A stretch of 64,000 nt of DNA from Vulcanimicrobiota bacterium. Its GTDB lineage: Bacteria > Vulcanimicrobiota > Vulcanimicrobiia > Vulcanimicrobiales > Vulcanimicrobiaceae. The notes under the pieces were generated by a model that was given only the letters and a program-made list of their open reading frames with translations, did no database searches and was not told the origin of the DNA. Position 1 is the stretch's first letter. Each line of letters begins with the position of its first letter. Below, piece by piece: positions 1 to 64,000 of this stretch. Location of the stretch: contig PMSI01000003.1 in assembly GCA_003168375.1 (NCBI GenBank), forward strand, positions 744,001-808,000, in the 5' to 3' direction. Position numbers and translations under genes: made by a program.

Positions 1-1238
1 ATGTTGTCGGGCAGGTAGCGGTCGGCTTGGCGCAGGTTTGCGATGTCGCTGATGCTGCCTTCCAGTCCGGTCTTGAACACCGAGAGCATCACCATGTACG
101 GGTTCGCGTCGGGCGCGACCGAACGGACCTCGACCCGTGAGCTGCGCTCGTTGCCGATCGGGAAGCGGACCATCGAGCCGCGGTCGACCGCCGAGGCCTT
201 GATCTGATTCGGCGCTTCGAAATGCGGATCGAGGCGGCGGTACGCGTTGACGCTCGAGTTCAGCAGCAAGCAGATGTCGTTGCCGTGCGTGAGGATGCGG
301 TCTGAGAAGTCGAAGGCGAACTTGCTGAGGTTCTCCTGGGCGCCCTTCTCCCAGAACAGGTTCTTGCCGTTCTTGTCGCTGACCGAGACGTTGGTGTGCA
401 TCCCGTTCCCGTTCACGCCGACGACGGGTTTGGGCAGGAAGCTCGCCGTCATCCCGAGCTTCGTCGCGACTTGGCGGCAGATCAGCTTGTAGAGCTGGAT
501 CGTGTCGGCCGCGGCGGTGACTTCGCCGTAGCTGTAGTTGATCTCGAACTGCGACGGCGCCACCTCGGGGTGGTCCTTCTCGTTCTCGAAGCCCATCGCG
601 CGCTGCACTTCGGCGACCGTGTCGATGAACTGGCGCAACGGGTCGCCGGGCAGCGAGTGATAGTACCCGCCGGTGTTGACGTACTCGAACTTGCCGGTCT
701 CGTGATAGCGCTGCTCGGCGTCGAGTCCCTGAAAGACGAAGCCTTCGATCTCGTTTGCCGCGTTGAGGGTGTAGCCGTGCTTCGCGTACTGATCGGCGGA
801 GAGCTGCTTCAGCACACCGCGGATGTCGGCGCTGAACGGCGAGCCGTCGCGGTCGAGCACTTCGCCGAAGATCAGCACCTTGCCGGCGCCGAAGATGTCG
901 GCCGGGCCCCAGTAGAACGCGCCCCAGTCGAGCGCCAGTCGCAAGTCGCTTTCGCGCTGCGGCGTGAAGCCGCGGATCGAGGAGCCGTCGAAGGTCAGGT
1001 TGTCGGCGGACTTCAGCAAGAATTTCTTGTCGTAGTCCAGCATGTGCAGCCGGCCTTCGAGGTCGGAGAACATCACCGTGACCGCCTTGATGCGCTTCTC
1101 GTCGGTGAGGTACTTCAGCCGGGCTTCTTGGATCTTGTCGGGCGCGACGCGATCCCTCCGCTGCTTCTTGGCCTCCAGGTTCAGCTCTTCGAGCTCCCCG
1201 TACGGGAGCATGAGAAAATCGCGCAGTTCAGTAGGCAT
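1..1238 (-). CDS. glnA: Glutamine synthetase, type I (C-terminus beyond window)
   Basis: Condenses glutamate and ammonia to glutamine with ATP in the cytoplasm, the central step of nitrogen assimilation. I translated about 412 residues on the minus strand from ATG at 1236-1238; the 3' end lies outside the window. Seen directly: the N-terminal beta-grasp motif FDGSSIRGF near residue 80, the catalytic block VGVNGNGMHTNVS near residue 275, and the arginine-rich segment SRVEVRSVAPDANPY near the C-terminal side. These are diagnostic of bacterial GlnA. The gene is divergent from the small gene at 1362, with about 120 bp between them for both promoters. The adenylylation-site region is not visible, so regulation by adenylylation cannot be judged. 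Confidence 0.96.
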   Translation of the reverse strand, partial: MPTELRDFLMLPYGELEELNLEAKKQRRDRVAPDKIQEARLKYLTDEKRIKAVTVMFSDLEGRLHMLDYDKKFLLKSADNLTFDGSSIRGFTPQRESDLRLALDWGAFYWGPADIFGAGKVLIFGEVLDRDGSPFSADIRGVLKQLSADQYAKHGYTLNAANEIEGFVFQGLDAEQRYHETGKFEYVNTGGYYHSLPGDPLRQFIDTVAEVQRAMGFENEKDHPEVAPSQFEINYSYGEVTAAADTIQLYKLICRQVATKLGMTASFLPKPVVGVNGNGMHTNVSVSDKNGKNLFWEKGAQENLSKFAFDFSDRILTHGNDICLLLNSSVNAYRRLDPHFEAPNQIKASAVDRGSMVRFPIGNERSSRVEVRSVAPDANPYMVMLSVFKTGLEGSISDIANLRQADRYLPDN

Positions 1239-1344
1239 CGTGAGCGAAAGCTATGCCGCGGCAGCCGCGCGTACCTTGCGAAAAAACCAGCCTTTCGACA
1301 TATACACGACCACGGCTGCGCGCGCTGTGCCTTGTGGCCTATCG

Positions 1345-1353
1345 TGCTATACT
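1345..1353 (+). promoter_or_regulatory. Extended -10 promoter, possibly giving a leaderless mRNA
   Basis: The sequence TGCTATACT is an extended -10 element (TGn plus TATACT). Its end is 8 nt before the ATG at 1362, so the expected transcription start falls within 1-2 nt of the start codon. There is no Shine-Dalgarno sequence in the few bases between. A clear -35 is absent, which is usual for extended -10 promoters. Confidence 0.5.
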
Positions 1354-1361
1354 CGGGCGCA

Positions 1362-1598
1362 ATGACGCAGGCGCAGACGCTGACCCGCGCGCTCAACGCG
1401 CTCACCAAGACCCCGCAGTTTTCGTACACCAAGGCGCGCGCCGCGGCGCGCCAGGACGGCAACGTCGACTGGCCCGGGACAAAGGCGCGCAACGACGATT
1501 TCAACCCCGAAGTGGACGGCTGCGAATCGTTCGTGATGCGCGACGGCAGCGTCTGCGAATGGGTCCCCGGCACCTACGGGTACGTGGCCCGCTCCTAG
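1362..1598 (+). CDS. Small hypothetical protein, 78 residues
   Basis: I do not recognise the family. The protein is short and hydrophilic, with no signal peptide or membrane segment. It has two cysteines (in DGCESF and SVCEW), a tryptophan-containing middle (DWPGTKARNDD) and a C-terminus GTYGYVARS. The ATG directly follows an extended -10 promoter element with no space for a ribosome binding site, so translation may be leaderless. It sits between divergent glnA and the OPT transporter, 42 bp upstream of the latter on the same strand. That it is real is supported by the promoter placement and a non-random composition for such GC-rich DNA. Confidence 0.6.
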   Translation: MTQAQTLTRALNALTKTPQFSYTKARAAARQDGNVDWPGTKARNDDFNPEVDGCESFVMRDGSVCEWVPGTYGYVARS

Positions 1599-1640
1599 CA
1601 CTCGGAAGGCGCCGCTTGGCCCTCCCGGAAGGAGGGCGTC

Positions 1641-3641
1641 GTGGCTTCCCAGACCGTCGCTTCCCCGCGCGCCCCCGGCGACCGCCGCGTCGAACTCACC
1701 GTCCGCGGCCTCATCCTCGGGGCGCTGATCACGCTGGTCTTCACGGCCGCGAACGTCTACCTGGGCCTCAAGGTCGGGCTGACGTTCGCCTCGTCGATCC
1801 CGGCCGCGGTCATTTCGATGGCGCTGCTCCGCTTTTTCAAGACGTCGACGATCTGGGAGAACAACATCGTCCAGACGGTCGCCTCGGCGGCCGGGACGCT
1901 CTCGTCGGTGATCTTCGTCCTGCCGGGGCTGGTGATGGTCGGGTGGTGGACCGGTTTCCCGTTCTGGGAGTCGTTCGGGATCTGCGTGGTCGGCGGGATC
2001 CTGGGCGTGATGTACAGCGTCCCGCTGCGGCGAGCGATGGTCACCGGGAGCGACCTCCCCTACCCGGAAGGCGTCGCTGCCGCCGAGGTGCTCAAGGTCG
2101 GCGCCGCTGCCGGAGCCGGCGGCAACGCGGCCGCTCTCGCCGAAAACAAGGCGGGCTTCGCCACCGTCCTGTGGAGCTCGGTCGCCAGCGCCCTATTCGC
2201 GGCGATCATCGGCACGGGAGTCTTTGCCAGCGAAGTGGCGCGATACGTTCGCGCCGGCGCCTCGGTGACGGGGTTCAACGTCGGCCTCTCCCTGGCGCTC
2301 GTCGGCGTCGGCCACCTCGTCGGCCTCTCGGTCGGTATCGCGATGCTGGCGGGGATCGTCCTGGCGTGGGGCGTGCTGGTCCCGGTGCTCTCGTCGTTCC
2401 ACCCCCTGACCGGCGACGTCGCCGCGCTCGCGAACACCGTCTTCCGCAAGGAAGTCCGGTTCATGGGCGCGGGCGCGATCGGCGTGGCCGCGCTGTGGTC
2501 CCTGGGCCGCCTCACCGCGCCGGTCGTGCGCGGCGTGATCTCGTCGCTTGCCGCCTCGCGCGAGCGGACCGCCGGCCGCGGTGACGCGCTGCCGATCACC
2601 GAGCGCGACATCCCGTTCAACATCGTCTTGCTGGTGAGCGCGGTTTGCCTCGTCCCCCTCGCGGTTCTGCTTTGGGCGTTCCTGAGCGGCAGCGCGATCG
2701 CGAGTGCCGCCATCCCGCTGATCCTCGGCGCGCTGGTCTACGTCGTGCTGGCCGGACTGATCGTCGCGGCGGTCTGCGGCTACATGGCAGGCCTCATCGG
2801 CTCGTCGAACTCGCCCGTCTCCGGATTGGCGATCCTGACCGTGCTGGGAGCGTCGCTGCTGCTGCTGGTCGTCGCGCACCCGGGCGATCCCATCGCCGGG
2901 AAAGCCCTGGTTGCCTTCGCGCTGTTCGTCACCGCGGTCATCATCAACGTCGCGACGATCTCGAACGACAACCTGCAGGACCTCAAGACCGGGCAGCTCG
3001 TCGGAGCAACGCCGTGGAGGCAGCAGGTCGCACTCGTCGTCGGCGTCGTCTTCGGCGCTGCGGTCATTCCCCCGATCCTGGACTTGCTCAACCACTCGAA
3101 CGGCTTCGCCGGCTCACCGATCCACGGCATCACCGCGCAGCCCCTCGCCGCGCCGCAGGCGACGCTGATCTCGGCGCTCGCGAACGGCGTGATCACTGGC
3201 CAGATCAACTGGGGACTCATCGCGTGGGGTGCAGGCATCGGCCTTGTGATCGTCGCGATCGACGAGACGCTGCGCCGCACGTCGAAGCGCCAGTTCCCGC
3301 CGCTGGCCGTCGCGCTCGGCATCTATCTGCCGATGTCGGTGACCTTCATGGTCGTCGTCGGCGCGTTCGCGGGCAAGGCGTACAACAGCTGGGTCGAGCG
3401 CCGGCCCAACGCCGATGTGGCGAAACGTCTCGGCGTGCTTCTCGCATCTGGCCTGATCGTCGGCGAGAGCCTCTTCGGCGTTATCCTCTCCGGCATCATC
3501 GTCGCCACGAACAAGGACGCTCCGCTCGCACTCGTCGGCGACAGCTTCGCGCTGCCCGCGATGTTCATCGGCCTCCTCGCCTTCATCGCCACCGTCGTCG
3601 GCCTCTACCGCTGGATCGGCAACCTAGCCCAGCGCGTTTGA
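1641..3641 (+). CDS. OPT superfamily oligopeptide transporter
   Basis: A 666-residue polytopic membrane protein of the OPT superfamily, which imports oligopeptides or metal-chelate complexes with protons. The N-terminal block ELTVRGLILGALITLVF followed by AANVYLGLKVGLTFASSIPA is the typical first-helix signature of bacterial OPT members, and roughly 14-16 hydrophobic segments follow. The interior motif DLPYPEGVAAAEVLK near residue 135 and SISNDNLQDLKTG-like block near residue 435 are also conserved in the family. The start is GTG at 1641, chosen because GGAAGGAGG lies 6-8 nt upstream. The substrate cannot be told from sequence. No partner peptidase gene is adjacent. Confidence 0.93.
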   Translation: MASQTVASPRAPGDRRVELTVRGLILGALITLVFTAANVYLGLKVGLTFASSIPAAVISMALLRFFKTSTIWENNIVQTVASAAGTLSSVIFVLPGLVMVGWWTGFPFWESFGICVVGGILGVMYSVPLRRAMVTGSDLPYPEGVAAAEVLKVGAAAGAGGNAAALAENKAGFATVLWSSVASALFAAIIGTGVFASEVARYVRAGASVTGFNVGLSLALVGVGHLVGLSVGIAMLAGIVLAWGVLVPVLSSFHPLTGDVAALANTVFRKEVRFMGAGAIGVAALWSLGRLTAPVVRGVISSLAASRERTAGRGDALPITERDIPFNIVLLVSAVCLVPLAVLLWAFLSGSAIASAAIPLILGALVYVVLAGLIVAAVCGYMAGLIGSSNSPVSGLAILTVLGASLLLLVVAHPGDPIAGKALVAFALFVTAVIINVATISNDNLQDLKTGQLVGATPWRQQVALVVGVVFGAAVIPPILDLLNHSNGFAGSPIHGITAQPLAAPQATLISALANGVITGQINWGLIAWGAGIGLVIVAIDETLRRTSKRQFPPLAVALGIYLPMSVTFMVVVGAFAGKAYNSWVERRPNADVAKRLGVLLASGLIVGESLFGVILSGIIVATNKDAPLALVGDSFALPAMFIGLLAFIATVVGLYRWIGNLAQRV

Positions 3642-4081
3642 TCCCTCAGTGGAACGCGTTGTACTCACCCTCTCGGATCGAAGCATCCGGTCCGTCCAGA
3701 ACTCGTTCGGTCACGCGTGCAACCTGCACCGTAGGCTTTTCATCGAAGAAACGATGCGCATCGCATCTCGCCCAACACGAACGGAGCTTGAGAGCAAGGC
3801 GACTTTGTCGCGCCCGCACCGCGGTCGAACTACCATATCACTGATGGTACCATGATTGACGGCCGCTAAATCCGGACGATCAGCTGAAAGCCGACTCAGT
3901 TCCGCTTGATCACGCTGGCTAAGACCGCCGCGGTCACGTAGGTCCGTTGCGACGTGACGCAGAGCGTCGTCGAGGCGTCGACTCCGACGGCCTGAGCGTG
4001 CGCCAGCAGAAAGCCTCTCGCGTGTGACGCATCGCGCCTGATCCCACCGAGGCGGCAACGTGCGGCGTTGGTCCGAAACCG
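3642..4081. other. Intergenic region of about 440 bp, no convincing gene
   Basis: The region is less GC-rich than its flanks. It contains a small inverted repeat around 3830-3852 (ACCAT and ATGGT arms, then the palindrome ATGGTACCAT). Open frames on the minus strand are arginine-rich and look non-coding. In-frame continuation past the stop of the 4082 gene gives a plausible-looking stretch ending TYVTAAVLASVIKRN at about 3903, which might be the remnant of a coding sequence. No tRNA, terminator or promoter could be supported. Confidence 0.4.
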
Positions 4082-4570
4082 TCAGAGCCGCGGTCGAGGT
4101 GAAGCGACGCAGTTGATGGATTTCATCGATGCCTCAACTTGACGTCGCTCGCTGGGATCCTTGGTAATGGGCCACATCGCGACATACCTAAATCCGGCGC
4201 ACGGTGGCTTGACGATGACGATCCTCAAGATACCCTCCTGCCGATACTCCGTCGCCCAGATTCCATTATTCGTCACGTTCGTCGACGCAGTATTATCAGT
4301 GAGCTGGAAGTTGGTATCATTAGTAAGGTCGATCGCAAACAGGCTTCGGCCATCGAGCTGAACGTAGTATACGATATTGTCGTATTTCAGGATACCCGGC
4401 GGTTCTGACTTTACGAGAAGCCAGTTCTTGGGCAGAGCCACAGTTAGTTCATCATTGTAAAGCGGTCGGTTGTACAACGGTCCGCTATTTTCGTTGTCAC
4501 AAGCATTGCCTGCCGTCGCCGACCCATACAGCAATCCCAGGACAGTCGTTCCAAGCCACAGCAACCGCAT
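4082..4570 (-). CDS. Secreted hypothetical protein of atypical composition
   Basis: About 162 residues beginning with a Sec-type signal peptide (MRLLWLGTTVLGLLYGSATAGNA), so it is probably periplasmic or extracellular. I chose the ATG at 4570 over an upstream in-frame ATG at 4630 because the signal sequence then starts at residue 1. The mature part has three cysteines, many Asn and Thr residues (NLTNDTNFQ-like stretches, TASTNVTNNG) and a C-terminal MWPITKDPSERRQVEASMKS segment. Asn/Thr content and AT-richer codons differ from most neighbours, suggesting acquisition. No family is recognised. It is followed by the degenerate intergenic stretch at 3642-4081. Confidence 0.7.
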   Translation of the reverse strand: MRLLWLGTTVLGLLYGSATAGNACDNENSGPLYNRPLYNDELTVALPKNWLLVKSEPPGILKYDNIVYYVQLDGRSLFAIDLTNDTNFQLTDNTASTNVTNNGIWATEYRQEGILRIVIVKPPCAGFRYVAMWPITKDPSERRQVEASMKSINCVASPRPRL

Positions 4571-4644
4571 TTTGCCAACCATCACAGCCCAATGTCCTTT
4601 GCGTTTGCCCGGTACCCGCAGCTCGGACACGTCGTCAGCATCAG

Positions 4645-5406
4645 CTACTGCGCGGTGAGGCCGCCGTCGATTACCATCTCGGCGCCGGTGACGAATGCAG
4701 ATTCGTCGGAGAGGAGATAGACGATCAGGTCGGCGATCTCTTCGGGCGCCGCGGGGCGGCCGAGCGGGACTTGGGCTAGGAGTGCGGCGCGGATGCGTTC
4801 GGGCTCGCGGGCGTGGTCGATCGTGTCGCGGAACATCGGCGTGTCGACGAATGTCGGGTGTACGGAGTTGCAGCGGATCTTGTAGCCTTTGCGCGCGCAG
4901 TGCAGCGCGATCGACTTGCTCAGCATGCGAACGGCGCCCTTCGATGAGTTGTAGGCGAGGACGTTGTGCCCGCCGACGATCCCGCTGACCGACGACATGT
5001 TCACGATCGAGCCGCCGTGATGCTTCATCGCGCGCACGGCGTGGCGGCAGCCGTAGAACACGCCGTCGAGGTTCACCGCGTGGGTCTTGCGCCAGTCCTC
5101 ATCGCTGCACGTCTCGATGTCGCCGATCAGGAAGATCCCGGCGCTGTTTACCACGCCGTCGATGCGACGAAAGCGCGTCCGCACGTCGTCGACGGCGGCG
5201 GCCCAGCTCGCGTCGCTCGTGACATCGAGGCGGACGAAGTGGAGCCCCGGCGTTTCACGCGCAGCGCGTTCGCCCGCTGCCGCGTCGATGTCGCCGATTG
5301 CGACATGCGCGCCCTGCGTGAGCGCTCGGCGCGCGGTTGCGAGACCGATTCCGCTCGCGCCACCGCTGATGAGGATCGTTTTGCCAGCGAGTCTACCCTG
5401 CGTCAT
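4645..5406 (-). CDS. SDR family oxidoreductase
   Basis: A classical short-chain dehydrogenase/reductase of 253 residues that should use NAD(H) or NADP(H) on an alcohol/ketone substrate not identifiable here. Seen: nucleotide-binding SGGASGIG near residue 12, DVTSD acidic motif near residue 62, VNSAG in place of NNAG, catalytic Ser in NMSSVSG and the YxxxK motif in YNSSKG, and the C-terminal GAEMVIDGG. I set the start at ATG 5406, since the nine residues from an upstream GTG at 5430 are not SDR-like. One copy of the palindromic repeat (5449-5472) lies just upstream of the start. Confidence 0.9.
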   Translation of the reverse strand: MTQGRLAGKTILISGGASGIGLATARRALTQGAHVAIGDIDAAAGERAARETPGLHFVRLDVTSDASWAAAVDDVRTRFRRIDGVVNSAGIFLIGDIETCSDEDWRKTHAVNLDGVFYGCRHAVRAMKHHGGSIVNMSSVSGIVGGHNVLAYNSSKGAVRMLSKSIALHCARKGYKIRCNSVHPTFVDTPMFRDTIDHAREPERIRAALLAQVPLGRPAAPEEIADLIVYLLSDESAFVTGAEMVIDGGLTAQ

Positions 5407-5448
5407 CGAGGGCGGCGTTCCGCCGGGCACGGTTTCCGCCCTTCGTTG

Positions 5449-5472
5449 TCACCCTGAGCTTGTCGAAGGGTG
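5449..5472. repeat. Palindromic repeat copy A
   Basis: Core CCCTGAGCTTGTCGAAGGG with the flanks TCA and TG; imperfect inverted repeat (CCCT/AGGG arms and internal pairing). It lies just upstream of the SDR gene start. It is the opposite orientation to copies B-D. Confidence 0.85.
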
Positions 5473-5520
5473 CGGGTGACTGGTCGGTGCTGACGACCGT
5501 GGTGCCTGGACACGGCGCCG

Positions 5521-5544
5521 ACCCTTCGACAAGCTCAGGGTGAC
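5521..5544. repeat. Palindromic repeat copy B
   Basis: Same core as copy A on the other strand (CCCTTCGACAAGCTCAGGG). It begins a unit of about 100 bp (to about 5618, including GATTTGGGAGAATGACAGA and CGAAACGGAAGGGCGGCGGG) that is repeated 122 bp downstream from copy C. Confidence 0.85.
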
Positions 5545-5642
5545 ATGATTTGGGAGAATGACAGAGATGACGGCTGGGCGCGATTCCGAAACGGAAGGGC
5601 GGCGGGCGCCGCCCAACCTTTTTGGGGCGCGTGACGACGCCG

Positions 5643-5666
5643 ACCCTTCGACAAGCTCAGGGTGAC
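5643..5666. repeat. Palindromic repeat copy C
   Basis: Same core and same following about 75 bp as copy B with only a few substitutions, at an offset of 122 bp. The pair is a local tandem duplication of repeat plus flank. Confidence 0.85.
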
Positions 5667-5736
5667 ATGATTTGGGAGAATGACAGAGATACCGGCTGCG
5701 CGCGATTACGAAACGGAAGGGCGGCGGGACGCCGCC

Positions 5737-5760
5737 ACCCTTCGACAAGCTCAGGGTGAC
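5737..5760. repeat. Palindromic repeat copy D, supplies a stop codon
   Basis: Same core. Its minus-strand TCACCCTGA is read as Ser-Pro-stop and ends the GNAT acetyltransferase gene, so the last codons of that gene belong to the repeat. Confidence 0.85.
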
Positions 5761-6290
5761 AAGTGCGGCTCGGGGTCGGTGGTGAGGCGCGCGTAGATGA
5801 GGGCGTCGTGGGCGGCTCCGGTGCGGTCGACGTATGACTGGCGCAGTCGGCCTTCGAGGGTGAAGCCGGCTTTTTCGAGCACCCGCGCGGATGCCGTGTT
5901 GGGGACGAAGACCGATGCTTCGAGGCGCCGTAGTCCTCGGGATTGGAAGGCGTGGCGTGCCATCGAGCGGGCGGCGTCCGTTGCGATGCCGCGGCCCCAG
6001 AATCGGCGGCCGAGCCAGTAGCCGAAGATCGCCGAACCGTGATGCTCGCCGCTCCGCGGCAGGATCCCGATTGCGCCGGCGAACGCACCGCCCGCCTCGA
6101 TCGCGAAATGGTTCGGCGGATCGTCCAGCAGCGCGATCGCCAGCCACCGCTCGCCGTCCGTCCGCGTGTACGGATGCGGGAAGCCGGCGGTCATCCAGCG
6201 CGTGACCGCTGGGTCGTCGGCGGCATCGACCAATGCGTCGAGATCGTCCGCGCGGTACGGGCGAAGCCGGCAGATCGCGCCTTGCAGCAC
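5751..6290 (-). CDS. GNAT family N-acetyltransferase (RimJ/RimL type)
   Basis: Transfers acetyl from acetyl-CoA to an amine, probably a protein N-terminus or a small molecule. The 179-residue protein has the RimJ/RimL arrangement: N-terminal RLRPYRADDLDALV, the FGYWLGRRFWGRGIATDA acetyl-CoA pyrophosphate-binding motif A near residue 95, and VFVPNTASARVLEKAGF motif B near residue 130. Start GTG at 6290 lies 2 nt after the stop of the DyP peroxidase, so they are probably co-transcribed. The final residues HLSP and the stop codon come from a copy of the palindromic repeat, so the native C-terminus has probably been altered or replaced. Confidence 0.9.
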   Translation of the reverse strand: MLQGAICRLRPYRADDLDALVDAADDPAVTRWMTAGFPHPYTRTDGERWLAIALLDDPPNHFAIEAGGAFAGAIGILPRSGEHHGSAIFGYWLGRRFWGRGIATDAARSMARHAFQSRGLRRLEASVFVPNTASARVLEKAGFTLEGRLRQSYVDRTGAAHDALIYARLTTDPEPHLSP

Positions 6291-6292
6291 GT

Positions 6293-7246
6293 TCAGCGCG
6301 GCGGCTCCGCGACCGGCACCTGCACTTCATGGTCGCCGTCGTCGGGCGTCGTGAAGGCGCGCAGCGCCTCAACCGAGGGAATGAAGTAGTACGCGCCGGT
6401 GAGCGGCGTCGTGTAGCGGGTCAGCGCGTCGCGCGGACCGCCGTCGGCGCCGGCCATCTGTTCGAGCATGCGCTGCAAACGCCGCTGGTCGGCACTGAAG
6501 CCGATGAACAGCGTGCCGTGCTCGCTCACCGTCCCGTACGGAACGTTGCGGCGAAAGATCGGCAGCTCGTCGCCGTTCACATGAACTTTGGTGCGCGCGA
6601 CATGTGAGTCGGCCGGCATCGCGTCGCCCTCGAACTCGACGCTGTCGGGCTTGGTGCGGCCGATGACCTGCTCTTGTCGCTCGTCCGGGAGCGCGTTCCA
6701 GTCCTTCGACAGGTGCCGCCATTGCTGGAACAGCAGGACACTGCCGCCCGCGCCCGGCGCATCGTCCTCGATCAGTACGATCTGGGGCGCTTCGTACAGC
6801 GTCGGGTTCTCGGTGCCGTCCTCGAAGCCGGTCAGGTCGCGGGTGTGCTTGTACGACCAGCCCGTCGCCTCGCGAACCAGCGTCGCATGCGGCGCAAGCG
6901 CGTCCACGGTCGCCGAGCCGAGATCGAAGACGATGTCGTAGGCCGCAGCCGCGTACCAGATCCAGAGGTCGGCCTGCGTCGTCGGCATCGAGTACCCGCC
7001 CGCACCGCGGAGCGGCTCGTCGAAACCGTGAACGCCGGCCGGCGCGTCGTGCGGTGCGACGATCCGCCACAGCTCCGGGCGGAAGCCCACCACGACGTTC
7101 ACACCACCGACGGTGGTGCGCGGCGGCCGCAGATCGGCGACGGCCTTCACCAGCGCCTCAGCAGCCGCACCATCGCGCAGTGCGAACTCGAAGAACCCGT
7201 GCGCGGCGTCGCCGAGCGCGAAGATCCCCGTCTGCCCGGTGATCAC
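6293..7246 (-). CDS. DyP-type heme peroxidase
   Basis: A 317-residue dye-decolorizing peroxidase of the short P-class/YfeX type, using H2O2 to oxidise organic substrates with a b-type heme. Seen: the distal GFEDGTENP motif (GxxDG) near residue 142, the proximal heme-ligand histidine in DSHVARTKV near residue 213, and the conserved Arg in IFRRNVPYG near residue 230, positions that match the family. There is no signal peptide, so it is cytoplasmic or encapsulated; no encapsulin gene is nearby. Start GTG 7246. It lies 25 bp downstream of the PanE-like gene and 2 bp upstream of the GNAT gene in a four-gene minus-strand run. Confidence 0.93.
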   Translation of the reverse strand: MITGQTGIFALGDAAHGFFEFALRDGAAAEALVKAVADLRPPRTTVGGVNVVVGFRPELWRIVAPHDAPAGVHGFDEPLRGAGGYSMPTTQADLWIWYAAAAYDIVFDLGSATVDALAPHATLVREATGWSYKHTRDLTGFEDGTENPTLYEAPQIVLIEDDAPGAGGSVLLFQQWRHLSKDWNALPDERQEQVIGRTKPDSVEFEGDAMPADSHVARTKVHVNGDELPIFRRNVPYGTVSEHGTLFIGFSADQRRLQRMLEQMAGADGGPRDALTRYTTPLTGAYYFIPSVEALRAFTTPDDGDHEVQVPVAEPPR

Positions 7247-7271
7247 GGTCCTTGCACGAGCCGCTCGGCGA

Positions 7272-8273
7272 TCACGCCGTGACGGCGACCGCGGCGCGCT
7301 GCGAGAGCGTCTCTTCGAGCCCTTTGACGGCGGCGTACACGGAGTCGATGTGCGGTGTCGGCGTCTCGGTGAGGCGGCCCAGCTCGACGACCGCGCCGAC
7401 CAGTGCCTCGATCTCGAGGCTGCGTCCCGCCTCGACGTCCTGCAGCATCGAGGTCTTGTGCTCGCCGACGCCTTCGGCGCCGGCGATCCGCTTCTCGATC
7501 GTGTGGCGGAACGTGATCCCCAACTTCTCGCCGATCTGCTGCGCTTCGCCCATCATCTGCGCGGCCAGTTCGCGCGTGTACGGGTTACGGCACAGTCCGG
7601 CCAGCGTCGCTCGCGTCAGCGCGCTGATCGGATTGAACGACAGGTTGCCCCACAGCTTGAGCCAGATCTCGCCGCGAATGTCGTCGAGCACGTACGATTT
7701 GAAGCCCGAGCGCACGAGCATCGCCGCCAGCGCTTCGACGCGTTCGCTGTGCGAACCGTCCAGCTCGCCGACGGAGAACCGGTTCCCCTCGACGACGTGA
7801 ATCACGCCCGGTGCGGTCACTTCCCCGGCCGGGTAGACGATGCAGCCGACGATCCGCTCGCGCTCGATCGCTTCGTCGATCGCACCGCTCGGATCGACCG
7901 CGGCGATGCGGCGCCCGTCGTGCGGCCCGCCGTGCTTGAAGAAGTACCACCACGGCACGCCGTTCTGGACGGTCATCACGATCGTCTTCGGCCCGAAGAG
8001 CTGCCGGATATCGGGGACGAGCGCCGGGATCTGGTGCGCTTTGACCGCGATCACCACCAGGTCTTGCGGGCCCGGCGCGGCGAGATCGTCGGTGATCGCG
8101 AAATCCTTCGCCACGACGGCGTCGCCGTCGGCCTCGATGCGCAGCCCCTGGGTTCGCATCGCGTACGCGTGCGCGGGATTCTTCTCGATGAACGTGACGG
8201 TCTCGCCGGCCAGCGCCAGCCGACCGCCGAGCATGCCGCCGATCGCTCCGGCTCCGATGATGCAGATTCGCAA
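7272..8273 (-). CDS. 2-dehydropantoate 2-reductase family protein
   Basis: ApbA/PanE family, 333 residues. Enzymes of this family reduce ketopantoate to pantoate with NADPH in CoA synthesis, though many paralogues act on other 2-keto acids. Seen: N-terminal Rossmann motif IIGAGAIGGMLG, the VIAVKAHQ segment with the catalytic-type lysine near residue 78, the VQNGVP block, and the C-terminal-domain helix WLKLWGNLSFNPISAL with its Lys and Asn. The neighbours are an FAH-family hydrolase (9 bp upstream) and a DyP peroxidase, not pantothenate genes. A catabolic keto-acid reductase is therefore as likely as PanE itself. Confidence 0.85.
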   Translation of the reverse strand: MRICIIGAGAIGGMLGGRLALAGETVTFIEKNPAHAYAMRTQGLRIEADGDAVVAKDFAITDDLAAPGPQDLVVIAVKAHQIPALVPDIRQLFGPKTIVMTVQNGVPWWYFFKHGGPHDGRRIAAVDPSGAIDEAIERERIVGCIVYPAGEVTAPGVIHVVEGNRFSVGELDGSHSERVEALAAMLVRSGFKSYVLDDIRGEIWLKLWGNLSFNPISALTRATLAGLCRNPYTRELAAQMMGEAQQIGEKLGITFRHTIEKRIAGAEGVGEHKTSMLQDVEAGRSLEIEALVGAVVELGRLTETPTPHIDSVYAAVKGLEETLSQRAAVAVTA

Positions 8274-8282
8274 GTGGTTCCT

Positions 8283-9068
8283 CTACTCGAAGTGGTTGTG
8301 GAGCGTCCCGATGCCGTCGATCGCGATCTCGATCGTGCTGCCGGGTTTCATCTTGCCGGCGCCGATCGACGTGCCGCACGCGATCACGTCACCCGGCATC
8401 AGCGTCATGTCGCGCGAGATCAGGCTGACCAGCCGCACCGGCTTGACGATCATGTCGCTCGCGGGGTAGTTCTGGCGTTCTTCGTCGTTGAGCACGGCTC
8501 GAATCGTCAGCGTGCCGGGATCGAGCCCGGTCGCGACGACCGGACCGAACACGCCGAACGTGTCGAAGCTCTTCGCCCGCGTCCACTGCGCGAACGACGC
8601 GTCCTTGTTGAGCACGTCGAACGCCGTCACGTCGTTCACGCAGGTGTAGCCGAAGATCGCCGCGGCGGCCTCGGTCTCGTCGGCACCGCTGCAGCGCTTG
8701 CCGATCACGATGCCGAGCTCGGCTTCGAAGACCACACGGCCGTCGTAAAACCTCGGCTGCCGGATCGTCTCGCCGGTCGCGATGAACGCGTTGCTGCCCT
8801 TGATGAAGTACAGCGGGTCCTCGGGGACGGCCAGGCCGAGCTTGGCCCCGAGGGCGGCGAAGTTGTTCCACAGACCGATCATCTTCGTCGGTTCGGTCGG
8901 CGGGAGGATGGTCACCGCGTCGAGCGCGACGGTCTCCTGTGTCGGCACCGGCGCTGCGAACATGTCGCCCTCGTAACGGGTGACGGTGTCACCGTCGAGG
9001 GTTCCGAACGCGGTCCGGCCGCCGTGCTGATAACGCAACCAGTGCTGCGTCGCGACGTTCACGTGCAT
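8283..9068 (-). CDS. Fumarylacetoacetate hydrolase family protein
   Basis: A 261-residue FAH-superfamily enzyme, usually hydrolysing or decarboxylating/isomerising aromatic catabolic intermediates (fumarylpyruvate, oxaloacetate, HHDD). Seen: IGLWNNFAALGAKLG near residue 64, FIKGSNAFIATGE, the metal-binding acidic pair in VVFEAELGIVIGK, the later Asp in NDVTAFDVL, and C-terminal PGDVIACGTSIGAG. I chose ATG 9068 because the sequence upstream of it is not FAH-like. It begins the FAH, PanE-like, DyP, GNAT run, whose joint role is not evident; a pathway for an aromatic or keto-acid compound is an inference. Confidence 0.88.
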   Translation of the reverse strand: MHVNVATQHWLRYQHGGRTAFGTLDGDTVTRYEGDMFAAPVPTQETVALDAVTILPPTEPTKMIGLWNNFAALGAKLGLAVPEDPLYFIKGSNAFIATGETIRQPRFYDGRVVFEAELGIVIGKRCSGADETEAAAAIFGYTCVNDVTAFDVLNKDASFAQWTRAKSFDTFGVFGPVVATGLDPGTLTIRAVLNDEERQNYPASDMIVKPVRLVSLISRDMTLMPGDVIACGTSIGAGKMKPGSTIEIAIDGIGTLHNHFE

Positions 9069-9131
9069 GATGTCCAGGTGCGCGCTCCCCGCGGCGCATT
9101 CCTGGGCCGCGGCGACGGGGCGCACGCTCGC

Positions 9132-9239
9132 TCAGGTGTGGTTGCACGCGCGCATCAGCGCGATGACGACCAGGGTCAGCAGCGCCGAGACGACCAGCGA
9201 ACCGATGCAGCCCAGCCGGTTGCTGAAAAACACGAACAT
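9132..9239 (-). CDS. Small single-pass membrane protein, 35 residues
   Basis: This 35-codon gene is supported by a good ribosome binding site (GGAAAGAG, 6 nt spacing) and a coherent product: a short MFVFFSNRLGCIGS start, one hydrophobic helix of about 18 residues, then a short RACNHT tail. The N-terminal FFSNRLGC-type motif recalls tiny membrane proteins found widely in high-GC bacteria. It is divergent from the TPP enzyme gene starting at 9299. Function unknown. Confidence 0.6.
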   Translation of the reverse strand: MFVFFSNRLGCIGSLVVSALLTLVVIALMRACNHT

Positions 9240-9298
9240 GCTGGACTCTTTCCCGCGCGAGGGCAGGACGCGGAGCGTTTCCGACGGACCACGCGTCG

Positions 9299-10975
9299 AT
9301 GTCCGCACGAACCGGCGGCCGGGCCGTCGTCGACGCGTTGGCCGCGAACGGCGTCGACACGGTGTTCTGCGTCCCGGGTGAAAGCTTCATCGCGGTCCTC
9401 GACGCGCTCTACGATGCCGCCGGGATCCGGACGATCGCGTGCCGGCACGAGGCCGGCGCCGCCCACATGGCCGAGGCGCACGGCAAACTGACCGGGCGGC
9501 CGGGGATCGCCTTCGTCACGCGCGCGCCGGGCGCGACCCATGCGAGCATCGGGGTGCATATCGCGCGCCAGGACTCGACGCCGATGATCCTCTTTGTCGG
9601 TCAGGTCGCGCGCGGGATGCAGGGCCGCGAGGCGTTCCAGGAGATCGACTACGCGCAGGTCTTCGGGGGCTTGGCGAAGTGGGCCGCCGAGATCGACGAC
9701 GCGCGGCGGATCCCGGAGCTCGTGACGCGCGCGTTCCACGTCGCGATGTCGGGGCGGCCGGGGCCGGTCGTGCTGGCCCTCCCCGAAGACATGCTGCGCG
9801 ACGCGGTCGAGGTCGACGACCTCCCGCCGGCGACCCGCAGCGCCGCGCACCCGGGCGACGGCGAGATGGCGCGCGTGCGCGCGCTGCTGGCCGAGGCGCG
9901 ACGGCCGCTGATGATCCTCGGCGGCAGCGGCTGGGACGACGAGGCGTGTCGCGCCGTACGGCGCTTCGCCGAGCGTCAGGCGCTCGCGACGGCCTGCTCG
10001 TTCCGGCGCCAGGCGCTGTTCGACAACCGCGATCCGTGCTACGCGGGCGACCTGGGCATCGGACCGAACCCGGCGCTCGCCGAGCGCGTCCGCGCGGCCG
10101 ACCTGATCCTCGCGGTCGGCGGACGGCTCGGCGAAGTACCGACCGGCGGCTACACCCTGATCGAGGCGCCGCGCCCGCGGCAGCGCCTGATCCACGTCCA
10201 CGCCGATCCCGACGAGCTCGGCCGGGTCTTCGCCGCCGACCTCGCGATCAACGCGGGCCCAGCCGAGTTCGCTTACGCGCTGGACGCGCTCGAACCGATC
10301 CCGGATCCGCCGTGGCTCGCCTGGACCGCCGCGGCGCGGCGCGACTACGAAGCCGCGCTCGATCCGGGCGAACCCCGTACGGGGCTCGATCTGGCGCGCG
10401 TCGTGCGCTACCTGGACGAGCGGCTCCCGGAGGACGCGATCCTCTGCAACGGCGCCGGCAACCACACCGCCTGGCTGCACCGCTTTTTCCGCTACAAGCG
10501 CTTCGGCACGCAGCTCGGCCCGACGGCCGGCGCGATGGGGTACGGCTTTCCGGCGGCGATCGCGGCGAAGCTGCGCCATCCCGACCGCGTCGTGGTCGCG
10601 TTCACGGGCGACGGCTGCTTTCTGATGACGGGTCAGGAGCTCGCCACGGCGGCGCAGTACGGCGCGAACGTCGTGGCGCTCGTCGTCAACAACGGAATGT
10701 ACGGCACGATCCGGATGCATCAGGAGCGCGCCTATCCCGGGCGCGTCGCCGCCACCGACCTCGTCAATCCCGATTTTGCGGCGTTCGCCCGCGCGTTCGG
10801 CGCGCACGGGGCGCTCGTCACGCGCACCGAGGAGTTCGCGCCGGCCTTCGAGGCCGCGCTCGCGGCGGAGACGCCGGCGCTGATCGAGCTGCGCACCGAT
10901 CCCGATCGCATCACGCCCCGAACGACGCTGAGCGAGATTCGCTCGCAAGCGCACGATCGAGCCGCGCGAAGGTGA
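9299..10975 (+). CDS. Thiamine pyrophosphate-dependent enzyme, acetolactate-synthase-like
   Basis: A 558-residue member of the TPP decarboxylase/carboligase family with the three usual domains: Pyr domain with GESF and the cofactor-activating Glu in CRHEAGAAHMAEA near residue 50, a central Rossmann-like domain, and the PP domain with the GDGCFLMTGQELATA...NN metal/TPP motif near residue 440. It lacks the features that would fix the reaction. Acetolactate synthase, sulfoacetaldehyde-type acyltransferase and 2-hydroxyacyl-CoA lyase-like enzymes are alternatives. No small regulatory subunit (ilvN) is adjacent, arguing against a biosynthetic IlvB. It is followed on the same strand by an ABC importer, so it may act on the imported compound. 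Confidence 0.87.
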   Translation: MSARTGGRAVVDALAANGVDTVFCVPGESFIAVLDALYDAAGIRTIACRHEAGAAHMAEAHGKLTGRPGIAFVTRAPGATHASIGVHIARQDSTPMILFVGQVARGMQGREAFQEIDYAQVFGGLAKWAAEIDDARRIPELVTRAFHVAMSGRPGPVVLALPEDMLRDAVEVDDLPPATRSAAHPGDGEMARVRALLAEARRPLMILGGSGWDDEACRAVRRFAERQALATACSFRRQALFDNRDPCYAGDLGIGPNPALAERVRAADLILAVGGRLGEVPTGGYTLIEAPRPRQRLIHVHADPDELGRVFAADLAINAGPAEFAYALDALEPIPDPPWLAWTAAARRDYEAALDPGEPRTGLDLARVVRYLDERLPEDAILCNGAGNHTAWLHRFFRYKRFGTQLGPTAGAMGYGFPAAIAAKLRHPDRVVVAFTGDGCFLMTGQELATAAQYGANVVALVVNNGMYGTIRMHQERAYPGRVAATDLVNPDFAAFARAFGAHGALVTRTEEFAPAFEAALAAETPALIELRTDPDRITPRTTLSEIRSQAHDRAARR

Positions 10976-11005
10976 ATCGAGCGGCCGCAGTAATCCTTCG
11001 GCCAT

Positions 11006-11788
11006 ATGGTGGAGCGTCCGTTGCTGGACGTCTCGGATGTCACGCTGCAGTACAAGACGCGCGATCATCTGGTGACGGCGACATACCGTGTCGGCTTTCA
11101 GGTCTTCACGGCCGATCGATACGTCGTGCTCGGCCCGTCAGGCTGCGGCAAATCGACGCTGCTCAAGGCTGCCGGCGGCTACATGTCGCCGACCCAAGGC
11201 GAGATCCGCCTCAAGGGTGAGGTGATCCACCGGCCGGGTCCCGACCGCATGATGGTGTTCCAGGAATTCGATCAACTCTTGCCCTGGAAAACCGTGCGCG
11301 AGAACGTCATGTTCCCGATGCTGGTCGGCGGAAAGATACCCGCTCCCAAGGCGGCGGCGCGCGCGAGCGCCTACATCGACAAGGTCGGCCTGACGCAGTG
11401 TTCAGAGCAGTACCCGCACACGCTCTCGGGCGGGATGAAGCAGCGCGTGGCGATCGCGCGTGCGATGGCGATGGAGCCGGATATCCTGCTGATGGACGAA
11501 CCGTTCGCCGCGCTCGACGCGCTGACGCGCCGCAAGATGCAAGACGAACTGCTCGAGCTGTGGGACGAGATTCGCTTCACGATGATCTTCGTGACGCACT
11601 CGATCGCCGAGGCGATCAAGGTCGGGAGCCGCATCCTGCTGCTCTCGCCGCACCCGGGGCAGGTGAAGGCCGAACTCAACAGCGTCCCTCGAACCGGCGC
11701 GGCTCCCGACGCGGCGCGTTTGCTGGAGGATCGCATCCACGAGATGCTGTTCGCCGAACCCGTCGAGGCGCAGCTTGCGCGCGCCTGA
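11006..11788 (+). CDS. ABC importer ATP-binding protein (NitT/TauT/SsuB type)
   Basis: The 260-residue nucleotide-binding subunit of an uptake transporter. Seen: Walker A GPSGCGKST near residue 48, Q-loop FQEFDQLLPW, the signature LSGGMKQR, Walker B ILLMDEPFAALD, and the switch His in VTHSIAEA. The FDQLLPW and MDEPFAALDALTR wording is typical of nitrate/sulfonate/taurine/aliphatic transport systems. The permease gene follows 1 bp after the stop and the binding protein overlaps the permease by 4 bp, so the three form an operon. The start is ATG 11006, with GTG at 11009 as an alternative. Confidence 0.94.
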   Translation: MVERPLLDVSDVTLQYKTRDHLVTATYRVGFQVFTADRYVVLGPSGCGKSTLLKAAGGYMSPTQGEIRLKGEVIHRPGPDRMMVFQEFDQLLPWKTVRENVMFPMLVGGKIPAPKAAARASAYIDKVGLTQCSEQYPHTLSGGMKQRVAIARAMAMEPDILLMDEPFAALDALTRRKMQDELLELWDEIRFTMIFVTHSIAEAIKVGSRILLLSPHPGQVKAELNSVPRTGAAPDAARLLEDRIHEMLFAEPVEAQLARA

Positions 11789-11789
11789 G

Positions 11790-12662
11790 ATGCCGGCAGC
11801 GATCGGCGAGCGCCCGGAACGGCTGGCGACGACGGTCGACGCGAGCAAGTTCGCGATCGCGGCGAAGCCGCTCTCGACGCTGGAGACGATCACGAACAAC
11901 ACCGCGCTGCGCAAGCTCGCGATCCTCATCGTTCTCGCGCTCGTCTGGGAGATCTACGGGCGCTACGTCAACAACCAGCTCCTCGTGCCGACGTTCAGCG
12001 CCACGGTGCGCGCGTTCGTTGCCGCGGTCGTCAGCGGCGAACTGCCGCTGCGGGTCTGGGTTTCGATCAAGATTCTGCTGGTCGGCTACGGCGCCGGCGT
12101 CGCCATCGCCGCGGTGCTGACCGCCTTCGCCACGACGACGCGCATCGGTTCCGACCTGCTCGAAACGCTGACGGCGATGTTCAACCCGCTGCCCGCGATC
12201 GCGCTGCTCCCGCTCGCGCTGATCTGGTTCGGGCTCACGCCGCTCAGCCTCTCGTTCGTGCTGATCCATTCGGTGCTCTGGCCGGTCGCGCTCAACACGC
12301 ATTCCGGCTTCGTCTCGGTCTCGCCGACGCTGCGCATGGTCGGAAAGAACTACGGCTTGCGCGGGCTGCGCTACGTCGCGATGATCCTGATACCGGCGGC
12401 GTTTCCCAGCATCTTGACCGGGCTCAAGATCGGCTGGGCGTTCGCCTGGCGCACGCTGATCGCCGCCGAGCTCGTGTTCGGCGTTCAGTCCGGGGGTGGC
12501 GGGCTCGGCTGGTTCATCATCAACAACAAGAACATCCTCGACATCCCCAACGTCTTCGCAGCACTACTTACCGTCATCATCATCGGGCTGTTCGTCGAGA
12601 ACGTCATCTTTCGCACCATCGAGACCCGCACGATCCGCCGCTGGGGCATGGCCACCACATGA
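11790..12662 (+). CDS. ABC importer permease (NitT/TauT type)
   Basis: About 290 residues with six hydrophobic segments and the EAA-type cytoplasmic loop typical of BPD transport permeases (KNYGLRGLRYVAMILIPAAFPSILTGLKIG, with the conserved Gly). An N-terminal cytoplasmic stretch of roughly 45 residues precedes the first helix. I set the start at ATG 11790, two bases after the ATPase stop codon. A TTG at 11775 would create an overlap of 14 bp. It would form the channel for the substrate delivered by the binding protein encoded immediately downstream. Confidence 0.92.
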   Translation: MPAAIGERPERLATTVDASKFAIAAKPLSTLETITNNTALRKLAILIVLALVWEIYGRYVNNQLLVPTFSATVRAFVAAVVSGELPLRVWVSIKILLVGYGAGVAIAAVLTAFATTTRIGSDLLETLTAMFNPLPAIALLPLALIWFGLTPLSLSFVLIHSVLWPVALNTHSGFVSVSPTLRMVGKNYGLRGLRYVAMILIPAAFPSILTGLKIGWAFAWRTLIAAELVFGVQSGGGGLGWFIINNKNILDIPNVFAALLTVIIIGLFVENVIFRTIETRTIRRWGMATT

Positions 12663-13678
12663 GGAGTATTCCGTTGCGCACACTCACCCGCATCATCGTC
12701 GCGCTCGTCCTGACCTTCACCGTCACCGCGCCGGCGTACGCCGAGGTCACCGAGATACGCGTCGCGCGGCAGCCCGGTCTCGTCTACCTGCCGATCATGA
12801 TCATCGAGCAGGAACACTTGCTCGAGAAGGAAGCGAAGAAGCGCGGACTCGGCGATCTCAAGACCACCTTTCTCGTCTTCAACAGCGGCGGCGCCGCGGT
12901 CGACGCGCTGATCTCCGGCAACGCGGACATCGTCACCAGCGGCGCGACGAACATGCTCACGGCGTGGTCGGCTACGAAAGGCACGCCGCTCGAAGTGCGC
13001 GGCGTTGCCGGGAACGGCGCGCTGCCGATGTTCCTGCTCTCGCGCGATCCGAACGTCAAGACGATCAAGGATTTCAGCGCCGCCGACAAGATCGCGGTTC
13101 CGACCGTGCGAGTGTCGACGCAGGCGATCGTGATGCAGATGGCCTCCGCGAAACTGTGGGGCGACGCCGACATGCATCGGCTCGACCAGTACACCGTCGC
13201 GATGGGCCACCCCGACGCGCTGCTGGCGCTGGAAACCGGGAAGGACGTCAACGGGCACTTCTCGCTCCCGCCGTACCAGTACCAAGAGCTGAAGATCCCC
13301 GGCGTGCACATGATCCTGAACTCGATCGACATCACCGGCGGACCGGCCTCGAACGGCGTCTCGTTCGCGACGACCAAGTTCCACGACGCGAATCCGAAGC
13401 TGATCGGCGTCTTCCTCGCCGCGATGGCGCAAGCGGAGGATATCATCAAGAACGACAAGCGCCACGCCGCCGAGCTCTACCTCAAGGACACCAAGGAAAA
13501 GCTGACCGTCGACGAGCTGGTGAAGATCATGAGCGATCCGAACTTCGTCTACTCCACGGCGCCGCAGCAGTCGATGAAGTTCGCCGAGCTGATGTTCCGC
13601 GCCGGGACAATCAAGAACAAGCCGGCGAGCTGGAAAGACTATTTCTTCCCCGAAGTCTACGGTCTCAAAGGGAGCTAG
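12659..13678 (+). CDS. ABC importer substrate-binding protein (NMT1/SsuA-like)
   Basis: A 339-residue periplasmic binding protein with a Sec signal peptide ending near TVTAPAYA. The mature fold is that of NitT/TauT/NMT1-type proteins: IRVARQPGLVYLPIMIIEQEHLLEKEAKKRGL near the start, FNSGGAAVDALISGNADIVTSG near residue 75, and IAVPTVRVSTQAIVMQ. The start overlaps the permease stop as ATGA, indicating translational coupling. The ligand is unknown. The upstream TPP enzyme makes an anionic organic compound (sulfonate, keto acid, thiamine precursor) plausible, but the sequence alone does not decide. Its stop is only 9 bp from the convergent TonB receptor gene, with no terminator visible between them. 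Confidence 0.92.
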   Translation: MRSIPLRTLTRIIVALVLTFTVTAPAYAEVTEIRVARQPGLVYLPIMIIEQEHLLEKEAKKRGLGDLKTTFLVFNSGGAAVDALISGNADIVTSGATNMLTAWSATKGTPLEVRGVAGNGALPMFLLSRDPNVKTIKDFSAADKIAVPTVRVSTQAIVMQMASAKLWGDADMHRLDQYTVAMGHPDALLALETGKDVNGHFSLPPYQYQELKIPGVHMILNSIDITGGPASNGVSFATTKFHDANPKLIGVFLAAMAQAEDIIKNDKRHAAELYLKDTKEKLTVDELVKIMSDPNFVYSTAPQQSMKFAELMFRAGTIKNKPASWKDYFFPEVYGLKGS

Positions 13679-13687
13679 GGCCGGTTC

Positions 13688-16120
13688 TCAGCGGGCCGGG
13701 GCGACGGGCTTCGGCGGCGCGGGCGGGCGTTCGATGCGAACGCTGTAGAGCAGCGTGTACGTCCGCGGCTGCAGCAGCGTCGGCACGGGCAGGTACGTCC
13801 CGCCGCCGCGCAGCGCGAGCGCCTGAGCGAACTCCGTGCGCGCGAAGAGTCCGGTGTCGGTGTTGAACAGGTTGTTCGCGAACAGCGAAAAGCGCCCGCG
13901 CGCGGCCGTCCACGTGACGCCGGTCGCGACGATGATGTACGGGCTGAGGCCGGCCGAATTGTTCGCCGATACCCACGTCCCGTTGACGACCCATTCGAGC
14001 GACGCTTTCCGCTGCACGGCGTCGAGCAGCAGGCCGGCGCGGTGCAGCGGCCGGAACGGCAACTGCGCGCCGATCGCATACGCGCTGCCGGGAAAGAGCA
14101 GCCGCGAATCGCTCGCGGCGAGCGTCGCGCCGTTGATCGCATAGCTCGGCTGCGCGATGACGCTGCGGCCGAGGACGAGCTGGCCCGACGCGTCGATGCC
14201 GCGCGATCGCACCGTCGTGCCGGAGATCGGCGCCGAGACGTAGACGCGGCCGGGGTCGAAAGGCTGCGCTCCGCAGATCGACTGCTGGTGCCAGAAGGTC
14301 GCGATCGCGTCGACGTAGCCGGCAGGGACGGCTCCCGGCGCGAGGGCCGCCAGCGGATACTGCGCGTTTAGCGTTCCACCGCGCAAGACTTGGTCGTAGG
14401 CGCTGACCTGGAGCGATCCGCGCCGTCCGCGCCGCTGGTAAATGAGCGACGTGGTGTTCTGCAATCCGGGCTGCGGCGCATCGGCGGGACCCGCGACCAG
14501 TACGCTGTCACCCGCGCAATTGTACGTCGCGCCGCCCGGCTCACCGAAGAGGAAGTTCGTCACGCCGGTGGTGCCCCCGCCGTAGACCCCGGTCGAGAAC
14601 GCCAGCGTCTCCTGCCGCGAGGGGGTGAGCGTCACGGACAAGTCCGCCGCCGAACGCGATCCCACGAGGCTCGTGTTCGCGCCGTACGCGAGCGTGGCGC
14701 TCCAGCGGTCGGAGAACTTGAGCGTGTCGCCGACGACCGTGTACGCCTGACGCACGTTGAACGGCGCGACCCCCTGGAATCTGCCCGTCGAAACCGTTGA
14801 GCCGCGGCCGCTGAACGAGCCGACGTTGAGCAGGAACGTATGCCGATGAACCGCGACCGTCGAGTAGTCGTTGAATCCGATCACGCTCTGGCGTCCCTCT
14901 GAATGGAACGGCGCCGCGATCCCACCGACCACTCGTCCCAACTCGTCGTCGACGCCGCGGAAGGTGTTGCGGGTCACCTGGCCGCTGACGGTCACGTCTC
15001 CGATCTGTCCTTGAAAGAGCGCGCTGGCCAGTTGCGCGCGATTCGTGATCGCGCCGCCCGGTCCGTACCCGCACGGGAGCGTGGTCACCCACTGGTCGCA
15101 CAACGGTGAGTTGCGCGTTGTCGCCGCGAGATACTGCGCGGTCACGGTGACGCGCCCGAACGGGTAGCGCAGCTTCACGAAGTCGCCCAGCCGGTCGAAG
15201 TCGCCGTCGTGGACGTACGTCTCGCCGCTGGTATCGAGAAAGCGCAGGCCGCCGAGGATGCTGTTGCCGCCGCGGGTGGCGTGCTGCAGCGCGATCCCGA
15301 GCTTGTGATAGCTGCCGCTGAGCGTCAGCTGCGCACTGCTGCGCTCGTAGCTGCCGTACGAAGCCGACGCCTGCGCCTGCCACGTTCGCGTCGGCTGCAC
15401 GGTGCGGTAGTTGACCGCGCCGCCGATCGTCGCGATCGAGCTCGCGCTGTCGACGCTGACTCCCGAGGAGAGATCCCCCGCTACCGCCTGAAGGGTTCCG
15501 CCTGCCGCGCCGACCACGCCGGCGCCGCCGATCGTCGTGGTCGTCTGGGACGGGTCGGCGTTACGGAGAGAGATCGTCAGCGTGTTCCCTTGCTGGGCCT
15601 GGTAGACCCCGACGCCGGCGATCTTGTCGAGCGCGTCGATCAGGTTCTCGGAGATGCGCCGGACCGGGTTCCCTTCGTCGACGTCGACGGACGATATGCT
15701 GACAGGAGCGCGCGCTTGCACGCGGCCGATCTCCTGCAGGCCGCCGGGCGAAGGCGCCGGGGTCGCGTTGGCGACCGCCTTCGGCAGCGGGCGCGTGAGC
15801 GTCACGTCGACGATCTTGCGGCGACCCGATAGGGCCTCCACCTCGTCGACGTCGACGCCGTTGTAGCCCGCGAGCGTGACGCGAAGATGATACAAGCCCG
15901 GGTCGACGTCGCTGAACCGGATCGTGCCGTCACGCGGGGTCAGCGAGGACGTGCTCAGCGGCCCGGTGACGTAGACGCGCGCATCCGCCAGCGGTAGTCC
16001 CGCGGCGTTGCTGACCCGAACCTCGATCTCGGCGGGCGCGCTTTGAGCGTGCGTGGCGCACGGCAGCAGCGGTATGCAGAGCGCAACGACGATCCCCGAC
16101 AGGAACACCTTCACCCGCAT
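13688..16120 (-). CDS. TonB-dependent receptor with N-terminal carboxypeptidase-regulatory-like domain
   Basis: An outer-membrane protein of about 810 residues. Order of parts: signal peptide (VKVFLSGIVVALCIPLL, cleavage near ATHAQ), a CarboxypepD_reg-like beta domain (residues about 30-115, with GLPLADARVYVTG and PGLYHLRVTLAGY), a plug domain (about 150-270, with ISENLIDALDKIAGVGV), then a long beta-barrel. The C-terminus is unusual: after the last predicted strand (YTLLYSVRI) it ends in a proline-rich tail, not an aromatic residue. Start ATG 16120 is preferred (AGAAAGAG 8 nt upstream); GTG 16138 is an alternative. Its presence implies an outer membrane. The substrate is unknown; the convergent ABC importer is a possible partner. 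Confidence 0.9.
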   Translation of the reverse strand: MRVKVFLSGIVVALCIPLLPCATHAQSAPAEIEVRVSNAAGLPLADARVYVTGPLSTSSLTPRDGTIRFSDVDPGLYHLRVTLAGYNGVDVDEVEALSGRRKIVDVTLTRPLPKAVANATPAPSPGGLQEIGRVQARAPVSISSVDVDEGNPVRRISENLIDALDKIAGVGVYQAQQGNTLTISLRNADPSQTTTTIGGAGVVGAAGGTLQAVAGDLSSGVSVDSASSIATIGGAVNYRTVQPTRTWQAQASASYGSYERSSAQLTLSGSYHKLGIALQHATRGGNSILGGLRFLDTSGETYVHDGDFDRLGDFVKLRYPFGRVTVTAQYLAATTRNSPLCDQWVTTLPCGYGPGGAITNRAQLASALFQGQIGDVTVSGQVTRNTFRGVDDELGRVVGGIAAPFHSEGRQSVIGFNDYSTVAVHRHTFLLNVGSFSGRGSTVSTGRFQGVAPFNVRQAYTVVGDTLKFSDRWSATLAYGANTSLVGSRSAADLSVTLTPSRQETLAFSTGVYGGGTTGVTNFLFGEPGGATYNCAGDSVLVAGPADAPQPGLQNTTSLIYQRRGRRGSLQVSAYDQVLRGGTLNAQYPLAALAPGAVPAGYVDAIATFWHQQSICGAQPFDPGRVYVSAPISGTTVRSRGIDASGQLVLGRSVIAQPSYAINGATLAASDSRLLFPGSAYAIGAQLPFRPLHRAGLLLDAVQRKASLEWVVNGTWVSANNSAGLSPYIIVATGVTWTAARGRFSLFANNLFNTDTGLFARTEFAQALALRGGGTYLPVPTLLQPRTYTLLYSVRIERPPAPPKPVAPAR

Positions 16121-16221
16121 CGGCGCGCTCTTTCTCACCGGGACCGCGGCAGCCCTGGGTTGCCCGTGATACTCCTCGGGGCGAAGGTCGACGGCCCGCT
16201 TGCGCGCTAGAGTAGGGTGTC

Positions 16222-17943
16222 GTGCCGAAACGCCCCGAAGAGCTTCGCAGCTACCGCTGGCTCGGAACCGACGGACTCCGTTCGTTCGGACATCGCTCGC
16301 GTCTGCTGCAGATCGGGTACGACCGCGCCGACTTCGCCGGGAAGCCGGTCGTCGGGATCGTCAACACGTGGTCGGATGCGAACCCGTGCCACGTCCACCT
16401 GCGCACGCGCGCCGACGAGGTGAAGCGCGGCGTGTGGCAGGCGGGCGGGTTTCCGCTGGAGCTCCCGGCGATGAGCTTGTCGGAAAACCTGATGAAGCCG
16501 ACGACGATGCTCTATCGCAACTTCCTCGCGATGGAGACCGAGGAGCTGATTCGCAGCCAGCCGATCGACGGCGTCGTGCTGCTCGGCGGCTGCGACAAGA
16601 CGCTGCCCGCGCTGCTGATGGGCGCGATCTCGGCCGGCGTCCCGGCGATCGCCGTGCCGGCCGGACCGATGCTGCGCGGCACCTGGCGCGGCGAAGTACT
16701 CGGCTCCGGCACCGACTCCTGGAAGTATTGGGACGAGAAGCGCGCCGGCACGATCAGCGAGGACGACTGGCACGAGATCGAGGGCGGGATCGCGCGCTCG
16801 TTCGGCACCTGCATGACGATGGGGACCGCCGCGACGATGATGTCGATGATCGAGGCGCTCGGGTTCACGCTTCCCGGCGCATCGTCGATCCCCGCCGCCG
16901 ACTCCGGTCACGCGCGGATGGCGACCGCGTCCGGGCGCCGGATCGTCGAGATGATCTTCGAAGACCTGACGCCCGATCGCATCCTTTCGGCGAAGTCGCT
17001 CGACAACGCGATCGTCGCGCACGCGGGGCTCGGCGGCTCGACGAACGCGGTGATCCACCTGGTCGCGATTGCACGCCGCGCCGGGATCCCGCTGACGATC
17101 GACCGCTTCGACGAGATCGCGCGCCGCGTTCCGGTGATCGCCGACATCCGCCCGTCGGGGCGGCTGCTGATGGAAGACTTCTACTATGCCGGCGGGATGC
17201 GCGCGTTCCTGAACCGGCTCTCCGAACACCTCGAGCTCGCCTGCACGACGGTCTCGGGCCGGACGCTCGGCGAGGAGATCGCCGGCGCGCAGGTCTGGCA
17301 CGACGACGTGATCCGTCCGCTCGACCGTCCCGTCTCCCCCTCCGGCGGGATCGCCGTGCTGCGCGGCAACATCGCACCGGACGGGGCCGTCATGAAACCG
17401 CCGGCCGCCGATCCGCGCTTCCTGCGGCACCGCGGCCCGGTGCTGGCGTTCGAAAGCTACGACGAGATGGCCGCGGCGGTCGACCGCGAGGACCTCGAGG
17501 TCACGCCCGATCACGTCCTCGTACTCAAGAACGCCGGGCCGCAGGGCGGTCCGGGAATGCCGGAATGGGGGATGCTGCCGATCCCGCTCAAGCTGGTGAA
17601 GGCCGGTGTGCGCGACATGCTGCGCATCTCGGATGCGCGGATGAGCGGCACGTCGTACGGCGCGTGTATCCTGCACGTCGCACCGGAAGCGTACGTCGGC
17701 GGCCCGTTCGCCTGCGTGCAGACGGGCGACGTCATCGAGGTCGACGTCGGCGCGCGCCGGCTGCACCTCGACATCGGCGACGACGAGCTCGCGCGCCGGC
17801 GCGCCGCCTGGACGCCCCGCGAGCCGCGCGCTGCGCGCGGATACGGCGCGATCTTCGCGCAGCACGTCGCGCAGGCGAACGACGGCTGCGACTTCGACGT
17901 CCTCGGCCCAGGCCCGGCGCTCGCCGAACCGGAAATCCACTAA
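16222..17943 (+). CDS. IlvD/Edd family dehydratase, probably L-arabonate (sugar-acid) dehydratase
   Basis: Removes water from a polyhydroxy acid using an Fe-S cluster and Mg. The 573-residue length and blocks such as LRSFGHRSRLLQIGY, NTWSDANPCH, GGCDKTLPALLMG, SFGTCMTMGTAATM and ISDARMSGTSYG match sugar-acid dehydratases (arabonate/xylonate type) better than dihydroxy-acid dehydratase of valine synthesis. Cluster-ligand cysteines are visible in NPCH, GGCDK and GTCMT. The GTG start at 16222 is the only reasonable one. A TAGAGT hexamer ends 9 nt before it, so a leaderless mRNA is possible. No other sugar-acid pathway gene is adjacent, so the substrate is inferred from family resemblance only. 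Confidence 0.9.
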   Translation: MPKRPEELRSYRWLGTDGLRSFGHRSRLLQIGYDRADFAGKPVVGIVNTWSDANPCHVHLRTRADEVKRGVWQAGGFPLELPAMSLSENLMKPTTMLYRNFLAMETEELIRSQPIDGVVLLGGCDKTLPALLMGAISAGVPAIAVPAGPMLRGTWRGEVLGSGTDSWKYWDEKRAGTISEDDWHEIEGGIARSFGTCMTMGTAATMMSMIEALGFTLPGASSIPAADSGHARMATASGRRIVEMIFEDLTPDRILSAKSLDNAIVAHAGLGGSTNAVIHLVAIARRAGIPLTIDRFDEIARRVPVIADIRPSGRLLMEDFYYAGGMRAFLNRLSEHLELACTTVSGRTLGEEIAGAQVWHDDVIRPLDRPVSPSGGIAVLRGNIAPDGAVMKPPAADPRFLRHRGPVLAFESYDEMAAAVDREDLEVTPDHVLVLKNAGPQGGPGMPEWGMLPIPLKLVKAGVRDMLRISDARMSGTSYGACILHVAPEAYVGGPFACVQTGDVIEVDVGARRLHLDIGDDELARRRAAWTPREPRAARGYGAIFAQHVAQANDGCDFDVLGPGPALAEPEIH

Positions 17944-17979
17944 AGGGGGCGACCTTCCATCGGCGTCAAACGATTTGGT

Positions 17980-18645
17980 ATGCACATGCCCAACCTCCAT
18001 CACCGCCGCCTGAGCTTCGTCGTCATCGTGACGTCGCTCGTCTTCGGCGCGTTTACGGCGACCCAAGCCTCCGCGGGGGGCAGCATCGTGTACAACGCGC
18101 TGTACGACTGCGGACCCGGCGGAAACCAGTTCAAAGTTCTCAATTGCAACGGCAACATCTGCACGCTGTTCTATCCCAACGGAAACGGCGGGAGAGGTTT
18201 CACCTCGAAGATCGCCCGCGGACCGCTCGCCGAGTCGATCAACGGTACCTACGGCGGGACGCGCAAACCGTGCACGATCAACGGCAAAGTCGTCAAAGCC
18301 CCTACCACGCCTTCCATGCTCGCGGCCGCGCCGCCGAAAAAGCCGGCACCGTACAGCGGCGGCCCGATGGTGATGGGACGCTACGAGTGCTGGACCTACA
18401 CCGGCGGGCATCTGCAAGCCGCGATGATGGAGAACTTTTCGCTCGCGGGCGGCGGCCGATACGCCGACGCGGGCGGGCACGCGGGAACGTACTCCGTCAG
18501 CTCCGGGCTGCTCACGTTTCACGGCGGGGGCCTGAACGGCGTGCGGGCCAAGTACATCCCCGGCGTGCCCGGGTCGGCAAACCCGCCGCACATGCAGTTC
18601 ATCGGAAGCCGCGGTTCCGGCGACGAATGCGACGGGAAGGGCTAG
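17980..18645 (+). CDS. Secreted hypothetical protein
   Basis: A 221-residue protein with a Sec signal peptide (RLSFVVIVTSLVFGAFTATQASA) and a mature part containing several cysteines (YDCGPGG, LNCNGNICTLF, KPCTING, YECWTY, GDECDGKG), probably disulfide-bonded outside the cytoplasm. It has glycine-rich strands such as GGGRYADAGGHAGTYSVSSG, suggesting a beta-rich fold. A second in-frame ATG three residues in may be the true start. No family recognised. The gene stands alone between the dehydratase and a small membrane protein gene. Confidence 0.75.
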   Translation: MHMPNLHHRRLSFVVIVTSLVFGAFTATQASAGGSIVYNALYDCGPGGNQFKVLNCNGNICTLFYPNGNGGRGFTSKIARGPLAESINGTYGGTRKPCTINGKVVKAPTTPSMLAAAPPKKPAPYSGGPMVMGRYECWTYTGGHLQAAMMENFSLAGGGRYADAGGHAGTYSVSSGLLTFHGGGLNGVRAKYIPGVPGSANPPHMQFIGSRGSGDECDGKG

Positions 18646-18660
18646 GACCGACGCTAGCCG

Positions 18661-18879
18661 GTGAAACGACGTCGTTCGCGCCGCCGAGTACGGCCTTCAC
18701 CGCGCGCGCTCGTCGCGTTGGCGGTCGCGGCAGCGGTCCTGGTCGCAGCCGCGGTGCTGATCGCTCGCGGCGATCGCACGCCGCATCCGGCACACGCTGC
18801 CGTGCCGCATCCGCGCGTGACCGCCGCCGCGACGGTCGTTCTCGCACGCGACCTGGTCCGGTATTCGCGGACCGGGTAG
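18661..18879 (+). CDS. Small membrane-anchored hypothetical protein, 72 residues
   Basis: Starts at GTG with an arginine-rich cytoplasmic N-terminus (KRRRSRRRVRPSPR), followed by one hydrophobic helix of about 20 residues (ALVALAVAAAVLVAAAVLIA) and a short basic tail outside. It sits 12 bp before the DUF2721 gene, probably in the same transcript. The product is low in complexity, so although spacing suggests a real gene it could be spurious. No family is recognised. Confidence 0.45.
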   Translation: MKRRRSRRRVRPSPRALVALAVAAAVLVAAAVLIARGDRTPHPAHAAVPHPRVTAAATVVLARDLVRYSRTG

Positions 18880-18891
18880 AACGGAGCGACG

Positions 18892-19356
18892 ATGGCCCTC
18901 GACACGCAAAACGCCTTTCAGCTGCTGACGTTCATCGCCGCACCGGCGCTGCTGACCAACGCCTCGAGCGTGCTCGTGCTCTCGACCTCGAACCGCTTCG
19001 CGCGTGCCGTCGACCGGGCGCGACACCTCGAGCACGAGCCGGACTCGCCGGAGAGCGAGCGCGCGCTGCTCCGCGTGACGCGCCGCGCGTTGGCATTGAA
19101 CCGCGCGCTGACGGCGTTCTACGTCGCGATCGCGTCGTTTGCGATCGGAACGTTCTCCGAACTGCTCGGCGGCGGGATCGCCGCGATCGCTCGCGGCGAG
19201 ATCGCGCCGATCATCACGCTGATCGGGCTGCTCGTCGCGACGATCGGGACGATCGCGATCGCGACCGGCGCCGGCTTCCTCGTTGCCGAGACGTGGGATG
19301 CCTACCGCGGCCTGCGCGAAGAGGCGCGCACGTTCTTGCACGGTAGCATTCCATGA
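18892..19356 (+). CDS. DUF2721 family membrane protein
   Basis: A 154-residue inner-membrane protein with three hydrophobic segments: LLTFIAAPALLTNASSVLVLS at the N-terminus and two further helices in the second half. NASSVLVLSTSNRFARAVDRAR near residue 24 and the RRALALNRALTAFYVAIASFA stretch match the DUF2721 family, whose role is unknown. GGAG precedes the ATG by 6 nt. The stop overlaps the start of the hydrolase gene as ATGA, suggesting translational coupling. Confidence 0.85.
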   Translation: MALDTQNAFQLLTFIAAPALLTNASSVLVLSTSNRFARAVDRARHLEHEPDSPESERALLRVTRRALALNRALTAFYVAIASFAIGTFSELLGGGIAAIARGEIAPIITLIGLLVATIGTIAIATGAGFLVAETWDAYRGLREEARTFLHGSIP

Positions 19357-20288
19357 TGGGGTCCCAGTTCGTTCGCGCGGCCGCCGCATCGCTCGCATTG
19401 ATCTTCATGCTTCCGCTCGCAACATCGGCCGCGCCGCTGCCGAGCCTGCCGGCCGCCGACGCGCAGTTCGACGCTGGTTCACTTCACGTCGCGCGGTTCG
19501 GCCACGGCGGCGCGATCGTGTTGCTCCCGGGGCTGACCGCCGGACCGTGGGAATTTGCCGATCTCATCCGCCGGTTTTCGCCGCGCTACACCGTCTATGC
19601 GGTCTCGCTACCGGGCTTCGACGGCCGCGGCGGCGCGGCACCGCCGCTGTTCGACGGCTTCGAGCACGACTTCTGGTCGATGCTCGACGCGCAGAAGATC
19701 GTGCGGCCGGTGCTGATCGGGCACAGCCTCGGCGGAACGCTCTCGCTGCTGCTCGGCGAACAGCATCCCGAGCGGCTTCGCGGCATCGTCGCGATCGACG
19801 GGCTGCCGATCCTTCCGGGGATGGAACGTGCCACGGCGGAGCAGCGCGCCGCCGCGGGGCAGCAAGCCTCGACGCAGGTCGCGGCCTTGACGCACCAGCA
19901 GCTCCTCGACTACGACAAGGCGTACATGAATTCGTCCGGCGGCGTGCTCGATTCCGAACAGGCCGCTGCCGCTGCGGCGCTCGCGGCGAACAGCGATCCG
20001 CCGACGACCGCGCAGTGGCTGCGCGAAGAGGTGATCGCCGACCTGCGTCCGGAGCTCGCCAAGGTCACCGTCCCGCTGCTCGAGATCGTGCCGTTCAACG
20101 CGCCCGACCTGGCCGGCGCCCCGCTGTCGTTCAACGAAGAGCAGAAAGTCGGATACTATCGCACGCTCTTGAGCGGTGCGCCGAACGTGCAGGTCGTCTC
20201 GGTCTCGCCGGCGCGCCACTTCGCGATGCTCGACCAACCGGAAAAGGTCTTCGCGATCGTCGACGCGTTCCTGGCCCAGACGCGCTGA
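19353..20288 (+). CDS. Secreted alpha/beta hydrolase
   Basis: A 311-residue alpha/beta-hydrolase fold protein with a signal peptide (AAAASLALIFMLPLATSA). The nucleophile elbow GHSLGG is near residue 125, after the VYAVSLPGFDGRGG oxyanion-side loop, and the catalytic His is probably in PARHFAMLDQPEKV near the C-terminus. It should hydrolyse an ester or amide in the periplasm or outside; the substrate cannot be named. It overlaps the upstream DUF2721 gene by 4 bp. The next gene on the strand begins 125 bp downstream. Confidence 0.88.
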   Translation: MMGSQFVRAAAASLALIFMLPLATSAAPLPSLPAADAQFDAGSLHVARFGHGGAIVLLPGLTAGPWEFADLIRRFSPRYTVYAVSLPGFDGRGGAAPPLFDGFEHDFWSMLDAQKIVRPVLIGHSLGGTLSLLLGEQHPERLRGIVAIDGLPILPGMERATAEQRAAAGQQASTQVAALTHQQLLDYDKAYMNSSGGVLDSEQAAAAAALAANSDPPTTAQWLREEVIADLRPELAKVTVPLLEIVPFNAPDLAGAPLSFNEEQKVGYYRTLLSGAPNVQVVSVSPARHFAMLDQPEKVFAIVDAFLAQTR

Positions 20289-20413
20289 GCGCTACGGGCT
20301 CGCCGCCGGCGTTCGTCCGCTCGCGACCTGTAGCACAGGTCGCCTTTTCAACCTCCGGCGGGCAATCCATTTTGCGGAAGGCGCTCGCCGCGAAGAGCGG
20401 AACCGGCGCCGTG

Positions 20414-23401
20414 ATGTCGTCGCGCAGCACCGCCGTCTCCCTTGCGCTCCTGCTCGTCGCGGGGTTCCCGGCGGGGGTGCCGGCGGCGACCGCCGCACCG
20501 CCGTCCGACGTCCCGAGCGCGCTGCGCAGCGTGCTGCACTGGCGCGCGATCGGGCCGTTCCGCGGCGGCCGGACCGTAGCCGTCACCGGCGTTCCCGGAC
20601 GACCGCACGAGTTCTACATCGCCGCCGTCAACGGCGGGATCTTCAAGTCGACCGACGCGGGCCGCACGTGGACGCCGGTCTTCGACGACCAGCCGACCGC
20701 ATCGATCGGCACGCTCGCCGTCGCACCGTCGGCGCCCGACACGGTCTACGCCGGCAGCGGCGAGAGCCGCCAGCGCCCGGACCTCTCGGTCGGGGACGGC
20801 ATCTACAAATCGACCGACGGCGGCGCGCACTGGACCCATCTCGGCCTGCGCGACGGGCAGCAGATCGGCAAGATCGCCGTCGATCCGCGCGATCCGAACC
20901 GGCTCTACGTCGCCGTGCTCGGCCATCCGTACGGACCGAACGCGGAGCGCGGCGTCTACCGCTCGACCGACGGCGGCGCGACGTTCGAGCGCGTCCTCTT
21001 CACCGACGAGAACGCCGGCGCGTTCGATCTCGCCATCGATCCTTCGGATGCGCGCACGCTCTACGCGTCGCTGTGGTCGGCGCGCCAGTCGCCGTGGGAG
21101 ACGATCGACGGCGGCTCGTTCGAGCGCGCAGCGTCGGGGAGCGGGCTCTACAAGTCGACCGACAGTGGAACGAGCTGGAAGCGGCTCGAGGGCGGGTTGC
21201 CGACGCAGGCGCGCGGGCTCGGGCGCGTCGCCGTCGCGGTCGCGCCCAGCGATGCGAAGCGCGTCTACGTGTTCGCTGATGCGCCCAAGGCCGGCGGGAT
21301 CTATCGCTCCGACGACGCCGGTTCGACGTGGTCGCTCGTCAACGACACCGCGCGCGTCGCCGAGCGCGGCTCGGACCTCGCGACGGTCGGCGTCGATCCG
21401 CGCAATCGCGACACCGTGTACGTCACGAACACGTCGACGTACGTCTCCGCGGACGCCGGCAAGACGTTCACGGCGCTGCGCGGCGCGCCGGGCGGCGACG
21501 ACTACCAGAGCATCTGGATCTCGCCGGACGACCCGCGCACGATCCTGCTCGGCAGCGATCAAGGCGCGATCGTCACGCTCAACGGCGGCGCGACCTGGAG
21601 CTCGTGGTACAACCAGCCGACGGCGCAGTTCTACCACGTGATCACCGACGACCGCTTTCCGTACCGCGTCTACGGCGGGCAGCAGGAGAGCGGGAGCGCG
21701 GGCGTGCTTTCGCGCGGGAACGACGGCGCGATCACGTTCCGCGACTGGCATCCGGCCGGCGTCGAAGAGTACGGCTACGCTGCGCCCGATCCGCTGCATC
21801 CGGGGATCGTCTACGGCGGAAAAGTGTCGCGCTACGACGAGCGCACGGGCCAGGTGCGCGAGGTCGGCCCGGTCGTGTCGTGGCGCGGCAACCCCGACTA
21901 CCGCTTCAAACGGACCGCGCCGCTCGCGTTCTCACCCGCCGACAAGCACACGCTTTATCTTGGTTCGCACGTGCTCTTTGCATCGCGCGACTACGGCGCG
22001 CACTGGACGATCGTGAGTCCCGATCTGACCCGGCCGAACCCCGCGACGCCGCCGAACCTGGGCGTCTTCGCCGAGACCGACGCCGCGAAACGGCCGCACC
22101 GCGGCGTCATCTACGCGCTCGGGCTCTCGCCGCGCGACACGCGTGTGATCTGGGCCGGGACCGACGACGGGCTCGTGTGGCGCACCGCCGACGGCGGCAA
22201 GCATTGGAGCAACGTCACGCCACCCGGCCTCGGCGCGTGGGCGAAGATCAGCAGCATCGACGCCTCGCCGTTCGATGCGTCGAGCGCGTACGTCGCGGTC
22301 AACCGCTTCCGGCTCGACGAGCAACGCCCGCAGCTGTTCCGCACGCACGATGGCGGCAAGACGTGGACCGAGATCGACCGCGGGATCGAAGCGGCGCCGA
22401 CCAACGTCGTGCGCGCCGATCCGGCGCGCCGCGGTTTGCTCTACGCCGGCACCGAACACGGCGTCTGGGTCTCGTTCGACGACGGCGGTACGTGGGCGTC
22501 GCTGCGGCTGAACCTGCCGGCAACATCGGTGCGCGATCTCGTCGTACACGGCGACGACCTGGTGATCGGAACGCACGGCCGCGGGTTCTGGATCCTCGAC
22601 GACGTCACGCCGCTGCGCCGGCCCGAGACGCTCGGCGCGGGCGCCGCCGCGCTGTTCGAGCCGGCACCTGCCTGGCGCGTCGCGCGCGACACCAACACCG
22701 ACACCCCGCTCCCGGCCGACGAGCCGTTCGCGGCCAACCCGCCGAGCGGCGCGATCCTCGACTACATTCTTCCGCGCGACGCCGCGCGCGTCACTCTCAC
22801 GATCGCCGACGCGCGCGGCCGCACCGTACGGCGCATCGCGAGCGATGACGTGGAGCCGCCCTTCGATCCCGGCGCGCTCGAGGTTCCCGCCTGGTGGATC
22901 GCGCCGGCGCTCCATCCGGCGGTGACGGCCGGAGCGCACCGTTTCATCTGGGATCTGAACGCCGCGCGACCGCGAACGGCCGCGACGGGGCCGACGATCG
23001 CTGCGATACCGCACGACACGCCGCTCGAGCCCGAGGGACCGACGGTGCCGCCGGGGCGCTACACCGTGACGCTCGAAGCCGGCGGTGCGCACACGAGCCG
23101 CACGCTAATCGTGCGGCAGGATCCGCGCGCCAACATCCCCGCGCGCGACCTGGAAGCGCAGTTCGAGCTCGCGACCGCGATCGCGGCGCAAGCCGACACG
23201 GCGTACGGTGCGGCGCAGCGAGTGCGCGCGCACGATCCCGCGCTCGCCCGCAACCTCGACCGCAGCAACGGACAACTGGCCCGGCTGCTCGGCGCGGTCG
23301 AAACCGGCGACGGCGCCCCGACCGCGGTGCAACGCAAGACATTCCGGGAACGTGCGGCCGCGTTGCGCGCCCTTCTCGCGCAAGCCGCTGCAGTGAAGTG
23401 A
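20414..23401 (+). CDS. Secreted BNR/sortilin-type beta-propeller protein
   Basis: A 995-residue exported protein. After a signal peptide (AVSLALLLVAGFPAGVPAATA) come two propeller-like regions built from repeats with the Asp-box pattern SxDxGxTW: GGIFKSTDAGRTWTPVF, GIYKSTDGGAHWTHLG, GVYRSTDGGATFERV, GLYKSTDSGTSWKRL, GIYRSDDAGSTWSLV, LFRTHDGGKTWTEID. This is the VPS10/sortilin-like 'glycosyl hydrolase' family common in diderm soil bacteria. The C-terminal 300 residues hold an Ig-like domain (RHDT-free GRYTVTLEAGGAHTSRTLIV) and a helical tail. The enzymatic role is unproven in this family; many are annotated as hydrolases without evidence. I set the start at ATG 20414 to place the signal peptide first. 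Confidence 0.88.
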   Translation: MSSRSTAVSLALLLVAGFPAGVPAATAAPPSDVPSALRSVLHWRAIGPFRGGRTVAVTGVPGRPHEFYIAAVNGGIFKSTDAGRTWTPVFDDQPTASIGTLAVAPSAPDTVYAGSGESRQRPDLSVGDGIYKSTDGGAHWTHLGLRDGQQIGKIAVDPRDPNRLYVAVLGHPYGPNAERGVYRSTDGGATFERVLFTDENAGAFDLAIDPSDARTLYASLWSARQSPWETIDGGSFERAASGSGLYKSTDSGTSWKRLEGGLPTQARGLGRVAVAVAPSDAKRVYVFADAPKAGGIYRSDDAGSTWSLVNDTARVAERGSDLATVGVDPRNRDTVYVTNTSTYVSADAGKTFTALRGAPGGDDYQSIWISPDDPRTILLGSDQGAIVTLNGGATWSSWYNQPTAQFYHVITDDRFPYRVYGGQQESGSAGVLSRGNDGAITFRDWHPAGVEEYGYAAPDPLHPGIVYGGKVSRYDERTGQVREVGPVVSWRGNPDYRFKRTAPLAFSPADKHTLYLGSHVLFASRDYGAHWTIVSPDLTRPNPATPPNLGVFAETDAAKRPHRGVIYALGLSPRDTRVIWAGTDDGLVWRTADGGKHWSNVTPPGLGAWAKISSIDASPFDASSAYVAVNRFRLDEQRPQLFRTHDGGKTWTEIDRGIEAAPTNVVRADPARRGLLYAGTEHGVWVSFDDGGTWASLRLNLPATSVRDLVVHGDDLVIGTHGRGFWILDDVTPLRRPETLGAGAAALFEPAPAWRVARDTNTDTPLPADEPFAANPPSGAILDYILPRDAARVTLTIADARGRTVRRIASDDVEPPFDPGALEVPAWWIAPALHPAVTAGAHRFIWDLNAARPRTAATGPTIAAIPHDTPLEPEGPTVPPGRYTVTLEAGGAHTSRTLIVRQDPRANIPARDLEAQFELATAIAAQADTAYGAAQRVRAHDPALARNLDRSNGQLARLLGAVETGDGAPTAVQRKTFRERAAALRALLAQAAAVK

Positions 23402-23409
23402 CGAGGGTC

Positions 23410-23571
23410 CTACGGGACGGCGTTGACGTTGACCGGGATCGGTACAGTGGCCGACGTACCGTCGCTGCGGCTCGCGACGAGCGAAAGCGTCAGCGACGCG
23501 GTATAGCGGGCGTCGTCGGCGCCGGCGAATGGTACGGATGTACTAGCAGCGCGGCAGTACAATTGCAGCAT
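23410..23571 (-). pseudogene. Possible 3' fragment of a lost gene
   Basis: The minus strand encodes a plausible secreted-protein C-terminus: PFAGADDARYTASL, then TLSLVASRSDGTSATVPI and PVNVNAVP before a TAG stop. Its hydrophobic/Thr/Ser alternation looks like beta strands and unlike the arginine-rich noise of other antisense frames here. No proper start or body is present: upstream the frame runs into the antisense of the RHS gene. It may be the tail of a gene truncated when the RHS locus arrived. Confidence 0.35.
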
Positions 23572-23668
23572 GGACACATCGGCGTGATTTCGGCACGATA
23601 GGAGTGTCGCGCGCGACGCGCAGACGCAATGACGCGCCTGGGGGAAACGCGCGCGGGGAGCCTGGTCG

Positions 23669-26600
23669 ATGTCGGGTCTGTTTCGTCGTGCCCTCGCGTC
23701 GGTCGTCGCGGTCTCGTTCGTACTCGGCCAAGGCGGTCCCGAACTCGCTGCGACAGGCAATGCGTCGCCGATGGTGCGGCCGCTCAACGCCTTGCGGCTC
23801 CCGCACACGACGGTAGCGGCCGCGTCCCCGCCGGTACGCGTGCAGGTTCCGGAGCCAACGCGGCCTCGGTCGCGGCCCTCGGCGCCCCCCGTCAGTGCGA
23901 TCCGACCCAAAGTCGTGCAAGGCGTTCGGCCGCTGAACGGCAGGCACGTACCCGGTCCGCCGATGCTGCGGCCGAACCAAATCGACGGGGTGCTCAGGGC
24001 GGCGGCCGCCGCGCGCCGGCACGCATCGAGCGCAGACGCTGCAATCAACGCATCGACGGTGACCGGCGGACGGCGGATCGGCTCACCAGGATCCGCCGGG
24101 AGCCGTCCTGGAGCGCCGCCCGCAACGCGGCATGCGCAGTCGCTTCCGTCCGATCCGACCGCGTCGGGGACGGGGATCAATCCCTGGTGGCGCTATCAAG
24201 AAGAGAGCGTCCCGGGCGGCGGACGGGCGATGGTCAATGTCGGCACCGGCAACCTGCTGCTCCAAGACGACGACATGGCCGTGCCGCACAAGGGCATCGC
24301 CATGGCCTTCCGGCGCACGTACAACTCGCAGGGCGCCGCGAGCGTTGCCCATCAGTTCGGAAGCTGGACGAGCCTGTACGGCAACGGCTGGACCAACACG
24401 TTTGACGCGCACTTCCTCTCGATGTCGTCGACTGTGAAGTCGATTTACGACATCGACGGCGCGCGCTACGACTACTATTCACCGCCGGGCAATCCGGCCG
24501 GCACGGCGTTGACCCCGATCACTCCGGGGCAGCATGCCACGCTCGTGTTCGACGGAAACTGCGGCTGGCTTTGGACCAAGAAGTCCGGAACGACGTACTA
24601 CTTCTACGGCGGCAATCCAACGCTCTGGTGTCCGTGGCTCGGCACACTCGGTGGCTATGCTGGCCGCCTGTACCAAATCATCGGACGCAACCGCAACACC
24701 TACGTTACCTTCAGCTATACCTGGGACAACGGGGACGCATCCGCGACCGGAAAGATCAGCACGGTCACGGCGCAGACGGAGTCGGGATTGTCGACGACGC
24801 TCTCCTTCGCCGACGTCAACGGACGCCGGCTGCTGCAGCAACTCACCTTTCCGGACAACGCCACGAGCGTCTCGTACTATTATGACAGCCTCGGCAACCT
24901 CGGCTACGTCGCGCGGCCGCCGAACAACGCCGCGGGCACACGGCCGGTGGTCGCCTACGGCTACCAGGGGGTCGGAGGTGATTCCGTCATGCAGTGGGTC
25001 GCGAGTCCGCGCTGGATGGGATGCGCGGGTGGCTGCGGCTACGATGGTGCCTATCTACAATTCCTCTTCAGTGGGACGAGCGCTGTGGGATCGACGCTCA
25101 ACGGCATCTACCACGTCGCCGTCGTCAACCCGTCGATTCCGGATGGAACGAACACGCCGCTCCAACCCGGCTACGTGCCGCAGTACGCCAACGTTTCGAA
25201 CTACTTGGTCGAGTATTACACGACCGGCGTCACGACGCCAACGTATCGCGACAGTGACGGCCACATGACGAACTGGGTCGTGGACGGCACCGGCCGGCCT
25301 ACGCAAACGCAGGAGTGCACGGCCAGTGCGAGTGGGGGACAGCAGTGTACCGGCACGTGGCTGCTCTTGAACGAGAGCTGGGACGCGAACAACGAACTCG
25401 TGGCGACGGTCGATGCGCGCGGATATGAGACCGACTTCGCTTACGACGCCAACGGCAACACGATCGCGGTCGGAGAACCCCAGACGGCGACCTCGCTCGG
25501 AACGTTCCGGCCCACCCGGCTCTACGACTACGATGCGTTCAACAACGTCACGGCGTACTGCGACCAAACGGAGACGCACCAAGCCGGTGCCGACTGGGCC
25601 GGCGCCCCGGCCGGATCTGACTCGCTGTGCGCGAGCGCGGCCGTCAACGTGCCGCATTGGCGCGCGGCATTCACCTATCCGAGCTACCAGCCGTACGGTC
25701 AGCTCGCGTCGATGACGACCCCCCTGGGGTACACGCATCGACTCACGTACAGTCCGTCGCAGCAGGCCGGCACGGACTTCGGTCTTCCGACCTCGGTCAG
25801 CGGCGATCCGATCGTCGGACAATTCGACGGCACGTCGATCACCCCGACGCACACGTTTTGGTATGACGCGACAGGAAATCTCGGCTGCTACAGCAAGGGG
25901 AACGGCACCTGGAGCCTGCGCTACGATTCGCTCTCGCGACTCATCGCCGTCGCCGATCCAGACGATACGTCGCTGAATGCGGGATCGATCTGCGGCAAAT
26001 CGACCGGGACGGCTGGCTGGAACACGCAGACGGCTTACAGCTACTTCCCGGACGGCTCAAAACAGACCGCACAGTCGCCGTCCGAGCGCGCCTTCGGCGT
26101 CAGCACGTCGTTTACGTACGATCTCGATGGAAACGTCGCCACGGAAACTCAGCACCACGGCTGTGTTCCAAACCAGGCGTGCAATCCCGGGACGACGCAG
26201 AAATGGTACGACGGCGCAGACCGCTTGGTGGAAGTCGCGCTGCCGATGGACCCGCGGTCGTACAGCAGTCCACAGGTTGTGGTCGATTCTTCCAAATGGG
26301 TGACCCGGTACTGGTACGATCTCTCCGCTGGAAACACGGTTACCGTCACCGGCTCGAGCCCGTTCCGCGCTTACGGAAACCTCTACAAGACGCAGCTCGG
26401 CTACGGATCGTCGTGGCTCGACAAGGGCGGCTCGCAGTTCGACGGCCTCGACCGCGAGGTGGCCAAGTACTCATGGGATATCCCTAACCCCAATAGCGGG
26501 CCCTGGCCGATCAACAACACGCTCGAAACGACCCAGTTGCAGTACGACGCGGGCTCTCCCGCTGCGCTCGGACTCCTGACGACCAAGACGAATCCGCTGG

Positions 26601-28687
26601 GCGAATCGGTGACCTACGGCTACGACGAACACGGCCGCGTGCTCACGGAAACGTACGGCGGCGACAGCGGGCGGACCGCGAACGAGACCTATCAGTTCGA
26701 TCCGAACGGACGCGCGGTTGCGATTGCGTCAAGCCAGTTCGGCGCGCAGCAGAATACCTTCGATTCGGACGGACGGCTGACGCGCGTAACGGAGCCAGGT
26801 GGTGGCGGCGTCACCGATCCCGCTCAGATCGGTTACTCGTATTATGCCGACGGAAAGCGGTCGGCCGTCTCGGTCACGTCGCCGACATTCAATCAGGTGA
26901 ATGCGATCGCATACAGCTATCGTGCCGACGGCCTCGTCCAAACACTGACGAATAATGCCTTCGCGGCCGGAACCTGGCAGAAGACCTACACGGACGCCGG
27001 CCGGCCAATCGCGGCGACAGGAGCGGACGCGCAGCACCTCTCGTACGATAACAGTGGACAGCTTCAAAATTTCACCCTTGGAACTGCCACGATGAACTAC
27101 ACCCATGACCCTGAGGGGAGCCCGCTCACTGAGGTCATTCCGGTACCGATTCCCGCGGAGACCGAGACGCTTAACTACACGTACAATGTGCGCGGAGAGT
27201 TGGTCGACTCGATTTATACGCCGAACAGTGGCTTGGTTTTCCCGCACTATCGAAGCGACACAGGCGGCGGTTGCGCCACTCGCGCGAGCATTCCGCTCGA
27301 CGGATCCTACGTTCCAGGAACGACGCCGCCGGATCCTCTGGTCGATTCGCGCACATGCGCGACCGTATCCAACGGAATGATGGGGTCGGTCGACTACAAC
27401 ACGTCGTTGTTTCCGAGCGGCTCCACCGGCGCGTTCACCTTCGACACCGCCGGGCGCCTCTCAACCAAGGTCCAAACGATAAGCATCTTTACGGCCCCCG
27501 ATCCGACCGGAACGGGAAACAAACAGGGCGGCGGCGTCCCGGGATCTGACATAACGACGCAGACCACGACCAATACGCTCTACGATGCTGAGAACCACAC
27601 GGTTTCCCGCTGGGGAACGCAGGTTCGTACGAAGACCAACCCGGACACCGGGTCGAGCACTACGACGACGACGACGCGTATTCCGGGAGCCATGACCCTC
27701 GGCTGGGGTCCGAACGGACATCCCGCGCTCGCGTGGGGCGGCACGGCGGCCTCGGTGACGCTCCACTGGGACGGCGACATCGTGCTCTTCGTCACGGACG
27801 CTTCAGGAAACGTCGTGGACTTCAAAGTGGGGTTGGACGGTGAGGTCACACCTCGCGATACTCAATGGAACGGACTTACCGCCTATGCACGTGATGCTGC
27901 CGGTGTCGTCATCGGCGGAACCACCATCAACGGCACGTCCGGGCTCGTACCCATGGACCCGTCGGACGGCTCAATGGTCCCCGGCACCGGCCCCACCCCT
28001 GGTTATGTGAATTCCGCCTCGGCCGTCGCGAAGTATACGCGCGCAGACGGCTTCCAGATCGGCGACATCGAGATCAACGGCGTCCGCGCCTTCGATCCCG
28101 CCCTCGGCAGTTGGACGACGCCCGACGCCTTCGAAGGCGACATCCACGACCCATCTTCCCAGCAGAAGTACATGTGGAACCGCGGCAACCCGGTCGACTA
28201 TAGCGATCCGTCGGGCTACAGCCCTGCGGGCGACGCCTTTATGGCTGTTGCAAATTTTGTAGTGCTCGACGACGTGAATACGCTGCGCAGCAAGGATGCG
28301 CCGATGTGGGCAAAGGGTCTGGCGGTTGCAAGTCTCTTGTCGAACTTCTCCGGTCCCGGCAAGGGGGTATCATTGGGTGCAAAGGCTGCGTTGAAAGTGA
28401 CGGAGCACAGCTTCGCGCATGCGGCCGAGAGGCACTTCGTAGAGAACGGCGCGAAGGCGTCCGGCAAATTTGCGCCGGGCACCACGGTATCGGATCTTCA
28501 GCACCTCGTAGAGACCGCGAAGGCGTCGCCCGGTGCGAGTTTCTCAACGTCGAAGGGGAACGTCATCATGGAGTACAATTTTGGATCGCAAATCGGGACG
28601 AGCAATGGAACGTCGTCCTCCACGCTAAGAGCCGTATGGGACGGAAAAACCGGAGACTTCATAACTGCGTTCCCGATCAAGAACTGA
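23669..28687 (+). CDS. RHS-repeat polymorphic toxin
   Basis: A 1672-residue RHS/YD-repeat protein. Order: signal-like N-terminus (ALASVVAVSFVLGQGG), Pro/Ala/Arg-rich linker to about residue 170, a DUF6531-like entry (GTGNLLLQDDDMAVPHKG), many YD repeats (YDSLGNLGYVARPP, FTYDLDGNVATET, YDEHGRVLTETYGG), and the RHS core end YMWNRGNPVDYSDPSGY near residue 1512. RHS cages are known to hold a variable C-terminal toxin. Here that is about 155 residues with TEHSFAHAAERHF and a last segment VWDGKTGDFITAFPIKN, reminiscent of small RNase toxins but not assignable. Start ATG 23669 has GGGGAG upstream. The tip has lower GC than the core. A candidate immunity gene follows 7 bp later. Confidence 0.93.
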   Translation: MSGLFRRALASVVAVSFVLGQGGPELAATGNASPMVRPLNALRLPHTTVAAASPPVRVQVPEPTRPRSRPSAPPVSAIRPKVVQGVRPLNGRHVPGPPMLRPNQIDGVLRAAAAARRHASSADAAINASTVTGGRRIGSPGSAGSRPGAPPATRHAQSLPSDPTASGTGINPWWRYQEESVPGGGRAMVNVGTGNLLLQDDDMAVPHKGIAMAFRRTYNSQGAASVAHQFGSWTSLYGNGWTNTFDAHFLSMSSTVKSIYDIDGARYDYYSPPGNPAGTALTPITPGQHATLVFDGNCGWLWTKKSGTTYYFYGGNPTLWCPWLGTLGGYAGRLYQIIGRNRNTYVTFSYTWDNGDASATGKISTVTAQTESGLSTTLSFADVNGRRLLQQLTFPDNATSVSYYYDSLGNLGYVARPPNNAAGTRPVVAYGYQGVGGDSVMQWVASPRWMGCAGGCGYDGAYLQFLFSGTSAVGSTLNGIYHVAVVNPSIPDGTNTPLQPGYVPQYANVSNYLVEYYTTGVTTPTYRDSDGHMTNWVVDGTGRPTQTQECTASASGGQQCTGTWLLLNESWDANNELVATVDARGYETDFAYDANGNTIAVGEPQTATSLGTFRPTRLYDYDAFNNVTAYCDQTETHQAGADWAGAPAGSDSLCASAAVNVPHWRAAFTYPSYQPYGQLASMTTPLGYTHRLTYSPSQQAGTDFGLPTSVSGDPIVGQFDGTSITPTHTFWYDATGNLGCYSKGNGTWSLRYDSLSRLIAVADPDDTSLNAGSICGKSTGTAGWNTQTAYSYFPDGSKQTAQSPSERAFGVSTSFTYDLDGNVATETQHHGCVPNQACNPGTTQKWYDGADRLVEVALPMDPRSYSSPQVVVDSSKWVTRYWYDLSAGNTVTVTGSSPFRAYGNLYKTQLGYGSSWLDKGGSQFDGLDREVAKYSWDIPNPNSGPWPINNTLETTQLQYDAGSPAALGLLTTKTNPLGESVTYGYDEHGRVLTETYGGDSGRTANETYQFDPNGRAVAIASSQFGAQQNTFDSDGRLTRVTEPGGGGVTDPAQIGYSYYADGKRSAVSVTSPTFNQVNAIAYSYRADGLVQTLTNNAFAAGTWQKTYTDAGRPIAATGADAQHLSYDNSGQLQNFTLGTATMNYTHDPEGSPLTEVIPVPIPAETETLNYTYNVRGELVDSIYTPNSGLVFPHYRSDTGGGCATRASIPLDGSYVPGTTPPDPLVDSRTCATVSNGMMGSVDYNTSLFPSGSTGAFTFDTAGRLSTKVQTISIFTAPDPTGTGNKQGGGVPGSDITTQTTTNTLYDAENHTVSRWGTQVRTKTNPDTGSSTTTTTTRIPGAMTLGWGPNGHPALAWGGTAASVTLHWDGDIVLFVTDASGNVVDFKVGLDGEVTPRDTQWNGLTAYARDAAGVVIGGTTINGTSGLVPMDPSDGSMVPGTGPTPGYVNSASAVAKYTRADGFQIGDIEINGVRAFDPALGSWTTPDAFEGDIHDPSSQQKYMWNRGNPVDYSDPSGYSPAGDAFMAVANFVVLDDVNTLRSKDAPMWAKGLAVASLLSNFSGPGKGVSLGAKAALKVTEHSFAHAAERHFVENGAKASGKFAPGTTVSDLQHLVETAKASPGASFSTSKGNVIMEYNFGSQIGTSNGTSSSTLRAVWDGKTGDFITAFPIKN
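26844..28218 (+). repeat. RHS core segment, donor copy of a 1.37-kb duplication
   Basis: This segment of the intact RHS gene is highly similar at the nucleotide level to 29595-30965. Similarity begins at ATGCCGACGGAAAG and ends at the GGCTAC of the PSGY motif, exactly where the variable toxin begins. Confidence 0.9.
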
Positions 28688-28694
28688 GTGCCAA

Positions 28695-29165
28695 GTGACC
28701 ACTGTGTTTCTTGATTATCGCTACGACGAGCGTTGGCTGAAGCGCGCACCCACCGTAGATGTTTTTAAGTTGTCGCGCGTCGATCTCAGCACGTGGGTAA
28801 TGACGGGTGACCAAATCTTTCTGATCGACGGCCGTGACTTCAGCTACGTAGGATATGGAATTCCCCTGTTGGAGTTTGCAAGAAGCCTCGTGCTTTCCAT
28901 CATTGACCTCGAACGGGGAGCTGAATCAGCGAGCAGTAACCCGCTCGATGTTGAGGACCGGATTAATTTCGTGCGCGATGCGGGCGTCGTCACGGTTTCT
29001 GCCGAGCTGTCGGGGGAAAGCGCAAAAGTTCCACTGACGGATCTCGGTATCGTTGTAAGAGCTTATGCTCGGAGGTTGCTGCTCGATTTCATTGCATCGC
29101 ATCCGAAGGCAGAACAGACTCGTGAACTATGGGAGTGGTATCCGGTTAGGGAAGTAGGCGTTTAG
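28695..29165 (+). CDS. Candidate immunity protein for the first RHS toxin
   Basis: A 156-residue cytoplasmic-looking protein starting at GTG 28695, 7 bp after the toxin stop. It has no signal peptide, is acidic, and has lower GC than the surrounding genome. Motifs include FLDYRYDERWLKRAP near the N-terminus, LIDGRDFSYVGYGIPLLEF in the middle and a C-terminal RRLLLDFIASHPKAEQT helix. I do not recognise the family. The position directly after a variable RHS tip is where cognate immunity genes are normally found; the function is inferred from that alone. Confidence 0.7.
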   Translation: MTTVFLDYRYDERWLKRAPTVDVFKLSRVDLSTWVMTGDQIFLIDGRDFSYVGYGIPLLEFARSLVLSIIDLERGAESASSNPLDVEDRINFVRDAGVVTVSAELSGESAKVPLTDLGIVVRAYARRLLLDFIASHPKAEQTRELWEWYPVREVGV

Positions 29166-29221
29166 AATAGTCTTGGCTTGAGTTAACGCCGTAGCCCGAC
29201 CAACTGGAGTAATTACGGGCG

Positions 29222-29449
29222 CTACACCCGACGCCTAGCCTTCGCGGCTGCAAGCCGAACCGCGTCTTTAAGATAATCCGGGCCGTCGCGGACGCGGTCT
29301 CGGCTGCGGCGGCATGGGCAGCGTTTCAGTGCGCCCGTATCGTCGCGATGGAGGGCGTGACAGCCGTTCTCGTGGTGTGATTCCTCTGCGTGGAGGCAGC
29401 TGCAGAACATCCCACCTGAGCCTAGCTCTCCGCGGATTGTTCGCGTCAT
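29222..29449 (-). CDS. Small Cys/His-rich protein, possibly zinc-binding
   Basis: A 75-residue minus-strand frame between the two RHS modules. It contains a compact CSC, HAEESHHENGCHALHRDD and CPC array that resembles a zinc-ribbon or treble-clef ligand set (FCSCLHAEESHH..C....KRCPC). The C-terminal part is basic (KDAVRLAAAKARRRV). An upstream TTG start at 29515 is possible, but I prefer the ATG at 29449. There is no strong ribosome binding site. The rest of the 29166-29594 interval holds nothing I can support. Confidence 0.4.
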   Translation of the reverse strand: MTRTIRGELGSGGMFCSCLHAEESHHENGCHALHRDDTGALKRCPCRRSRDRVRDGPDYLKDAVRLAAAKARRRV

Positions 29450-29594
29450 ACCGGAAACCGGGTAGCCGAACGTCTGCCATCGGCGAACCGCGCGTTCATC
29501 GGAGTGCCGCGACAACGGCTTGGACGTCGCCGGATTCGCGTACCACCATCACCATGTCGGCCGCCTCGCGCAACGTCGCGAGGAGAGGCGAAGG

Positions 29595-31360
29595 ATGCCG
29601 ACGGAAAGCGCTCGGGGGTATCGGTCACATCGCCGACGTTCAATCAGGCGAACGCGATCGCATACAGCTACCGCGCCGACGGGATCGTTCAAACGCTGAC
29701 CAATAGTGCTTTCGCTGCCGGATCGTGGCTGAAGACGTACACGGACGCCGGCCGACCGATCGCCGCCACAGGCGCGGACGCGCAGCACCGCTCGTACGAC
29801 AACGGTGGACAGCTTCAAAGCTTCACCCTTGGGGCTGCCACGATGACCTACACGCATGATCCCGAGGGAAGCCCGCTCACCGAGGTCATTCCGGTACCGA
29901 TTCCCGCGGAGACCGAGACGCTTAACTACACGTACAATGCGCGCGGAGAGTTGGTCGACTCGATTTATACGCCGAACAGTGGCTTGATTTACCCGCACTA
30001 TCGGAGCGACACAGGCGGCGGCTGCGTCACTCGCGCGAGCATTCCGCTCGACGGATCCTACGTTCCAGGAACGACGCCGCCGGATCCTCTTGTCGATTCA
30101 CGCACCTGCGCGACCGTATCCAACGGAATGATGGGGTCGGTCGACTACAACACGTCGTCGTTTCCCAGCGGCTCCACCGGCGCGTTCACGTTCGACACCG
30201 CCGGGCGCCTCTTGACCAAGATTCAAACGACGAGCACGTTTACCGCACCGGATCCTACCGGCACCGGGAACAAGCAGGGAGGAAGCGTCCCCGGAAGCGC
30301 CATCACGGCGGTGGTCACGACGAATACGCTCTACGATGCAGAGAACCACACGGTCTCTCGACAGGCAACAACGGTGCGCACGAAGACGAAATCTGGACAC
30401 CGGATCGGCCTCCACGACGACGATGACCGGGGCAGCCATGACGCTCGGATGGGGACCGAACGGACATCCAGCGATCGCTTGGGGCGGAACGAGCGCCGCC
30501 GAGACATTGCACTGGGACGGCGACACCGTGCTCTTCGTGACGGACGCCTCGGGGAACGTCGTCGACTTCAAAGTGGGTTTGGACGGCGAGGTCACGCCAC
30601 GCGATACACAATGGAGCGGACTCACCGCCTATGCGCGCGAGCCGCCGGTGTGATCATTGGCAGCACCAACACCAATGGCACATCCGGGCTCATGCCCATG
30701 GACCCATCGGACGGCACGATGGTCCCCGGAACGGGCGCAAGCCCAGGCTACGTGAGCTCCTCGATGCCCATCATGCCATATACTCGCCCGGACGGCTTCA
30801 CGATCGGCGACATCCAGATCAACGGCGTACGCGCTTTCGACCCAGCCCTCGGCAGCTGGACGACGCCCGACGCCTTCGAAGGCGACATCCACGACCCGGC
30901 TTCGCAGCAGAAATACATGTGGAACCGCGGCAATCCGGTCGACTACAGCGATCCCAGCGGCTACTGCGTTACTGCTCAATCCCTTCCACTCTGCATTTGG
31001 GCAGGCGCCCAGGCCGCCGCGACCAGCGTGGGCGGCGCGGTCATTTTGGTCCTGGGATTGGCCGGAGATTCGCCGCAGCAACCGATTGATCAAGTACTTC
31101 TAGCAGCCAACAAGGCAAAACTTGACTCTATCGACAGCTGGCGAAAGCAGATACAGAAACACCAGGATAAGATCAGGGGATCCACAGCTCCAAACGAGGC
31201 GGGACTGCGTGATCACTGGCGCCGTGAGATCGAGAACTTTCGCAAGCAGATTGATGAGGCATACAAACAACTCGACAAGAACAAGAGGGATAAGAGAACC
31301 GAGCAGAACATGCGACCAGGTGACGACTCCGCCGATGAAGGAGGGAAGGAGAAACAATGA
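29595..31360 (+). pseudogene. Orphan RHS tip with a second C-terminal domain; core frameshifted twice
   Basis: Begins abruptly at the point of homology with the first RHS gene and has no N-terminus, signal sequence or start codon with a ribosome binding site. Compared with the intact copy, one extra base near 30388 shifts the frame and one missing base near 30640 restores it, so about 80 residues (including the AMTLGWGPNGHP block) are read out of frame. After the PSGY motif comes a different tip: a hydrophobic segment (GGAVILVLGLAG), then a charged helical region with KHQDKIRG and LRDHWRREIENFRKQIDEA. The tip stays open and overlaps the next gene as ATGA. Such orphan tips are thought to be silent cassettes that recombine with the main RHS gene. 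Confidence 0.85.
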
Positions 31361-31857
31361 CCGTTCGGCCTCGCAAACTCGAGGCGGCGCCGGGGGGCAT
31401 TCCCGTATTTACCGCTGTGGTGCCCGACTTCACCGTTCTTCCGGTCGTCGTTAGTCCAATCAATCGCGGTCCTTTTGGACTTTATCTTGCGACAGACGAC
31501 GGCGACGCGGGCGCGGTCGACCGTCGCGCTGTCGCTAAGAGCCTGATATTTCAAGGGTGTCGAAGCTTCTGGTTCTGTGGCGATGGCGCGGCATCGTGGG
31601 AGGACGCTACCGACGATGCGGCCGTTGCGATCTATGCAATGGCAAAAGATCAAGCGCGAACTGTCCCGCATGATCTTTACGCGAGCGCTGGAGCGCCCGG
31701 TGGGATTACGACGGCCGCCGGAACACTTCGCGAAGTTGTACATTTCTTTCACTACGATGATCGGCTGCCGCCGTATGGCCCACTTACCGCGCGGATCTTC
31801 GTCACGCGATCCCCGGAACTCGAGAGCCGTGTCTTTGCTGGGTTGACCATACAATGA
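31357..31857 (+). CDS. Candidate immunity protein for the orphan RHS tip
   Basis: A 166-residue protein whose ATG overlaps the stop of the orphan tip (ATGA), an arrangement that couples translation. It has no signal peptide. The sequence includes FTAVVPDFTVLPVVVSPINRGPFGLYLATDDGD, a Cys-containing GCRSFWFCGDGAASWED and a C-terminal RIFVTRSPELESRVF strand. It is unrelated to the first candidate immunity protein, as expected if each protects against a different toxin. Function inferred from position only. Confidence 0.68.
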   Translation: MTVRPRKLEAAPGGIPVFTAVVPDFTVLPVVVSPINRGPFGLYLATDDGDAGAVDRRAVAKSLIFQGCRSFWFCGDGAASWEDATDDAAVAIYAMAKDQARTVPHDLYASAGAPGGITTAAGTLREVVHFFHYDDRLPPYGPLTARIFVTRSPELESRVFAGLTIQ

Positions 31858-31986
31858 GGTCGGAATAGATTCGCCCAAGCTCCTAGAAACAGACTTCAAC
31901 ATCGGGGGTCGCGGCAGGTCCGTTGGCGGAGCCGCCGTTGGTGAGCGCGGGTGGACTCTGCCGCAATCGCGGGGAACGAGTCGGCC

Positions 31987-32247
31987 ATGAGCGATACCGG
32001 TCAGCCTGACGTTCCCCACCCTCCGTACGACGAGTTGCGCGCCGCCGCCGGCGACGACCCTCGTGCGGCAGGGTCGGTCGATGCGCTGAAGGCCGAGCTG
32101 CATTCGAACGAGCCGGACCCGGCGGCGGTCGAGGAGCACACGAACGTGCTGCGCGCCATTCCGGTGCTCGAAGCCCGGATCGCGAACTGGTGGGACGACC
32201 CGGACACCCAGCGCTGGGTCAAAGCGATCACGGATTCGGGCTTATAA
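31987..32247 (+). CDS. Small hypothetical protein, 86 residues
   Basis: A soluble acidic protein starting at ATG 31987 ([13 protein letters not shown]). The body is mainly helical: [51 protein letters not shown]. The DELR...LKAEL...VLEARI pattern suggests a short helical bundle. I do not recognise the family. Its last 20 bp overlap the tail of the convergent gene at 32228-32746. An upstream in-frame ATG at 31951 is less likely. Confidence 0.65.
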
Positions 32248-32746
32248 GCGTCGAGGGCACGGCCGGTGCGACGACCGGGATCGGCGTGCGCCGCGGCCGC
32301 GGCGAACCGGTGGCGATGGTCCGCGGCGTCGGCGGCGCCGGCTCCGGCGTGAACACGGTCGTCGGCGCGACGCGAGGCGCGGCCGGATCGAACGGCGGCA
32401 GCGTCCGCACGACGATCGGTCCCCCGAAGGCCAATGCGAGCGTTTTGGCCGCGCCGTCCCATCCGACGTGCGTGGCACCGAGACAGCGCGCCAGCGGTGC
32501 CAGAATGATCAGCGCCGGGTCGCTGCCCGGCAACGGCCGCGCGATGCACGCGCGCTCGCCACGGCGCGCGGTGACCGTGCCGCCGGCGGAGAGCTCGACC
32601 CGGTCGGCGATGCGCGCGACCAGCTCGAGCGGCGCAACGACCCGCCCCTCTCGCAGCGATGCCGGAGGCACGCTGGGAACGAACGAGCCGTCCACCAAGA
32701 CGGTGACGAGCGCGACCAGCGCGACGGGGAGGTGAAGCGGCGTCAT
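32228..32746 (-). CDS. Secreted protein with copper-amine-oxidase-N/stalk-like domain
   Basis: About 172 residues. A signal sequence ([19 protein letters not shown]) is followed by a region resembling the Cu_amine_oxidN1/stalk domain, with [27 protein letters not shown] and [28 protein letters not shown]. These are the usual 'two beta-repeat' elements of that fold, usually found in extracytoplasmic proteins. The C-terminal third is low-complexity Pro/Thr/Arg. ATG 32746 was chosen because the signal peptide then starts the protein. It is divergent from the YihY gene, whose ATG I place at 32769 to avoid overlapping start codons. Confidence 0.65.
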
Positions 32747-32768
32747 GGCTGAGTCACGAAGGGGAGTG

Positions 32769-33596
32769 ATGGCGCGGGTCGTCCGCGTGTTTCGCGCGGC
32801 GGGGCTGCGGTTCTCGGCGGAAGGCGCCGCGTTCATGGCGCAAGCGATCGCGTTCACCGCGCTGTTCTCGCTGGTTCCGCTGACGCTGCTCTGCGTCTCG
32901 ATGCTCGCCTTCATCTACGGCACCGACGAAGGGATGGCGCGCGCGAACGCCGCGATTCAGGCCTACGCACCCGCGCTCGGCGACTTGCTCTCGACCAACG
33001 TCGCCTCGGTGGTGAAGCTGCGCGGTATCAGCGGGATCATCGGCCTGATCGGGCTCGCCTGGTCCGGCAAGAACCTGTTTCAAGCACTCACCTATGCGCT
33101 GAACCGGTCGCTTGGGATTACGCGCTACCGGCACATCGTGTGGGACGTCGCGATCGCGCTCACCCTTGTGCCCGTCGCGGGGGTGATCCTCATCGTGGCG
33201 ACCGTACTCCCCGTCGTCATCACGCTGTTCGTGCAGTTCGCCGGGCTAGAATCCCTGCGCTGGGCACCGCAGATCGCGTTGTACGGCGGCTCCGCGGCGC
33301 TCGTGTTCCTCGTCTCCGCCCTCCTGTACGCGTACCTCCCGAACCGGCGCCCGCGCTGGAGCGCCGTGTTCCCCGGCGCGTTGACGTGCGCGCTCGGATA
33401 CTCGCTCGCGCAGATCGCGTTCGCCGTGTACACGAGCTACGCGGCGAACGCGTTTCAGGTCTATGGTGCGCTGTCGGCGCTGTTCGTGCTGCTGCTGTGG
33501 CTCGACCTCATCGGCGTCGTCTTTCTGTTCGGTGCCTTCGTGACGGCCGCATGGGAAAAGGAGAGCGAGTCCGGCGCCCTCCCGCTCGCCTCGTAA
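32769..33596 (+). CDS. YihY/BrkB family inner-membrane protein
   Basis: A 275-residue polytopic membrane protein with six predicted helices. [30 protein letters not shown] near the N-terminus and the [15 protein letters not shown] and [23 protein letters not shown] blocks match the YihY/virulence factor BrkB family. The family was once misannotated as ribonuclease BN; its transport or envelope role is not settled. I chose ATG 32769 because GAAGGGGAG sits 5 nt upstream; an ATG at 32745 would overlap the start codon of the divergent gene. Confidence 0.9.
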
Positions 33597-33629
33597 GGGA
33601 TCGCCTCCACCCCGGCCGAACGCGACCTC

Positions 33630-34712
33630 GTGCGTCGCTTCCTCGCCGTCGTCCTCGTCGCGTTCCTCGGGCTGCCGCCGCTCGCGGCAGCGCCGGAAAC
33701 GTTCTCCGTCAAAGCGCGGGCGATCGTCTACCCGTTCACGGCGACGGGAAGCTCGGTCGACCGCGAGGCCAGCTCCCGGCTGGCGACGATCATCGCGACG
33801 CGGATGGCCGAGACCGGTCTGGTAACGGTGATCCCGCCACCGCCGGCGACCGAGCGCAAGGACTTTCTTTCGGTTGCCCGCGCGCAAAATGCCGACTACT
33901 ACGTCGCCGGGTTCATCTCGCCGCTCGGGAACGGCGTCTCGCTGGTGGAGCAGCTCGTGAGCACCGCGACCGGAATCGTGGTCTTCAGCCAGTCCACCCA
34001 GCTGAGCACCTACGCCGAGGCGGCGGCACAGGGCGACGACCTCGCACAGTTCATCGCGCGCCACGCGAACCGGGCGTTCGCGTCGATCGGCACGCCGCCG
34101 CCGCAGGCGAGCCCGACGCCGGCGCCGAGCAGCGGCCCCGAGGCGAACCTCGGCAAGATCTTCGGCCGCCGCAAGAAGGCCGCCGCTACGGCGACGCCAA
34201 GCGCCTCGCCGAAGCCGGTCGCGGCCGCCACCGAGCCTGCCGCCGCGCTGCTGAACGTCGCGACCCCCGCGCCGGCCCGGCCGACCCCCGCACCGACCCC
34301 CGCACCGACCCCGAAGGCCGTCGCCGCCGTACCGGTCGCCGCAGGCGGCACCGAGCACTACGCGGTACTCGGCATTGAGGGGCCGGCCGACGCAGCGCTG
34401 CGCGAGCACGCAGCGGAGCGGCTCGCGGCGCATGCGCACGCCGAGCGGGCGGCGAGCACGATCGCAGCGTGCGGGGCGCAGCCGATCCGTGCGGTGCTCA
34501 GCGGGATCCTCGCGGTGCGGCCGGACCCGCAGTTCGGCGGCGCGAGCGCGACCTTCGAGCTGGACGCGACCGATTGCAGCGGCAAGGTGGTGTGGCGGGA
34601 GAGCTTCACCCGCGACGCAGGCGGCGCGCAAGGGACGCAGATCGCGACCGAACGCGCGGTGGACGCGGCGATCGGCGCTTACCTGAACCCGCCACGCCCG
34701 AAGCACCGTTAG
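33630..34712 (+). CDS. Secreted hypothetical protein with a TolB-N-like domain and a Pro/Ala linker
   Basis: A 360-residue exported protein starting at GTG 33630. After the signal peptide (FLAVVLVAFLGLPPLAA) comes a domain of about 130 residues, ARAIVYPFTATGSSVDREASSRLATIIATRM, resembling the TolB N-terminal/FlgT-like fold used by envelope proteins. Then comes a linker (about 155-235) of Pro-Thr-Ala repeats (PTPAPTPAPTPK), and a second alpha/beta domain with a Cys pair (TIAACGAQP, DATDCSGK). The C-terminal domain has a similar alpha/beta outline to the first. Function unknown. It lies 33 bp downstream of yihY. Confidence 0.72.
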   Translation: MRRFLAVVLVAFLGLPPLAAAPETFSVKARAIVYPFTATGSSVDREASSRLATIIATRMAETGLVTVIPPPPATERKDFLSVARAQNADYYVAGFISPLGNGVSLVEQLVSTATGIVVFSQSTQLSTYAEAAAQGDDLAQFIARHANRAFASIGTPPPQASPTPAPSSGPEANLGKIFGRRKKAAATATPSASPKPVAAATEPAAALLNVATPAPARPTPAPTPAPTPKAVAAVPVAAGGTEHYAVLGIEGPADAALREHAAERLAAHAHAERAASTIAACGAQPIRAVLSGILAVRPDPQFGGASATFELDATDCSGKVVWRESFTRDAGGAQGTQIATERAVDAAIGAYLNPPRPKHR

Positions 34713-34750
34713 CCGCGGGAGCAGGGGCGGGAAGCGCGAAACTCCCGAGC

Positions 34751-35566
34751 ATGGATATTCGTCGCCGCGCCTCGGGCGTTGCGCTCGCGGCTGTCCTTGT
34801 GGTCACGGCCGCCCCCGCGCGTACCGTCCTGGCTCAAACCGTCTCCGCGCCGCCTCCGACCACCGAAGAGCAGCGCAACGCTGCGATCGTTCGACCGCTC
34901 GTCGAGATCGGACGGGTCCGGGCGCGCACCCCCTATTGCGCGGCGCTCGCGAGCGCGCGCCCGGGAATCGACGCTGCGATCGCGTTCGAGTACCAGGCAC
35001 CGGTCCTCGCCTCCGACATCAAGCACTGGCGGTACGACTCCGCGCTGCACAGGCATCTCATCCTGAAGAAAACCGAGGCCGACCTCAAGGTTCTGTACGA
35101 CCTCTCCCTGCTCGGCCGCGCCGAGGTTCGCGCCTTGCGAATCGCCGCTGACGCCGACGGCGTCGACGACCAGAAGCGTAGCGAGATGCTCGCGCTCGCC
35201 AATGCGGTCGACGGCGCGAAAGCGCGCCAGAAAGAGCTGACGAAAACGATCGCGCGCTCCGTCGGCATCTACGCGGAAGCGCCGGTCTACACCATCGCGT
35301 CGAGCGCCGAGGACGACATTCGGTCGTCCAACCCGTTCAACGGCTCGGCGTGGTCGCCCGGCTCTACCTCCGGTGCCACTCGCTCCGACGCGACGCCCGC
35401 GCCCAGCGAGTACTCGCTGCTGCACCCCGACGCGCTGCAGCAGCACGGGCTGACGCAAACCCTGTTCAACAACTTCGCCGGCGAGCACTTCATTCGCCAA
35501 GACATGGAAGTCGCGGCGCAGCATGCGCAGACCGCGATGCAGCTCGGCGGCTGCAGCTCGACTTAA
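34751..35566 (+). CDS. Secreted hypothetical helical protein
   Basis: A 271-residue protein with a signal peptide (GVALAAVLVVTAAPARTVLA). The mature part is mostly helical, with DSALHRHLILKKTEADLKVLYDLSLLGRAEVRALRIAADADGV in the middle and a cysteine near each end (TPYCAALA, GGCSST). It contains a Ser/Gly/Pro-rich loop at about 190-215. No family recognised. It follows the previous secreted protein by 38 bp on the same strand and may be co-transcribed. Its TAA stop and the stop of convergent rimM share the palindrome TTAA. Confidence 0.75.
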   Translation: MDIRRRASGVALAAVLVVTAAPARTVLAQTVSAPPPTTEEQRNAAIVRPLVEIGRVRARTPYCAALASARPGIDAAIAFEYQAPVLASDIKHWRYDSALHRHLILKKTEADLKVLYDLSLLGRAEVRALRIAADADGVDDQKRSEMLALANAVDGAKARQKELTKTIARSVGIYAEAPVYTIASSAEDDIRSSNPFNGSAWSPGSTSGATRSDATPAPSEYSLLHPDALQQHGLTQTLFNNFAGEHFIRQDMEVAAQHAQTAMQLGGCSST

Positions 35567-36153
35567 GCCTCTTCGGCCGCGCTCGCGTCGAGCAGTCCCG
35601 GCGGCACGTCGACCAGAATACGCTTCGCCCCCACGTCCACGTTTTTCACGAACGCCCGCACGAGCGGCACGATCGCGCGTCGCTTGTCATCCTGAGCTTG
35701 TCGAAGGGCGATGAGAAGCACGTCCTGCGCCGGATAGTGCTCGACGGCGACGACGCGGCCTAGCATCGCGCCGCTCGCGTCGACCAGCGCGCACCCGACG
35801 AGGTCGTCGTCAAAATACTCGTCCGGCGCGAGCTCGACGACGTCGCGGCCGATCGTCAGCGTCGCGCCGACGAGCGTTTCGGCCGCGTTCGCGTCGTCGA
35901 TGCCGTCGAATGCGACCAGCGGCCGCCCTTGATGACGGCGCAGCGAGCGGATCCGTAGCGTGCGCTCCGCGCCGTCACGCAGGCGCGCACGGACCTCGAG
36001 CCCGGCGCGCAGCGCATCCTCGCCGATGCGGCTCGGTGCGACCTTCAACTCGCCCCGAAGACCGAACACGCCGGCCACGCGGCCGGCGCTCGCGTCATTC
36101 GGCGGCAGCTTGCCCTGAGCCGGTCGAAGGGTCCCCGTCGGCAACATCCGCAT
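35563..36153 (-). CDS. rimM: Ribosome maturation factor RimM
   Basis: Binds ribosomal protein S19 during 30S maturation. The core motifs GRVAGVFGLRGELKV and GEDALRAG (N-terminal domain) and DEYFDDDLVGCALVDASGAMLGRVVAVEHYPAQDVL (PRC-barrel) are typical. Two copies of the palindromic repeat are translated within it. One forms the N-terminal extension (TLRPAQGKLPP). The other lies inside the C-terminal domain (ALRQAQDDKRR, residues about 148-158), in a loop between otherwise conserved strands. Start ATG 36153 with GCGGAG upstream; it overlaps khpA by 59 bp. The usual downstream trmD and rplS are absent; the run ends here, tail-to-tail with a plus-strand gene. Confidence 0.92.
   Translation of the reverse strand: MRMLPTGTLRPAQGKLPPNDASAGRVAGVFGLRGELKVAPSRIGEDALRAGLEVRARLRDGAERTLRIRSLRRHQGRPLVAFDGIDDANAAETLVGATLTIGRDVVELAPDEYFDDDLVGCALVDASGAMLGRVVAVEHYPAQDVLLIALRQAQDDKRRAIVPLVRAFVKNVDVGAKRILVDVPPGLLDASAAEEA
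35687..35710. repeat. Palindromic repeat copy E, inside rimM
   Basis: ATCCTGAGCTTGTCGAAGGG with flanking bases, read on the minus strand as LRQAQDD. In frame; does not disrupt the gene. Confidence 0.85.
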
Positions 36154-36709
36154 CGCCGGCGTGCTCCGCTTCCTGTTCGATGATCTCGTCTTCGAACGAG
36201 ATGATGTCGATGCTGATCCGGCCTTCGGCGCTGGCGCGGACGAGCGTGCGCAGCGCCTGCGCGACGCGGCCGCTGCGACCGATCACCTTGCCGAGATCTT
36301 CGTGTTCGACGACCAGCTCGACGACGGGACCCTTTTCGGTCTCGACCTCTTCGACCAGCACCGCATCCGGTTTGGAGACGAGTTTGCGGGCCAGAAACTT
36401 CAGCAGGTCGATCGCGCGCTGCTGCGCGACGACCGGATCGGCGGTCTTGCGCGCACCGCGGTCTCCGCCGTACTCGCGCCGGCCGCGGCGGCCTTCGCCG
36501 TCGGCCGTCGCCGGACCGGCGCCTCCGCCGGACCGGTCGCGCCGGTCGCCGCGCGGGCCCCGGCGCGGACGATCGTCTTCCGGCTCGATGTCGTCGTGAG
36601 AGGCTTCGTCCGACGCGATGCGACGCGCGCCGAGCGTCGACTTCCGCTCTTCGTCGGTCGGCGACGCCTCGTCACCGAAGAGGCCGAACTCGTCGTCGAA
36701 CGCGCTCAT
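36095..36709 (-). CDS. khpA: KH-domain RNA-binding protein KhpA with long N-terminal extension
   Basis: KhpA is a small KH-domain RNA-binding protein (YlqC family) that often sits between rpsP and rimM, as here. The 204-residue protein is much longer than the usual 75-80. Residues 1-90 are a low-complexity acidic then Arg/Gly-rich region (RRGPRGDRRDRSGGG, GRRGRREYGGDRG), probably disordered and able to bind RNA. The KH domain follows, with the GxxG loop KVIGRSGRVAQALRTLVRA near residue 150. The last 12 residues (GDPSTGSGQAAAE) derive from the palindromic repeat and overlap the start of rimM. Start ATG 36709, 3 bp after rpsP. Confidence 0.9.
   Translation of the reverse strand: MSAFDDEFGLFGDEASPTDEERKSTLGARRIASDEASHDDIEPEDDRPRRGPRGDRRDRSGGGAGPATADGEGRRGRREYGGDRGARKTADPVVAQQRAIDLLKFLARKLVSKPDAVLVEEVETEKGPVVELVVEHEDLGKVIGRSGRVAQALRTLVRASAEGRISIDIISFEDEIIEQEAEHAGDADVADGDPSTGSGQAAAE
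36111..36133. repeat. Palindromic repeat copy F, in the rimM/khpA overlap
   Basis: Variant CCCTGAGCCGGTCGAAGGG. Translated in two frames: as DPSTGSGQA at the C-terminus of KhpA and as TLRPAQGK at the N-terminus of RimM. Confidence 0.85.
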
Positions 36710-36712
36710 CGC

Positions 36713-37006
36713 CTAGGACGCCTTCTTGTTCTTGGGGGCGCGCTTCGTCTCCGAGATCGGCCCGCGCTCGACGAGCCCGAGCTCGGCGAACAAGCGCCGT
36801 ACGGGGTCCGACGGCTGCGCTCCCTTGGCGAGCCACTGCTTCACCTTCTCCTGGTCGACGACGAGCGTCTTCGGTTCGGTGCGGGGATTGTAGTGCCCGA
36901 GGATCTCGAGGAACCGTCCGTCGCGCGGCGAGCGCGCGTCGGCGACGACGAATCGGTACGTCGGCTGCTTTTTGGCGCCCATGCGCCGGAGTCTGATCTT
37001 GACCAT
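36713..37006 (-). CDS. rpsP: 30S ribosomal protein S16
   Basis: 97 residues, the normal length plus a short basic tail ([12 protein letters not shown]). [37 protein letters not shown] is the canonical S16 N-terminus, and [16 protein letters not shown] the conserved C-terminal helix. It helps fold the 5' domain of 16S rRNA. It lies 17 bp downstream of ffh and 3 bp upstream of khpA in a ffh-rpsP-khpA-rimM run seen in many bacteria. Confidence 0.98.
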
Positions 37007-37023
37007 GATCGCTTTCTCGGTGA

Positions 37024-38355
<1,332 letters not shown>

Positions 38356-38396
38356 TCCGTTACAGGCTGCGGATCGGCCGTGAGGCCGAACGCGAA

Positions 38397-38417
38397 GGGT
38401 TCACGGGACGTGAACCC
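38397..38417 (-). terminator. Hairpin just after acpP, possible terminator
   Basis: GGGTTCACG - TCC - CGTGAACCC is a perfect 9-bp stem starting 1 bp past the acpP stop. A second hairpin (TCGGCC/GGCCGA) follows at 38373-38388. There is no T-run, so it is at best a weak or factor-assisted terminator, or an mRNA-stabilising element between acpP and ffh. Confidence 0.4.
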
Positions 38418-38418
38418 A

Positions 38419-38670
38419 CTATGCGTCCTTTGCTGCGTTGACGGCGTCGATCTTCTGGACCGCGTCGCCGACGGTCTTGATCTTCTCGGCTTCTTCATCG
38501 GGGATGTCGATGCCGAACTCGGTCTCGAACGCCATGACCAGCTCGACCTGGTCGAGCGAGTCCGCGCCGAGGTCGTCCGTGATCGACGCCTCCGGCGTGA
38601 CCTCGTTCTCTTCGACGCCGAGTTGTTCGACGATGATCTTCTTGACGCGATCGAATGTGTCAGCGGCCAT
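38419..38670 (-). CDS. acpP: Acyl carrier protein
   Basis: An 83-residue carrier of growing acyl chains in type II fatty-acid synthesis. [18 protein letters not shown] contains the DSL serine (residue about 38) that takes the phosphopantetheine arm; it is highly acidic with four helices. It sits 36 bp downstream of fabG. The C-terminus (VNAAKDA) is slightly longer than the E. coli protein. Confidence 0.98.
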
Positions 38671-38706
38671 GGTGGTACTTCGTTCTCCTGACGGTGGGGA
38701 GCAGCA

Positions 38707-39447
38707 TTACATCAGAAAACCGCCGTCGACGACCAGCGTTTGGCCGGTGACGTACCTGGCGGCGTCGGAGGCGAGGAAGGTGACGACGGGAGCGACGTCC
38801 TCGGGTGTGCCCGCGCGCCCGAGCGCGATCGTGTTGAGGTAGTGTTCGCGCGCGGCGCCCGGCATCTCGGAGGTCATCGCCGTCTCGATCAGACCCGGTG
38901 CGACGGCGTTGACGCGGATGTTGCGCGACCCTAGCTCTTTCGCGAGCGACTTGGCAAGACCAAGCAGGCCCGCCTTGGTGGCGGCATAGGCGCTCTGGCC
39001 GGGGTTCCCTGCGAGCCCGACGATCGAGGACACGAAGACGATCGAGCCGCTGCGCTGCTTCATCATCGGCTTCGCGACGGCGGCGCTCAGGTAGAAGGCG
39101 GACTTGAGGTTGACGTCGATCAGGCGGTCGAGATCCGCGCTCTTGAAGCGCAGGATCAAGCCGTCCTTCGCCTGCCCGGCATTGGCGACCGCGACGTCGA
39201 CGCGGCCGCTCTCGGCCAGCACCTCGGCGATCGCCGCGCTGACGGCCTCTTCGTCGCTCACGTCGGCGACGTGCATCGTCACCCGCGCGCCCTCGCGAGC
39301 CGCGAGGCAGGCGGCCTTCGTCTCGCCGAGCGCGAGGGTGTCGCGGCCGAAGAGCGCGAGGTCGGCACCGGCACGCGCCAGGTCGACCGCGATCGCACGG
39401 CCGATCCCGCGGCTCGCGCCGGTGACGACGGCGACTTTCCCAGTCAT
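38707..39447 (-). CDS. fabG: 3-oxoacyl-ACP reductase
   Basis: A 246-residue NADPH-dependent SDR that reduces 3-oxoacyl-ACP. TGASRGIG near residue 10, VANAG, SSIVG(L) with catalytic Ser, YAATKAG with Tyr and Lys, and the C-terminal TGQTLVVDGGFLM are all FabG-like. Start ATG 39447 overlaps the fabD stop (ATGA), indicating translational coupling, and that overlap lies within a degenerate copy of the palindromic repeat. Gene order fabH-fabD-fabG-acpP supports the assignment. Confidence 0.96.
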   Translation of the reverse strand: MTGKVAVVTGASRGIGRAIAVDLARAGADLALFGRDTLALGETKAACLAAREGARVTMHVADVSDEEAVSAAIAEVLAESGRVDVAVANAGQAKDGLILRFKSADLDRLIDVNLKSAFYLSAAVAKPMMKQRSGSIVFVSSIVGLAGNPGQSAYAATKAGLLGLAKSLAKELGSRNIRVNAVAPGLIETAMTSEMPGAAREHYLNTIALGRAGTPEDVAPVVTFLASDAARYVTGQTLVVDGGFLM

Positions 39448-40406
39448 CCTTCGACGAGCTCGGGACGGGTTTCCGAGCGGAGCTGCACGCGCAGCTTCTC
39501 GATCCCGGCGGCGTCGGAGACGGTGATCGCCTTGGGCGCACCTTCGATCCGCTTGAACATGAGCGCCAGCACCGGCGATGCTCCGAACTCGACGACCAGG
39601 TCGAGACCGAGCGCGACCAGCGCGAGCGCGGTGTCGTGCCACACGACTTCGTCGGTGACCGAGCGGGTCAGGTTGGTCTTGACCTGCTCGATATCCGTGT
39701 ACGGCTTGGCCTCGACGTTCGAGATGACGGTAAAGCGCGGCAGCATCATGGTCGCAGCCGCCACGTGCGGTGCGAACTCGCGCTGTGCCGGCTCCATGAG
39801 CACGCTGTGCCAGGCACCGCTCACGTTGAGCGGGATGACGCGCTTCGCGCCGGCTTCGAGCGCGTATTCGCCGGCGACGCGCACCGCTTCCGCATCGCCG
39901 CTGATCACGATCTGACCCGGCGCGTTGAAGTTGGCGAGCTGCACGCGGCCGGCGCCGCTTCGGGAGGCGCGCGCGACCACGGCGCGGAGCGTCTCCGGCG
40001 CGATTCCCAAGACCGCCGCCATCGCGCCGTGCGCGAGCGCAGCGGCGCGCTGCATCGCGAGCCCGCGCTGGTTCACCAGCGAGAGCGCGGTCTCGAAGGT
40101 CAGCGATCCGGCGAGCGTGAGCGAGCAGAATTCGGCGAACGAGTGACCGGCGCTCGCGACCGGATCGAGCGCATCGCCGACCGCGTACGCGAGGGCGACG
40201 TTCGTCACGAAGATCGCGGGTTGCGCATAGCGCGTCTCGGTCAGCTTCTCCGCCGGACCGCGCTCGCACACCCCGAGCAGATCGTAGCCCAGGATCACCT
40301 TCGCGGCGCTGAAGCACTGCGCCGCCGCCGGGTACGCTCGCGCCGCGTCGACCCCCATCCCGACCACCTGCGAGCCCTGTCCGGGAAAGATCACCCCGAC
40401 CCGCAT
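39444..40406 (-). CDS. fabD: Malonyl-CoA:ACP transacylase
   Basis: A 320-residue enzyme that loads malonyl groups on ACP. N-terminal FPGQGSQ, active-site GHSFAE near residue 88 (usually GHSLGE; the serine and glutamate are kept), Arg in NQRGLAMQ near residue 113, and the catalytic His in SGAWHSVLM near residue 195. The C-terminus SETRPELVEG is unusual: the last seven residues are the translation of a palindromic-repeat copy that also supplies the stop. The start is 1 bp after fabH. Confidence 0.96.
   Translation of the reverse strand: MRVGVIFPGQGSQVVGMGVDAARAYPAAAQCFSAAKVILGYDLLGVCERGPAEKLTETRYAQPAIFVTNVALAYAVGDALDPVASAGHSFAEFCSLTLAGSLTFETALSLVNQRGLAMQRAAALAHGAMAAVLGIAPETLRAVVARASRSGAGRVQLANFNAPGQIVISGDAEAVRVAGEYALEAGAKRVIPLNVSGAWHSVLMEPAQREFAPHVAAATMMLPRFTVISNVEAKPYTDIEQVKTNLTRSVTDEVVWHDTALALVALGLDLVVEFGASPVLALMFKRIEGAPKAITVSDAAGIEKLRVQLRSETRPELVEG
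39446..39467. repeat. Palindromic repeat copy G, at the fabD/fabG junction
   Basis: Divergent copy (ATCCTTCGACGAGCTCGGGAC). Read on the minus strand as PELVEG-stop at the end of FabD, with the fabG start codon inside the stop overlap. Confidence 0.75.
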
Positions 40407-40407
40407 G

Positions 40408-41439
40408 TTAGCCGGCCTTACCGTTCGTGGAGAATGCGGCCTTCACGTCGCCGTTCCAGCGCCAGGCCACGGCGCCCCAGCTGAGCCCGCCGCCGAAGCC
40501 GACGAACAGGATCACGTCGCCGTCCTTCAGTTTACCCGCGGCGACCGTTTCGGAGAGCGCGATCGGGATCGAGGCCGCGCTGGTGTTCCCGTAGCGGTCG
40601 ATGTTGATGACGACACGCTCCGGCGGCATGTCGAGGTGCTTCGCGGCGGCGTCGATGATGCGGCGGTTCGCCTGGTGCGGGATCAGCCACGTGACGTCCC
40701 GCGGCGCGACGTTCGCGCGCTCGAGCGCGATGTTGGTCGCTTCGATCATCTTGGTGACGGCGAAGCGGAACACTTCACGCCCGTTCATCACGACCTTATT
40801 GCGTTTGGTCGCGATGTCCTCGGCGCTGATCGGCCCGGCGGCGGTACCGCCGACCTCGACGTAGAGATTCTTCGGATTCGAGCCGTCGGCGCCGAGCTCG
40901 GAGGACAAGAACGAGTCGTGTTCGGAGCTTTCGATGACGACGGCGCCGGCACCGTCGCCGAACAGTATCGCGGTCGAGCGGTCGTCGTAGTTGATGATGC
41001 GCGAGAGCTCTTCGGCCCCGATCAACAGGACGCGCTTGAAGACGCCGGTGCGCACGAGGCTCGAGGCGACGGTGAGCCCGTAGATGAAGCCGCTGCAGGC
41101 GATCGAGATGTCGAACGCGGGGACCCCGGGGATCCCGAGCTTCGCACCCACGATGCAGGCGGTCGCCGGGAACTGATAGTCCGGCGTGACGGTCGCGACG
41201 ATCACGCAGTCGAGATCCTTCGCCTCGATCCCGGCCGACGCGATCGCGTTGCGCGCGGCGACCAGAGCGATGTCGCTGGTCGGCACGTCGACGGTCGCGA
41301 CGTGCCGCTCCTTCATCCCGGTGCGCGTGGTGATCCACTCGTCCGACGTATCGAGCATGCGCTCGAGATCGGCGTTCGTGAGGATCCCTTTGGGCACGTG
41401 GTGCCCGACGCCCGCGATGCGGACTCCGCTCTGGTTCAA
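40408..41439 (-). CDS. fabH: 3-oxoacyl-ACP synthase III
   Basis: Starts fatty-acid synthesis by condensing acetyl-CoA (or a branched acyl-CoA) with malonyl-ACP. 343 residues with the catalytic triad: Cys in DISIACSGFIYG near residue 118, His in IPHQANRRI near residue 265, and Asn in YGNTSAASIP near residue 295, and the C-terminal GFGGGLSWGA. N-terminal GVRIAGVGHHVP and WITTRTGMKERH are typical. It lies 9 bp after rpmF and 1 bp before fabD. Slightly longer than usual because of a C-terminal NGDVKAAFSTNGKAG tail. Confidence 0.97.
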   Translation of the reverse strand: MNQSGVRIAGVGHHVPKGILTNADLERMLDTSDEWITTRTGMKERHVATVDVPTSDIALVAARNAIASAGIEAKDLDCVIVATVTPDYQFPATACIVGAKLGIPGVPAFDISIACSGFIYGLTVASSLVRTGVFKRVLLIGAEELSRIINYDDRSTAILFGDGAGAVVIESSEHDSFLSSELGADGSNPKNLYVEVGGTAAGPISAEDIATKRNKVVMNGREVFRFAVTKMIEATNIALERANVAPRDVTWLIPHQANRRIIDAAAKHLDMPPERVVINIDRYGNTSAASIPIALSETVAAGKLKDGDVILFVGFGGGLSWGAVAWRWNGDVKAAFSTNGKAG

Positions 41440-41448
41440 CCTATCGAA

Positions 41449-41652
41449 CTAACCGTGGCTGTGACCGGCGTGCTCGTCCTTCGCCACGACCTGGCGCCCG
41501 TCGTACGTCCCGCAGAAGTCGCACACAAAGTGCGGTTTCTTGGGCTGGTGGCACTGCGGGCACTCGACCGTCGTCACCGGGTTGAGCTTCCAATTCGCAG
41601 CGCGGCGGCTACGCGTCTTGGATCGAGGGGTCTTCCACTTCAGGTTCGCCAT
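41449..41652 (-). CDS. rpmF: 50S ribosomal protein L32
   Basis: A 67-residue zinc-ribbon L32: basic N-terminus (KWKTPRSKTRSRR) and the four Zn ligands in VECPQCHQP and FVCDFCGTY. The tail AKDEHAGHSHG is His-rich. Its first 44 bp overlap the 3' end of the yceD-like gene in another frame, and its GGAAGG ribosome binding site lies inside that gene. yceD-rpmF-fabH is a classic arrangement. Confidence 0.97.
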   Translation of the reverse strand: MANLKWKTPRSKTRSRRAANWKLNPVTTVECPQCHQPKKPHFVCDFCGTYDGRQVVAKDEHAGHSHG

Positions 41653-42118
41653 GATCGCCTTCCGTTATTTCGCAGGTGCATCCGCCGCCCGCGTTCTTGC
41701 TCCGTCCGCACGTACCGCACAATCCGCGACAGTTCTCGCTGCAGGTCAGGATCGGTGGAAGCGCGCTGGTCACGAGTTGTCTCACCAGATCGCCCACATC
41801 CAGGGCCGTGCCGCTCAGTACGTTGTTCTCGCCGAACGGGTCGCTCGTCCCGCCCGGCGGATCGAAACGCTCCTCGACCTCGACCGTCATCGGGAGGACG
41901 ACGTCCTCCAGACACCGGTCGCACGGCCCCTCGACGACCACCTCGATGGTCCCGCGGAGGTCCAGCCCCCGATCGACGCGCCGCAACTCGAGGCGGACGT
42001 GCGCCGGCTGCCGGAACGTGAGGGTGGAGAACGGCGGAACCTCGACCCGTTCGTCGAGAGACATCGGCCGCCCCGCGAACAGGACGGAGCCGACGTCGAT
42101 GACCAGTGAAGAACCCAT
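41609..42118 (-). CDS. yceD: DUF177/YceD family protein
   Basis: A 169-residue protein of the YceD (DUF177) family, conserved upstream of rpmF and linked to 23S rRNA/large-subunit accumulation. Seen: LDLRGTIEVVVEGPCDRCLEDV near residue 75 with the first Cys pair, and the C-terminal CSENCRGLCGTCGRSKNAGGGCTC array, which probably binds zinc. ATG 42118 was chosen because a consensus promoter lies 48-77 bp upstream and earlier in-frame codons fall before it. The tail overlaps rpmF by 44 bp. Confidence 0.9.
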   Translation of the reverse strand: MGSSLVIDVGSVLFAGRPMSLDERVEVPPFSTLTFRQPAHVRLELRRVDRGLDLRGTIEVVVEGPCDRCLEDVVLPMTVEVEERFDPPGGTSDPFGENNVLSGTALDVGDLVRQLVTSALPPILTCSENCRGLCGTCGRSKNAGGGCTCEITEGDHGEPEVEDPSIQDA

Positions 42119-42165
42119 ACCATAGAACGAGGTCCCCCCCGAGGAGAACCCCATGCAACTGACCC

Positions 42166-42195
42166 ATGGTAGACCACGCCCGGGGGCCTTGTCAA
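42166..42195 (-). promoter_or_regulatory. Consensus sigma-70-type promoter for the yceD-rpmF-fab operon
   Basis: On the minus strand TTGACA (42190-42195) and TACCAT (42166-42171) are separated by 18 bp. The expected start near 42159 gives a leader of about 40 nt before the yceD ATG. The region is shared with the divergent transglycosylase gene. Confidence 0.7.
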
Positions 42196-42226
42196 CGCGA
42201 GCAGTCGGCGTGATCGGCCCCGCGCA

Positions 42227-42871
42227 ATGGATACCTACCTGACCGTCGCCTACGGCTCGCAGATCACGGCCGCGGCGACCCGCCACCACCTCGACCCCCG
42301 CTTGCTCGCCGCGGTCGCCGCCCAAGAGACCGGCGGCCCCGGGGCCGACTCGGGCCGCAACATCGTCGGCGACGCCGGCCACGGCCACGGGATCTTCCAA
42401 ATCGACGATCGCTGGCACGCCTTTGCCGGCAGCCCCGCCGCGATGGATCCGGCTCGTAACGCCGACTACGCCGCCGGCATGCTGGAGTCGAACCTGAACC
42501 GCTACGGCGACCTGCGCTCGGCGCTCTCCGCCTACAACGCCGGCTCGCCCAACGCGACCGGAACCCGCACCGACTGGGGCGACGGCGCCCCGGTCGGCTA
42601 CGCCGACTCGGTCTTCCGCCACTACGCACGTCTAGGCGGCAGCGCCGGCAGCGCAGCCGCCTCGGCGCCGGTCGATGCCGCCTCCGACCCGGCCGCACTC
42701 GGGCAGCTGCGCGACCTCGCCAGCCAGCTAGGCGGCGGCTCGTCCGGGCTCTCGACGATGCCGCTCAACCTGCCGCCGTACCGGCCCCTGCCGCAGCTGG
42801 ACGGACGCGACCGCGACCTCGCCCCCTCGGCGGACGCGGCCGGCGACGGCGACGACTCGCTAGGAGCGTAA
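42227..42871 (+). CDS. Lytic transglycosylase (SLT-like)
   Basis: A 214-residue SLT-fold enzyme that cleaves the MurNAc-GlcNAc bond of peptidoglycan. Catalytic Glu in LLAAVAAQETGGPG near residue 34, the GHGIFQIDDRWH block near residue 63, and SALSAYNAGSPN near residue 100 are family hallmarks. The C-terminal 80 residues are a Ser/Ala/Pro-rich tail (LNLPPYRPLPQLDG). No Sec signal peptide is present, unlike housekeeping transglycosylases; enzymes of this kind occur with phage or secretion machines. It is 3 bp upstream of two small paralogous genes, with which it forms an operon divergent from yceD. Confidence 0.85.
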   Translation: MDTYLTVAYGSQITAAATRHHLDPRLLAAVAAQETGGPGADSGRNIVGDAGHGHGIFQIDDRWHAFAGSPAAMDPARNADYAAGMLESNLNRYGDLRSALSAYNAGSPNATGTRTDWGDGAPVGYADSVFRHYARLGGSAGSAAASAPVDAASDPAALGQLRDLASQLGGGSSGLSTMPLNLPPYRPLPQLDGRDRDLAPSADAAGDGDDSLGA

Positions 42872-42874
42872 CAC

Positions 42875-43243
42875 ATGGGCTTCAATCTCCTGGGCGCCCT
42901 CGCCGGCGCCGCGCAAGGCGCGACGATGGGCGCCAATCCGCTCAGCATCGGCGCCGGCGCGATAACCGGCGGCCTGGCGGGCAACGGCGCCACCACGGTC
43001 GGCGGCTTCAGCAACTCGGCGCAGGACCTCGTCAACGGCGGCTATCTCGGCGCGACCGAAGCGCTCAACGCGCAGCAGATGGTCTTCCAGCTGCAGTTGC
43101 AAGGGCAGTCGCAGCAGTTCGACCAGATGACCTCCGAGCGCTCCGAGCTGCTGCGCGAGACGAACACCCTGCGCGACGTCGCCATGCAGCAGAGAAAAGC
43201 TGACAATCAGATCGTGAAAGAATTCATTCGGTCGATCGGCTGA
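42875..43243 (+). CDS. Small protein with C-terminal helical motif shared with the next gene
   Basis: 122 residues. N-terminal half: Gly/Ala-rich amphipathic hydrophobic (LLGALAGAAQGATMGANPLSI, AGAITGGLAGNGATTVGG). C-terminal half: Gln-rich helices (LNAQQMVFQLQLQGQSQQFDQM) ending in a motif shared with the next protein: RExNxLRDxAMQQxKxDxQI then E-x-I-x-x-I at the end. No family recognised. The composition recalls phage internal virion or type III secretion components, but this is only an impression. The TGA stop overlaps the next ATG by one base (TGATG). Confidence 0.8.
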   Translation: MGFNLLGALAGAAQGATMGANPLSIGAGAITGGLAGNGATTVGGFSNSAQDLVNGGYLGATEALNAQQMVFQLQLQGQSQQFDQMTSERSELLRETNTLRDVAMQQRKADNQIVKEFIRSIG

Positions 43244-43512
43244 TGGCGCTCGCCCCGATCCGCCCGCAGCCGCCGCACCACCGCCCGGCGCACCGCGCCG
43301 GGCCCGCAGCGGCGGCGAAACGCCCGGCCCGGCCGGCGGCCGAGCCCGCCACGCCGGGCGACCTCGCGGCGCTCGCCGAGCAGGCGAACTTCGACGCGAT
43401 GGCCAGTGCCCGCGCGGAGCAGCAACGAGAGATGAACGCCCTCCGGGACATGGCGATGCAGCAGGTCAAAAAGGACGATCAGATCATGAACGAGTGGATC
43501 AAGCTCATCTAA
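43243..43512 (+). CDS. Small paralogue of the preceding protein
   Basis: 89 residues. The N-terminus is Pro/Ala/Arg/His-rich and probably disordered (APIRPQPPHHRPAHRAG). The C-terminal 40 residues align with the end of the previous protein: FDxMxSxRxE, then RExNxLRDxAMQQxKxDxQI and ExIxxI, about 24 identities in 41 positions. The end NEWIKLI is a hydrophobic amphipathic helix. Start overlaps the previous stop (TGATG). The pair thus arose by duplication of a shared C-terminal module with divergent N-termini. It ends 8 bp before the tRNA-Ile promoter. Confidence 0.78.
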   Translation: MALAPIRPQPPHHRPAHRAGPAAAAKRPARPAAEPATPGDLAALAEQANFDAMASARAEQQREMNALRDMAMQQVKKDDQIMNEWIKLI

Positions 43513-43520
43513 GACCGTCG

Positions 43521-43549
43521 TTGACAAGGGCCCCGCGCTCCCCTAAACT
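43521..43549 (+). promoter_or_regulatory. Promoter of tRNA-Ile
   Basis: TTGACA (43521-43526), 17-bp spacer, TAAACT (43544-43549); expected start about 8-9 bp before the tRNA 5' end. Confidence 0.75.
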
Positions 43550-43564
43550 AAGCGCCGACCCCCG

Positions 43565-43641
43565 GGGCCATTAGCTCAGTTGGTTAGAGCGCATGCTTGA
43601 TAAGCATGAGGTCCCTGGTTCGAGACCAGGATGGCCCACCA
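43565..43641 (+). tRNA. tRNA-Ile (GAT)
   Basis: Full cloverleaf with acceptor GGGCCAT/ATGGCCC, anticodon stem CATGC/GCATG and loop TTGATAA, T arm GGTTCGAGACC. The CCA end is encoded. A rho-independent terminator follows 6 bp later. Confidence 0.97.
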
Positions 43642-43647
43642 CGTCCA

Positions 43648-43673
43648 AAGCCGCGACGCCCGCGGCTTTTTTT
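43648..43673 (+). terminator. Rho-independent terminator after tRNA-Ile
   Basis: Stem AAGCCGCG/CGCGGCTT with loop ACGCC and a run of T. Confidence 0.85.
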
Positions 43674-43676
43674 ATG

Positions 43677-43817
43677 TCAGCCGGGCGGACCGTTGCCGGA
43701 CAAAGCGTCGGAGCCGTCGGTGGTCGTTGCGGTGATTCCCACCGGTCCACCGCCGCCGATATCGTTCACAGCGGGGCCGATGCCGAGAAGCCCAATGAGG
43801 ACGGCGAGTATGAGCAT
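43677..43817 (-). CDS. Small membrane protein, 46 residues
   Basis: Starts with a hydrophobic helix (MLILAVLIGLLGIGPAV), followed by Gly-rich NDIGGGGPVGITATTTDG and a GNGPPG tail. It is too short to recognise, but the N-terminal helix and an AAAGG sequence upstream of the ATG support a real gene. It lies between tRNA-Ile and the prolyl oligopeptidase on the minus strand. Confidence 0.5.
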   Translation of the reverse strand: MLILAVLIGLLGIGPAVNDIGGGGPVGITATTTDGSDALSGNGPPG

Positions 43818-43892
43818 GACTGTCTGCCTTTCTAGCGATCGAAGAACGGGCGGTGTGCGGTTCGACGTTCGCTGTGAAGCCGCCCTGCTCGG

Positions 43893-45950
43893 CTAGGCGA
43901 CCCGGAGCGTCTTTACGAGGAACGCGTAGCGGTCGGCGACCTCGTCGATCAGCTTCGCGGTCGGCTTTCCGGCGCCGTGGCCGGCCTTCGTCTCGACGCG
44001 CAGCAGCACGGGGGCGTCGCCGGCCTGCGCGTGCTGCAGCGCGGCGGCGAACTTGAACGAGTGCGCCGGATAGACGCGGTCGTCGTGGTCGCCGGTGGTG
44101 ATCAGCGTCGCGGGATACCGCACGCCGCTCTGCACGTTGTGGTACGGCGAATAGCTCAGCAGCGTTCGGACGTCGTCGGGGTCGTCGGACGAGCCGTAGT
44201 CCGACGTCCAGGCCCAGCCGATGGTGAACTTCTGGAACCGCAGCATGTCGAGCACGCCGACCGAGGGCAGCGCGGCGGCGAAGAGCTCGGGACGCTGCGT
44301 CATGCACGCGCCGACCAGCAGACCGCCGTTCGACCCGCCGTGGATCGAGAGCTTCGGCGTCGACGTCCACTTCTCGGCGATCAAGTACTCGGCGGCGGCG
44401 ATGAAATCGTCGAAGGTGTTCTGCTTGTTCGCCTTCACGCCGTCCTGATGCCAGCGTTCGCCGTACTCGCCGCCGCCGCGCAGGTTCGCGACGGCGTAGA
44501 TTCCGCCCATCTCGAGCCACACCAGAACGGCCGACGAGAACGCGGGCGTCACCGAGATGTCGAACCCGCCGTAGCCGTAGAGGATCGCCGGCGCGCTTCC
44601 GTCGCGTACCGTCCCCTGCTTCCAGGTCACGATCATCGGGACGCGCGTGCCGTCCTTCGACGTGTAAAACACCTGCTCGCTCGCGAACGCGCTCGCGTCG
44701 AACCTGATCTGCGGCGTGAAGACGCGCGTCGACAGTCCGCTGGCCACGTCGTAGCGATAGATCGAGGTCGGTTCGGTGTAGCTCGTGTAACTGTAGAACG
44801 CCTCGCGATCGGTGCGCTTACCGGTGAACCCGGCGACGCTGCCGAGCCCGGACAGCTCGACCGCGGCGACGGCGCGGCCGTCGAGTTCATACACCACGAC
44901 GCGTGCCAGCGCGTCGTGCAGGTACGACGCGACGATCCGGTCGCCAAAGAACGTCGCACCGTCGAGCGGGTCGTCGCTCTGCGCCACGATCTCGCGCAGC
45001 GCGCCGTCGCGCAGGTCGATCGCGACGATGCGTCCGCGCGGTGCCTCGTTCGTGGTCAGAAAATAGAACAGCGCGCCGTCGTTCGCGAGGTAGGCGTACC
45101 GCGCGTCGCCCTGCGGGACGAGCTCGACGACGGGCCCGTCGGAGCCGAGATCCTTGACGAAGATCGCGTTCTCGGGTGCCGTTCCGTGGCTCACGTCGAG
45201 CACGAGATAGCGCCCGTCCTCGCTCGTCAGCGCGGCGAAGTTCCACTCCTTGTGGTCGGGCCGCTCGTAGACGAGCAGGTCGGTCGACTGCGGCGTCCCC
45301 AGCCGGTGGAAGTACACCTTGTGGTTGTAGTTCGTGTCCTTGAACTTGCTCTCGGACGCCGGTTCCTCGTAGCGGCTGTAGTAGAAGCCGCTGCCGTCGC
45401 GCTTCCACGACGCGCCGGAGAACTTCGACCAGCGCACGATGTCGGGCAGATCCTTGCCGGAGGCGACGTCGCGAACGTGCCACTCCTGCCAGTCGGAACC
45501 CGAAGCCGAGACGCTGTACGCCAGCCGCGCACCGTCCTCGCTGAACGCCGACCCCGAGAGCGCGATCGTGCCGTCGGGCGAGAGCGTGTTCGGGTCGAGC
45601 AGGACGCGCCCCGCCTCGGCGAGGTCGCGCGTCACGTACAGCACGGCCTGATTCTGCAGCCCCGTGTTCCGGAAGTACGCGTAGAGCTCGCCGGCTTTCT
45701 CGGGGACGGAGCGGCGCTCGTAGTTCCAGACCTCGGTGAGGCGCGCCCGGATCGCCTGGCGCTGCGGGACGGTTCCGAGGACCGACTCCGAGAGGTCGTT
45801 CTCCTCGGCGATCCAGCGCTGGGTCTGCGCGGAGTCGACCTCCTCGAGCCAGCGGTACGGGTCGGCGACCCGGGTCCCGAAGTACTCGTCGATCTGGTCT
45901 ACCCGCGGCGTCTCGGGGTACGGCAAGGGCGTCGTCGCGGCCGGGGGCAT
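43893..45950 (-). CDS. Prolyl oligopeptidase (S9A serine peptidase)
   Basis: A 685-residue peptidase cutting after proline in short peptides. N-terminal VADPYRWLEEVDSAQTQRWI, a seven-bladed propeller in the middle, then the alpha/beta-hydrolase domain. Catalytic Ser in HGGSNGG near residue 540, Asp in GDHDDRVYP near residue 622, and His in KAGHGAG near residue 655. No signal peptide from ATG 45950, so cytoplasmic. The gene stands alone, divergent from the small secreted protein gene at 46024. Confidence 0.95.
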   Translation of the reverse strand: MPPAATTPLPYPETPRVDQIDEYFGTRVADPYRWLEEVDSAQTQRWIAEENDLSESVLGTVPQRQAIRARLTEVWNYERRSVPEKAGELYAYFRNTGLQNQAVLYVTRDLAEAGRVLLDPNTLSPDGTIALSGSAFSEDGARLAYSVSASGSDWQEWHVRDVASGKDLPDIVRWSKFSGASWKRDGSGFYYSRYEEPASESKFKDTNYNHKVYFHRLGTPQSTDLLVYERPDHKEWNFAALTSEDGRYLVLDVSHGTAPENAIFVKDLGSDGPVVELVPQGDARYAYLANDGALFYFLTTNEAPRGRIVAIDLRDGALREIVAQSDDPLDGATFFGDRIVASYLHDALARVVVYELDGRAVAAVELSGLGSVAGFTGKRTDREAFYSYTSYTEPTSIYRYDVASGLSTRVFTPQIRFDASAFASEQVFYTSKDGTRVPMIVTWKQGTVRDGSAPAILYGYGGFDISVTPAFSSAVLVWLEMGGIYAVANLRGGGEYGERWHQDGVKANKQNTFDDFIAAAEYLIAEKWTSTPKLSIHGGSNGGLLVGACMTQRPELFAAALPSVGVLDMLRFQKFTIGWAWTSDYGSSDDPDDVRTLLSYSPYHNVQSGVRYPATLITTGDHDDRVYPAHSFKFAAALQHAQAGDAPVLLRVETKAGHGAGKPTAKLIDEVADRYAFLVKTLRVA

Positions 45951-46023
45951 TTCGCAATTATGCTCGCCGAAGGCCGCCCGGAACCTTCTCGGCGAAGTCA
46001 CAGACCTGCGAAAGGAGCACACG

Positions 46024-46473
46024 ATGCCCATCGCGTTGGTCCTGGTTCTGCTCGGGATAGCCGGCCCCACGGTCGCGCAGCCGCCCGCCAGTGTGAACGC
46101 GAGCGGGCCGAAGGTGACCGCAAGTTTTCGCTACGCCGACGCGACTGAGCGATGTGCTTCGCTGCTGTACGTTACGTACAGCTACTCCAACGCGCCCGCC
46201 AAACTCATCTGGACCATGGTCGTGCAGACCGCTGACAGCAAACAGCCCGACGGCATCAAACCTGAACCGTTCGTCGATCATGGAACGGGGCCGGTAAACA
46301 AGAGCACGACCGTCACGATACCGGCCAACAGTCCGACCGACCAGGCTGCAGCCGGTCTCACGGAAACTCGCTATGCGAAGGGCTACTACATACCGCAGAG
46401 TGTGAGCCTCGACAGCCTCCAAGCGACGAGGCCGTGCCGCAGAGCGATGCAGATGCAGGTACGGCCGCATTAG
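46024..46473 (+). CDS. Secreted hypothetical protein, 149 residues
   Basis: Signal peptide IALVLVLLGIAGPTVAQP, then a beta-rich mature part with one Cys in TERCASLLYVTYSY, a Lys/Pro loop (KQPDGIKPEPFVDHG) and a C-terminal RPCRRAMQMQVRPH. The ATG at 46024 follows AAAGGAG by 6 nt, an excellent ribosome binding site, and excludes the longer upstream frame. No family is recognised. Confidence 0.72.
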   Translation: MPIALVLVLLGIAGPTVAQPPASVNASGPKVTASFRYADATERCASLLYVTYSYSNAPAKLIWTMVVQTADSKQPDGIKPEPFVDHGTGPVNKSTTVTIPANSPTDQAAAGLTETRYAKGYYIPQSVSLDSLQATRPCRRAMQMQVRPH

Positions 46474-46560
46474 CTCACGCCGGCCCCAACAATCTTGCGC
46501 ACGGCCGGGAACGTATAGGCCCGGCGCGGAACCAGCTGACCCACCGGACCTCCGAACCAT

Positions 46561-46633
46561 GGGGGCGTAGCTCAGCTGGTAGAGCGCCTGCTTTGCAAGC
46601 AGGATGCCGGGGGTTCGAGTCCCCCCGTCTCCA
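46561..46633 (+). tRNA. tRNA-Ala (TGC)
   Basis: Cloverleaf with acceptor GGGGGCG/CGTCTCC (two G-U pairs), anticodon stem CCTGC/GCAGG and loop TTTGCAA. CCA is not encoded (followed by CAT), unlike the other two tRNAs here. Confidence 0.95.
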
Positions 46634-46725
46634 CATTCCGCATTATATACGGACGCCGTGGGAATTGCCAAAGCGGCGAGGAACCCCTAACGGCGCGGTT
46701 TTGCGCGCGCTCTTGAGTAGACGGA

Positions 46726-47139
46726 ATGAAAAACGAAGCCAACATTCATGGAATCGTCGTCGGTGGACAGCCCTCGACGGACGAGCTCACGTCGGGCCGC
46801 TTCAAGACGATCATCAACATTCGCGGCGCCGCTGAGGAGGGCAACGACACGGGCGCGGTACTAGCGGGCACCGATCTCTCGTATACGTCCGTGCCCTGGT
46901 CGATCGACACGGTGACGAAGGAAGACATCGAGCGCATTCGCGAGGCGGTAACAGCCGGGCAAGGCACCGTCCTGATCCATTGAGCGGGAGGGACGCGCGC
47001 CGCGGTCGCGGCGGGAATTGTCACCGCTGAGCAAGCGGGAACGGGCGCGGCCGGCGCGCTGCAGGCCGTGGCAGACGCGGGCTTCGACATCGCCGGGACA
47101 CCCTACGCGGATTTCATTCACCGCTATTTCGCAAGCTGA
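46726..47139 (+). CDS. DUF442-type phosphatase-like protein with in-frame TGA at the catalytic cysteine position
   Basis: The reading frame gives MKNEANIHGIVVGGQPS, then FKTIINIRGAAEEGND, a pattern of the DUF442 (beta-lactamase hydrolase-like) phosphatase family, up to TVLIH at residue 85. Codon 86 is TGA; the same frame then continues AGGTRAAVAAGIVTAEQAG and ends TPYADFIHRYFAS-stop. In this family the P-loop is HCxxGxR. Here TGA occupies exactly the Cys codon: H-[TGA]-AGGTR. So either the gene encodes selenocysteine, or it is a nonsense mutant (TGC to TGA) with little other decay. A hairpin with a GGTC loop lies 15-30 nt after the TGA. Total length 137 residues if read through, normal for the family. 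No selenocysteine machinery genes are in this window. Confidence 0.6.
46998..47013 (+). promoter_or_regulatory. Hairpin downstream of the in-frame TGA, SECIS-like
   Basis: CGCCGC - GGTC - GCGGCG: 6-bp stem with GGTC loop at positions 24-27 counting from the T of TGA. Bacterial SECIS elements lie within about 40 nt of the UGA and have conserved G bases in the apical loop. In E. coli fdhF, recalled from memory, GGUC falls at about 22-25. Short hairpins are common in such GC-rich sequence, so this is suggestive only. Confidence 0.35.
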
Positions 47140-47164
47140 GTTCAGCGGTGGAGCCACCAGCCGC

Positions 47165-47479
47165 TCAGACTCCAGTCTCTGAGGTACGACTTGGCGATTC
47201 TTTCGCTGCGCGCGAGCACAGGACGACGAGCGCGCGCGACCGCTTCAGCGCCTCGTCGACGGCCTCTCCGAGGTCAGCGGAGCTCGAAAACTCATCGCGA
47301 TCTCGGAAGATCGGAAAAAGGCGCTTCGGCAGAGGGCTCTTGGGATCTGTCGACAGGCGCGCGGGCAGACGATCGACTTCAATCGCTCTCGCCAACGCGC
47401 GTGCGGCAGCGGCGTTTTCGTGACTGTAGCAGATGAAAGCCCAGTAGCGAAACGGCTGCTGTTCTACCGCACCGCTCAT
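47165..47479 (-). pseudogene. Truncated TIR-domain protein
   Basis: A 104-residue frame starting with ATG 47479 that begins like a TIR domain: FRYWAFICYSHENAAAARALARAIE, then LFPIFRDRDEFSSSADLGEAVDEAL and ALVVLCSRAAKES. After that the family would continue with a SxWVNxE segment; here the frame runs into SRTSETGV and stops, 26 bp from the stop of the convergent DUF442 gene. TIR domains of this form usually lead TPR or other effector domains, which are absent, so the gene is 3'-truncated. It may be a remnant of a defence or signalling gene. Confidence 0.7.
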
Positions 47480-47491
47480 CGGGGGCCTCGG

Positions 47492-48757
47492 CTATCGTGC
47501 CGCAGGCCGGGCGTTCACCTTCCACGCCAGCCCGCGCACCGGGACGTGATGCGCGCGCAGCCGATACGCCCGGCGCATCACGGCGTCGCCGTTACGGACG
47601 CCCAGCGCCAGGAGTTTCGCGCGCGTGGCGCCTCGCACGTCCTGCACGTGCTGCAGGCGTGCCAGCCGGGGCGCGAGCAACAGCGTGATCTGCGCTTTGG
47701 AACGGTTGAGGCTGCTCGACCGGCGCGCTTCGTCCTTGGCGAGCTGTTGCTTGAAGATCGGCTCAAAGGTGGCGTTCGTGCTGGTGAGCACCTGCGTATT
47801 GCTGGTGCTCATCTTCTGCATACCCGTCGCCAGCGCACCATAATAGAAAAACGCGGTGGCGGTGATGTCGTCGATGCAGACCTGATCGTGACACTGCTTC
47901 ACGTAGGTGTCATGCTTGATCCTCGCCCACGAAAGCGCGATCATGCGGGCGTTGACGGTCGTGGCGTCTTGCGCGGCCTGCAGCTTGTCCTTCTCCGCCT
48001 GCAGCTTGTCCTTTTCCGCCTGCAGCTTCGCCTGCGCGACCTCTTGCTGCCCTTTCAAATACGCTTGGTATTGCGCGCGCAGCACGTCCACCTCGGTATG
48101 GAAGCGCTTCGTGAAGCCCAGTCGGCAAACTGCGAATTCATCTTCGTTGGTAACCCACCATTCCTCCATGCATTTCTTGTCGAGCTGGCTTGCAGTGTCG
48201 ATGTACACGGCGTCCGGCACGCCGATCATCGGCCGCTCCATCGGCTCGTAGACGGTCGCCCAATACTCCGCGAGATTCTGCTCGAGGGTCGGGCCGCTGG
48301 GGGTGTCATCGAGGCCGAGCAGGCTGTCGAGCTGATGCAGCGCCCACGCCACCGCATCGGTCGCCGCGCCGGCGATCTTCTGCGCCTCACCCGAACAGGT
48401 TTTGGTGGAAAAGGCGATGATGCAACTCGCTTTGACGATCTGCGACACATCGGCGCCCACGTCGCTCACGTAGGGCGCGATCGCGCTGAACATCGCAGTC
48501 CCCACCGACAGTTTGTTCTGACAGTCGTCCGCGCTCGTCATCTTCGACTTTTCGGCTTCGATGATCGCGACCAGCGCACCGGTTTCGACCGGATATGCCG
48601 CGACCGTCTCTAAGCAGCCAGGGCTCGAGAGCGCGCCGCCGCAGAATTGATCGAGCGTGTCCATCGGGCCGGCGAGCGCGATTCCGGACACGGCGAATGT
48701 GGCGACGATCGCCAGCAGGAGCGCGGTTACTGCTGGCGATGGCTTCGAGTTCGACAT
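47492..48757 (-). CDS. Secreted hypothetical protein with coiled-coil repeat
   Basis: 421 residues. Signal peptide AVTALLLAIVATFAVSGIALAG; the mature part carries about 13 cysteines (DQFCGGAL, SPGCLE, DDCQNK, KASCII, KTCSGE, KKCMEEW, AVCRLG, KQCHDQVCIDD), suggesting disulfides, and a coiled coil near residues 235-265 with a 7-residue repeat LQAEKDK encoded by nearly perfect 21-bp tandem DNA repeats (about 47990-48035). The C-terminal 60 residues are basic. I set the start at ATG 48757 to put the signal peptide first. No family is recognised. Confidence 0.72.
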   Translation of the reverse strand: MSNSKPSPAVTALLLAIVATFAVSGIALAGPMDTLDQFCGGALSSPGCLETVAAYPVETGALVAIIEAEKSKMTSADDCQNKLSVGTAMFSAIAPYVSDVGADVSQIVKASCIIAFSTKTCSGEAQKIAGAATDAVAWALHQLDSLLGLDDTPSGPTLEQNLAEYWATVYEPMERPMIGVPDAVYIDTASQLDKKCMEEWWVTNEDEFAVCRLGFTKRFHTEVDVLRAQYQAYLKGQQEVAQAKLQAEKDKLQAEKDKLQAAQDATTVNARMIALSWARIKHDTYVKQCHDQVCIDDITATAFFYYGALATGMQKMSTSNTQVLTSTNATFEPIFKQQLAKDEARRSSSLNRSKAQITLLLAPRLARLQHVQDVRGATRAKLLALGVRNGDAVMRRAYRLRAHHVPVRGLAWKVNARPAAR

Positions 48758-48889
48758 GCAAACGTTTTGGGTAACGAACCCGCCAGACCTTTCGTTGACG
48801 TAGCGGCGTCCACGAGAAGGGCGGTAGCCCCTGCGGGGAGCAACTTTGCATGTAGCCCGGAGCTCAGCACTACGCTGCAAGGATCGACG

Positions 48890-49123
48890 ATGAAGAGACT
48901 AGTGGCCATCGCGTTTGGGATATCGCTGCTCGGCGGCACGCTCTCCGCCGCGCAAGCGCAAGGGACGACCGGGAGCACCGACAGCAAGACTCACTTCACG
49001 AAGAACGGCGGGCACCGCCTCACACCGCAGAGTCATAGCCGAAGCGTTCAGAAGCACAGCCATCGCGGGGGCAAGAAGGGCAAGAAGAGCTCCGGCGGCG
49101 GCACCACGCAGCCTCCGAAATAG
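48890..49123 (+). CDS. Small secreted basic protein, 77 residues
   Basis: Starts at ATG 48890 with AAGGATCG upstream. The signal peptide RLVAIAFGISLLGGTLSAAQAQ is followed by a Ser/Thr/His/Lys-rich tail (HSRSVQKHSHRGGKKGKKSSGGG). Basic, with no cysteine; perhaps an envelope or DNA/polymer-binding peptide, but no family is recognised. Divergent from the preceding gene. Confidence 0.62.
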   Translation: MKRLVAIAFGISLLGGTLSAAQAQGTTGSTDSKTHFTKNGGHRLTPQSHSRSVQKHSHRGGKKGKKSSGGGTTQPPK

Positions 49124-49141
49124 ATCGCGCGCGGCCGCGCC

Positions 49142-50629
49142 TCATTCGTCGTCGGGGTCGCCCTGCGGCCTCGTGTCGTGCAGGAAGAACGCTGCGCTCT
49201 TTGGCGCGGTGATCACCTGAAAGGCTCGCGGCGGCTGCGTGAAATCGAAGAACGCCGACAGATCGCCTTTGCTGCGCGCATCGTCGAAGTTCAGCGCCCC
49301 TTCGGTGATGCCGAAATTGTGCTCGGCGAACCGGAGAATGCTTCCGAAGTCTTGCTGCACGTTGTTGATGTAGCCCTTGGGCGTGTACGCGGAGATGACG
49401 AGCAACGGCACGCGGAAGCCGTGGCCGTAGTCGCCTTGCGGCATGGCGAGGAACGTCGGCGCGACGTGATCGTACCAGCCTCCCCAATCGTCCCATGTGA
49501 CGACGATCGCCGTGTTTTCCCAATAGCCCTGACCGCCGTCGCAGGACTTGCTCGCACCGATCGCGTTCACGATCGATGAAACCCATGACGGTCCACCGCC
49601 GTCGTTCGCGTTCGCGTGATCGGAGTTCGCCGCGGTCGGAATCACCCAGCTGAGCGAACGCAGCTTGCAATTGCCGATGTCGCTCAACACATCGGCCGGA
49701 TGCAGATCGAGGTGCTGGTCCCATTCCGGACCGGAGCACGGCGTGTAGGCGATCGCCGGGGGGGCACCGTGGCAGATGTGCTCGATCGCGTTCGGCGCCG
49801 TCCAGATCATTCCGGGGGACGGCGTGTAGTATCGCCAGGTGAGCGACGTGCCGAGCAGATCGGCCAGAGTCTTGTGCTCGAAACACGGGTAGATCAGCTT
49901 GCCCTCGCCGCTCGGACCGATCAGTTCGACGGTCGTCCCCTTGGGCGCATTGCAGCCGGCGATCGCCTTGAGGCCGCCGATCCCGGTCTTGGTAATGTTC
50001 TCGGCCGCGAAGATCCCGGCCGCGTCGTCGGCGGCGCTCGGTGCGGAGGTCCCGCCGAAGAGGAATTGATGCGCGGGATAGCTCGGGCCCTGATTCGACT
50101 GGAACATGAAGTTCGCCCAGCCGTATTGGGTGGCGAGCTCCAAGTACGGGGTGATGACTCCCGTAGCGTTGCCGACGAATCGGAATCCGCGCGCCGGGGC
50201 CGCGTCCATCTTGCACTGCGTCGTTCCGGGGTCCGCATCGCACTGCCTCGTAAATCCGCGGTGGCTGTGGTCGAGATCGTACTTGTTCGCGAGCGGAACC
50301 GACGTCGGTGTGATCTTGCCGCCAGGCGCCGCCTTGTCGAGCCAATTCGCGGTCTGAATGTTGTACTTCTTGACGGCGACTGGGGTCGGCAAAACAATCG
50401 ACATGTCGCTGCAGCGGTCCGCAGCGCCGAACGGCGGGACGCACAGCCCGTGGAAGAGATTATCGGGCGTGCGGTTCTCCTGCACGATCACGATGATGTG
50501 CTGGAACTGCGTCCGGCCCGCGGCCGCGGCTTCACCCGTCGGCTGCCCTGTACTCGGTAGGAGGAGCGCCGTCAGCACCAGCACCGTGAGGATACCGATC
50601 GAGCGCGCTTGACGTCTCGTCATTGCCAC
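49142..50629 (-). CDS. Phosphoesterase family protein (phospholipase C / acid phosphatase type)
   Basis: A 495-residue exported enzyme of the PF04185 type, which hydrolyses phospholipids or phosphomonoesters. Signal peptide SIGILTVLVLTALLLPSTG; motif QHIIVIVQENRTPDNLFHG near residue 45 includes the family's ENR(S/T) nucleophile region; further metal-ligand motifs are DHSHRGFTRQCDAD near residue 118, WDDWGGWYDHVAP near residue 360 and GHGFRVPLLVISAY near residue 383. The start is GTG 50629 (GGAG 5 nt upstream) or ATG 50623. Single-gene unit, 29 bp past the stop of the downstream MauE fusion start region. Confidence 0.9.
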   Translation of the reverse strand: MAMTRRQARSIGILTVLVLTALLLPSTGQPTGEAAAAGRTQFQHIIVIVQENRTPDNLFHGLCVPPFGAADRCSDMSIVLPTPVAVKKYNIQTANWLDKAAPGGKITPTSVPLANKYDLDHSHRGFTRQCDADPGTTQCKMDAAPARGFRFVGNATGVITPYLELATQYGWANFMFQSNQGPSYPAHQFLFGGTSAPSAADDAAGIFAAENITKTGIGGLKAIAGCNAPKGTTVELIGPSGEGKLIYPCFEHKTLADLLGTSLTWRYYTPSPGMIWTAPNAIEHICHGAPPAIAYTPCSGPEWDQHLDLHPADVLSDIGNCKLRSLSWVIPTAANSDHANANDGGGPSWVSSIVNAIGASKSCDGGQGYWENTAIVVTWDDWGGWYDHVAPTFLAMPQGDYGHGFRVPLLVISAYTPKGYINNVQQDFGSILRFAEHNFGITEGALNFDDARSKGDLSAFFDFTQPPRAFQVITAPKSAAFFLHDTRPQGDPDDE

Positions 50630-50657
50630 CTAGTCTCCGTTCGAAGTCGAAAGCGGA

Positions 50658-52130
50658 TCAAACCGTCTTCGGGGCGCCGTTCTGTCGCCGATGGTCGGGT
50701 CGCAGCAAGGTCTCGATCGCGTCCTTCCCGGCTGCGACCTCCGAGGCGATCGTGCCGTCGGCGGCGATGCGCACGGCCATCGGCGTTCCGGATGCTCCGA
50801 ACGAACGGCCGATCTCGCCGGACTCGTCGATGAGCAGCCGAGCTCGCAAGCCCCGCGCGGTGAGCTCCTCGTCTTCCGCGGCCGAGACGATCGCCAGCTG
50901 AACTTCGCGATCCCAGCGCACGACGTCGTCGACCGCTGCGCGACAGAAACCGCAGTCGGGGCTCCAAAAGAGCAGCGCGACGTCCTGTCCTTTGAACTGC
51001 GCCGACTCCACGGTTTCGCCCGCGGTGCTACGCGCCGAAAACGCGGGCGCAATCTCGCCGCGCGCGGCGACGCGGACCGCGACCGGCACGGCGGCGGCGC
51101 TCGCGACGAGCTCGCGGATCGCGTCGGCACCAGCCGCGACGCCGCTCCCAATCTGGCCGTCTGCCTCGACGACCACTGCCGCCGGCGTTCCGTAGGCCTG
51201 ATACGCGTCCGATACGGTGGTACCGTCTTGCAGCACGATATGCTGGAAACCGTATCGCTCGAAGACGCGGCGGTTCTCTTTGACCGCGCCCTCGGAGACG
51301 ATGGCGAGCGTGAGCCGGTTCTCGTGCGTCGCCTGCCATTCCGCAACCTCGGGGAGGAGCGCTTCGCACGGACCGCACGACGGATGGGCAAAAAGGAGCA
51401 CGACGCGGCGTTCGAGCGCGAGCAGCGCGCCGAGCGAGGAGCGCTTTCCGTCGAGCGTCGGCAGTTCGAATTCCGGTGCCGGGGTTCCGAACGGCAGGCC
51501 GACGTGCTCGTGCGATGCGACGCCGTTAGCGTGGCCGTCGAACCCGAGGGCGTGTCCCGACCCTTCGATCGACTCGAGCCGCAGCAGCATGCGCCCTTGC
51601 TGGCGCAGGATCTGCAGCATCAGGAACGTCTGGATCGCGAAGAAGCCGAGCAGCACGACCGCGCCCGCAACCCACGGCAACCGCGCGCCGAGCCATACGA
51701 GCACCAGCGGGTCGGATTCCGTCGCCGGCGCGAACGCCGCCAGCGCCGCCATCGCGAGCAGCACGACGTTTCGCACCAGCGTCGCGGGACCGATCGGCGC
51801 CGACGCGACTTGACCGAAGCAGCGGCACTCAGGCTTTCGCCCGAGCATCAGGTTGACGACGATCGCCGCGGTGAAGCCGACGAGGAGGACGGCTGCGGCG
51901 AGCGCGCCCCACTGTCCGCTGACGCTCGGCACGAGCGCGATCGCGACGGCCAGCTCGACGAGCGGCAGCAGCCGCGCGAACGCGCCGGTCGCAGCGCGCG
52001 GCAGGCCGAAAGCGCGCAGCATCTGCCCCGTCCCCGCGGGATCGCCCAGCTTCGCGATCCCCGCCAGCGCGAACACGACCGCGAGCACCGCTCGCGCCGC
52101 GACGATCGCTCCGGCGAGGGCAAGGGTCAT
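50658..52130 (-). CDS. MauE-like membrane protein fused to two thioredoxin-like domains
   Basis: A 490-residue protein. Residues 1-190: a MauE/DoxX-like four- to five-helix membrane domain (GIAKLGDPAGTGQMLRAFGL, with the Cys pair in KPECRCFG). Then two periplasmic redoxin domains: the first has HPSCGPCEALLPEV near residue 250, the second SPDCGFCRAAVDDVV near residue 391, each with a CxxC active site and cis-Pro type motif (GTPAAVV, GTPMAVR). MauE and MauD are known to be needed for maturing the disulfide-rich small subunit of methylamine dehydrogenase. The gene overlaps the upstream Cys-rich protein gene by 4 bp (ATGA), so the two are translated together. Confidence 0.88.
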   Translation of the reverse strand: MTLALAGAIVAARAVLAVVFALAGIAKLGDPAGTGQMLRAFGLPRAATGAFARLLPLVELAVAIALVPSVSGQWGALAAAVLLVGFTAAIVVNLMLGRKPECRCFGQVASAPIGPATLVRNVVLLAMAALAAFAPATESDPLVLVWLGARLPWVAGAVVLLGFFAIQTFLMLQILRQQGRMLLRLESIEGSGHALGFDGHANGVASHEHVGLPFGTPAPEFELPTLDGKRSSLGALLALERRVVLLFAHPSCGPCEALLPEVAEWQATHENRLTLAIVSEGAVKENRRVFERYGFQHIVLQDGTTVSDAYQAYGTPAAVVVEADGQIGSGVAAGADAIRELVASAAAVPVAVRVAARGEIAPAFSARSTAGETVESAQFKGQDVALLFWSPDCGFCRAAVDDVVRWDREVQLAIVSAAEDEELTARGLRARLLIDESGEIGRSFGASGTPMAVRIAADGTIASEVAAGKDAIETLLRPDHRRQNGAPKTV

Positions 52131-53818
52131 TGGATGCACTGATTCGTAGTGCAGATCCCACCGCAGCAGGGCATGCCGGGCTTGCAGCACGTCTTGCCGC
52201 AGCACGTCGCGCCGGGCTTGCAGCATAGTCCCGGGGTGTACTGGCACGGGACGGTGCCTTTGCGCTTGCACGCGGCAGTGGTGCACTTCCCCTTGACGCA
52301 GGTTTGGTTCGAGGCGCAGCACACGCCGTTGCAGCAGACCGGGTTGGTCAGACCGCAGGACGTCTTTCCGCACGGCTTACCGTAGGCGCATGTATTGTTG
52401 TGGCAGATCGCGCCCGGGCCGCAGCACTTCCCGCCGCACAGCGTGCCGTTGCAGCAGACCTTGGCCCCGCCCGGCCCCGTGAGACACTTCTCGTTCGGGC
52501 CGCAGCAGGTGCTGCCGCAGAGCGTCGTTCCGCTGCAGCAGAACTCGTTGCCGGCGCCGTCCTTCATGCACTTGCCGCTGCAGCACTGGCCGCCGCAGAG
52601 CGACTGCCCCTTGGAGCAGCAGATCAGCCCGTAACTCGACGCGCAGTACTGACTCGAATTACAGCAGATGCTCCCGCAGCACGTCGAGCCCTTCGCACAA
52701 CACGTATCGTACCAATAGCCGCCGAACTCCGTGTTGCACCCGAAGGTTCCGGACGGACAACAGAAACCGTAGTTGGCGCTTTCGGTCTTCGGATGGCTGC
52801 ACACCGGCATGCCGCCGCCGCAGCAGGTGTCGCCGCAGCACGTGTCGCCGGTTCCGCAGCACGACGATTCGCTGCTGTTCACCGGATGACACTTCACGGA
52901 GCAGCAAGGTCCGCCGGTCTTATAGCAGTCGTTGTTGCAGTTGTTCCAGCTATTGATGCAGAGCGCGATGGGGACCAGGCAAAACGGCCCCGATGCGCAA
53001 CTCGCGTAGGCCTTCGTCTCGCACTCGATCGACTTCGCGTCGCATGCATTGTAGCAATCGGCGCATGGGCCGGAGGGGAAGGTTTGCGCGATTTCGCGCG
53101 AACCGCGATCGTCCGCCGTTCGACGCGCGAGCTCACGCAGCGGCGCGAACAGCTGCGCGCGCGTCGCCGCGACGTCGAGGCCGGGAACGGCCGCATGGTG
53201 GCTCCCGCCGTGACACTGCGCTGCGTTGCTGCTCGCAGTCTGAAACAGCGCGTGGACCGCCTGCGCGAGCGCAGGGTCGACGTGCGCGACCGGTGCGGCT
53301 TTGCCGTCGCGCATCCGCCCCGTCGACTGACCGCCGCTCCCCGTGAAGGCCCGGCCGTCTATGAATCCCGCAACGCTGCCCGCGCGCGTCACCGAGGTGA
53401 CCCGGTGGACACCGCTGTAGCCGGCGCCGTACGTGACGGTGCCCTGCAGCGTCTGGCTCGCGCGGCCCTTCGACGTGCCCGTCTGCGTCGCGCTGTGGGC
53501 GATCTCGAGGACCGTCTTGCCGGAGAGCGTGACGACGATGTGCGTCTTGCCGGAGCGATGCTTGCGTCCGCGGCCGATATGCGTCCCTTGAAGGGTTAGC
53601 GATTGTCCTCGGTAGGACGACCGGGCCGAGAACGTGAGCGTAGTCGAGCTGCCGTCGCCGCTGAGGGAGCACGGGGCGGAGCTCGTGCTCCGCGCCAAAG
53701 CCGGCGGCCGCGCGACGAGGACCGCGGTCCCGGCGACGGCGCCGCCTGCGATCAGGCCGCGTCGAGAGATCGCGCCGCCGGCGAACATTTTTGTCGCCCG
53801 GTCGAACCAGTGTTCCAT
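52127..53818 (-). CDS. Tat-exported cysteine-rich protein
   Basis: 563 residues. The N-terminus has a twin-arginine signal (ISRRGLIAGGAVAGTAVLV), so it may be exported folded or with a cofactor. Residues about 50-200 form a beta-rich region without cysteine pairs. From about residue 260 to the end I count roughly 68 cysteines in 300 residues, largely as CC doublets (GPCCSVKC, SSCCGTGDTCCGDTCC, LCGGQCCSGKC, GATCCGKTCC), a granulin-like repetition of GxTCCGxxCC units. The role is unknown: adhesin, metal or radical-handling protein, or structural polymer. The partner gene encodes a membrane disulfide oxidoreductase. A small gene lies upstream. Confidence 0.85.
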   Translation of the reverse strand: MEHWFDRATKMFAGGAISRRGLIAGGAVAGTAVLVARPPALARSTSSAPCSLSGDGSSTTLTFSARSSYRGQSLTLQGTHIGRGRKHRSGKTHIVVTLSGKTVLEIAHSATQTGTSKGRASQTLQGTVTYGAGYSGVHRVTSVTRAGSVAGFIDGRAFTGSGGQSTGRMRDGKAAPVAHVDPALAQAVHALFQTASSNAAQCHGGSHHAAVPGLDVAATRAQLFAPLRELARRTADDRGSREIAQTFPSGPCADCYNACDAKSIECETKAYASCASGPFCLVPIALCINSWNNCNNDCYKTGGPCCSVKCHPVNSSESSCCGTGDTCCGDTCCGGGMPVCSHPKTESANYGFCCPSGTFGCNTEFGGYWYDTCCAKGSTCCGSICCNSSQYCASSYGLICCSKGQSLCGGQCCSGKCMKDGAGNEFCCSGTTLCGSTCCGPNEKCLTGPGGAKVCCNGTLCGGKCCGPGAICHNNTCAYGKPCGKTSCGLTNPVCCNGVCCASNQTCVKGKCTTAACKRKGTVPCQYTPGLCCKPGATCCGKTCCKPGMPCCGGICTTNQCIQ

Positions 53819-53866
53819 CGCAGCCTCGCTGGTGAGGGGAAGGGGCAACCCCTGGACGCTCTCTCC

Positions 53867-54064
53867 CTACGACAGGACAGCCGCCGATTCCGTCCCGGGC
53901 CGTCGCAAAGCCCGTGCCGGCGGGACGAACCAGGGCCCGGGCCCCTGCCCGACGCCGACGCCGGTACCGAGCACCTCGCCCGGGCCCTCGCAGAGCCCGT
54001 GCTTGATCGGCAACCCGAACGGGACGGTTTCTCCCTGCCCGAGATAGACGTAGAACTCGCTCAC
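53867..54064 (-). CDS. Small Gly/Pro-rich protein upstream of the Cys-rich gene
   Basis: 65 residues starting at GTG 54064, with a strong GGAGGACG ribosome binding site 8 nt before. Sequence features: SEFYVYLGQGETVPFGLPIK, one cysteine (HGLCEGPGE), then Gly-Pro-rich (GVGVGQGPGPWFVPPARA) and a basic end. It ends 48 bp before the Cys-rich gene and is probably in the same transcript. No family is recognised; it might be a precursor peptide or accessory subunit, which is a guess. Confidence 0.5.
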   Translation of the reverse strand: MSEFYVYLGQGETVPFGLPIKHGLCEGPGEVLGTGVGVGQGPGPWFVPPARALRRPGTESAAVLS

Positions 54065-54126
54065 GGCGAGCGTCCTCCGTTCACAGGACCGCGACTGGAG
54101 TGGCGTGAATGGTGGTCGGTCGCCGC

Positions 54127-54202
54127 GGGGGATTAGCTCAGTTGGTAGAGCACTTGCATGGCATGCAAGGGGTCAGGAGTTCGAGTCTCCTATCCTCCAC
54201 CA
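54127..54202 (+). tRNA. tRNA-Ala (GGC)
   Basis: Acceptor GGGGGAT/ATCCTCC, anticodon stem CTTGC/GCAAG and loop ATGGCAT; T arm AGGAGTTCGAGTCTCCT. CCA encoded. Confidence 0.97.
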
Positions 54203-54207
54203 GTCGT

Positions 54208-54235
54208 AAAAGCCCGCGAAAACGCGGGCTTTTTT
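54208..54235 (+). terminator. Rho-independent terminator after tRNA-Ala(GGC)
   Basis: Stem AAAAGCCCGCG / CGCGGGCTTTT with an AAAA loop and a T-run. Confidence 0.88.
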
Positions 54236-54346
54236 ATCGCTCCGTTCAAGGGTCTGCAAACTTCCAGCAAAGTACCTTGCTCCCGCTCCCTCGCTTGCGC
54301 TACAGTCACGGTCCGGGAGTGGCAAGCGAGGGAGATTCTGGAAGCA

Positions 54347-54757
54347 ATGGATGCGCCCGTTCAGGACAGCGTTGATTTCGACCATTTCGTAGACGATCTG
54401 GAGATGCTCATTCCGATGCTCATTCCGGGCGTCCGGCTCGTCCGTGAAGCATCGGGACTGATGGTCACCCGCAGTCGTGCCGACATCGCGATCCAGCGAA
54501 AGTCGTGGTCGGAGTGCGCAATCGTCATGCGTTTCGACGGTACACGCGTCCTCAGCACCACCACCTCGCTCGTCCCATCCGCCATCGCCGACCTGCGTGC
54601 CGACATGATCGGCTTTCTCTGCGGCGCGCCGATACGGTCGTTCTCGATCTGGCCGCACTCCGGTCCCAAGCCCGAACTGAAGACCCGGCGCGCGCGCCGC
54701 CGCCCGGAGCTCCGCCTCGCGACGTGGTGGTCGCGCGAACGGCGCGACGCCGGCTGA
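54347..54757 (+). CDS. Hypothetical protein, 136 residues
   Basis: Starts at ATG 54347. It has an N-terminal acidic part (DFDHFVDDLEMLIPMLIPG), a middle with RSRADIAIQRKSWSEC and RFDGTRVLSTTTSLVPSAIADL, and a very basic C-terminus (KTRRARRRPELRLATWW). No signal peptide. The sequence up to ADMIGFLCG is hydrophobic enough for a small alpha/beta fold. The composition is intermediate, and the basic end could be read into non-coding GC-rich sequence. Located between tRNA-Ala and rnpB. No family is recognised. Confidence 0.5.
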   Translation: MDAPVQDSVDFDHFVDDLEMLIPMLIPGVRLVREASGLMVTRSRADIAIQRKSWSECAIVMRFDGTRVLSTTTSLVPSAIADLRADMIGFLCGAPIRSFSIWPHSGPKPELKTRRARRRPELRLATWWSRERRDAG

Positions 54758-54784
54758 TCGAACCCGCTGCGGCGCGCGAGGCGC

Positions 54785-54813
54785 TTGCGGCGAACGCGCT
54801 TTTCCGGTAGCAT
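54785..54813 (+). promoter_or_regulatory. Promoter of rnpB
   Basis: TTGCGG (54785-54790), 17-bp spacer, TAGCAT (54808-54813); expected start about 54820, matching the 5' end of the RNA. Confidence 0.65.
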
Positions 54814-54818
54814 CGCTC

Positions 54819-55188
54819 GCGCGGAGGGCGCTGGGCCGTCGCGGCGCGCAAGCGTCGAGGAACGTCCGGGCTCCATTGGGCAGGGTGCAGGATAACGTCC
54901 TGTCGGGGCGACTCGAAGGAAAGTGCCACAGAAACAAACCGCCGGTGCTTGCACCGGCAAGGGTGAAATCGTGCGGTAAGAGCGCACGGCGTTCCGCGGA
55001 GACGCGGACGCGGGTAAACCCCACCTGGAGCAAGACTGCTCGTTCCCTGGCTCCGGTCAGGGCCGCCGGCCCGGCGGAAACGAGCTCACGTCGCAACGAG
55101 GCCGGTCGTGAGGCCGACCCCAGAGAGATGACGGCCACGGCCTCTTCGGAGGCTTTGACAGAATCCGGCGTACAGGCGTCCTCCGCGC
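54819..55188 (+). ncRNA. rnpB: RNase P RNA, bacterial class A
   Basis: The catalytic RNA that removes 5' leaders from tRNA precursors. Signature pieces: GAGGAACGTCCGGGCTCC, CAGGGTGCAGGATAACGTC, AAGGAAAGTGCCACAGAAA, GTAAACCCCACCTGGAGCAA, and the 3' end ACAGAATCCGGCGTACAGG. The first and last 13 nt (GCGCGGAGGGCGC and GCGTCCTCCGCGC) pair as helix P1, which defines the ends. Length about 370 nt, normal for type A. It is preceded by a good promoter. Confidence 0.95.
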
Positions 55189-55231
55189 CTCGCACGCAAC
55201 CGGCGGGGTCGCTCCTCGGTCGGAGAGAATA

Positions 55232-55639
55232 ATGTCGACCGTGCCCCACTTCAGCAAGGACCAGACCGTCGAGCAAGCGTTCAAGACGCATGCGGGCGCA
55301 AAACGCGTTTTCGCGCGATTCCATCTCGGCGGATGCTCGCACTGCTCGATCAGCGAGACCGAGACGATCGAACAGGTCAGCGAAGGCTACGGCATCCCGC
55401 TGGGCCTGCTGATGACCGACCTCGAGAAGCTGTTCGAACAGCCGGCCCTCGAGGTCGGCGACACCGTGCGGCTCCCCGACGAGATCCGCGCGAAGATCCC
55501 GCAGTTGACCAGCGTGCCGGAGTTCGGTAAGGTGACCGACCTGGCCGCCGGCGCCTACACGGTCGTCTTCGGCGAGGTCCGGCTGCAAGGGCTTGCGGAA
55601 GATTTCGTCAAGGTCGACCCCGCCGCGGTGCCCGCCTAG
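55232..55639 (+). CDS. DUF1858-like protein with a Cys-x-x-Cys motif
   Basis: 135 residues, start ATG 55232 with GGAGAGAA upstream. The N-terminal half is like DUF1858: FSKDQTVEQAFKTHAGAKRVFARF, then GGCSHCSISETETIEQVSEGYGIP, with the CxxC typical of that domain, often found with Fe-S or redox proteins. The second half (SVPEFGKVTDLAAGAYTVVFGEVRLQGLAEDFV) is a separate small domain. Function unknown. Directly downstream of rnpB. Confidence 0.72.
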   Translation: MSTVPHFSKDQTVEQAFKTHAGAKRVFARFHLGGCSHCSISETETIEQVSEGYGIPLGLLMTDLEKLFEQPALEVGDTVRLPDEIRAKIPQLTSVPEFGKVTDLAAGAYTVVFGEVRLQGLAEDFVKVDPAAVPA

Positions 55640-56017
55640 CTAGATCGGCTTGCGGTCCGCGAAGCTTTCGTCGGTGCCGTGCCACTGGGTGAGCTCGACC
55701 TCGCCGGCTTTCCAGCAGAGATAGACCGGGCGTCCATCGCGCATCGACGGGAAGTCGAGGAGTCCGAGGTCGAGGTCCTTGACGACGCAGCCGTGCGCTT
55801 CGATCCGGTTGATGAGCCGCACGATCTCGGCCTTGAGCTCGGTGAACGCGCGCGAGCGGCGGCGGTCGCGCGTGCTGTCGGGGCGGCCGACGCGGAGCGC
55901 CGGGTCGGTCTCGAGCAGCCGGATCGCGAGGTCGCGACGCTTCGCCCAGAGCTCCTCGAGGAGGGGCTCCAGCACCGGGATGAGGGCGTTGGCTTTCTCG
56001 GCCGAAAAGAGCTTCAT
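55640..56017 (-). CDS. DUF2203 family protein
   Basis: A 125-residue protein of DUF2203: MKLFSAEKANALIPVLEPLLEELWAKRRDL is the usual N-terminus, and GCVVKDLDLGLLDFPSMRDGRPVYLCWKAGE the conserved C-terminal block ending in HGTDESFADRKPI. Function unknown. Its start codon directly abuts the rapZ start codon on the other strand (CAT then ATG, no intergenic base), so each promoter must lie inside the other gene. It is convergent with the DUF1858-like gene and the two genes abut. Confidence 0.85.
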   Translation of the reverse strand: MKLFSAEKANALIPVLEPLLEELWAKRRDLAIRLLETDPALRVGRPDSTRDRRRSRAFTELKAEIVRLINRIEAHGCVVKDLDLGLLDFPSMRDGRPVYLCWKAGEVELTQWHGTDESFADRKPI

Positions 56018-56872
56018 ATGCGCCGTCTCGTCATCGTAACGGGGCTCTCGGGCGCGGGCAAGAGCCAGGCGATGAAATCGCTCGAGGACTTCGGCTTCGC
56101 CTGCCTCGACAACGCCCCGCCCGTGCTCGCCCGGCCGTTCATCGCGCTCGCCGAAGAGGCCGGCTATACCAACGCCGCCCTGGCGCTCGACGTGCGTACG
56201 CTGGGACCGTTCGGGAACGCCGTCGCGGCGCTCGACGAGCTCGAGGCGGCCGGCCTGCACGCCGAGGTGCTGTTCCTCGACGCCGAGGACGAGACGCTGA
56301 TCCGGCGCTACAGCGAGACGCGGCGGCGTCACCCGTTCGGCGAAGACGGCGTCGGCCTGGCCGAAGCGATCGACGCGGAGCGAGCCTCGCTGGCGGCGCT
56401 GCGCGATCGCGCGAGCGTGGTGTGGGACACGACGCGGCTCACCCTCGGGCAGCTCAAGGATCGGATCGGCACCACGTTCGCCGGGACGGACGCTCGACGG
56501 CTGCGCATCAGTATCGTCGCGTTCGGGTTCAAGTACGGCGTGCCGCTCGACGCGGACCTCGTCTTCGACGTGCGTTTCCTGCCGAACCCGAACTACGTCG
56601 AGGGACTGCGGGAACTCACCGGCGCCGACGCTCCGGTCGCAGCGTACCTCGAGGCGATCCCCGACACCGAGGCCTTTCTGGAACGGTTCGTCCCGCTGAT
56701 CGATTTCCTGGTGCCGCGGTACGAGCGCGAAGGCAAATCGCAGGTAACGATCGCGATCGGCTGCACCGGCGGGCGGCACCGCAGCGTCTATCTCGGCCGG
56801 CGCCTGCAGCGCCATCTGAGCGAGACCACCGGGGCGCTGGCGACCTTTGACGCCCGCGACGTGAACCGATGA
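56018..56872 (+). CDS. rapZ: RNase adapter protein RapZ
   Basis: 284 residues. A P-loop protein with Walker A GLSGAGKSQ near residue 10, FACLDNAPP, and the C-terminal IGCTGGRHRSVYLGRR motif typical of the family. In E. coli RapZ guides RNase E to GlmZ; in Gram-positives the orthologue YvcJ has nucleotide-binding activity. Followed by yvcK with an ATGA overlap, the usual rapZ-yvcK pair (the whiA partner is not seen). ATG 56018 is the family's canonical start and directly abuts the DUF2203 start. Confidence 0.96.
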   Translation: MRRLVIVTGLSGAGKSQAMKSLEDFGFACLDNAPPVLARPFIALAEEAGYTNAALALDVRTLGPFGNAVAALDELEAAGLHAEVLFLDAEDETLIRRYSETRRRHPFGEDGVGLAEAIDAERASLAALRDRASVVWDTTRLTLGQLKDRIGTTFAGTDARRLRISIVAFGFKYGVPLDADLVFDVRFLPNPNYVEGLRELTGADAPVAAYLEAIPDTEAFLERFVPLIDFLVPRYEREGKSQVTIAIGCTGGRHRSVYLGRRLQRHLSETTGALATFDARDVNR

Positions 56873-58218
56873 GCAAACGCTTCACCCGCTCGATCGGCCT
56901 CGCACGCTGGCTCCAACCGGGCCTGGGCGTGAAACGCTGGCTCCTGCTCGCCTTCCTCGGCGCGGCCCTGTTCGTCAACGGCGTCTCGCGCTATCTCACG
57001 GACGAAGGCGTGACGCTGCGCGTCAACGAGTTCGTCGACTGGCTGGTCGCCGAGCTCTTCCCGCCGGCCTATTTGTCGTGGGTCTTCATGGTCGTCGGCG
57101 CGCTGCTGGTCGCGCTCGGGATCTGGCGCTGGCTCAACGCGATCGTCACCGCGGTCGCGCCGCACGGCACCAGCGACGTGATCGGCGCGATCCGCGAGCG
57201 CCGCCTCGAGCGCGGCTACAAGATCCTGGTGGTCGGCGGCGGGACCGGCCTCTCGACGATGCTGCGCGGTCTCAAGAAGATCTCCACGAATCTGACCGCG
57301 GTCGTCACCGTCAGCGACGACGGCGGCTCGTCGGGACGGCTCCAAAAAGAGCTCGGCGTTCTGCCGCCGGGCGACATCCGCAACTGTCTGGTCGCGCTCG
57401 CCGACGACGAGGCGCTGGTCACCGAGCTCTTTGGCTATCGTTTCCAGGGCGGGGAAGGGCTCAGCGGCCATTCGTTCGGGAACCTGTTTCTCGCGGCGAT
57501 GACCGGGATCACCGGAAACTTCGACGAGGCGATCAAGGTGTCGAGCCGCGTCCTCAACGTGAAAGGACGCGTCCTGCCCTCCACGCTCGCCATCGCACGA
57601 CTGTGCGCGAAGCTCACCGACGGCAGCATCGTCGAGGGTGAGACCAACATCACCAAGACGCACGGGACGATCGAGAGCGTCTTCCTCGACCCGCCGTACG
57701 CCGCCCCGCTCGACGAGGTCATCACGGCGATCCGCGACGCCGACGCGATCGTGCTCGGACCTGGTTCGCTCTACACCTCGATCATGCCGAACCTGCTGAT
57801 CGACCGCATCGGGCGCGAGATCGAGGCGGCGAGCGCGGTGAAGATCTACGTCTGCAACGTCATGACGCAGCCCGGCGAGACCGACGGCTACACCGCCTCC
57901 GCGCACGTCCGCGCGCTGCTGCGTGGCGCCGGCGGCGCGCACATCTGCGACGTCACGGTGGTCAACGATGAGCTGCCGCACAAGCTGCGCGAAGCCTATG
58001 CCGAAGAGGGACAGCTGCCGGTGCAGGTCGACGAGGAGGCGCTGGCCGCACTCGGCGTCCGCGTGGTGCGCGCGAACGTGATCAGCGAGACCGACACGGT
58101 CCGTCACGACAGCGACCGGCTCGCCGCGGTGGTGGTCGGGATCATCGACGAGGCGGTCGCCGAGCGCGCCAGCTACGTGCGGTTCCGGCCGAGCCCCGGA
58201 CCGGCGGCCGCGACGTGA
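56869..58218 (+). CDS. yvcK: YvcK/CofD-like protein with N-terminal membrane segments
   Basis: 449 residues. Residues 1-115 carry two hydrophobic helices (LLLAFLGAALFVNGV and LSWVFMVVGALLVALGIW), an extension present in several phyla. The YvcK domain follows, with ILVVGGGTGLSTMLRGLK near residue 122, VSDDGGSSGRLQ, PPGDIRNCLVALAD, and GLSGHSFGNLFLAAM. YvcK affects gluconeogenic growth and cell-wall morphology in Bacillus. Translationally coupled to rapZ (ATGA). It ends 7 bp before the convergent gene at 58226. Confidence 0.93.
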   Translation: MSKRFTRSIGLARWLQPGLGVKRWLLLAFLGAALFVNGVSRYLTDEGVTLRVNEFVDWLVAELFPPAYLSWVFMVVGALLVALGIWRWLNAIVTAVAPHGTSDVIGAIRERRLERGYKILVVGGGTGLSTMLRGLKKISTNLTAVVTVSDDGGSSGRLQKELGVLPPGDIRNCLVALADDEALVTELFGYRFQGGEGLSGHSFGNLFLAAMTGITGNFDEAIKVSSRVLNVKGRVLPSTLAIARLCAKLTDGSIVEGETNITKTHGTIESVFLDPPYAAPLDEVITAIRDADAIVLGPGSLYTSIMPNLLIDRIGREIEAASAVKIYVCNVMTQPGETDGYTASAHVRALLRGAGGAHICDVTVVNDELPHKLREAYAEEGQLPVQVDEEALAALGVRVVRANVISETDTVRHDSDRLAAVVVGIIDEAVAERASYVRFRPSPGPAAAT

Positions 58219-58225
58219 GCACCGG

Positions 58226-58975
58226 TCACCGGATGCTGAGCCGCGCTCTGTACGGGACGTCGGTCTCCGAGCTGCTGTCGACGTTCAACTGGTACGAGCC
58301 GGACGCCGACAGCGTGAACGCTGCGCCGGGCGTCAACGGCGCGCTGCTGCCGTTGGGCCCGAACAGTGTGAGCGTTACCTGGGCCGGCGAGCTCACCCCG
58401 TCCACCGTCACGCGCTGCCCTTTCGCTGCGTCGAAGCTGTAGGCGTCATACCACCCGAGCGACGCCGTTCCGTGTAGCCGCGCCGACGAGGCGCCGGCGG
58501 CGAACCGTACCGGGATCGCGTTCGGCTTGTGCGCGCGGTCCGTTGCGCGCACCCGGGCGCTCGCAACGACGACGTACGTTCCGCCGCGAAACGCATACGT
58601 CGTCTCTTCAGCGACCAGGGCGCTGTCGTGCGTATCGAAGATCAGTCCGGGGAGCGGTTGCGCGCGATCGGCGTCGTGCACGGCAATCGCGAACACGGAC
58701 AGCAGCACGCGAGCGTTTCCGGGTGCGAGGCGGATCGCGTAGGACGGGCAGTTCTGTGCCCCGCAGATGCACGGGTCTTGCACGTCGGCAAGGATCACCG
58801 CGTCGCCCCCAACGCGCCCGAGCGTTCGGATCGATGCGCCGGCGGCGGCCTTTCGCTTCTGCGCGGCGTCGCAACCCGCGGCGTCCTCGCCGCGCGAGAT
58901 CACCGCGAGCACGGCCGCGTGGGGTGCGTCGAGCGGAACGGCCGCGATGTATGCGGCGAGGAACGCGACGAGCAT
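58226..58975 (-). CDS. Secreted hypothetical protein with a C-terminal PPC-like domain
   Basis: 249 residues. Short hydrophobic N-terminus (LVAFLAAYIAAVPLD); cysteines clustered in DPCICGAQNCPSY; then a beta-rich C-terminal half with WYDAYSFDAAKGQRVTVDGVSSPAQVTLTLFGPNG and LTPGAAFTLSASGSYQLNV, resembling the bacterial pre-peptidase C-terminal (PPC) domain of secreted proteins. Lies 1 bp after the stop of glycerate kinase on the same strand. Confidence 0.65.
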   Translation of the reverse strand: MLVAFLAAYIAAVPLDAPHAAVLAVISRGEDAAGCDAAQKRKAAAGASIRTLGRVGGDAVILADVQDPCICGAQNCPSYAIRLAPGNARVLLSVFAIAVHDADRAQPLPGLIFDTHDSALVAEETTYAFRGGTYVVVASARVRATDRAHKPNAIPVRFAAGASSARLHGTASLGWYDAYSFDAAKGQRVTVDGVSSPAQVTLTLFGPNGSSAPLTPGAAFTLSASGSYQLNVDSSSETDVPYRARLSIR

Positions 58976-58976
58976 C

Positions 58977-60134
58977 TCAGCCTCCGTGATCGGTACGGGA
59001 TGACGGCAACAACGCCGTCACCCGGGCAGCGGCTGCACGCAGGTTCGCTGCGGCGCCGACGATCGCATCGTGAAGCGCGAGCGGTCCCGGTGCGATGGGG
59101 ACGCAGACGACGCCGCGCGCGCGCAGCGCCGGTTCGGCAGCGAGCTCGACGCTGCCGCCGAACGCGATCACCGGAACGCGTGCCGCGCGCGCCAGCGCCG
59201 CGACACCGTCGACGACCTTTCCGCGCAGCGTCTGCTCGTCGATCCGTCCCTCGCCGGTGAAGCACCAGTCGGCGCCGCGCAGCGCGGCGGCGAGACCGCG
59301 CAGCTCGGCGATCAGCACGACGCCGCGCTCCAGACGCGCGCCGCACGCGCTCGCCAGTGCCCAGCCGAGGCCACCGGCGGCGCCGGCGCCGGGCAGTGCG
59401 CGGAGATCGCGGCCAGTCGCAGCGGTCATCGCGCCGGCGAGCCGCGCCAGAACACCGTCGAGGAAGGCGACGTCCTCCGGCGACGCCCCCTTCTGCGGTC
59501 CGTACACCGCCGCCGCGCCGCTCGCGCCCAGCAGCGGGTTGTCGACGTCGCACGCGATCGCCAGATCGACAGCCTGCCCTGAGCCTGCCGAAGGGCGCAA
59601 ACGCGCGTCGAGGGCGCTCAGATCGACGCGTGCGACGCGCGCGAGCGCCTCCGGTGTCGGCTCGAGCGTCGTACCCGCCGCGTCGAGGAAGCGCGCGCCG
59701 AGCGCGGCCAGCGCGCCCGCGCCGCCGTCGGTCGTGGCGCTGCCGCCGATCCCCAGCACGATGCGCGTCGCGCCGTGGTCCAGCGCGTCACGCAGCAGTT
59801 CACCGGTCCCCAGCGTGGTCGCGCGGCGCGCGTCGAGCCCGTCGCCGAGCAGCGCGAGCCCCGATGCCGCCGCCATCTCGACCACCGCCGCTGCACCATC
59901 GCGTGCGTACGTTGCGCTGACCGGGACGCCGAGAGGGCCGCTCACGCGCACGGTGATCGCGCTCGCGCCGCTCGCGACGAAGGCATCGACGGTGCCGTCA
60001 CCGCCGTCAGCCATTGGGATCAGATCGCAGATCGCGTCGGGGACGATGTCGCGGATCCCGGCCGCCAGCGCTGCGGCAACCCCCGCGGCGTCGAGGCTCC
60101 CCTTGAACTTGTCCGGAGCGACGACGACGCGCAC
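58977..60134 (-). CDS. glxK: Glycerate kinase
   Basis: 385 residues of the glycerate kinase type 1 family (GarK/GlxK), phosphorylating glycerate from glyoxylate metabolism. Canonical motifs: VVVAPDKFKGSL at the start, PMADGGDGTVDAF near residue 40, IGGSATTDGGAGALAALGARF near residue 130, and TGEGRIDEQTLRGK near residue 290. A copy of the palindromic repeat is translated inside (LRPSAGSGQAVDLAIACDV, residues about 182-192), just before the conserved DVDNPLLG segment, adding about 9 residues in frame. Downstream of the 60151 gene by 16 bp. Confidence 0.92.
   Translation of the reverse strand: MRVVVAPDKFKGSLDAAGVAAALAAGIRDIVPDAICDLIPMADGGDGTVDAFVASGASAITVRVSGPLGVPVSATYARDGAAAVVEMAAASGLALLGDGLDARRATTLGTGELLRDALDHGATRIVLGIGGSATTDGGAGALAALGARFLDAAGTTLEPTPEALARVARVDLSALDARLRPSAGSGQAVDLAIACDVDNPLLGASGAAAVYGPQKGASPEDVAFLDGVLARLAGAMTAATGRDLRALPGAGAAGGLGWALASACGARLERGVVLIAELRGLAAALRGADWCFTGEGRIDEQTLRGKVVDGVAALARAARVPVIAFGGSVELAAEPALRARGVVCVPIAPGPLALHDAIVGAAANLRAAAARVTALLPSSRTDHGG
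59570..59597. repeat. Palindromic repeat copy H, inside glycerate kinase
   Basis: GCCTGCCCTGAGCCTGCC followed by GAAGGGCG; read on the minus strand as RPSAGSGQA in frame. Confidence 0.8.
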
Positions 60135-60150
60135 GCGGGCCGCGGACCTG

Positions 60151-60495
60151 CTATTGCTTCGTGAGCGGAATGTCGACGGTGATCGTCTGACCCATCGAGA
60201 TGCTGCCGTCGTACGCAGCCTGGAGCGGGGCCGAATAGCCCTGCGGAGGCTGGGGACGGAGCGTGTACGTCCCCAGCGGGATGTTCACGACGCGATACGA
60301 CCCGTCGCTCCCGCTGGAGGAGCCCAGGATCGTATCGACGGTTACCGAGACGCCCGCGATCGGCTGGTTCGTCGCGCTGTCGAAGACGCGGCCTACGATC
60401 GTCCCGTAGTTCTGTGCCGGCGGGATCTGCGGGCCGCCGCACGCGGCGAGGAGCCCGAGCCCCACGGCGAGGACGGCGAAGCGCGGTGCCCTCAC
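60151..60495 (-). CDS. Lipoprotein with a carboxypeptidase-regulatory-like domain
   Basis: 114 residues starting at GTG 60495 (overlap GTGA with the previous gene). Lipobox LLAAC directs lipid attachment and membrane anchoring. The mature part is one beta-sandwich (TIVGRVFDSATNQPIAGVSVTV, SDGSYRVVNIPLGTYTLRP) of the CarboxypepD_reg-like/SpaA-like type, usually an adhesion or binding module. Function unknown. Confidence 0.82.
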   Translation of the reverse strand: MRAPRFAVLAVGLGLLAACGGPQIPPAQNYGTIVGRVFDSATNQPIAGVSVTVDTILGSSSGSDGSYRVVNIPLGTYTLRPQPPQGYSAPLQAAYDGSISMGQTITVDIPLTKQ

Positions 60496-60842
60496 GCGGG
60501 GACGGCGCCTTCCTCGGCGTCTTGCCGATCGAGGTTCACGGCCTTCTCCTCGAGCAGCCAGCGATTGGCGTCGTCGCGACGCGTCTCCGGAACCCGGGCC
60601 TTGATCCAGGCCAGGATCTCGTCGTCGGTCTGGCACGTGTCCAGCGCTGCGTCGAACATCCGCGCGGTGATCCCCCAGCGGTCGAAGACGGCGCGGTCCA
60701 TCGGGCACGGGTAGATGTAGTCGAAGATCGTGCCGCCGGCCGCGGCGCGGGCCTTGTCGAAGACCCGGGCAAGCCACAGATACCCGTCGAGCGGGTCGCG
60801 GCCCCTGCGCGGAAATTCACCGTGGCGGAAATCGGTGGCCAT
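60492..60842 (-). CDS. DUF5069 family protein
   Basis: 116 residues starting at ATG 60842 after GAGGGAGAACG. RGRDPLDGYLWLARVFDKARAAAGGT, YIYPCPMDRAVFDRWGI and FDAALDTCQTDDEILAWI are the DUF5069 pattern, with one Cys in each of the last two blocks. Soluble. Function unknown. The next gene on the strand overlaps its stop (GTGA), and the cbs gene starts divergently about 75 bp away. Confidence 0.85.
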   Translation of the reverse strand: MATDFRHGEFPRRGRDPLDGYLWLARVFDKARAAAGGTIFDYIYPCPMDRAVFDRWGITARMFDAALDTCQTDDEILAWIKARVPETRRDDANRWLLEEKAVNLDRQDAEEGAVPA

Positions 60843-60918
60843 CGTCGTTCTCCCTCGATCCGGTAGCAGTGTCTTCGACGCAGGCTGCCTTCCCGGAGTT
60901 GCGGAACGCGACCAGGTC

Positions 60919-62304
60919 ATGGCCCTCACGGAACCCCGTCCCGCGACCGGGATGACGTACTATGAAAATGCCCTTGACGCTGTGGGTCATACCCCGCTCG
61001 TCAGGTTGAATCGCGTGATCGACGACGCGAAGTGCCTGGTCCTCGCGAAGGTCGAGTACGTGAACCCCGGCGGGTCGGTGAAGGACCGGCCCGCGGTCGC
61101 GATGATCGAGGACGCCGAGGCACGCGGGATCTTGAAGGCCGGCGCAACGATCATCGAGGCGACCTCGGGGAATACCGGGACCGGTCTCGCGATGGCGGCT
61201 GCGATCCGCGGCTACCGCTGCATCCTGGTCATGCCGGACAAAATGTCCAAAGAGAAGATCGACCTGCTCAAAGCGTACGGCGCCGAGGTGGTGGTGACGC
61301 CGACGAACGTTCCGAACGACTCTCCCGAGTCGTACTACGGCGTCGCGAACCGTCTGACCGCGGAGATCCCCGGCGCGATCCAGCCCGACCAGTGGCACAA
61401 CGCTCAGAATCCCGGCGCACACTACAAGACGACCGGGCCCGAGATCTGGGAGCAGACCTCCGGCAAAATCACGCACTTCGTCAGCGGGATGGGAACGGGC
61501 GGAACGATCTCGGGTACCGCTCGATTTCTCAAGGAAAAGAATCCCGCGATCGTCGTGGTCGGCGCCGATCCCGAGGGCTCGATCTACAGCGGCGACACGC
61601 CGAAGTCGTACAAGGTCGAGGGGATCGGGATGAGTTATCTCCCGCAGACCGTCGACATGCGCGTGATCGATCGCATCCTGCGCATCACCGACAAGGAAAG
61701 CTTCCTGATGGCGCGCCGCATCACGCGCGAGGAAGGGCTGCTGGTCGGCGGCTCGTCGGGAACCGCCGTCGCCGCCGCCGTGCGCGTGGCGAAAGAGCTG
61801 CCGGCCGAAGCGATCATGGTCGTCGTGATGCCGGATTCCGGGCGCGGCTACATGTCGAAGATCTTCAACGACGAGTGGATGCACGCGAACGGCTTCCTCG
61901 AGGACGGCCGCCGCAAAGAAACCGTCGGAGACGTGCTCCGCACGAAGCAGCCGCTGCCGCCGATGATCACGGTCACCGAAGAGCAGACCGTGAGGGAAGC
62001 GCTCGACCTGCTGCGCAGCTTCGAGATCTCGCAGCTTCCCGTGACGCGCGGCACCGAGGTCGTCGGCTCGATCAACGACGTCGCGGTGATGCAGGCCGTG
62101 TTCGATCATGCCGACATCATGCACAAGCCGGTCATCGAGGTGATGGGTCGCGCGTTCCCCGCGCTCGAGCACGACGTGGAGGTGACCGTCGCCTACAAGC
62201 TACTGACCATGGCGAACTCGGCGATCGTCGTCACCCAGGACGGCAACCCCGTCGGCGTCGTGACGCGCCAAGACATCATCTCGTTCCTCTCCTCGCAGAC
62301 CTGA
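60919..62304 (+). CDS. cbs: Cystathionine beta-synthase
   Basis: 461 residues. A PLP enzyme joining serine and homocysteine to cystathionine (reverse transsulfuration). The PLP lysine is in PGGSVKDRPA near residue 52, with SGNTGTGLA, VSGMGTGGTISG and GGSSGTAVA phosphate-binding motifs, and two C-terminal CBS domains (EISQLPVTRGTEVVGSI; NSAIVVTQDGNPVGVVTRQDI). Start could be ATG 60919 or, more canonically, ATG 60952 (MTYYENALDAVGHTP). It is 3 bp upstream of hom, and a cystathionine gamma-synthase/lyase follows, so the three probably work together in homocysteine, cysteine and methionine metabolism. Confidence 0.93.
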   Translation: MALTEPRPATGMTYYENALDAVGHTPLVRLNRVIDDAKCLVLAKVEYVNPGGSVKDRPAVAMIEDAEARGILKAGATIIEATSGNTGTGLAMAAAIRGYRCILVMPDKMSKEKIDLLKAYGAEVVVTPTNVPNDSPESYYGVANRLTAEIPGAIQPDQWHNAQNPGAHYKTTGPEIWEQTSGKITHFVSGMGTGGTISGTARFLKEKNPAIVVVGADPEGSIYSGDTPKSYKVEGIGMSYLPQTVDMRVIDRILRITDKESFLMARRITREEGLLVGGSSGTAVAAAVRVAKELPAEAIMVVVMPDSGRGYMSKIFNDEWMHANGFLEDGRRKETVGDVLRTKQPLPPMITVTEEQTVREALDLLRSFEISQLPVTRGTEVVGSINDVAVMQAVFDHADIMHKPVIEVMGRAFPALEHDVEVTVAYKLLTMANSAIVVTQDGNPVGVVTRQDIISFLSSQT

Positions 62305-62307
62305 GTG

Positions 62308-63621
62308 ATGACGGAGCCCGTCAGAGTCGGGCTGCTCGGAATTGGTACGGTCGGGAGCGGCACGTACCGCGTGCTGGAACGCAATCGCGCGGAGATCGCA
62401 CGCCGCGCCGGGCGGCGCATCGAGATCGCCTGGGTCTGCGCGCGCGATCGCGAGCGCGCGCGCGGGATCGTCGGGCCCGGCGTGCCGGTCGTCGACGACG
62501 CGGTGGGCGCGGTCGCCGATCCGGCGACGGAGATCGTCGTCGAAGCGATCGGGGGGACGGGCATCGCCAAAGACGCGGTGATCGCGGCGATCGAACACGG
62601 CAAACACGTGGTGACGGCCAATAAGGCGCTGCTCGCGCTGCACGGCAACGAGATCTTCGCCGCGGCGAGCGCGCGCGGCGTGATGATCGCTTTTGAAGCC
62701 GCCGTCGCCGGTTGCATCCCGACGATCAAGGTTCTGCGCGAAGGCCTGGTCGCGAACCGGATCGAGTGGATCGCCGGCATCGTCAACGGCACCAGCAATT
62801 TCATCCTGTCGGAGATGCGCGCCAAAGGACTGCCGTTCGCGGAGGTGCTCGCCGAGGCGCAGCGTCTCGGCTACGCCGAAGCCGATCCGACGTTCGACGT
62901 CGAGGGTATCGACGCCGCGCACAAGATGAGCCTGCTCGCCGCGATCGGCTTCGGGATCCCGGTGCAGTTCACGCGGGCGCACGTCGAGGGGATCACCGGG
63001 ATCACGGACAAGGACGTATCGTACGCGGAGAAACTCGGCTACCGCATCAAGCTGCTCGGAATCGCGCGCCGCACGCCCGAGGGGATCGAACTGCGCGTCC
63101 ATCCGACGCTGATTCCCGCCACGCGGCTCATCGCGAACGTCGAGGGCCCGACGAACGCGATCCTCATCAAAGGAGACGCGGCGGGCGTAACGCTCTATCA
63201 GGGCGCCGGCGCCGGGTCGGAGCCGACCGCCTCGGCCGTCATCGCAGATATCGTCGACGTGACGCGCCTGATGCGCGCGGAGCCCCAAGAGCGCGTTCCG
63301 CACCTCGCGTTCCAGGCCGACGCGCTCAGCGACATCCCGATCCTTCCGATGGCCGACGTCGAGACGTCCTATTATCTGCGAGTGCGGGTCAAGGACCAGG
63401 TCGGCGTGCTGGCCGATCTCGCCCGCGCGCTGGCCGATGCCGGGATCTCGATCGATTCGATGCTGCAGCAGGGCGCCGGCGACGACGAGAACGAGACCGA
63501 CATCGTGATTCTGACCCACCAGACCCGCGAGCGGAATTTCGACGCGGCGATCGCGCGCGTCGTCGAGCTGCCGTCGGTCTCCGGTGACTACACCCGCATT
63601 CGCCGCGAGGACCTCCTGTAG
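62308..63621 (+). CDS. hom: Homoserine dehydrogenase
   Basis: 437 residues. Reduces aspartate semialdehyde to homoserine, the branch to methionine and threonine. NAD-binding GLLGIGTVGSGTYRVL at the start, VVTANKALLALHG near residue 105, substrate site AGIVNGTSNFILSEM near residue 158 and GYAEADPTFDVEGIDAAHK near residue 190, and a C-terminal ACT domain (YYLRVRVKDQVGVLADLARALADAGISI) for feedback control. Start ATG 62308; GTG 62305 is an alternative. It lies directly after cbs, forming a methionine/homoserine cluster. Confidence 0.96.
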   Translation: MTEPVRVGLLGIGTVGSGTYRVLERNRAEIARRAGRRIEIAWVCARDRERARGIVGPGVPVVDDAVGAVADPATEIVVEAIGGTGIAKDAVIAAIEHGKHVVTANKALLALHGNEIFAAASARGVMIAFEAAVAGCIPTIKVLREGLVANRIEWIAGIVNGTSNFILSEMRAKGLPFAEVLAEAQRLGYAEADPTFDVEGIDAAHKMSLLAAIGFGIPVQFTRAHVEGITGITDKDVSYAEKLGYRIKLLGIARRTPEGIELRVHPTLIPATRLIANVEGPTNAILIKGDAAGVTLYQGAGAGSEPTASAVIADIVDVTRLMRAEPQERVPHLAFQADALSDIPILPMADVETSYYLRVRVKDQVGVLADLARALADAGISIDSMLQQGAGDDENETDIVILTHQTRERNFDAAIARVVELPSVSGDYTRIRREDLL

Positions 63622-63657
63622 CGGAACCACCTCGCGCCTGCCCGTATCTTGGGGTTC

Positions 63658-64000
63658 ATGGACTTCGCGACGCGCGCCATCCACGCGGGCCAGGAACCCG
63701 ATCAGGCCACCGGGGCAACCATCGTTCCGATCTACGCCACCTCCACGTACACCCAGACGGCGGTCGGCAATCACAAGGGCTTCGACTACTCGCGGGTCGC
63801 GAACCCGACCCGTAACGCCCTCGAAACGCAGCTCGCTGCGCTCGAGGAAGCAAGCCATTGCGTCGCGTTCGCGTCTGGTCTGGGCGCGGAGAGCGCGATC
63901 ACGAGCCTGCTTTCGAGCGGCGATCACGTCGTCGTCAGCGACGACACCTACGGCGGAACCTACCGGCTGTTCACCCGCGTGCTGGAACGCTTCCGCATAA
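63658..64000 (+). CDS. Cystathionine gamma-synthase/gamma-lyase family enzyme (3' end beyond window)
   Basis: The first 114 residues of a trans-sulfuration PLP enzyme: FATRAIHAGQEPDQATGATIVPIYATSTY, DYSRVANPTRNALETQLAALE and FASGLGAES, DDTYGGTYRLF. The PLP lysine lies beyond the window, so synthase (MetB) and lyase (Cgl) cannot be separated. A TATCTT hexamer ends 8 nt before the ATG, so a leaderless transcript is possible. Located 36 bp after hom, likely in the same gene cluster. Confidence 0.95.
   Translation, partial: MDFATRAIHAGQEPDQATGATIVPIYATSTYTQTAVGNHKGFDYSRVANPTRNALETQLAALEEASHCVAFASGLGAESAITSLLSSGDHVVVSDDTYGGTYRLFTRVLERFRI

Follow-up and report, generated by a model that had tools for sequence, protein, structure and literature searches.

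The question raised by this locus is whether a TGA that interrupts a DUF442 reading frame at the position of the catalytic Cys acts as a stop or as a selenocysteine (Sec) codon and, if the latter, what the enzyme might do. The gene lies in a stretch of 64,000 nucleotides, which as a whole is called the window here, and its source genome (4.43 Mb, 7 contigs) is 97% complete. Our data indicate, with a probability of about 95% judged from the sequence comparisons, that it is a genuine selenoprotein gene in which UGA codon 86 is decoded as Sec.

Reading frame and selenocysteine machinery

Translation of 46726-47136 through the TGA gave 137 residues with Sec as residue 86, in the context TVLIH-U-AGGTRAAV, followed by a terminal TGA at 47137-47139. 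The gene opens with ATG and its product with MKNEANIHG, and both the start codon and the MKNE N-terminus are conserved. Pfam model PF04273 (BLH_phosphatase/DUF442) matched the window protein with 28.9-29.1 bits, above its gathering cut-off of 26.1 bits, and matched 21 of 21 orthologues with E <= 0.001. This bears out the initial annotation, which had described a DUF442 protein of 137 residues read through one TGA. It had also placed the TGA at the Cys of the P-loop, which proved right, but its motif HCxxGxR was imprecise in length, being C(X)4R and not the classical C(X)5R. The sulfur-transferase model TIGR01244 likewise matched all 21 orthologues. The window protein scored 37.8 bits (E 1.8e-9) against it, under the curated cut-off of 85.85 bits, and by the cut-off rule would be classed from its sequence as a relative and not a member. 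It also stayed under the cut-off of the Blh model NF040641 (DUF442 joined to an ETHE1 dioxygenase), with 38.9 bits against 625. No second domain was found beside DUF442 in the 137 residues. The protein contains no Cys, and Sec would be its sole chalcogen nucleophile. The features of the locus and of the Sec machinery are listed in Table 1.

Table 1. Location of the Sec gene, its elements and the Sec-related genes of the source genome (positions in the window, or on contig C4 where so prefixed)
Feature	Position	Strand	Score	Remark
DUF442 (BLH_phosphatase, PTP-fold) Sec gene	46726..47139	+		137 aa, TGA codon 86 read as Sec
In-frame TGA, Sec codon	46981..46983	+		takes the place of the catalytic Cys in the U(X)4R loop
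Bacterial SECIS hairpin	46998..47013	+		6-bp stem 46998-47003 / 47008-47013, loop GGTC 47004-47007
tRNA-Sec	C4:548423-548512			anticodon TCA
selB	C4:578778-580634		300 bits	
selA	C4:580654-581991		492 bits	
Fdh-like molybdopterin oxidoreductase gene	C4:1351185-1354103			in-frame TGA, context RV-U-HGPT
selD	C4:1443085-1444011		377 bits	

The search for sel genes proposed with the initial annotation found selA, selB, selC (tRNA-Sec) and selD in the source genome, with selB directly downstream of selA. SelD itself has an in-frame TGA (context SSCAG-U-ASK), followed by a GGTC-tipped hairpin, GGCGCAGGTCCTGCGCC, 32 nt past the TGA. Decoding of UGA as Sec is thus available in the source cell, because the sel machinery is present together with Sec-type selD and Fdh-like genes. 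In the Fdh-like gene, matches to the Fdh-alpha model were scattered over several separate pieces.

Conservation of the TGA and the downstream hairpin

When 103 genomes of the source's order were searched in six frames, 21 of them gave 22 matches: 16 intact genes, each with a single in-frame TGA, five stop-free genes and a second copy that had decayed. Relative to the window protein, identity ranged from 77% down to about 40%. The codon aligned with residue 86 was TGA (16/21) or TGC/TGT (5/21) in the intact orthologues and never any other, and the 16 TGA genes, which belong to genomes of two families, all kept the downstream frame intact. Chance could not plausibly preserve one TGA across such divergence. 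Within the window's own clade, pairwise dN/dS was 0.13-0.46 upstream and 0.16-0.61 downstream of the TGA. The region past the TGA is therefore evidently translated, and it is under purifying selection, in agreement with the earlier view that the downstream half is coding up to the final TGA.

Of the 103 genomes, 86 have selA, among them 16/16 with the TGA form and 4/5 with the Cys form, and the 17 genomes lacking selA contained no TGA form and a single Cys form (G031). Since a Cys orthologue occurs in four selA-bearing genomes, Sec is not indispensable. In the tree, Sec/Cys changes numbered at least two, and the Cys gene L022 was nested within a well-supported clade of Sec genes (96/100). A chromosomal neighbourhood that includes LepA and an M23 peptidase is common to Sec and Cys orthologues (L066 compared with L069, L071 and L072). 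In the order-wide count, selA was absent from all eight genomes of genus g36, which suggests that the Sec trait was lost in that lineage.

The hairpin downstream of the TGA was present in 16/16 TGA genes, whose alignment past the TGA is free of gaps. RNAalifold predicted from these genes one hairpin of 6 bp, exactly at the stem positions of Table 1. Paired cells amounted to 97.9%, and 4/6 pairs were altered on both sides (GC/CG/AU, GC/AU, CG/UA and CG/UA). The covariation score was 0.444 against 0.227 after shuffling, none of 500 shuffles reached either this score or the percentage paired, and the signal was gone when the partner was shifted by 1-3 columns. The loop GGTC was identical in 16/16 Sec genes and occurred in 0/5 Cys genes, in which the hairpin was degraded and showed no clear excess of covariation (n=5). 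L022 retained a 5-bp stem with the loop GACC instead of GGTC, as would be expected of a gene that no longer needs a SECIS. The loop codons GCG GTC (Ala, Val) had zero synonymous variation among the 16 Sec genes, whereas all other fourfold-degenerate codons with a fixed amino acid were variable. The 16-nt hairpin of the window has a folding energy of -10.8 kcal/mol, and the weaker 16-mers of L030 and L035 have -5.6 and -6.1 kcal/mol. Its 6-bp stem and its GGUC loop, which starts 20 nt after the TGA, agree with the published constraints on bacterial SECIS elements (PMC13188914). The initial annotation had given this hairpin at 46998-47013 with its loop at 24-27 nt, which is exact when counted from the T of the TGA, and had called it SECIS-like; the covariation that it proposed to look for in relatives supports this.

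Its own alternative was a nonsense mutation of TGC to TGA, and a sequencing error would have the same consequence, a truncated protein of 85 residues or a pseudogene. Decay does occur in this gene family, as the second copy in G099 (L039/L040) has a TGA, a TAG and a lost 3' part. However, 16 genomes share this TGA and keep the frame beyond it intact, the region past it is under purifying selection, and the covarying SECIS is absent from the Cys genes, which leaves this explanation with hardly any probability. The proposed alignment of homologues showed that relatives keep TGA (16) or Cys (5), with no decay unique to the window. Base-calling error was ruled out because this TGA recurs in independent assemblies. 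General stop readthrough or an alternative code (for example Trp), for which no support was found, is just as improbable because Cys is the sole alternative residue at the site, the gene itself terminates at a TGA and the genome has a complete sel system. On the strength of conservation, covariation and the sel machinery, we rejected nonsense mutation, assembly error and code change.

The decayed copy in G099, which belongs to the same genus, lies at L039 1501-1892 (G099:C164:9462) / L040 (CALEOJ010000164.1). This copy stands nearer to the window's gene, with 86% amino acid identity over residues 1-85; it has TAG at residue 15 and a TGA at the Sec site, beyond which the sequence is unrelated.

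The search took in 149 genomes of a single phylum, with pattern scans beyond it, and within this range the Sec form was found in the source's order only. The 46 Eremiobacterota genomes outside the order contained only distant homologues, none with an internal stop, and a single pattern scan of genome contigs beyond the phylum matched only a same-genus copy. In viral contigs the Sec form was not found, and the sole matches in plasmids were distant DUF442 proteins of alphaproteobacterial type, aligned over about residues 10-92.

Fold, active-site loop and possible function

The AlphaFold2 model, with Cys in place of Sec, had a pLDDT of 96.7, and from this model the window protein is predicted to have the PTP/DSP fold. 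Comparison of the model with solved structures (Foldseek, VIA-align) placed it closest to the DUF442 proteins 3gxg/3gxh (Z 17.6/17.1), and many DSP phosphatases were matched, among them NMA1982 (2f46, Z 15.0). The putative phosphatases NMA1982 and 3gxg, a DUF442 protein of Shewanella, share the overall fold and the P-loop with it, although structural alignments gave only about 16-18% identity to the solved DUF442 structures, NMA1982 included. Structural matches of this kind, like E-values, give no indication of the substrate. The active loop U-A-G-G-T-R is U(X)4R, which has a residue fewer than the PTP signature C(X)5R and equals the loop of NMA1982 in length. Asp71 of NMA1982 aligns with Thr62 of the window protein, which is Thr in 20/21 and Ser in 1/21 orthologues, and the general acid/base Asp of a WPD-like loop was accordingly absent from the aligned position in all 21. 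Asp61, which directly precedes Thr62, is present in L028 and in the majority of the window's subclade.

These results bear on the earlier suggestion of a Sec-dependent, phosphatase-like enzyme, of which the Sec and the PTP-like fold are supported and the phosphatase only in part. The label is doubtful on sequence grounds: the loop has the U(X)4R form of DUF442 sulfurtransferases, and in 21/21 orthologues Thr or Ser takes the place of NMA1982's catalytic Asp. Moreover, the benefit of Sec lies chiefly in redox or chalcogen chemistry. The case for a true phosphatase, acting on proteins or small molecules with Sec as the phosphate-accepting nucleophile, lies in the fold, with DUF442 and DSP structures as the best matches, and in NMA1982, which has the C(X)4R loop CRTGTR and hydrolyses DiFMUP (PMC10716126). 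The kcat of that reaction is 4.4e-5 per s, compared with 4.89 per s for sulfur transfer from thiosulfate by the DUF442 domain of Cupriavidus (C. pinatubonensis) SQR, which has the same loop CRTGTR (PMC8533005), and we regard a phosphatase as unlikely. It is rather improbable that this is the first natural selenoenzyme family of the PTP/DSP fold in the specific sense of a Sec-dependent phosphatase, with Sec as P-loop nucleophile for phosphoryl transfer; if it were, its activity would be tuned by selenium and redox state.

If the Sec call is right, we infer, at little better than even odds, that the protein is a selenium-dependent sulfane-sulfur transferase or reductase. This function is favoured by the C(X)4R loop found in sulfur-transferring DUF442 proteins, by the missing catalytic Asp and by the TIGR01244 matches. 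The DUF442 domain of Blh is a proven sulfur transferase (PMC5823870). The window protein resembles the domains of Blh and Cupriavidus SQR in fold, PF04273 membership, the single nucleophile and the six-residue C/U(X)4R loop, which in the C. pinatubonensis domain has the GTR end in common as well. Unlike them it has Sec for Cys and stands alone, without fusion to ETHE1 or SQR.

For the gene to be decoded in this way, SelB with Sec-tRNA(Sec) would bind the GGUC hairpin 20 nt downstream of the UGA, and codon 86 would be decoded to give the 137-residue PTP-fold protein with Sec as nucleophile of the anion-binding U(X)4R loop. In a sulfane-sulfur enzyme, the Sec selenolate might then attack a substrate (thiosulfate, a persulfide or a polysulfide) that Arg91 and the amides of the loop hold in place, forming an Se-S(H) intermediate from which sulfur would be handed to an external thiol such as thioredoxin. 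This would be a one-chalcogen enzyme, with Sec and no partner Cys. Since the protein has no Cys, an intramolecular selenenylsulfide is impossible, and an external thiol would therefore have to complete the cycle.

A different possibility is that the protein handles selenium as a perselenide carrier or reductase supplying SelD, and is not a general sulfane-sulfur enzyme. In one genus (G001-G003), a single contig has both selA and the Sec gene, the latter about 4.2 kb downstream of selA and past selB, from which it is separated by two opposite-strand genes, annotated in G001 as an ABC ATPase and RNase D. A rhodanese, moreover, can carry perselenide (Ogasawara et al., as cited in PMC10298544). 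The close linkage to selA is suggestive, but in the source genome the gene is not linked to sel genes, the Sec form occurs in only 16 of the 86 selA-bearing genomes of the order, and Cys forms occur, once without selA (G031). The chance of a role in selenium supply is consequently slim. Another redox role takes what remains after sulfane-sulfur chemistry, phosphatase activity and selenium handling.

Relation to known selenoproteins and genomic context

The inventory of May 2026 lists 119 prokaryotic selenoprotein families and subfamilies, including arsenate reductases and the PF00581 rhodaneses with their UxxG forms, and no DUF442, PF04273 or PTP-fold entry was recognised among them, in line with the initial annotation, which did not count it among the known selenoprotein families. 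Nor was the DUF442 Sec protein among the new families of deep-Sep, it matched none of the selenoprotein models in NCBIfam release 20 (June 2026), and none of the open-access papers searched joins DUF442 with selenoprotein and selenocysteine. As far as we found in the open-access literature, a selenium-containing DUF442 family has not been reported previously. The rhodanese-like selenoproteins (PF00581, forms 2 and 4) also have Sec in a UxxG loop and belong to a sulfur-transfer family (PMC13188914), but the window protein has the DUF442 PTP/DSP fold of PF04273, and the likeness is probably convergent. It shares the genome and sel machinery with the Sec-containing SelD and FdhA, and the hairpin of selD is also GGTC-tipped; these two, unlike the DUF442 Sec protein, are well-known selenoprotein families.

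The family would add the PTP/DSP fold to the natural selenoproteome, outside the dominant thioredoxin-like folds, and comes from a phylum, Eremiobacterota, of which few members are in culture. Because Sec and Cys orthologues with the same active site occur naturally, the gain from selenium over sulfur in a P-loop enzyme is directly testable. Annotation of these genomes is prone to take such genes for truncated genes or pseudogenes.

An operon-based assignment of function was dropped, as the neighbours vary between genomes and no partner was identified. In the window and in L067 the gene has an S9 peptidase and tRNA-Ala as neighbours, and in L065 a response regulator overlaps its start. Adjoining the selenoprotein gene in the window is a short ORF on the minus strand (47165-47479) that matches part of a TIR domain (PF13676, 31.5 bits) and is apparently a gene cut short. 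The source genome also has a distant Cys-type DUF442 paralogue with the loop HCSTGDR (L084 2130-2696, G000:C2), and an RNase P class A RNA (238 bits) was found in the window at 54823-55188 on the plus strand.
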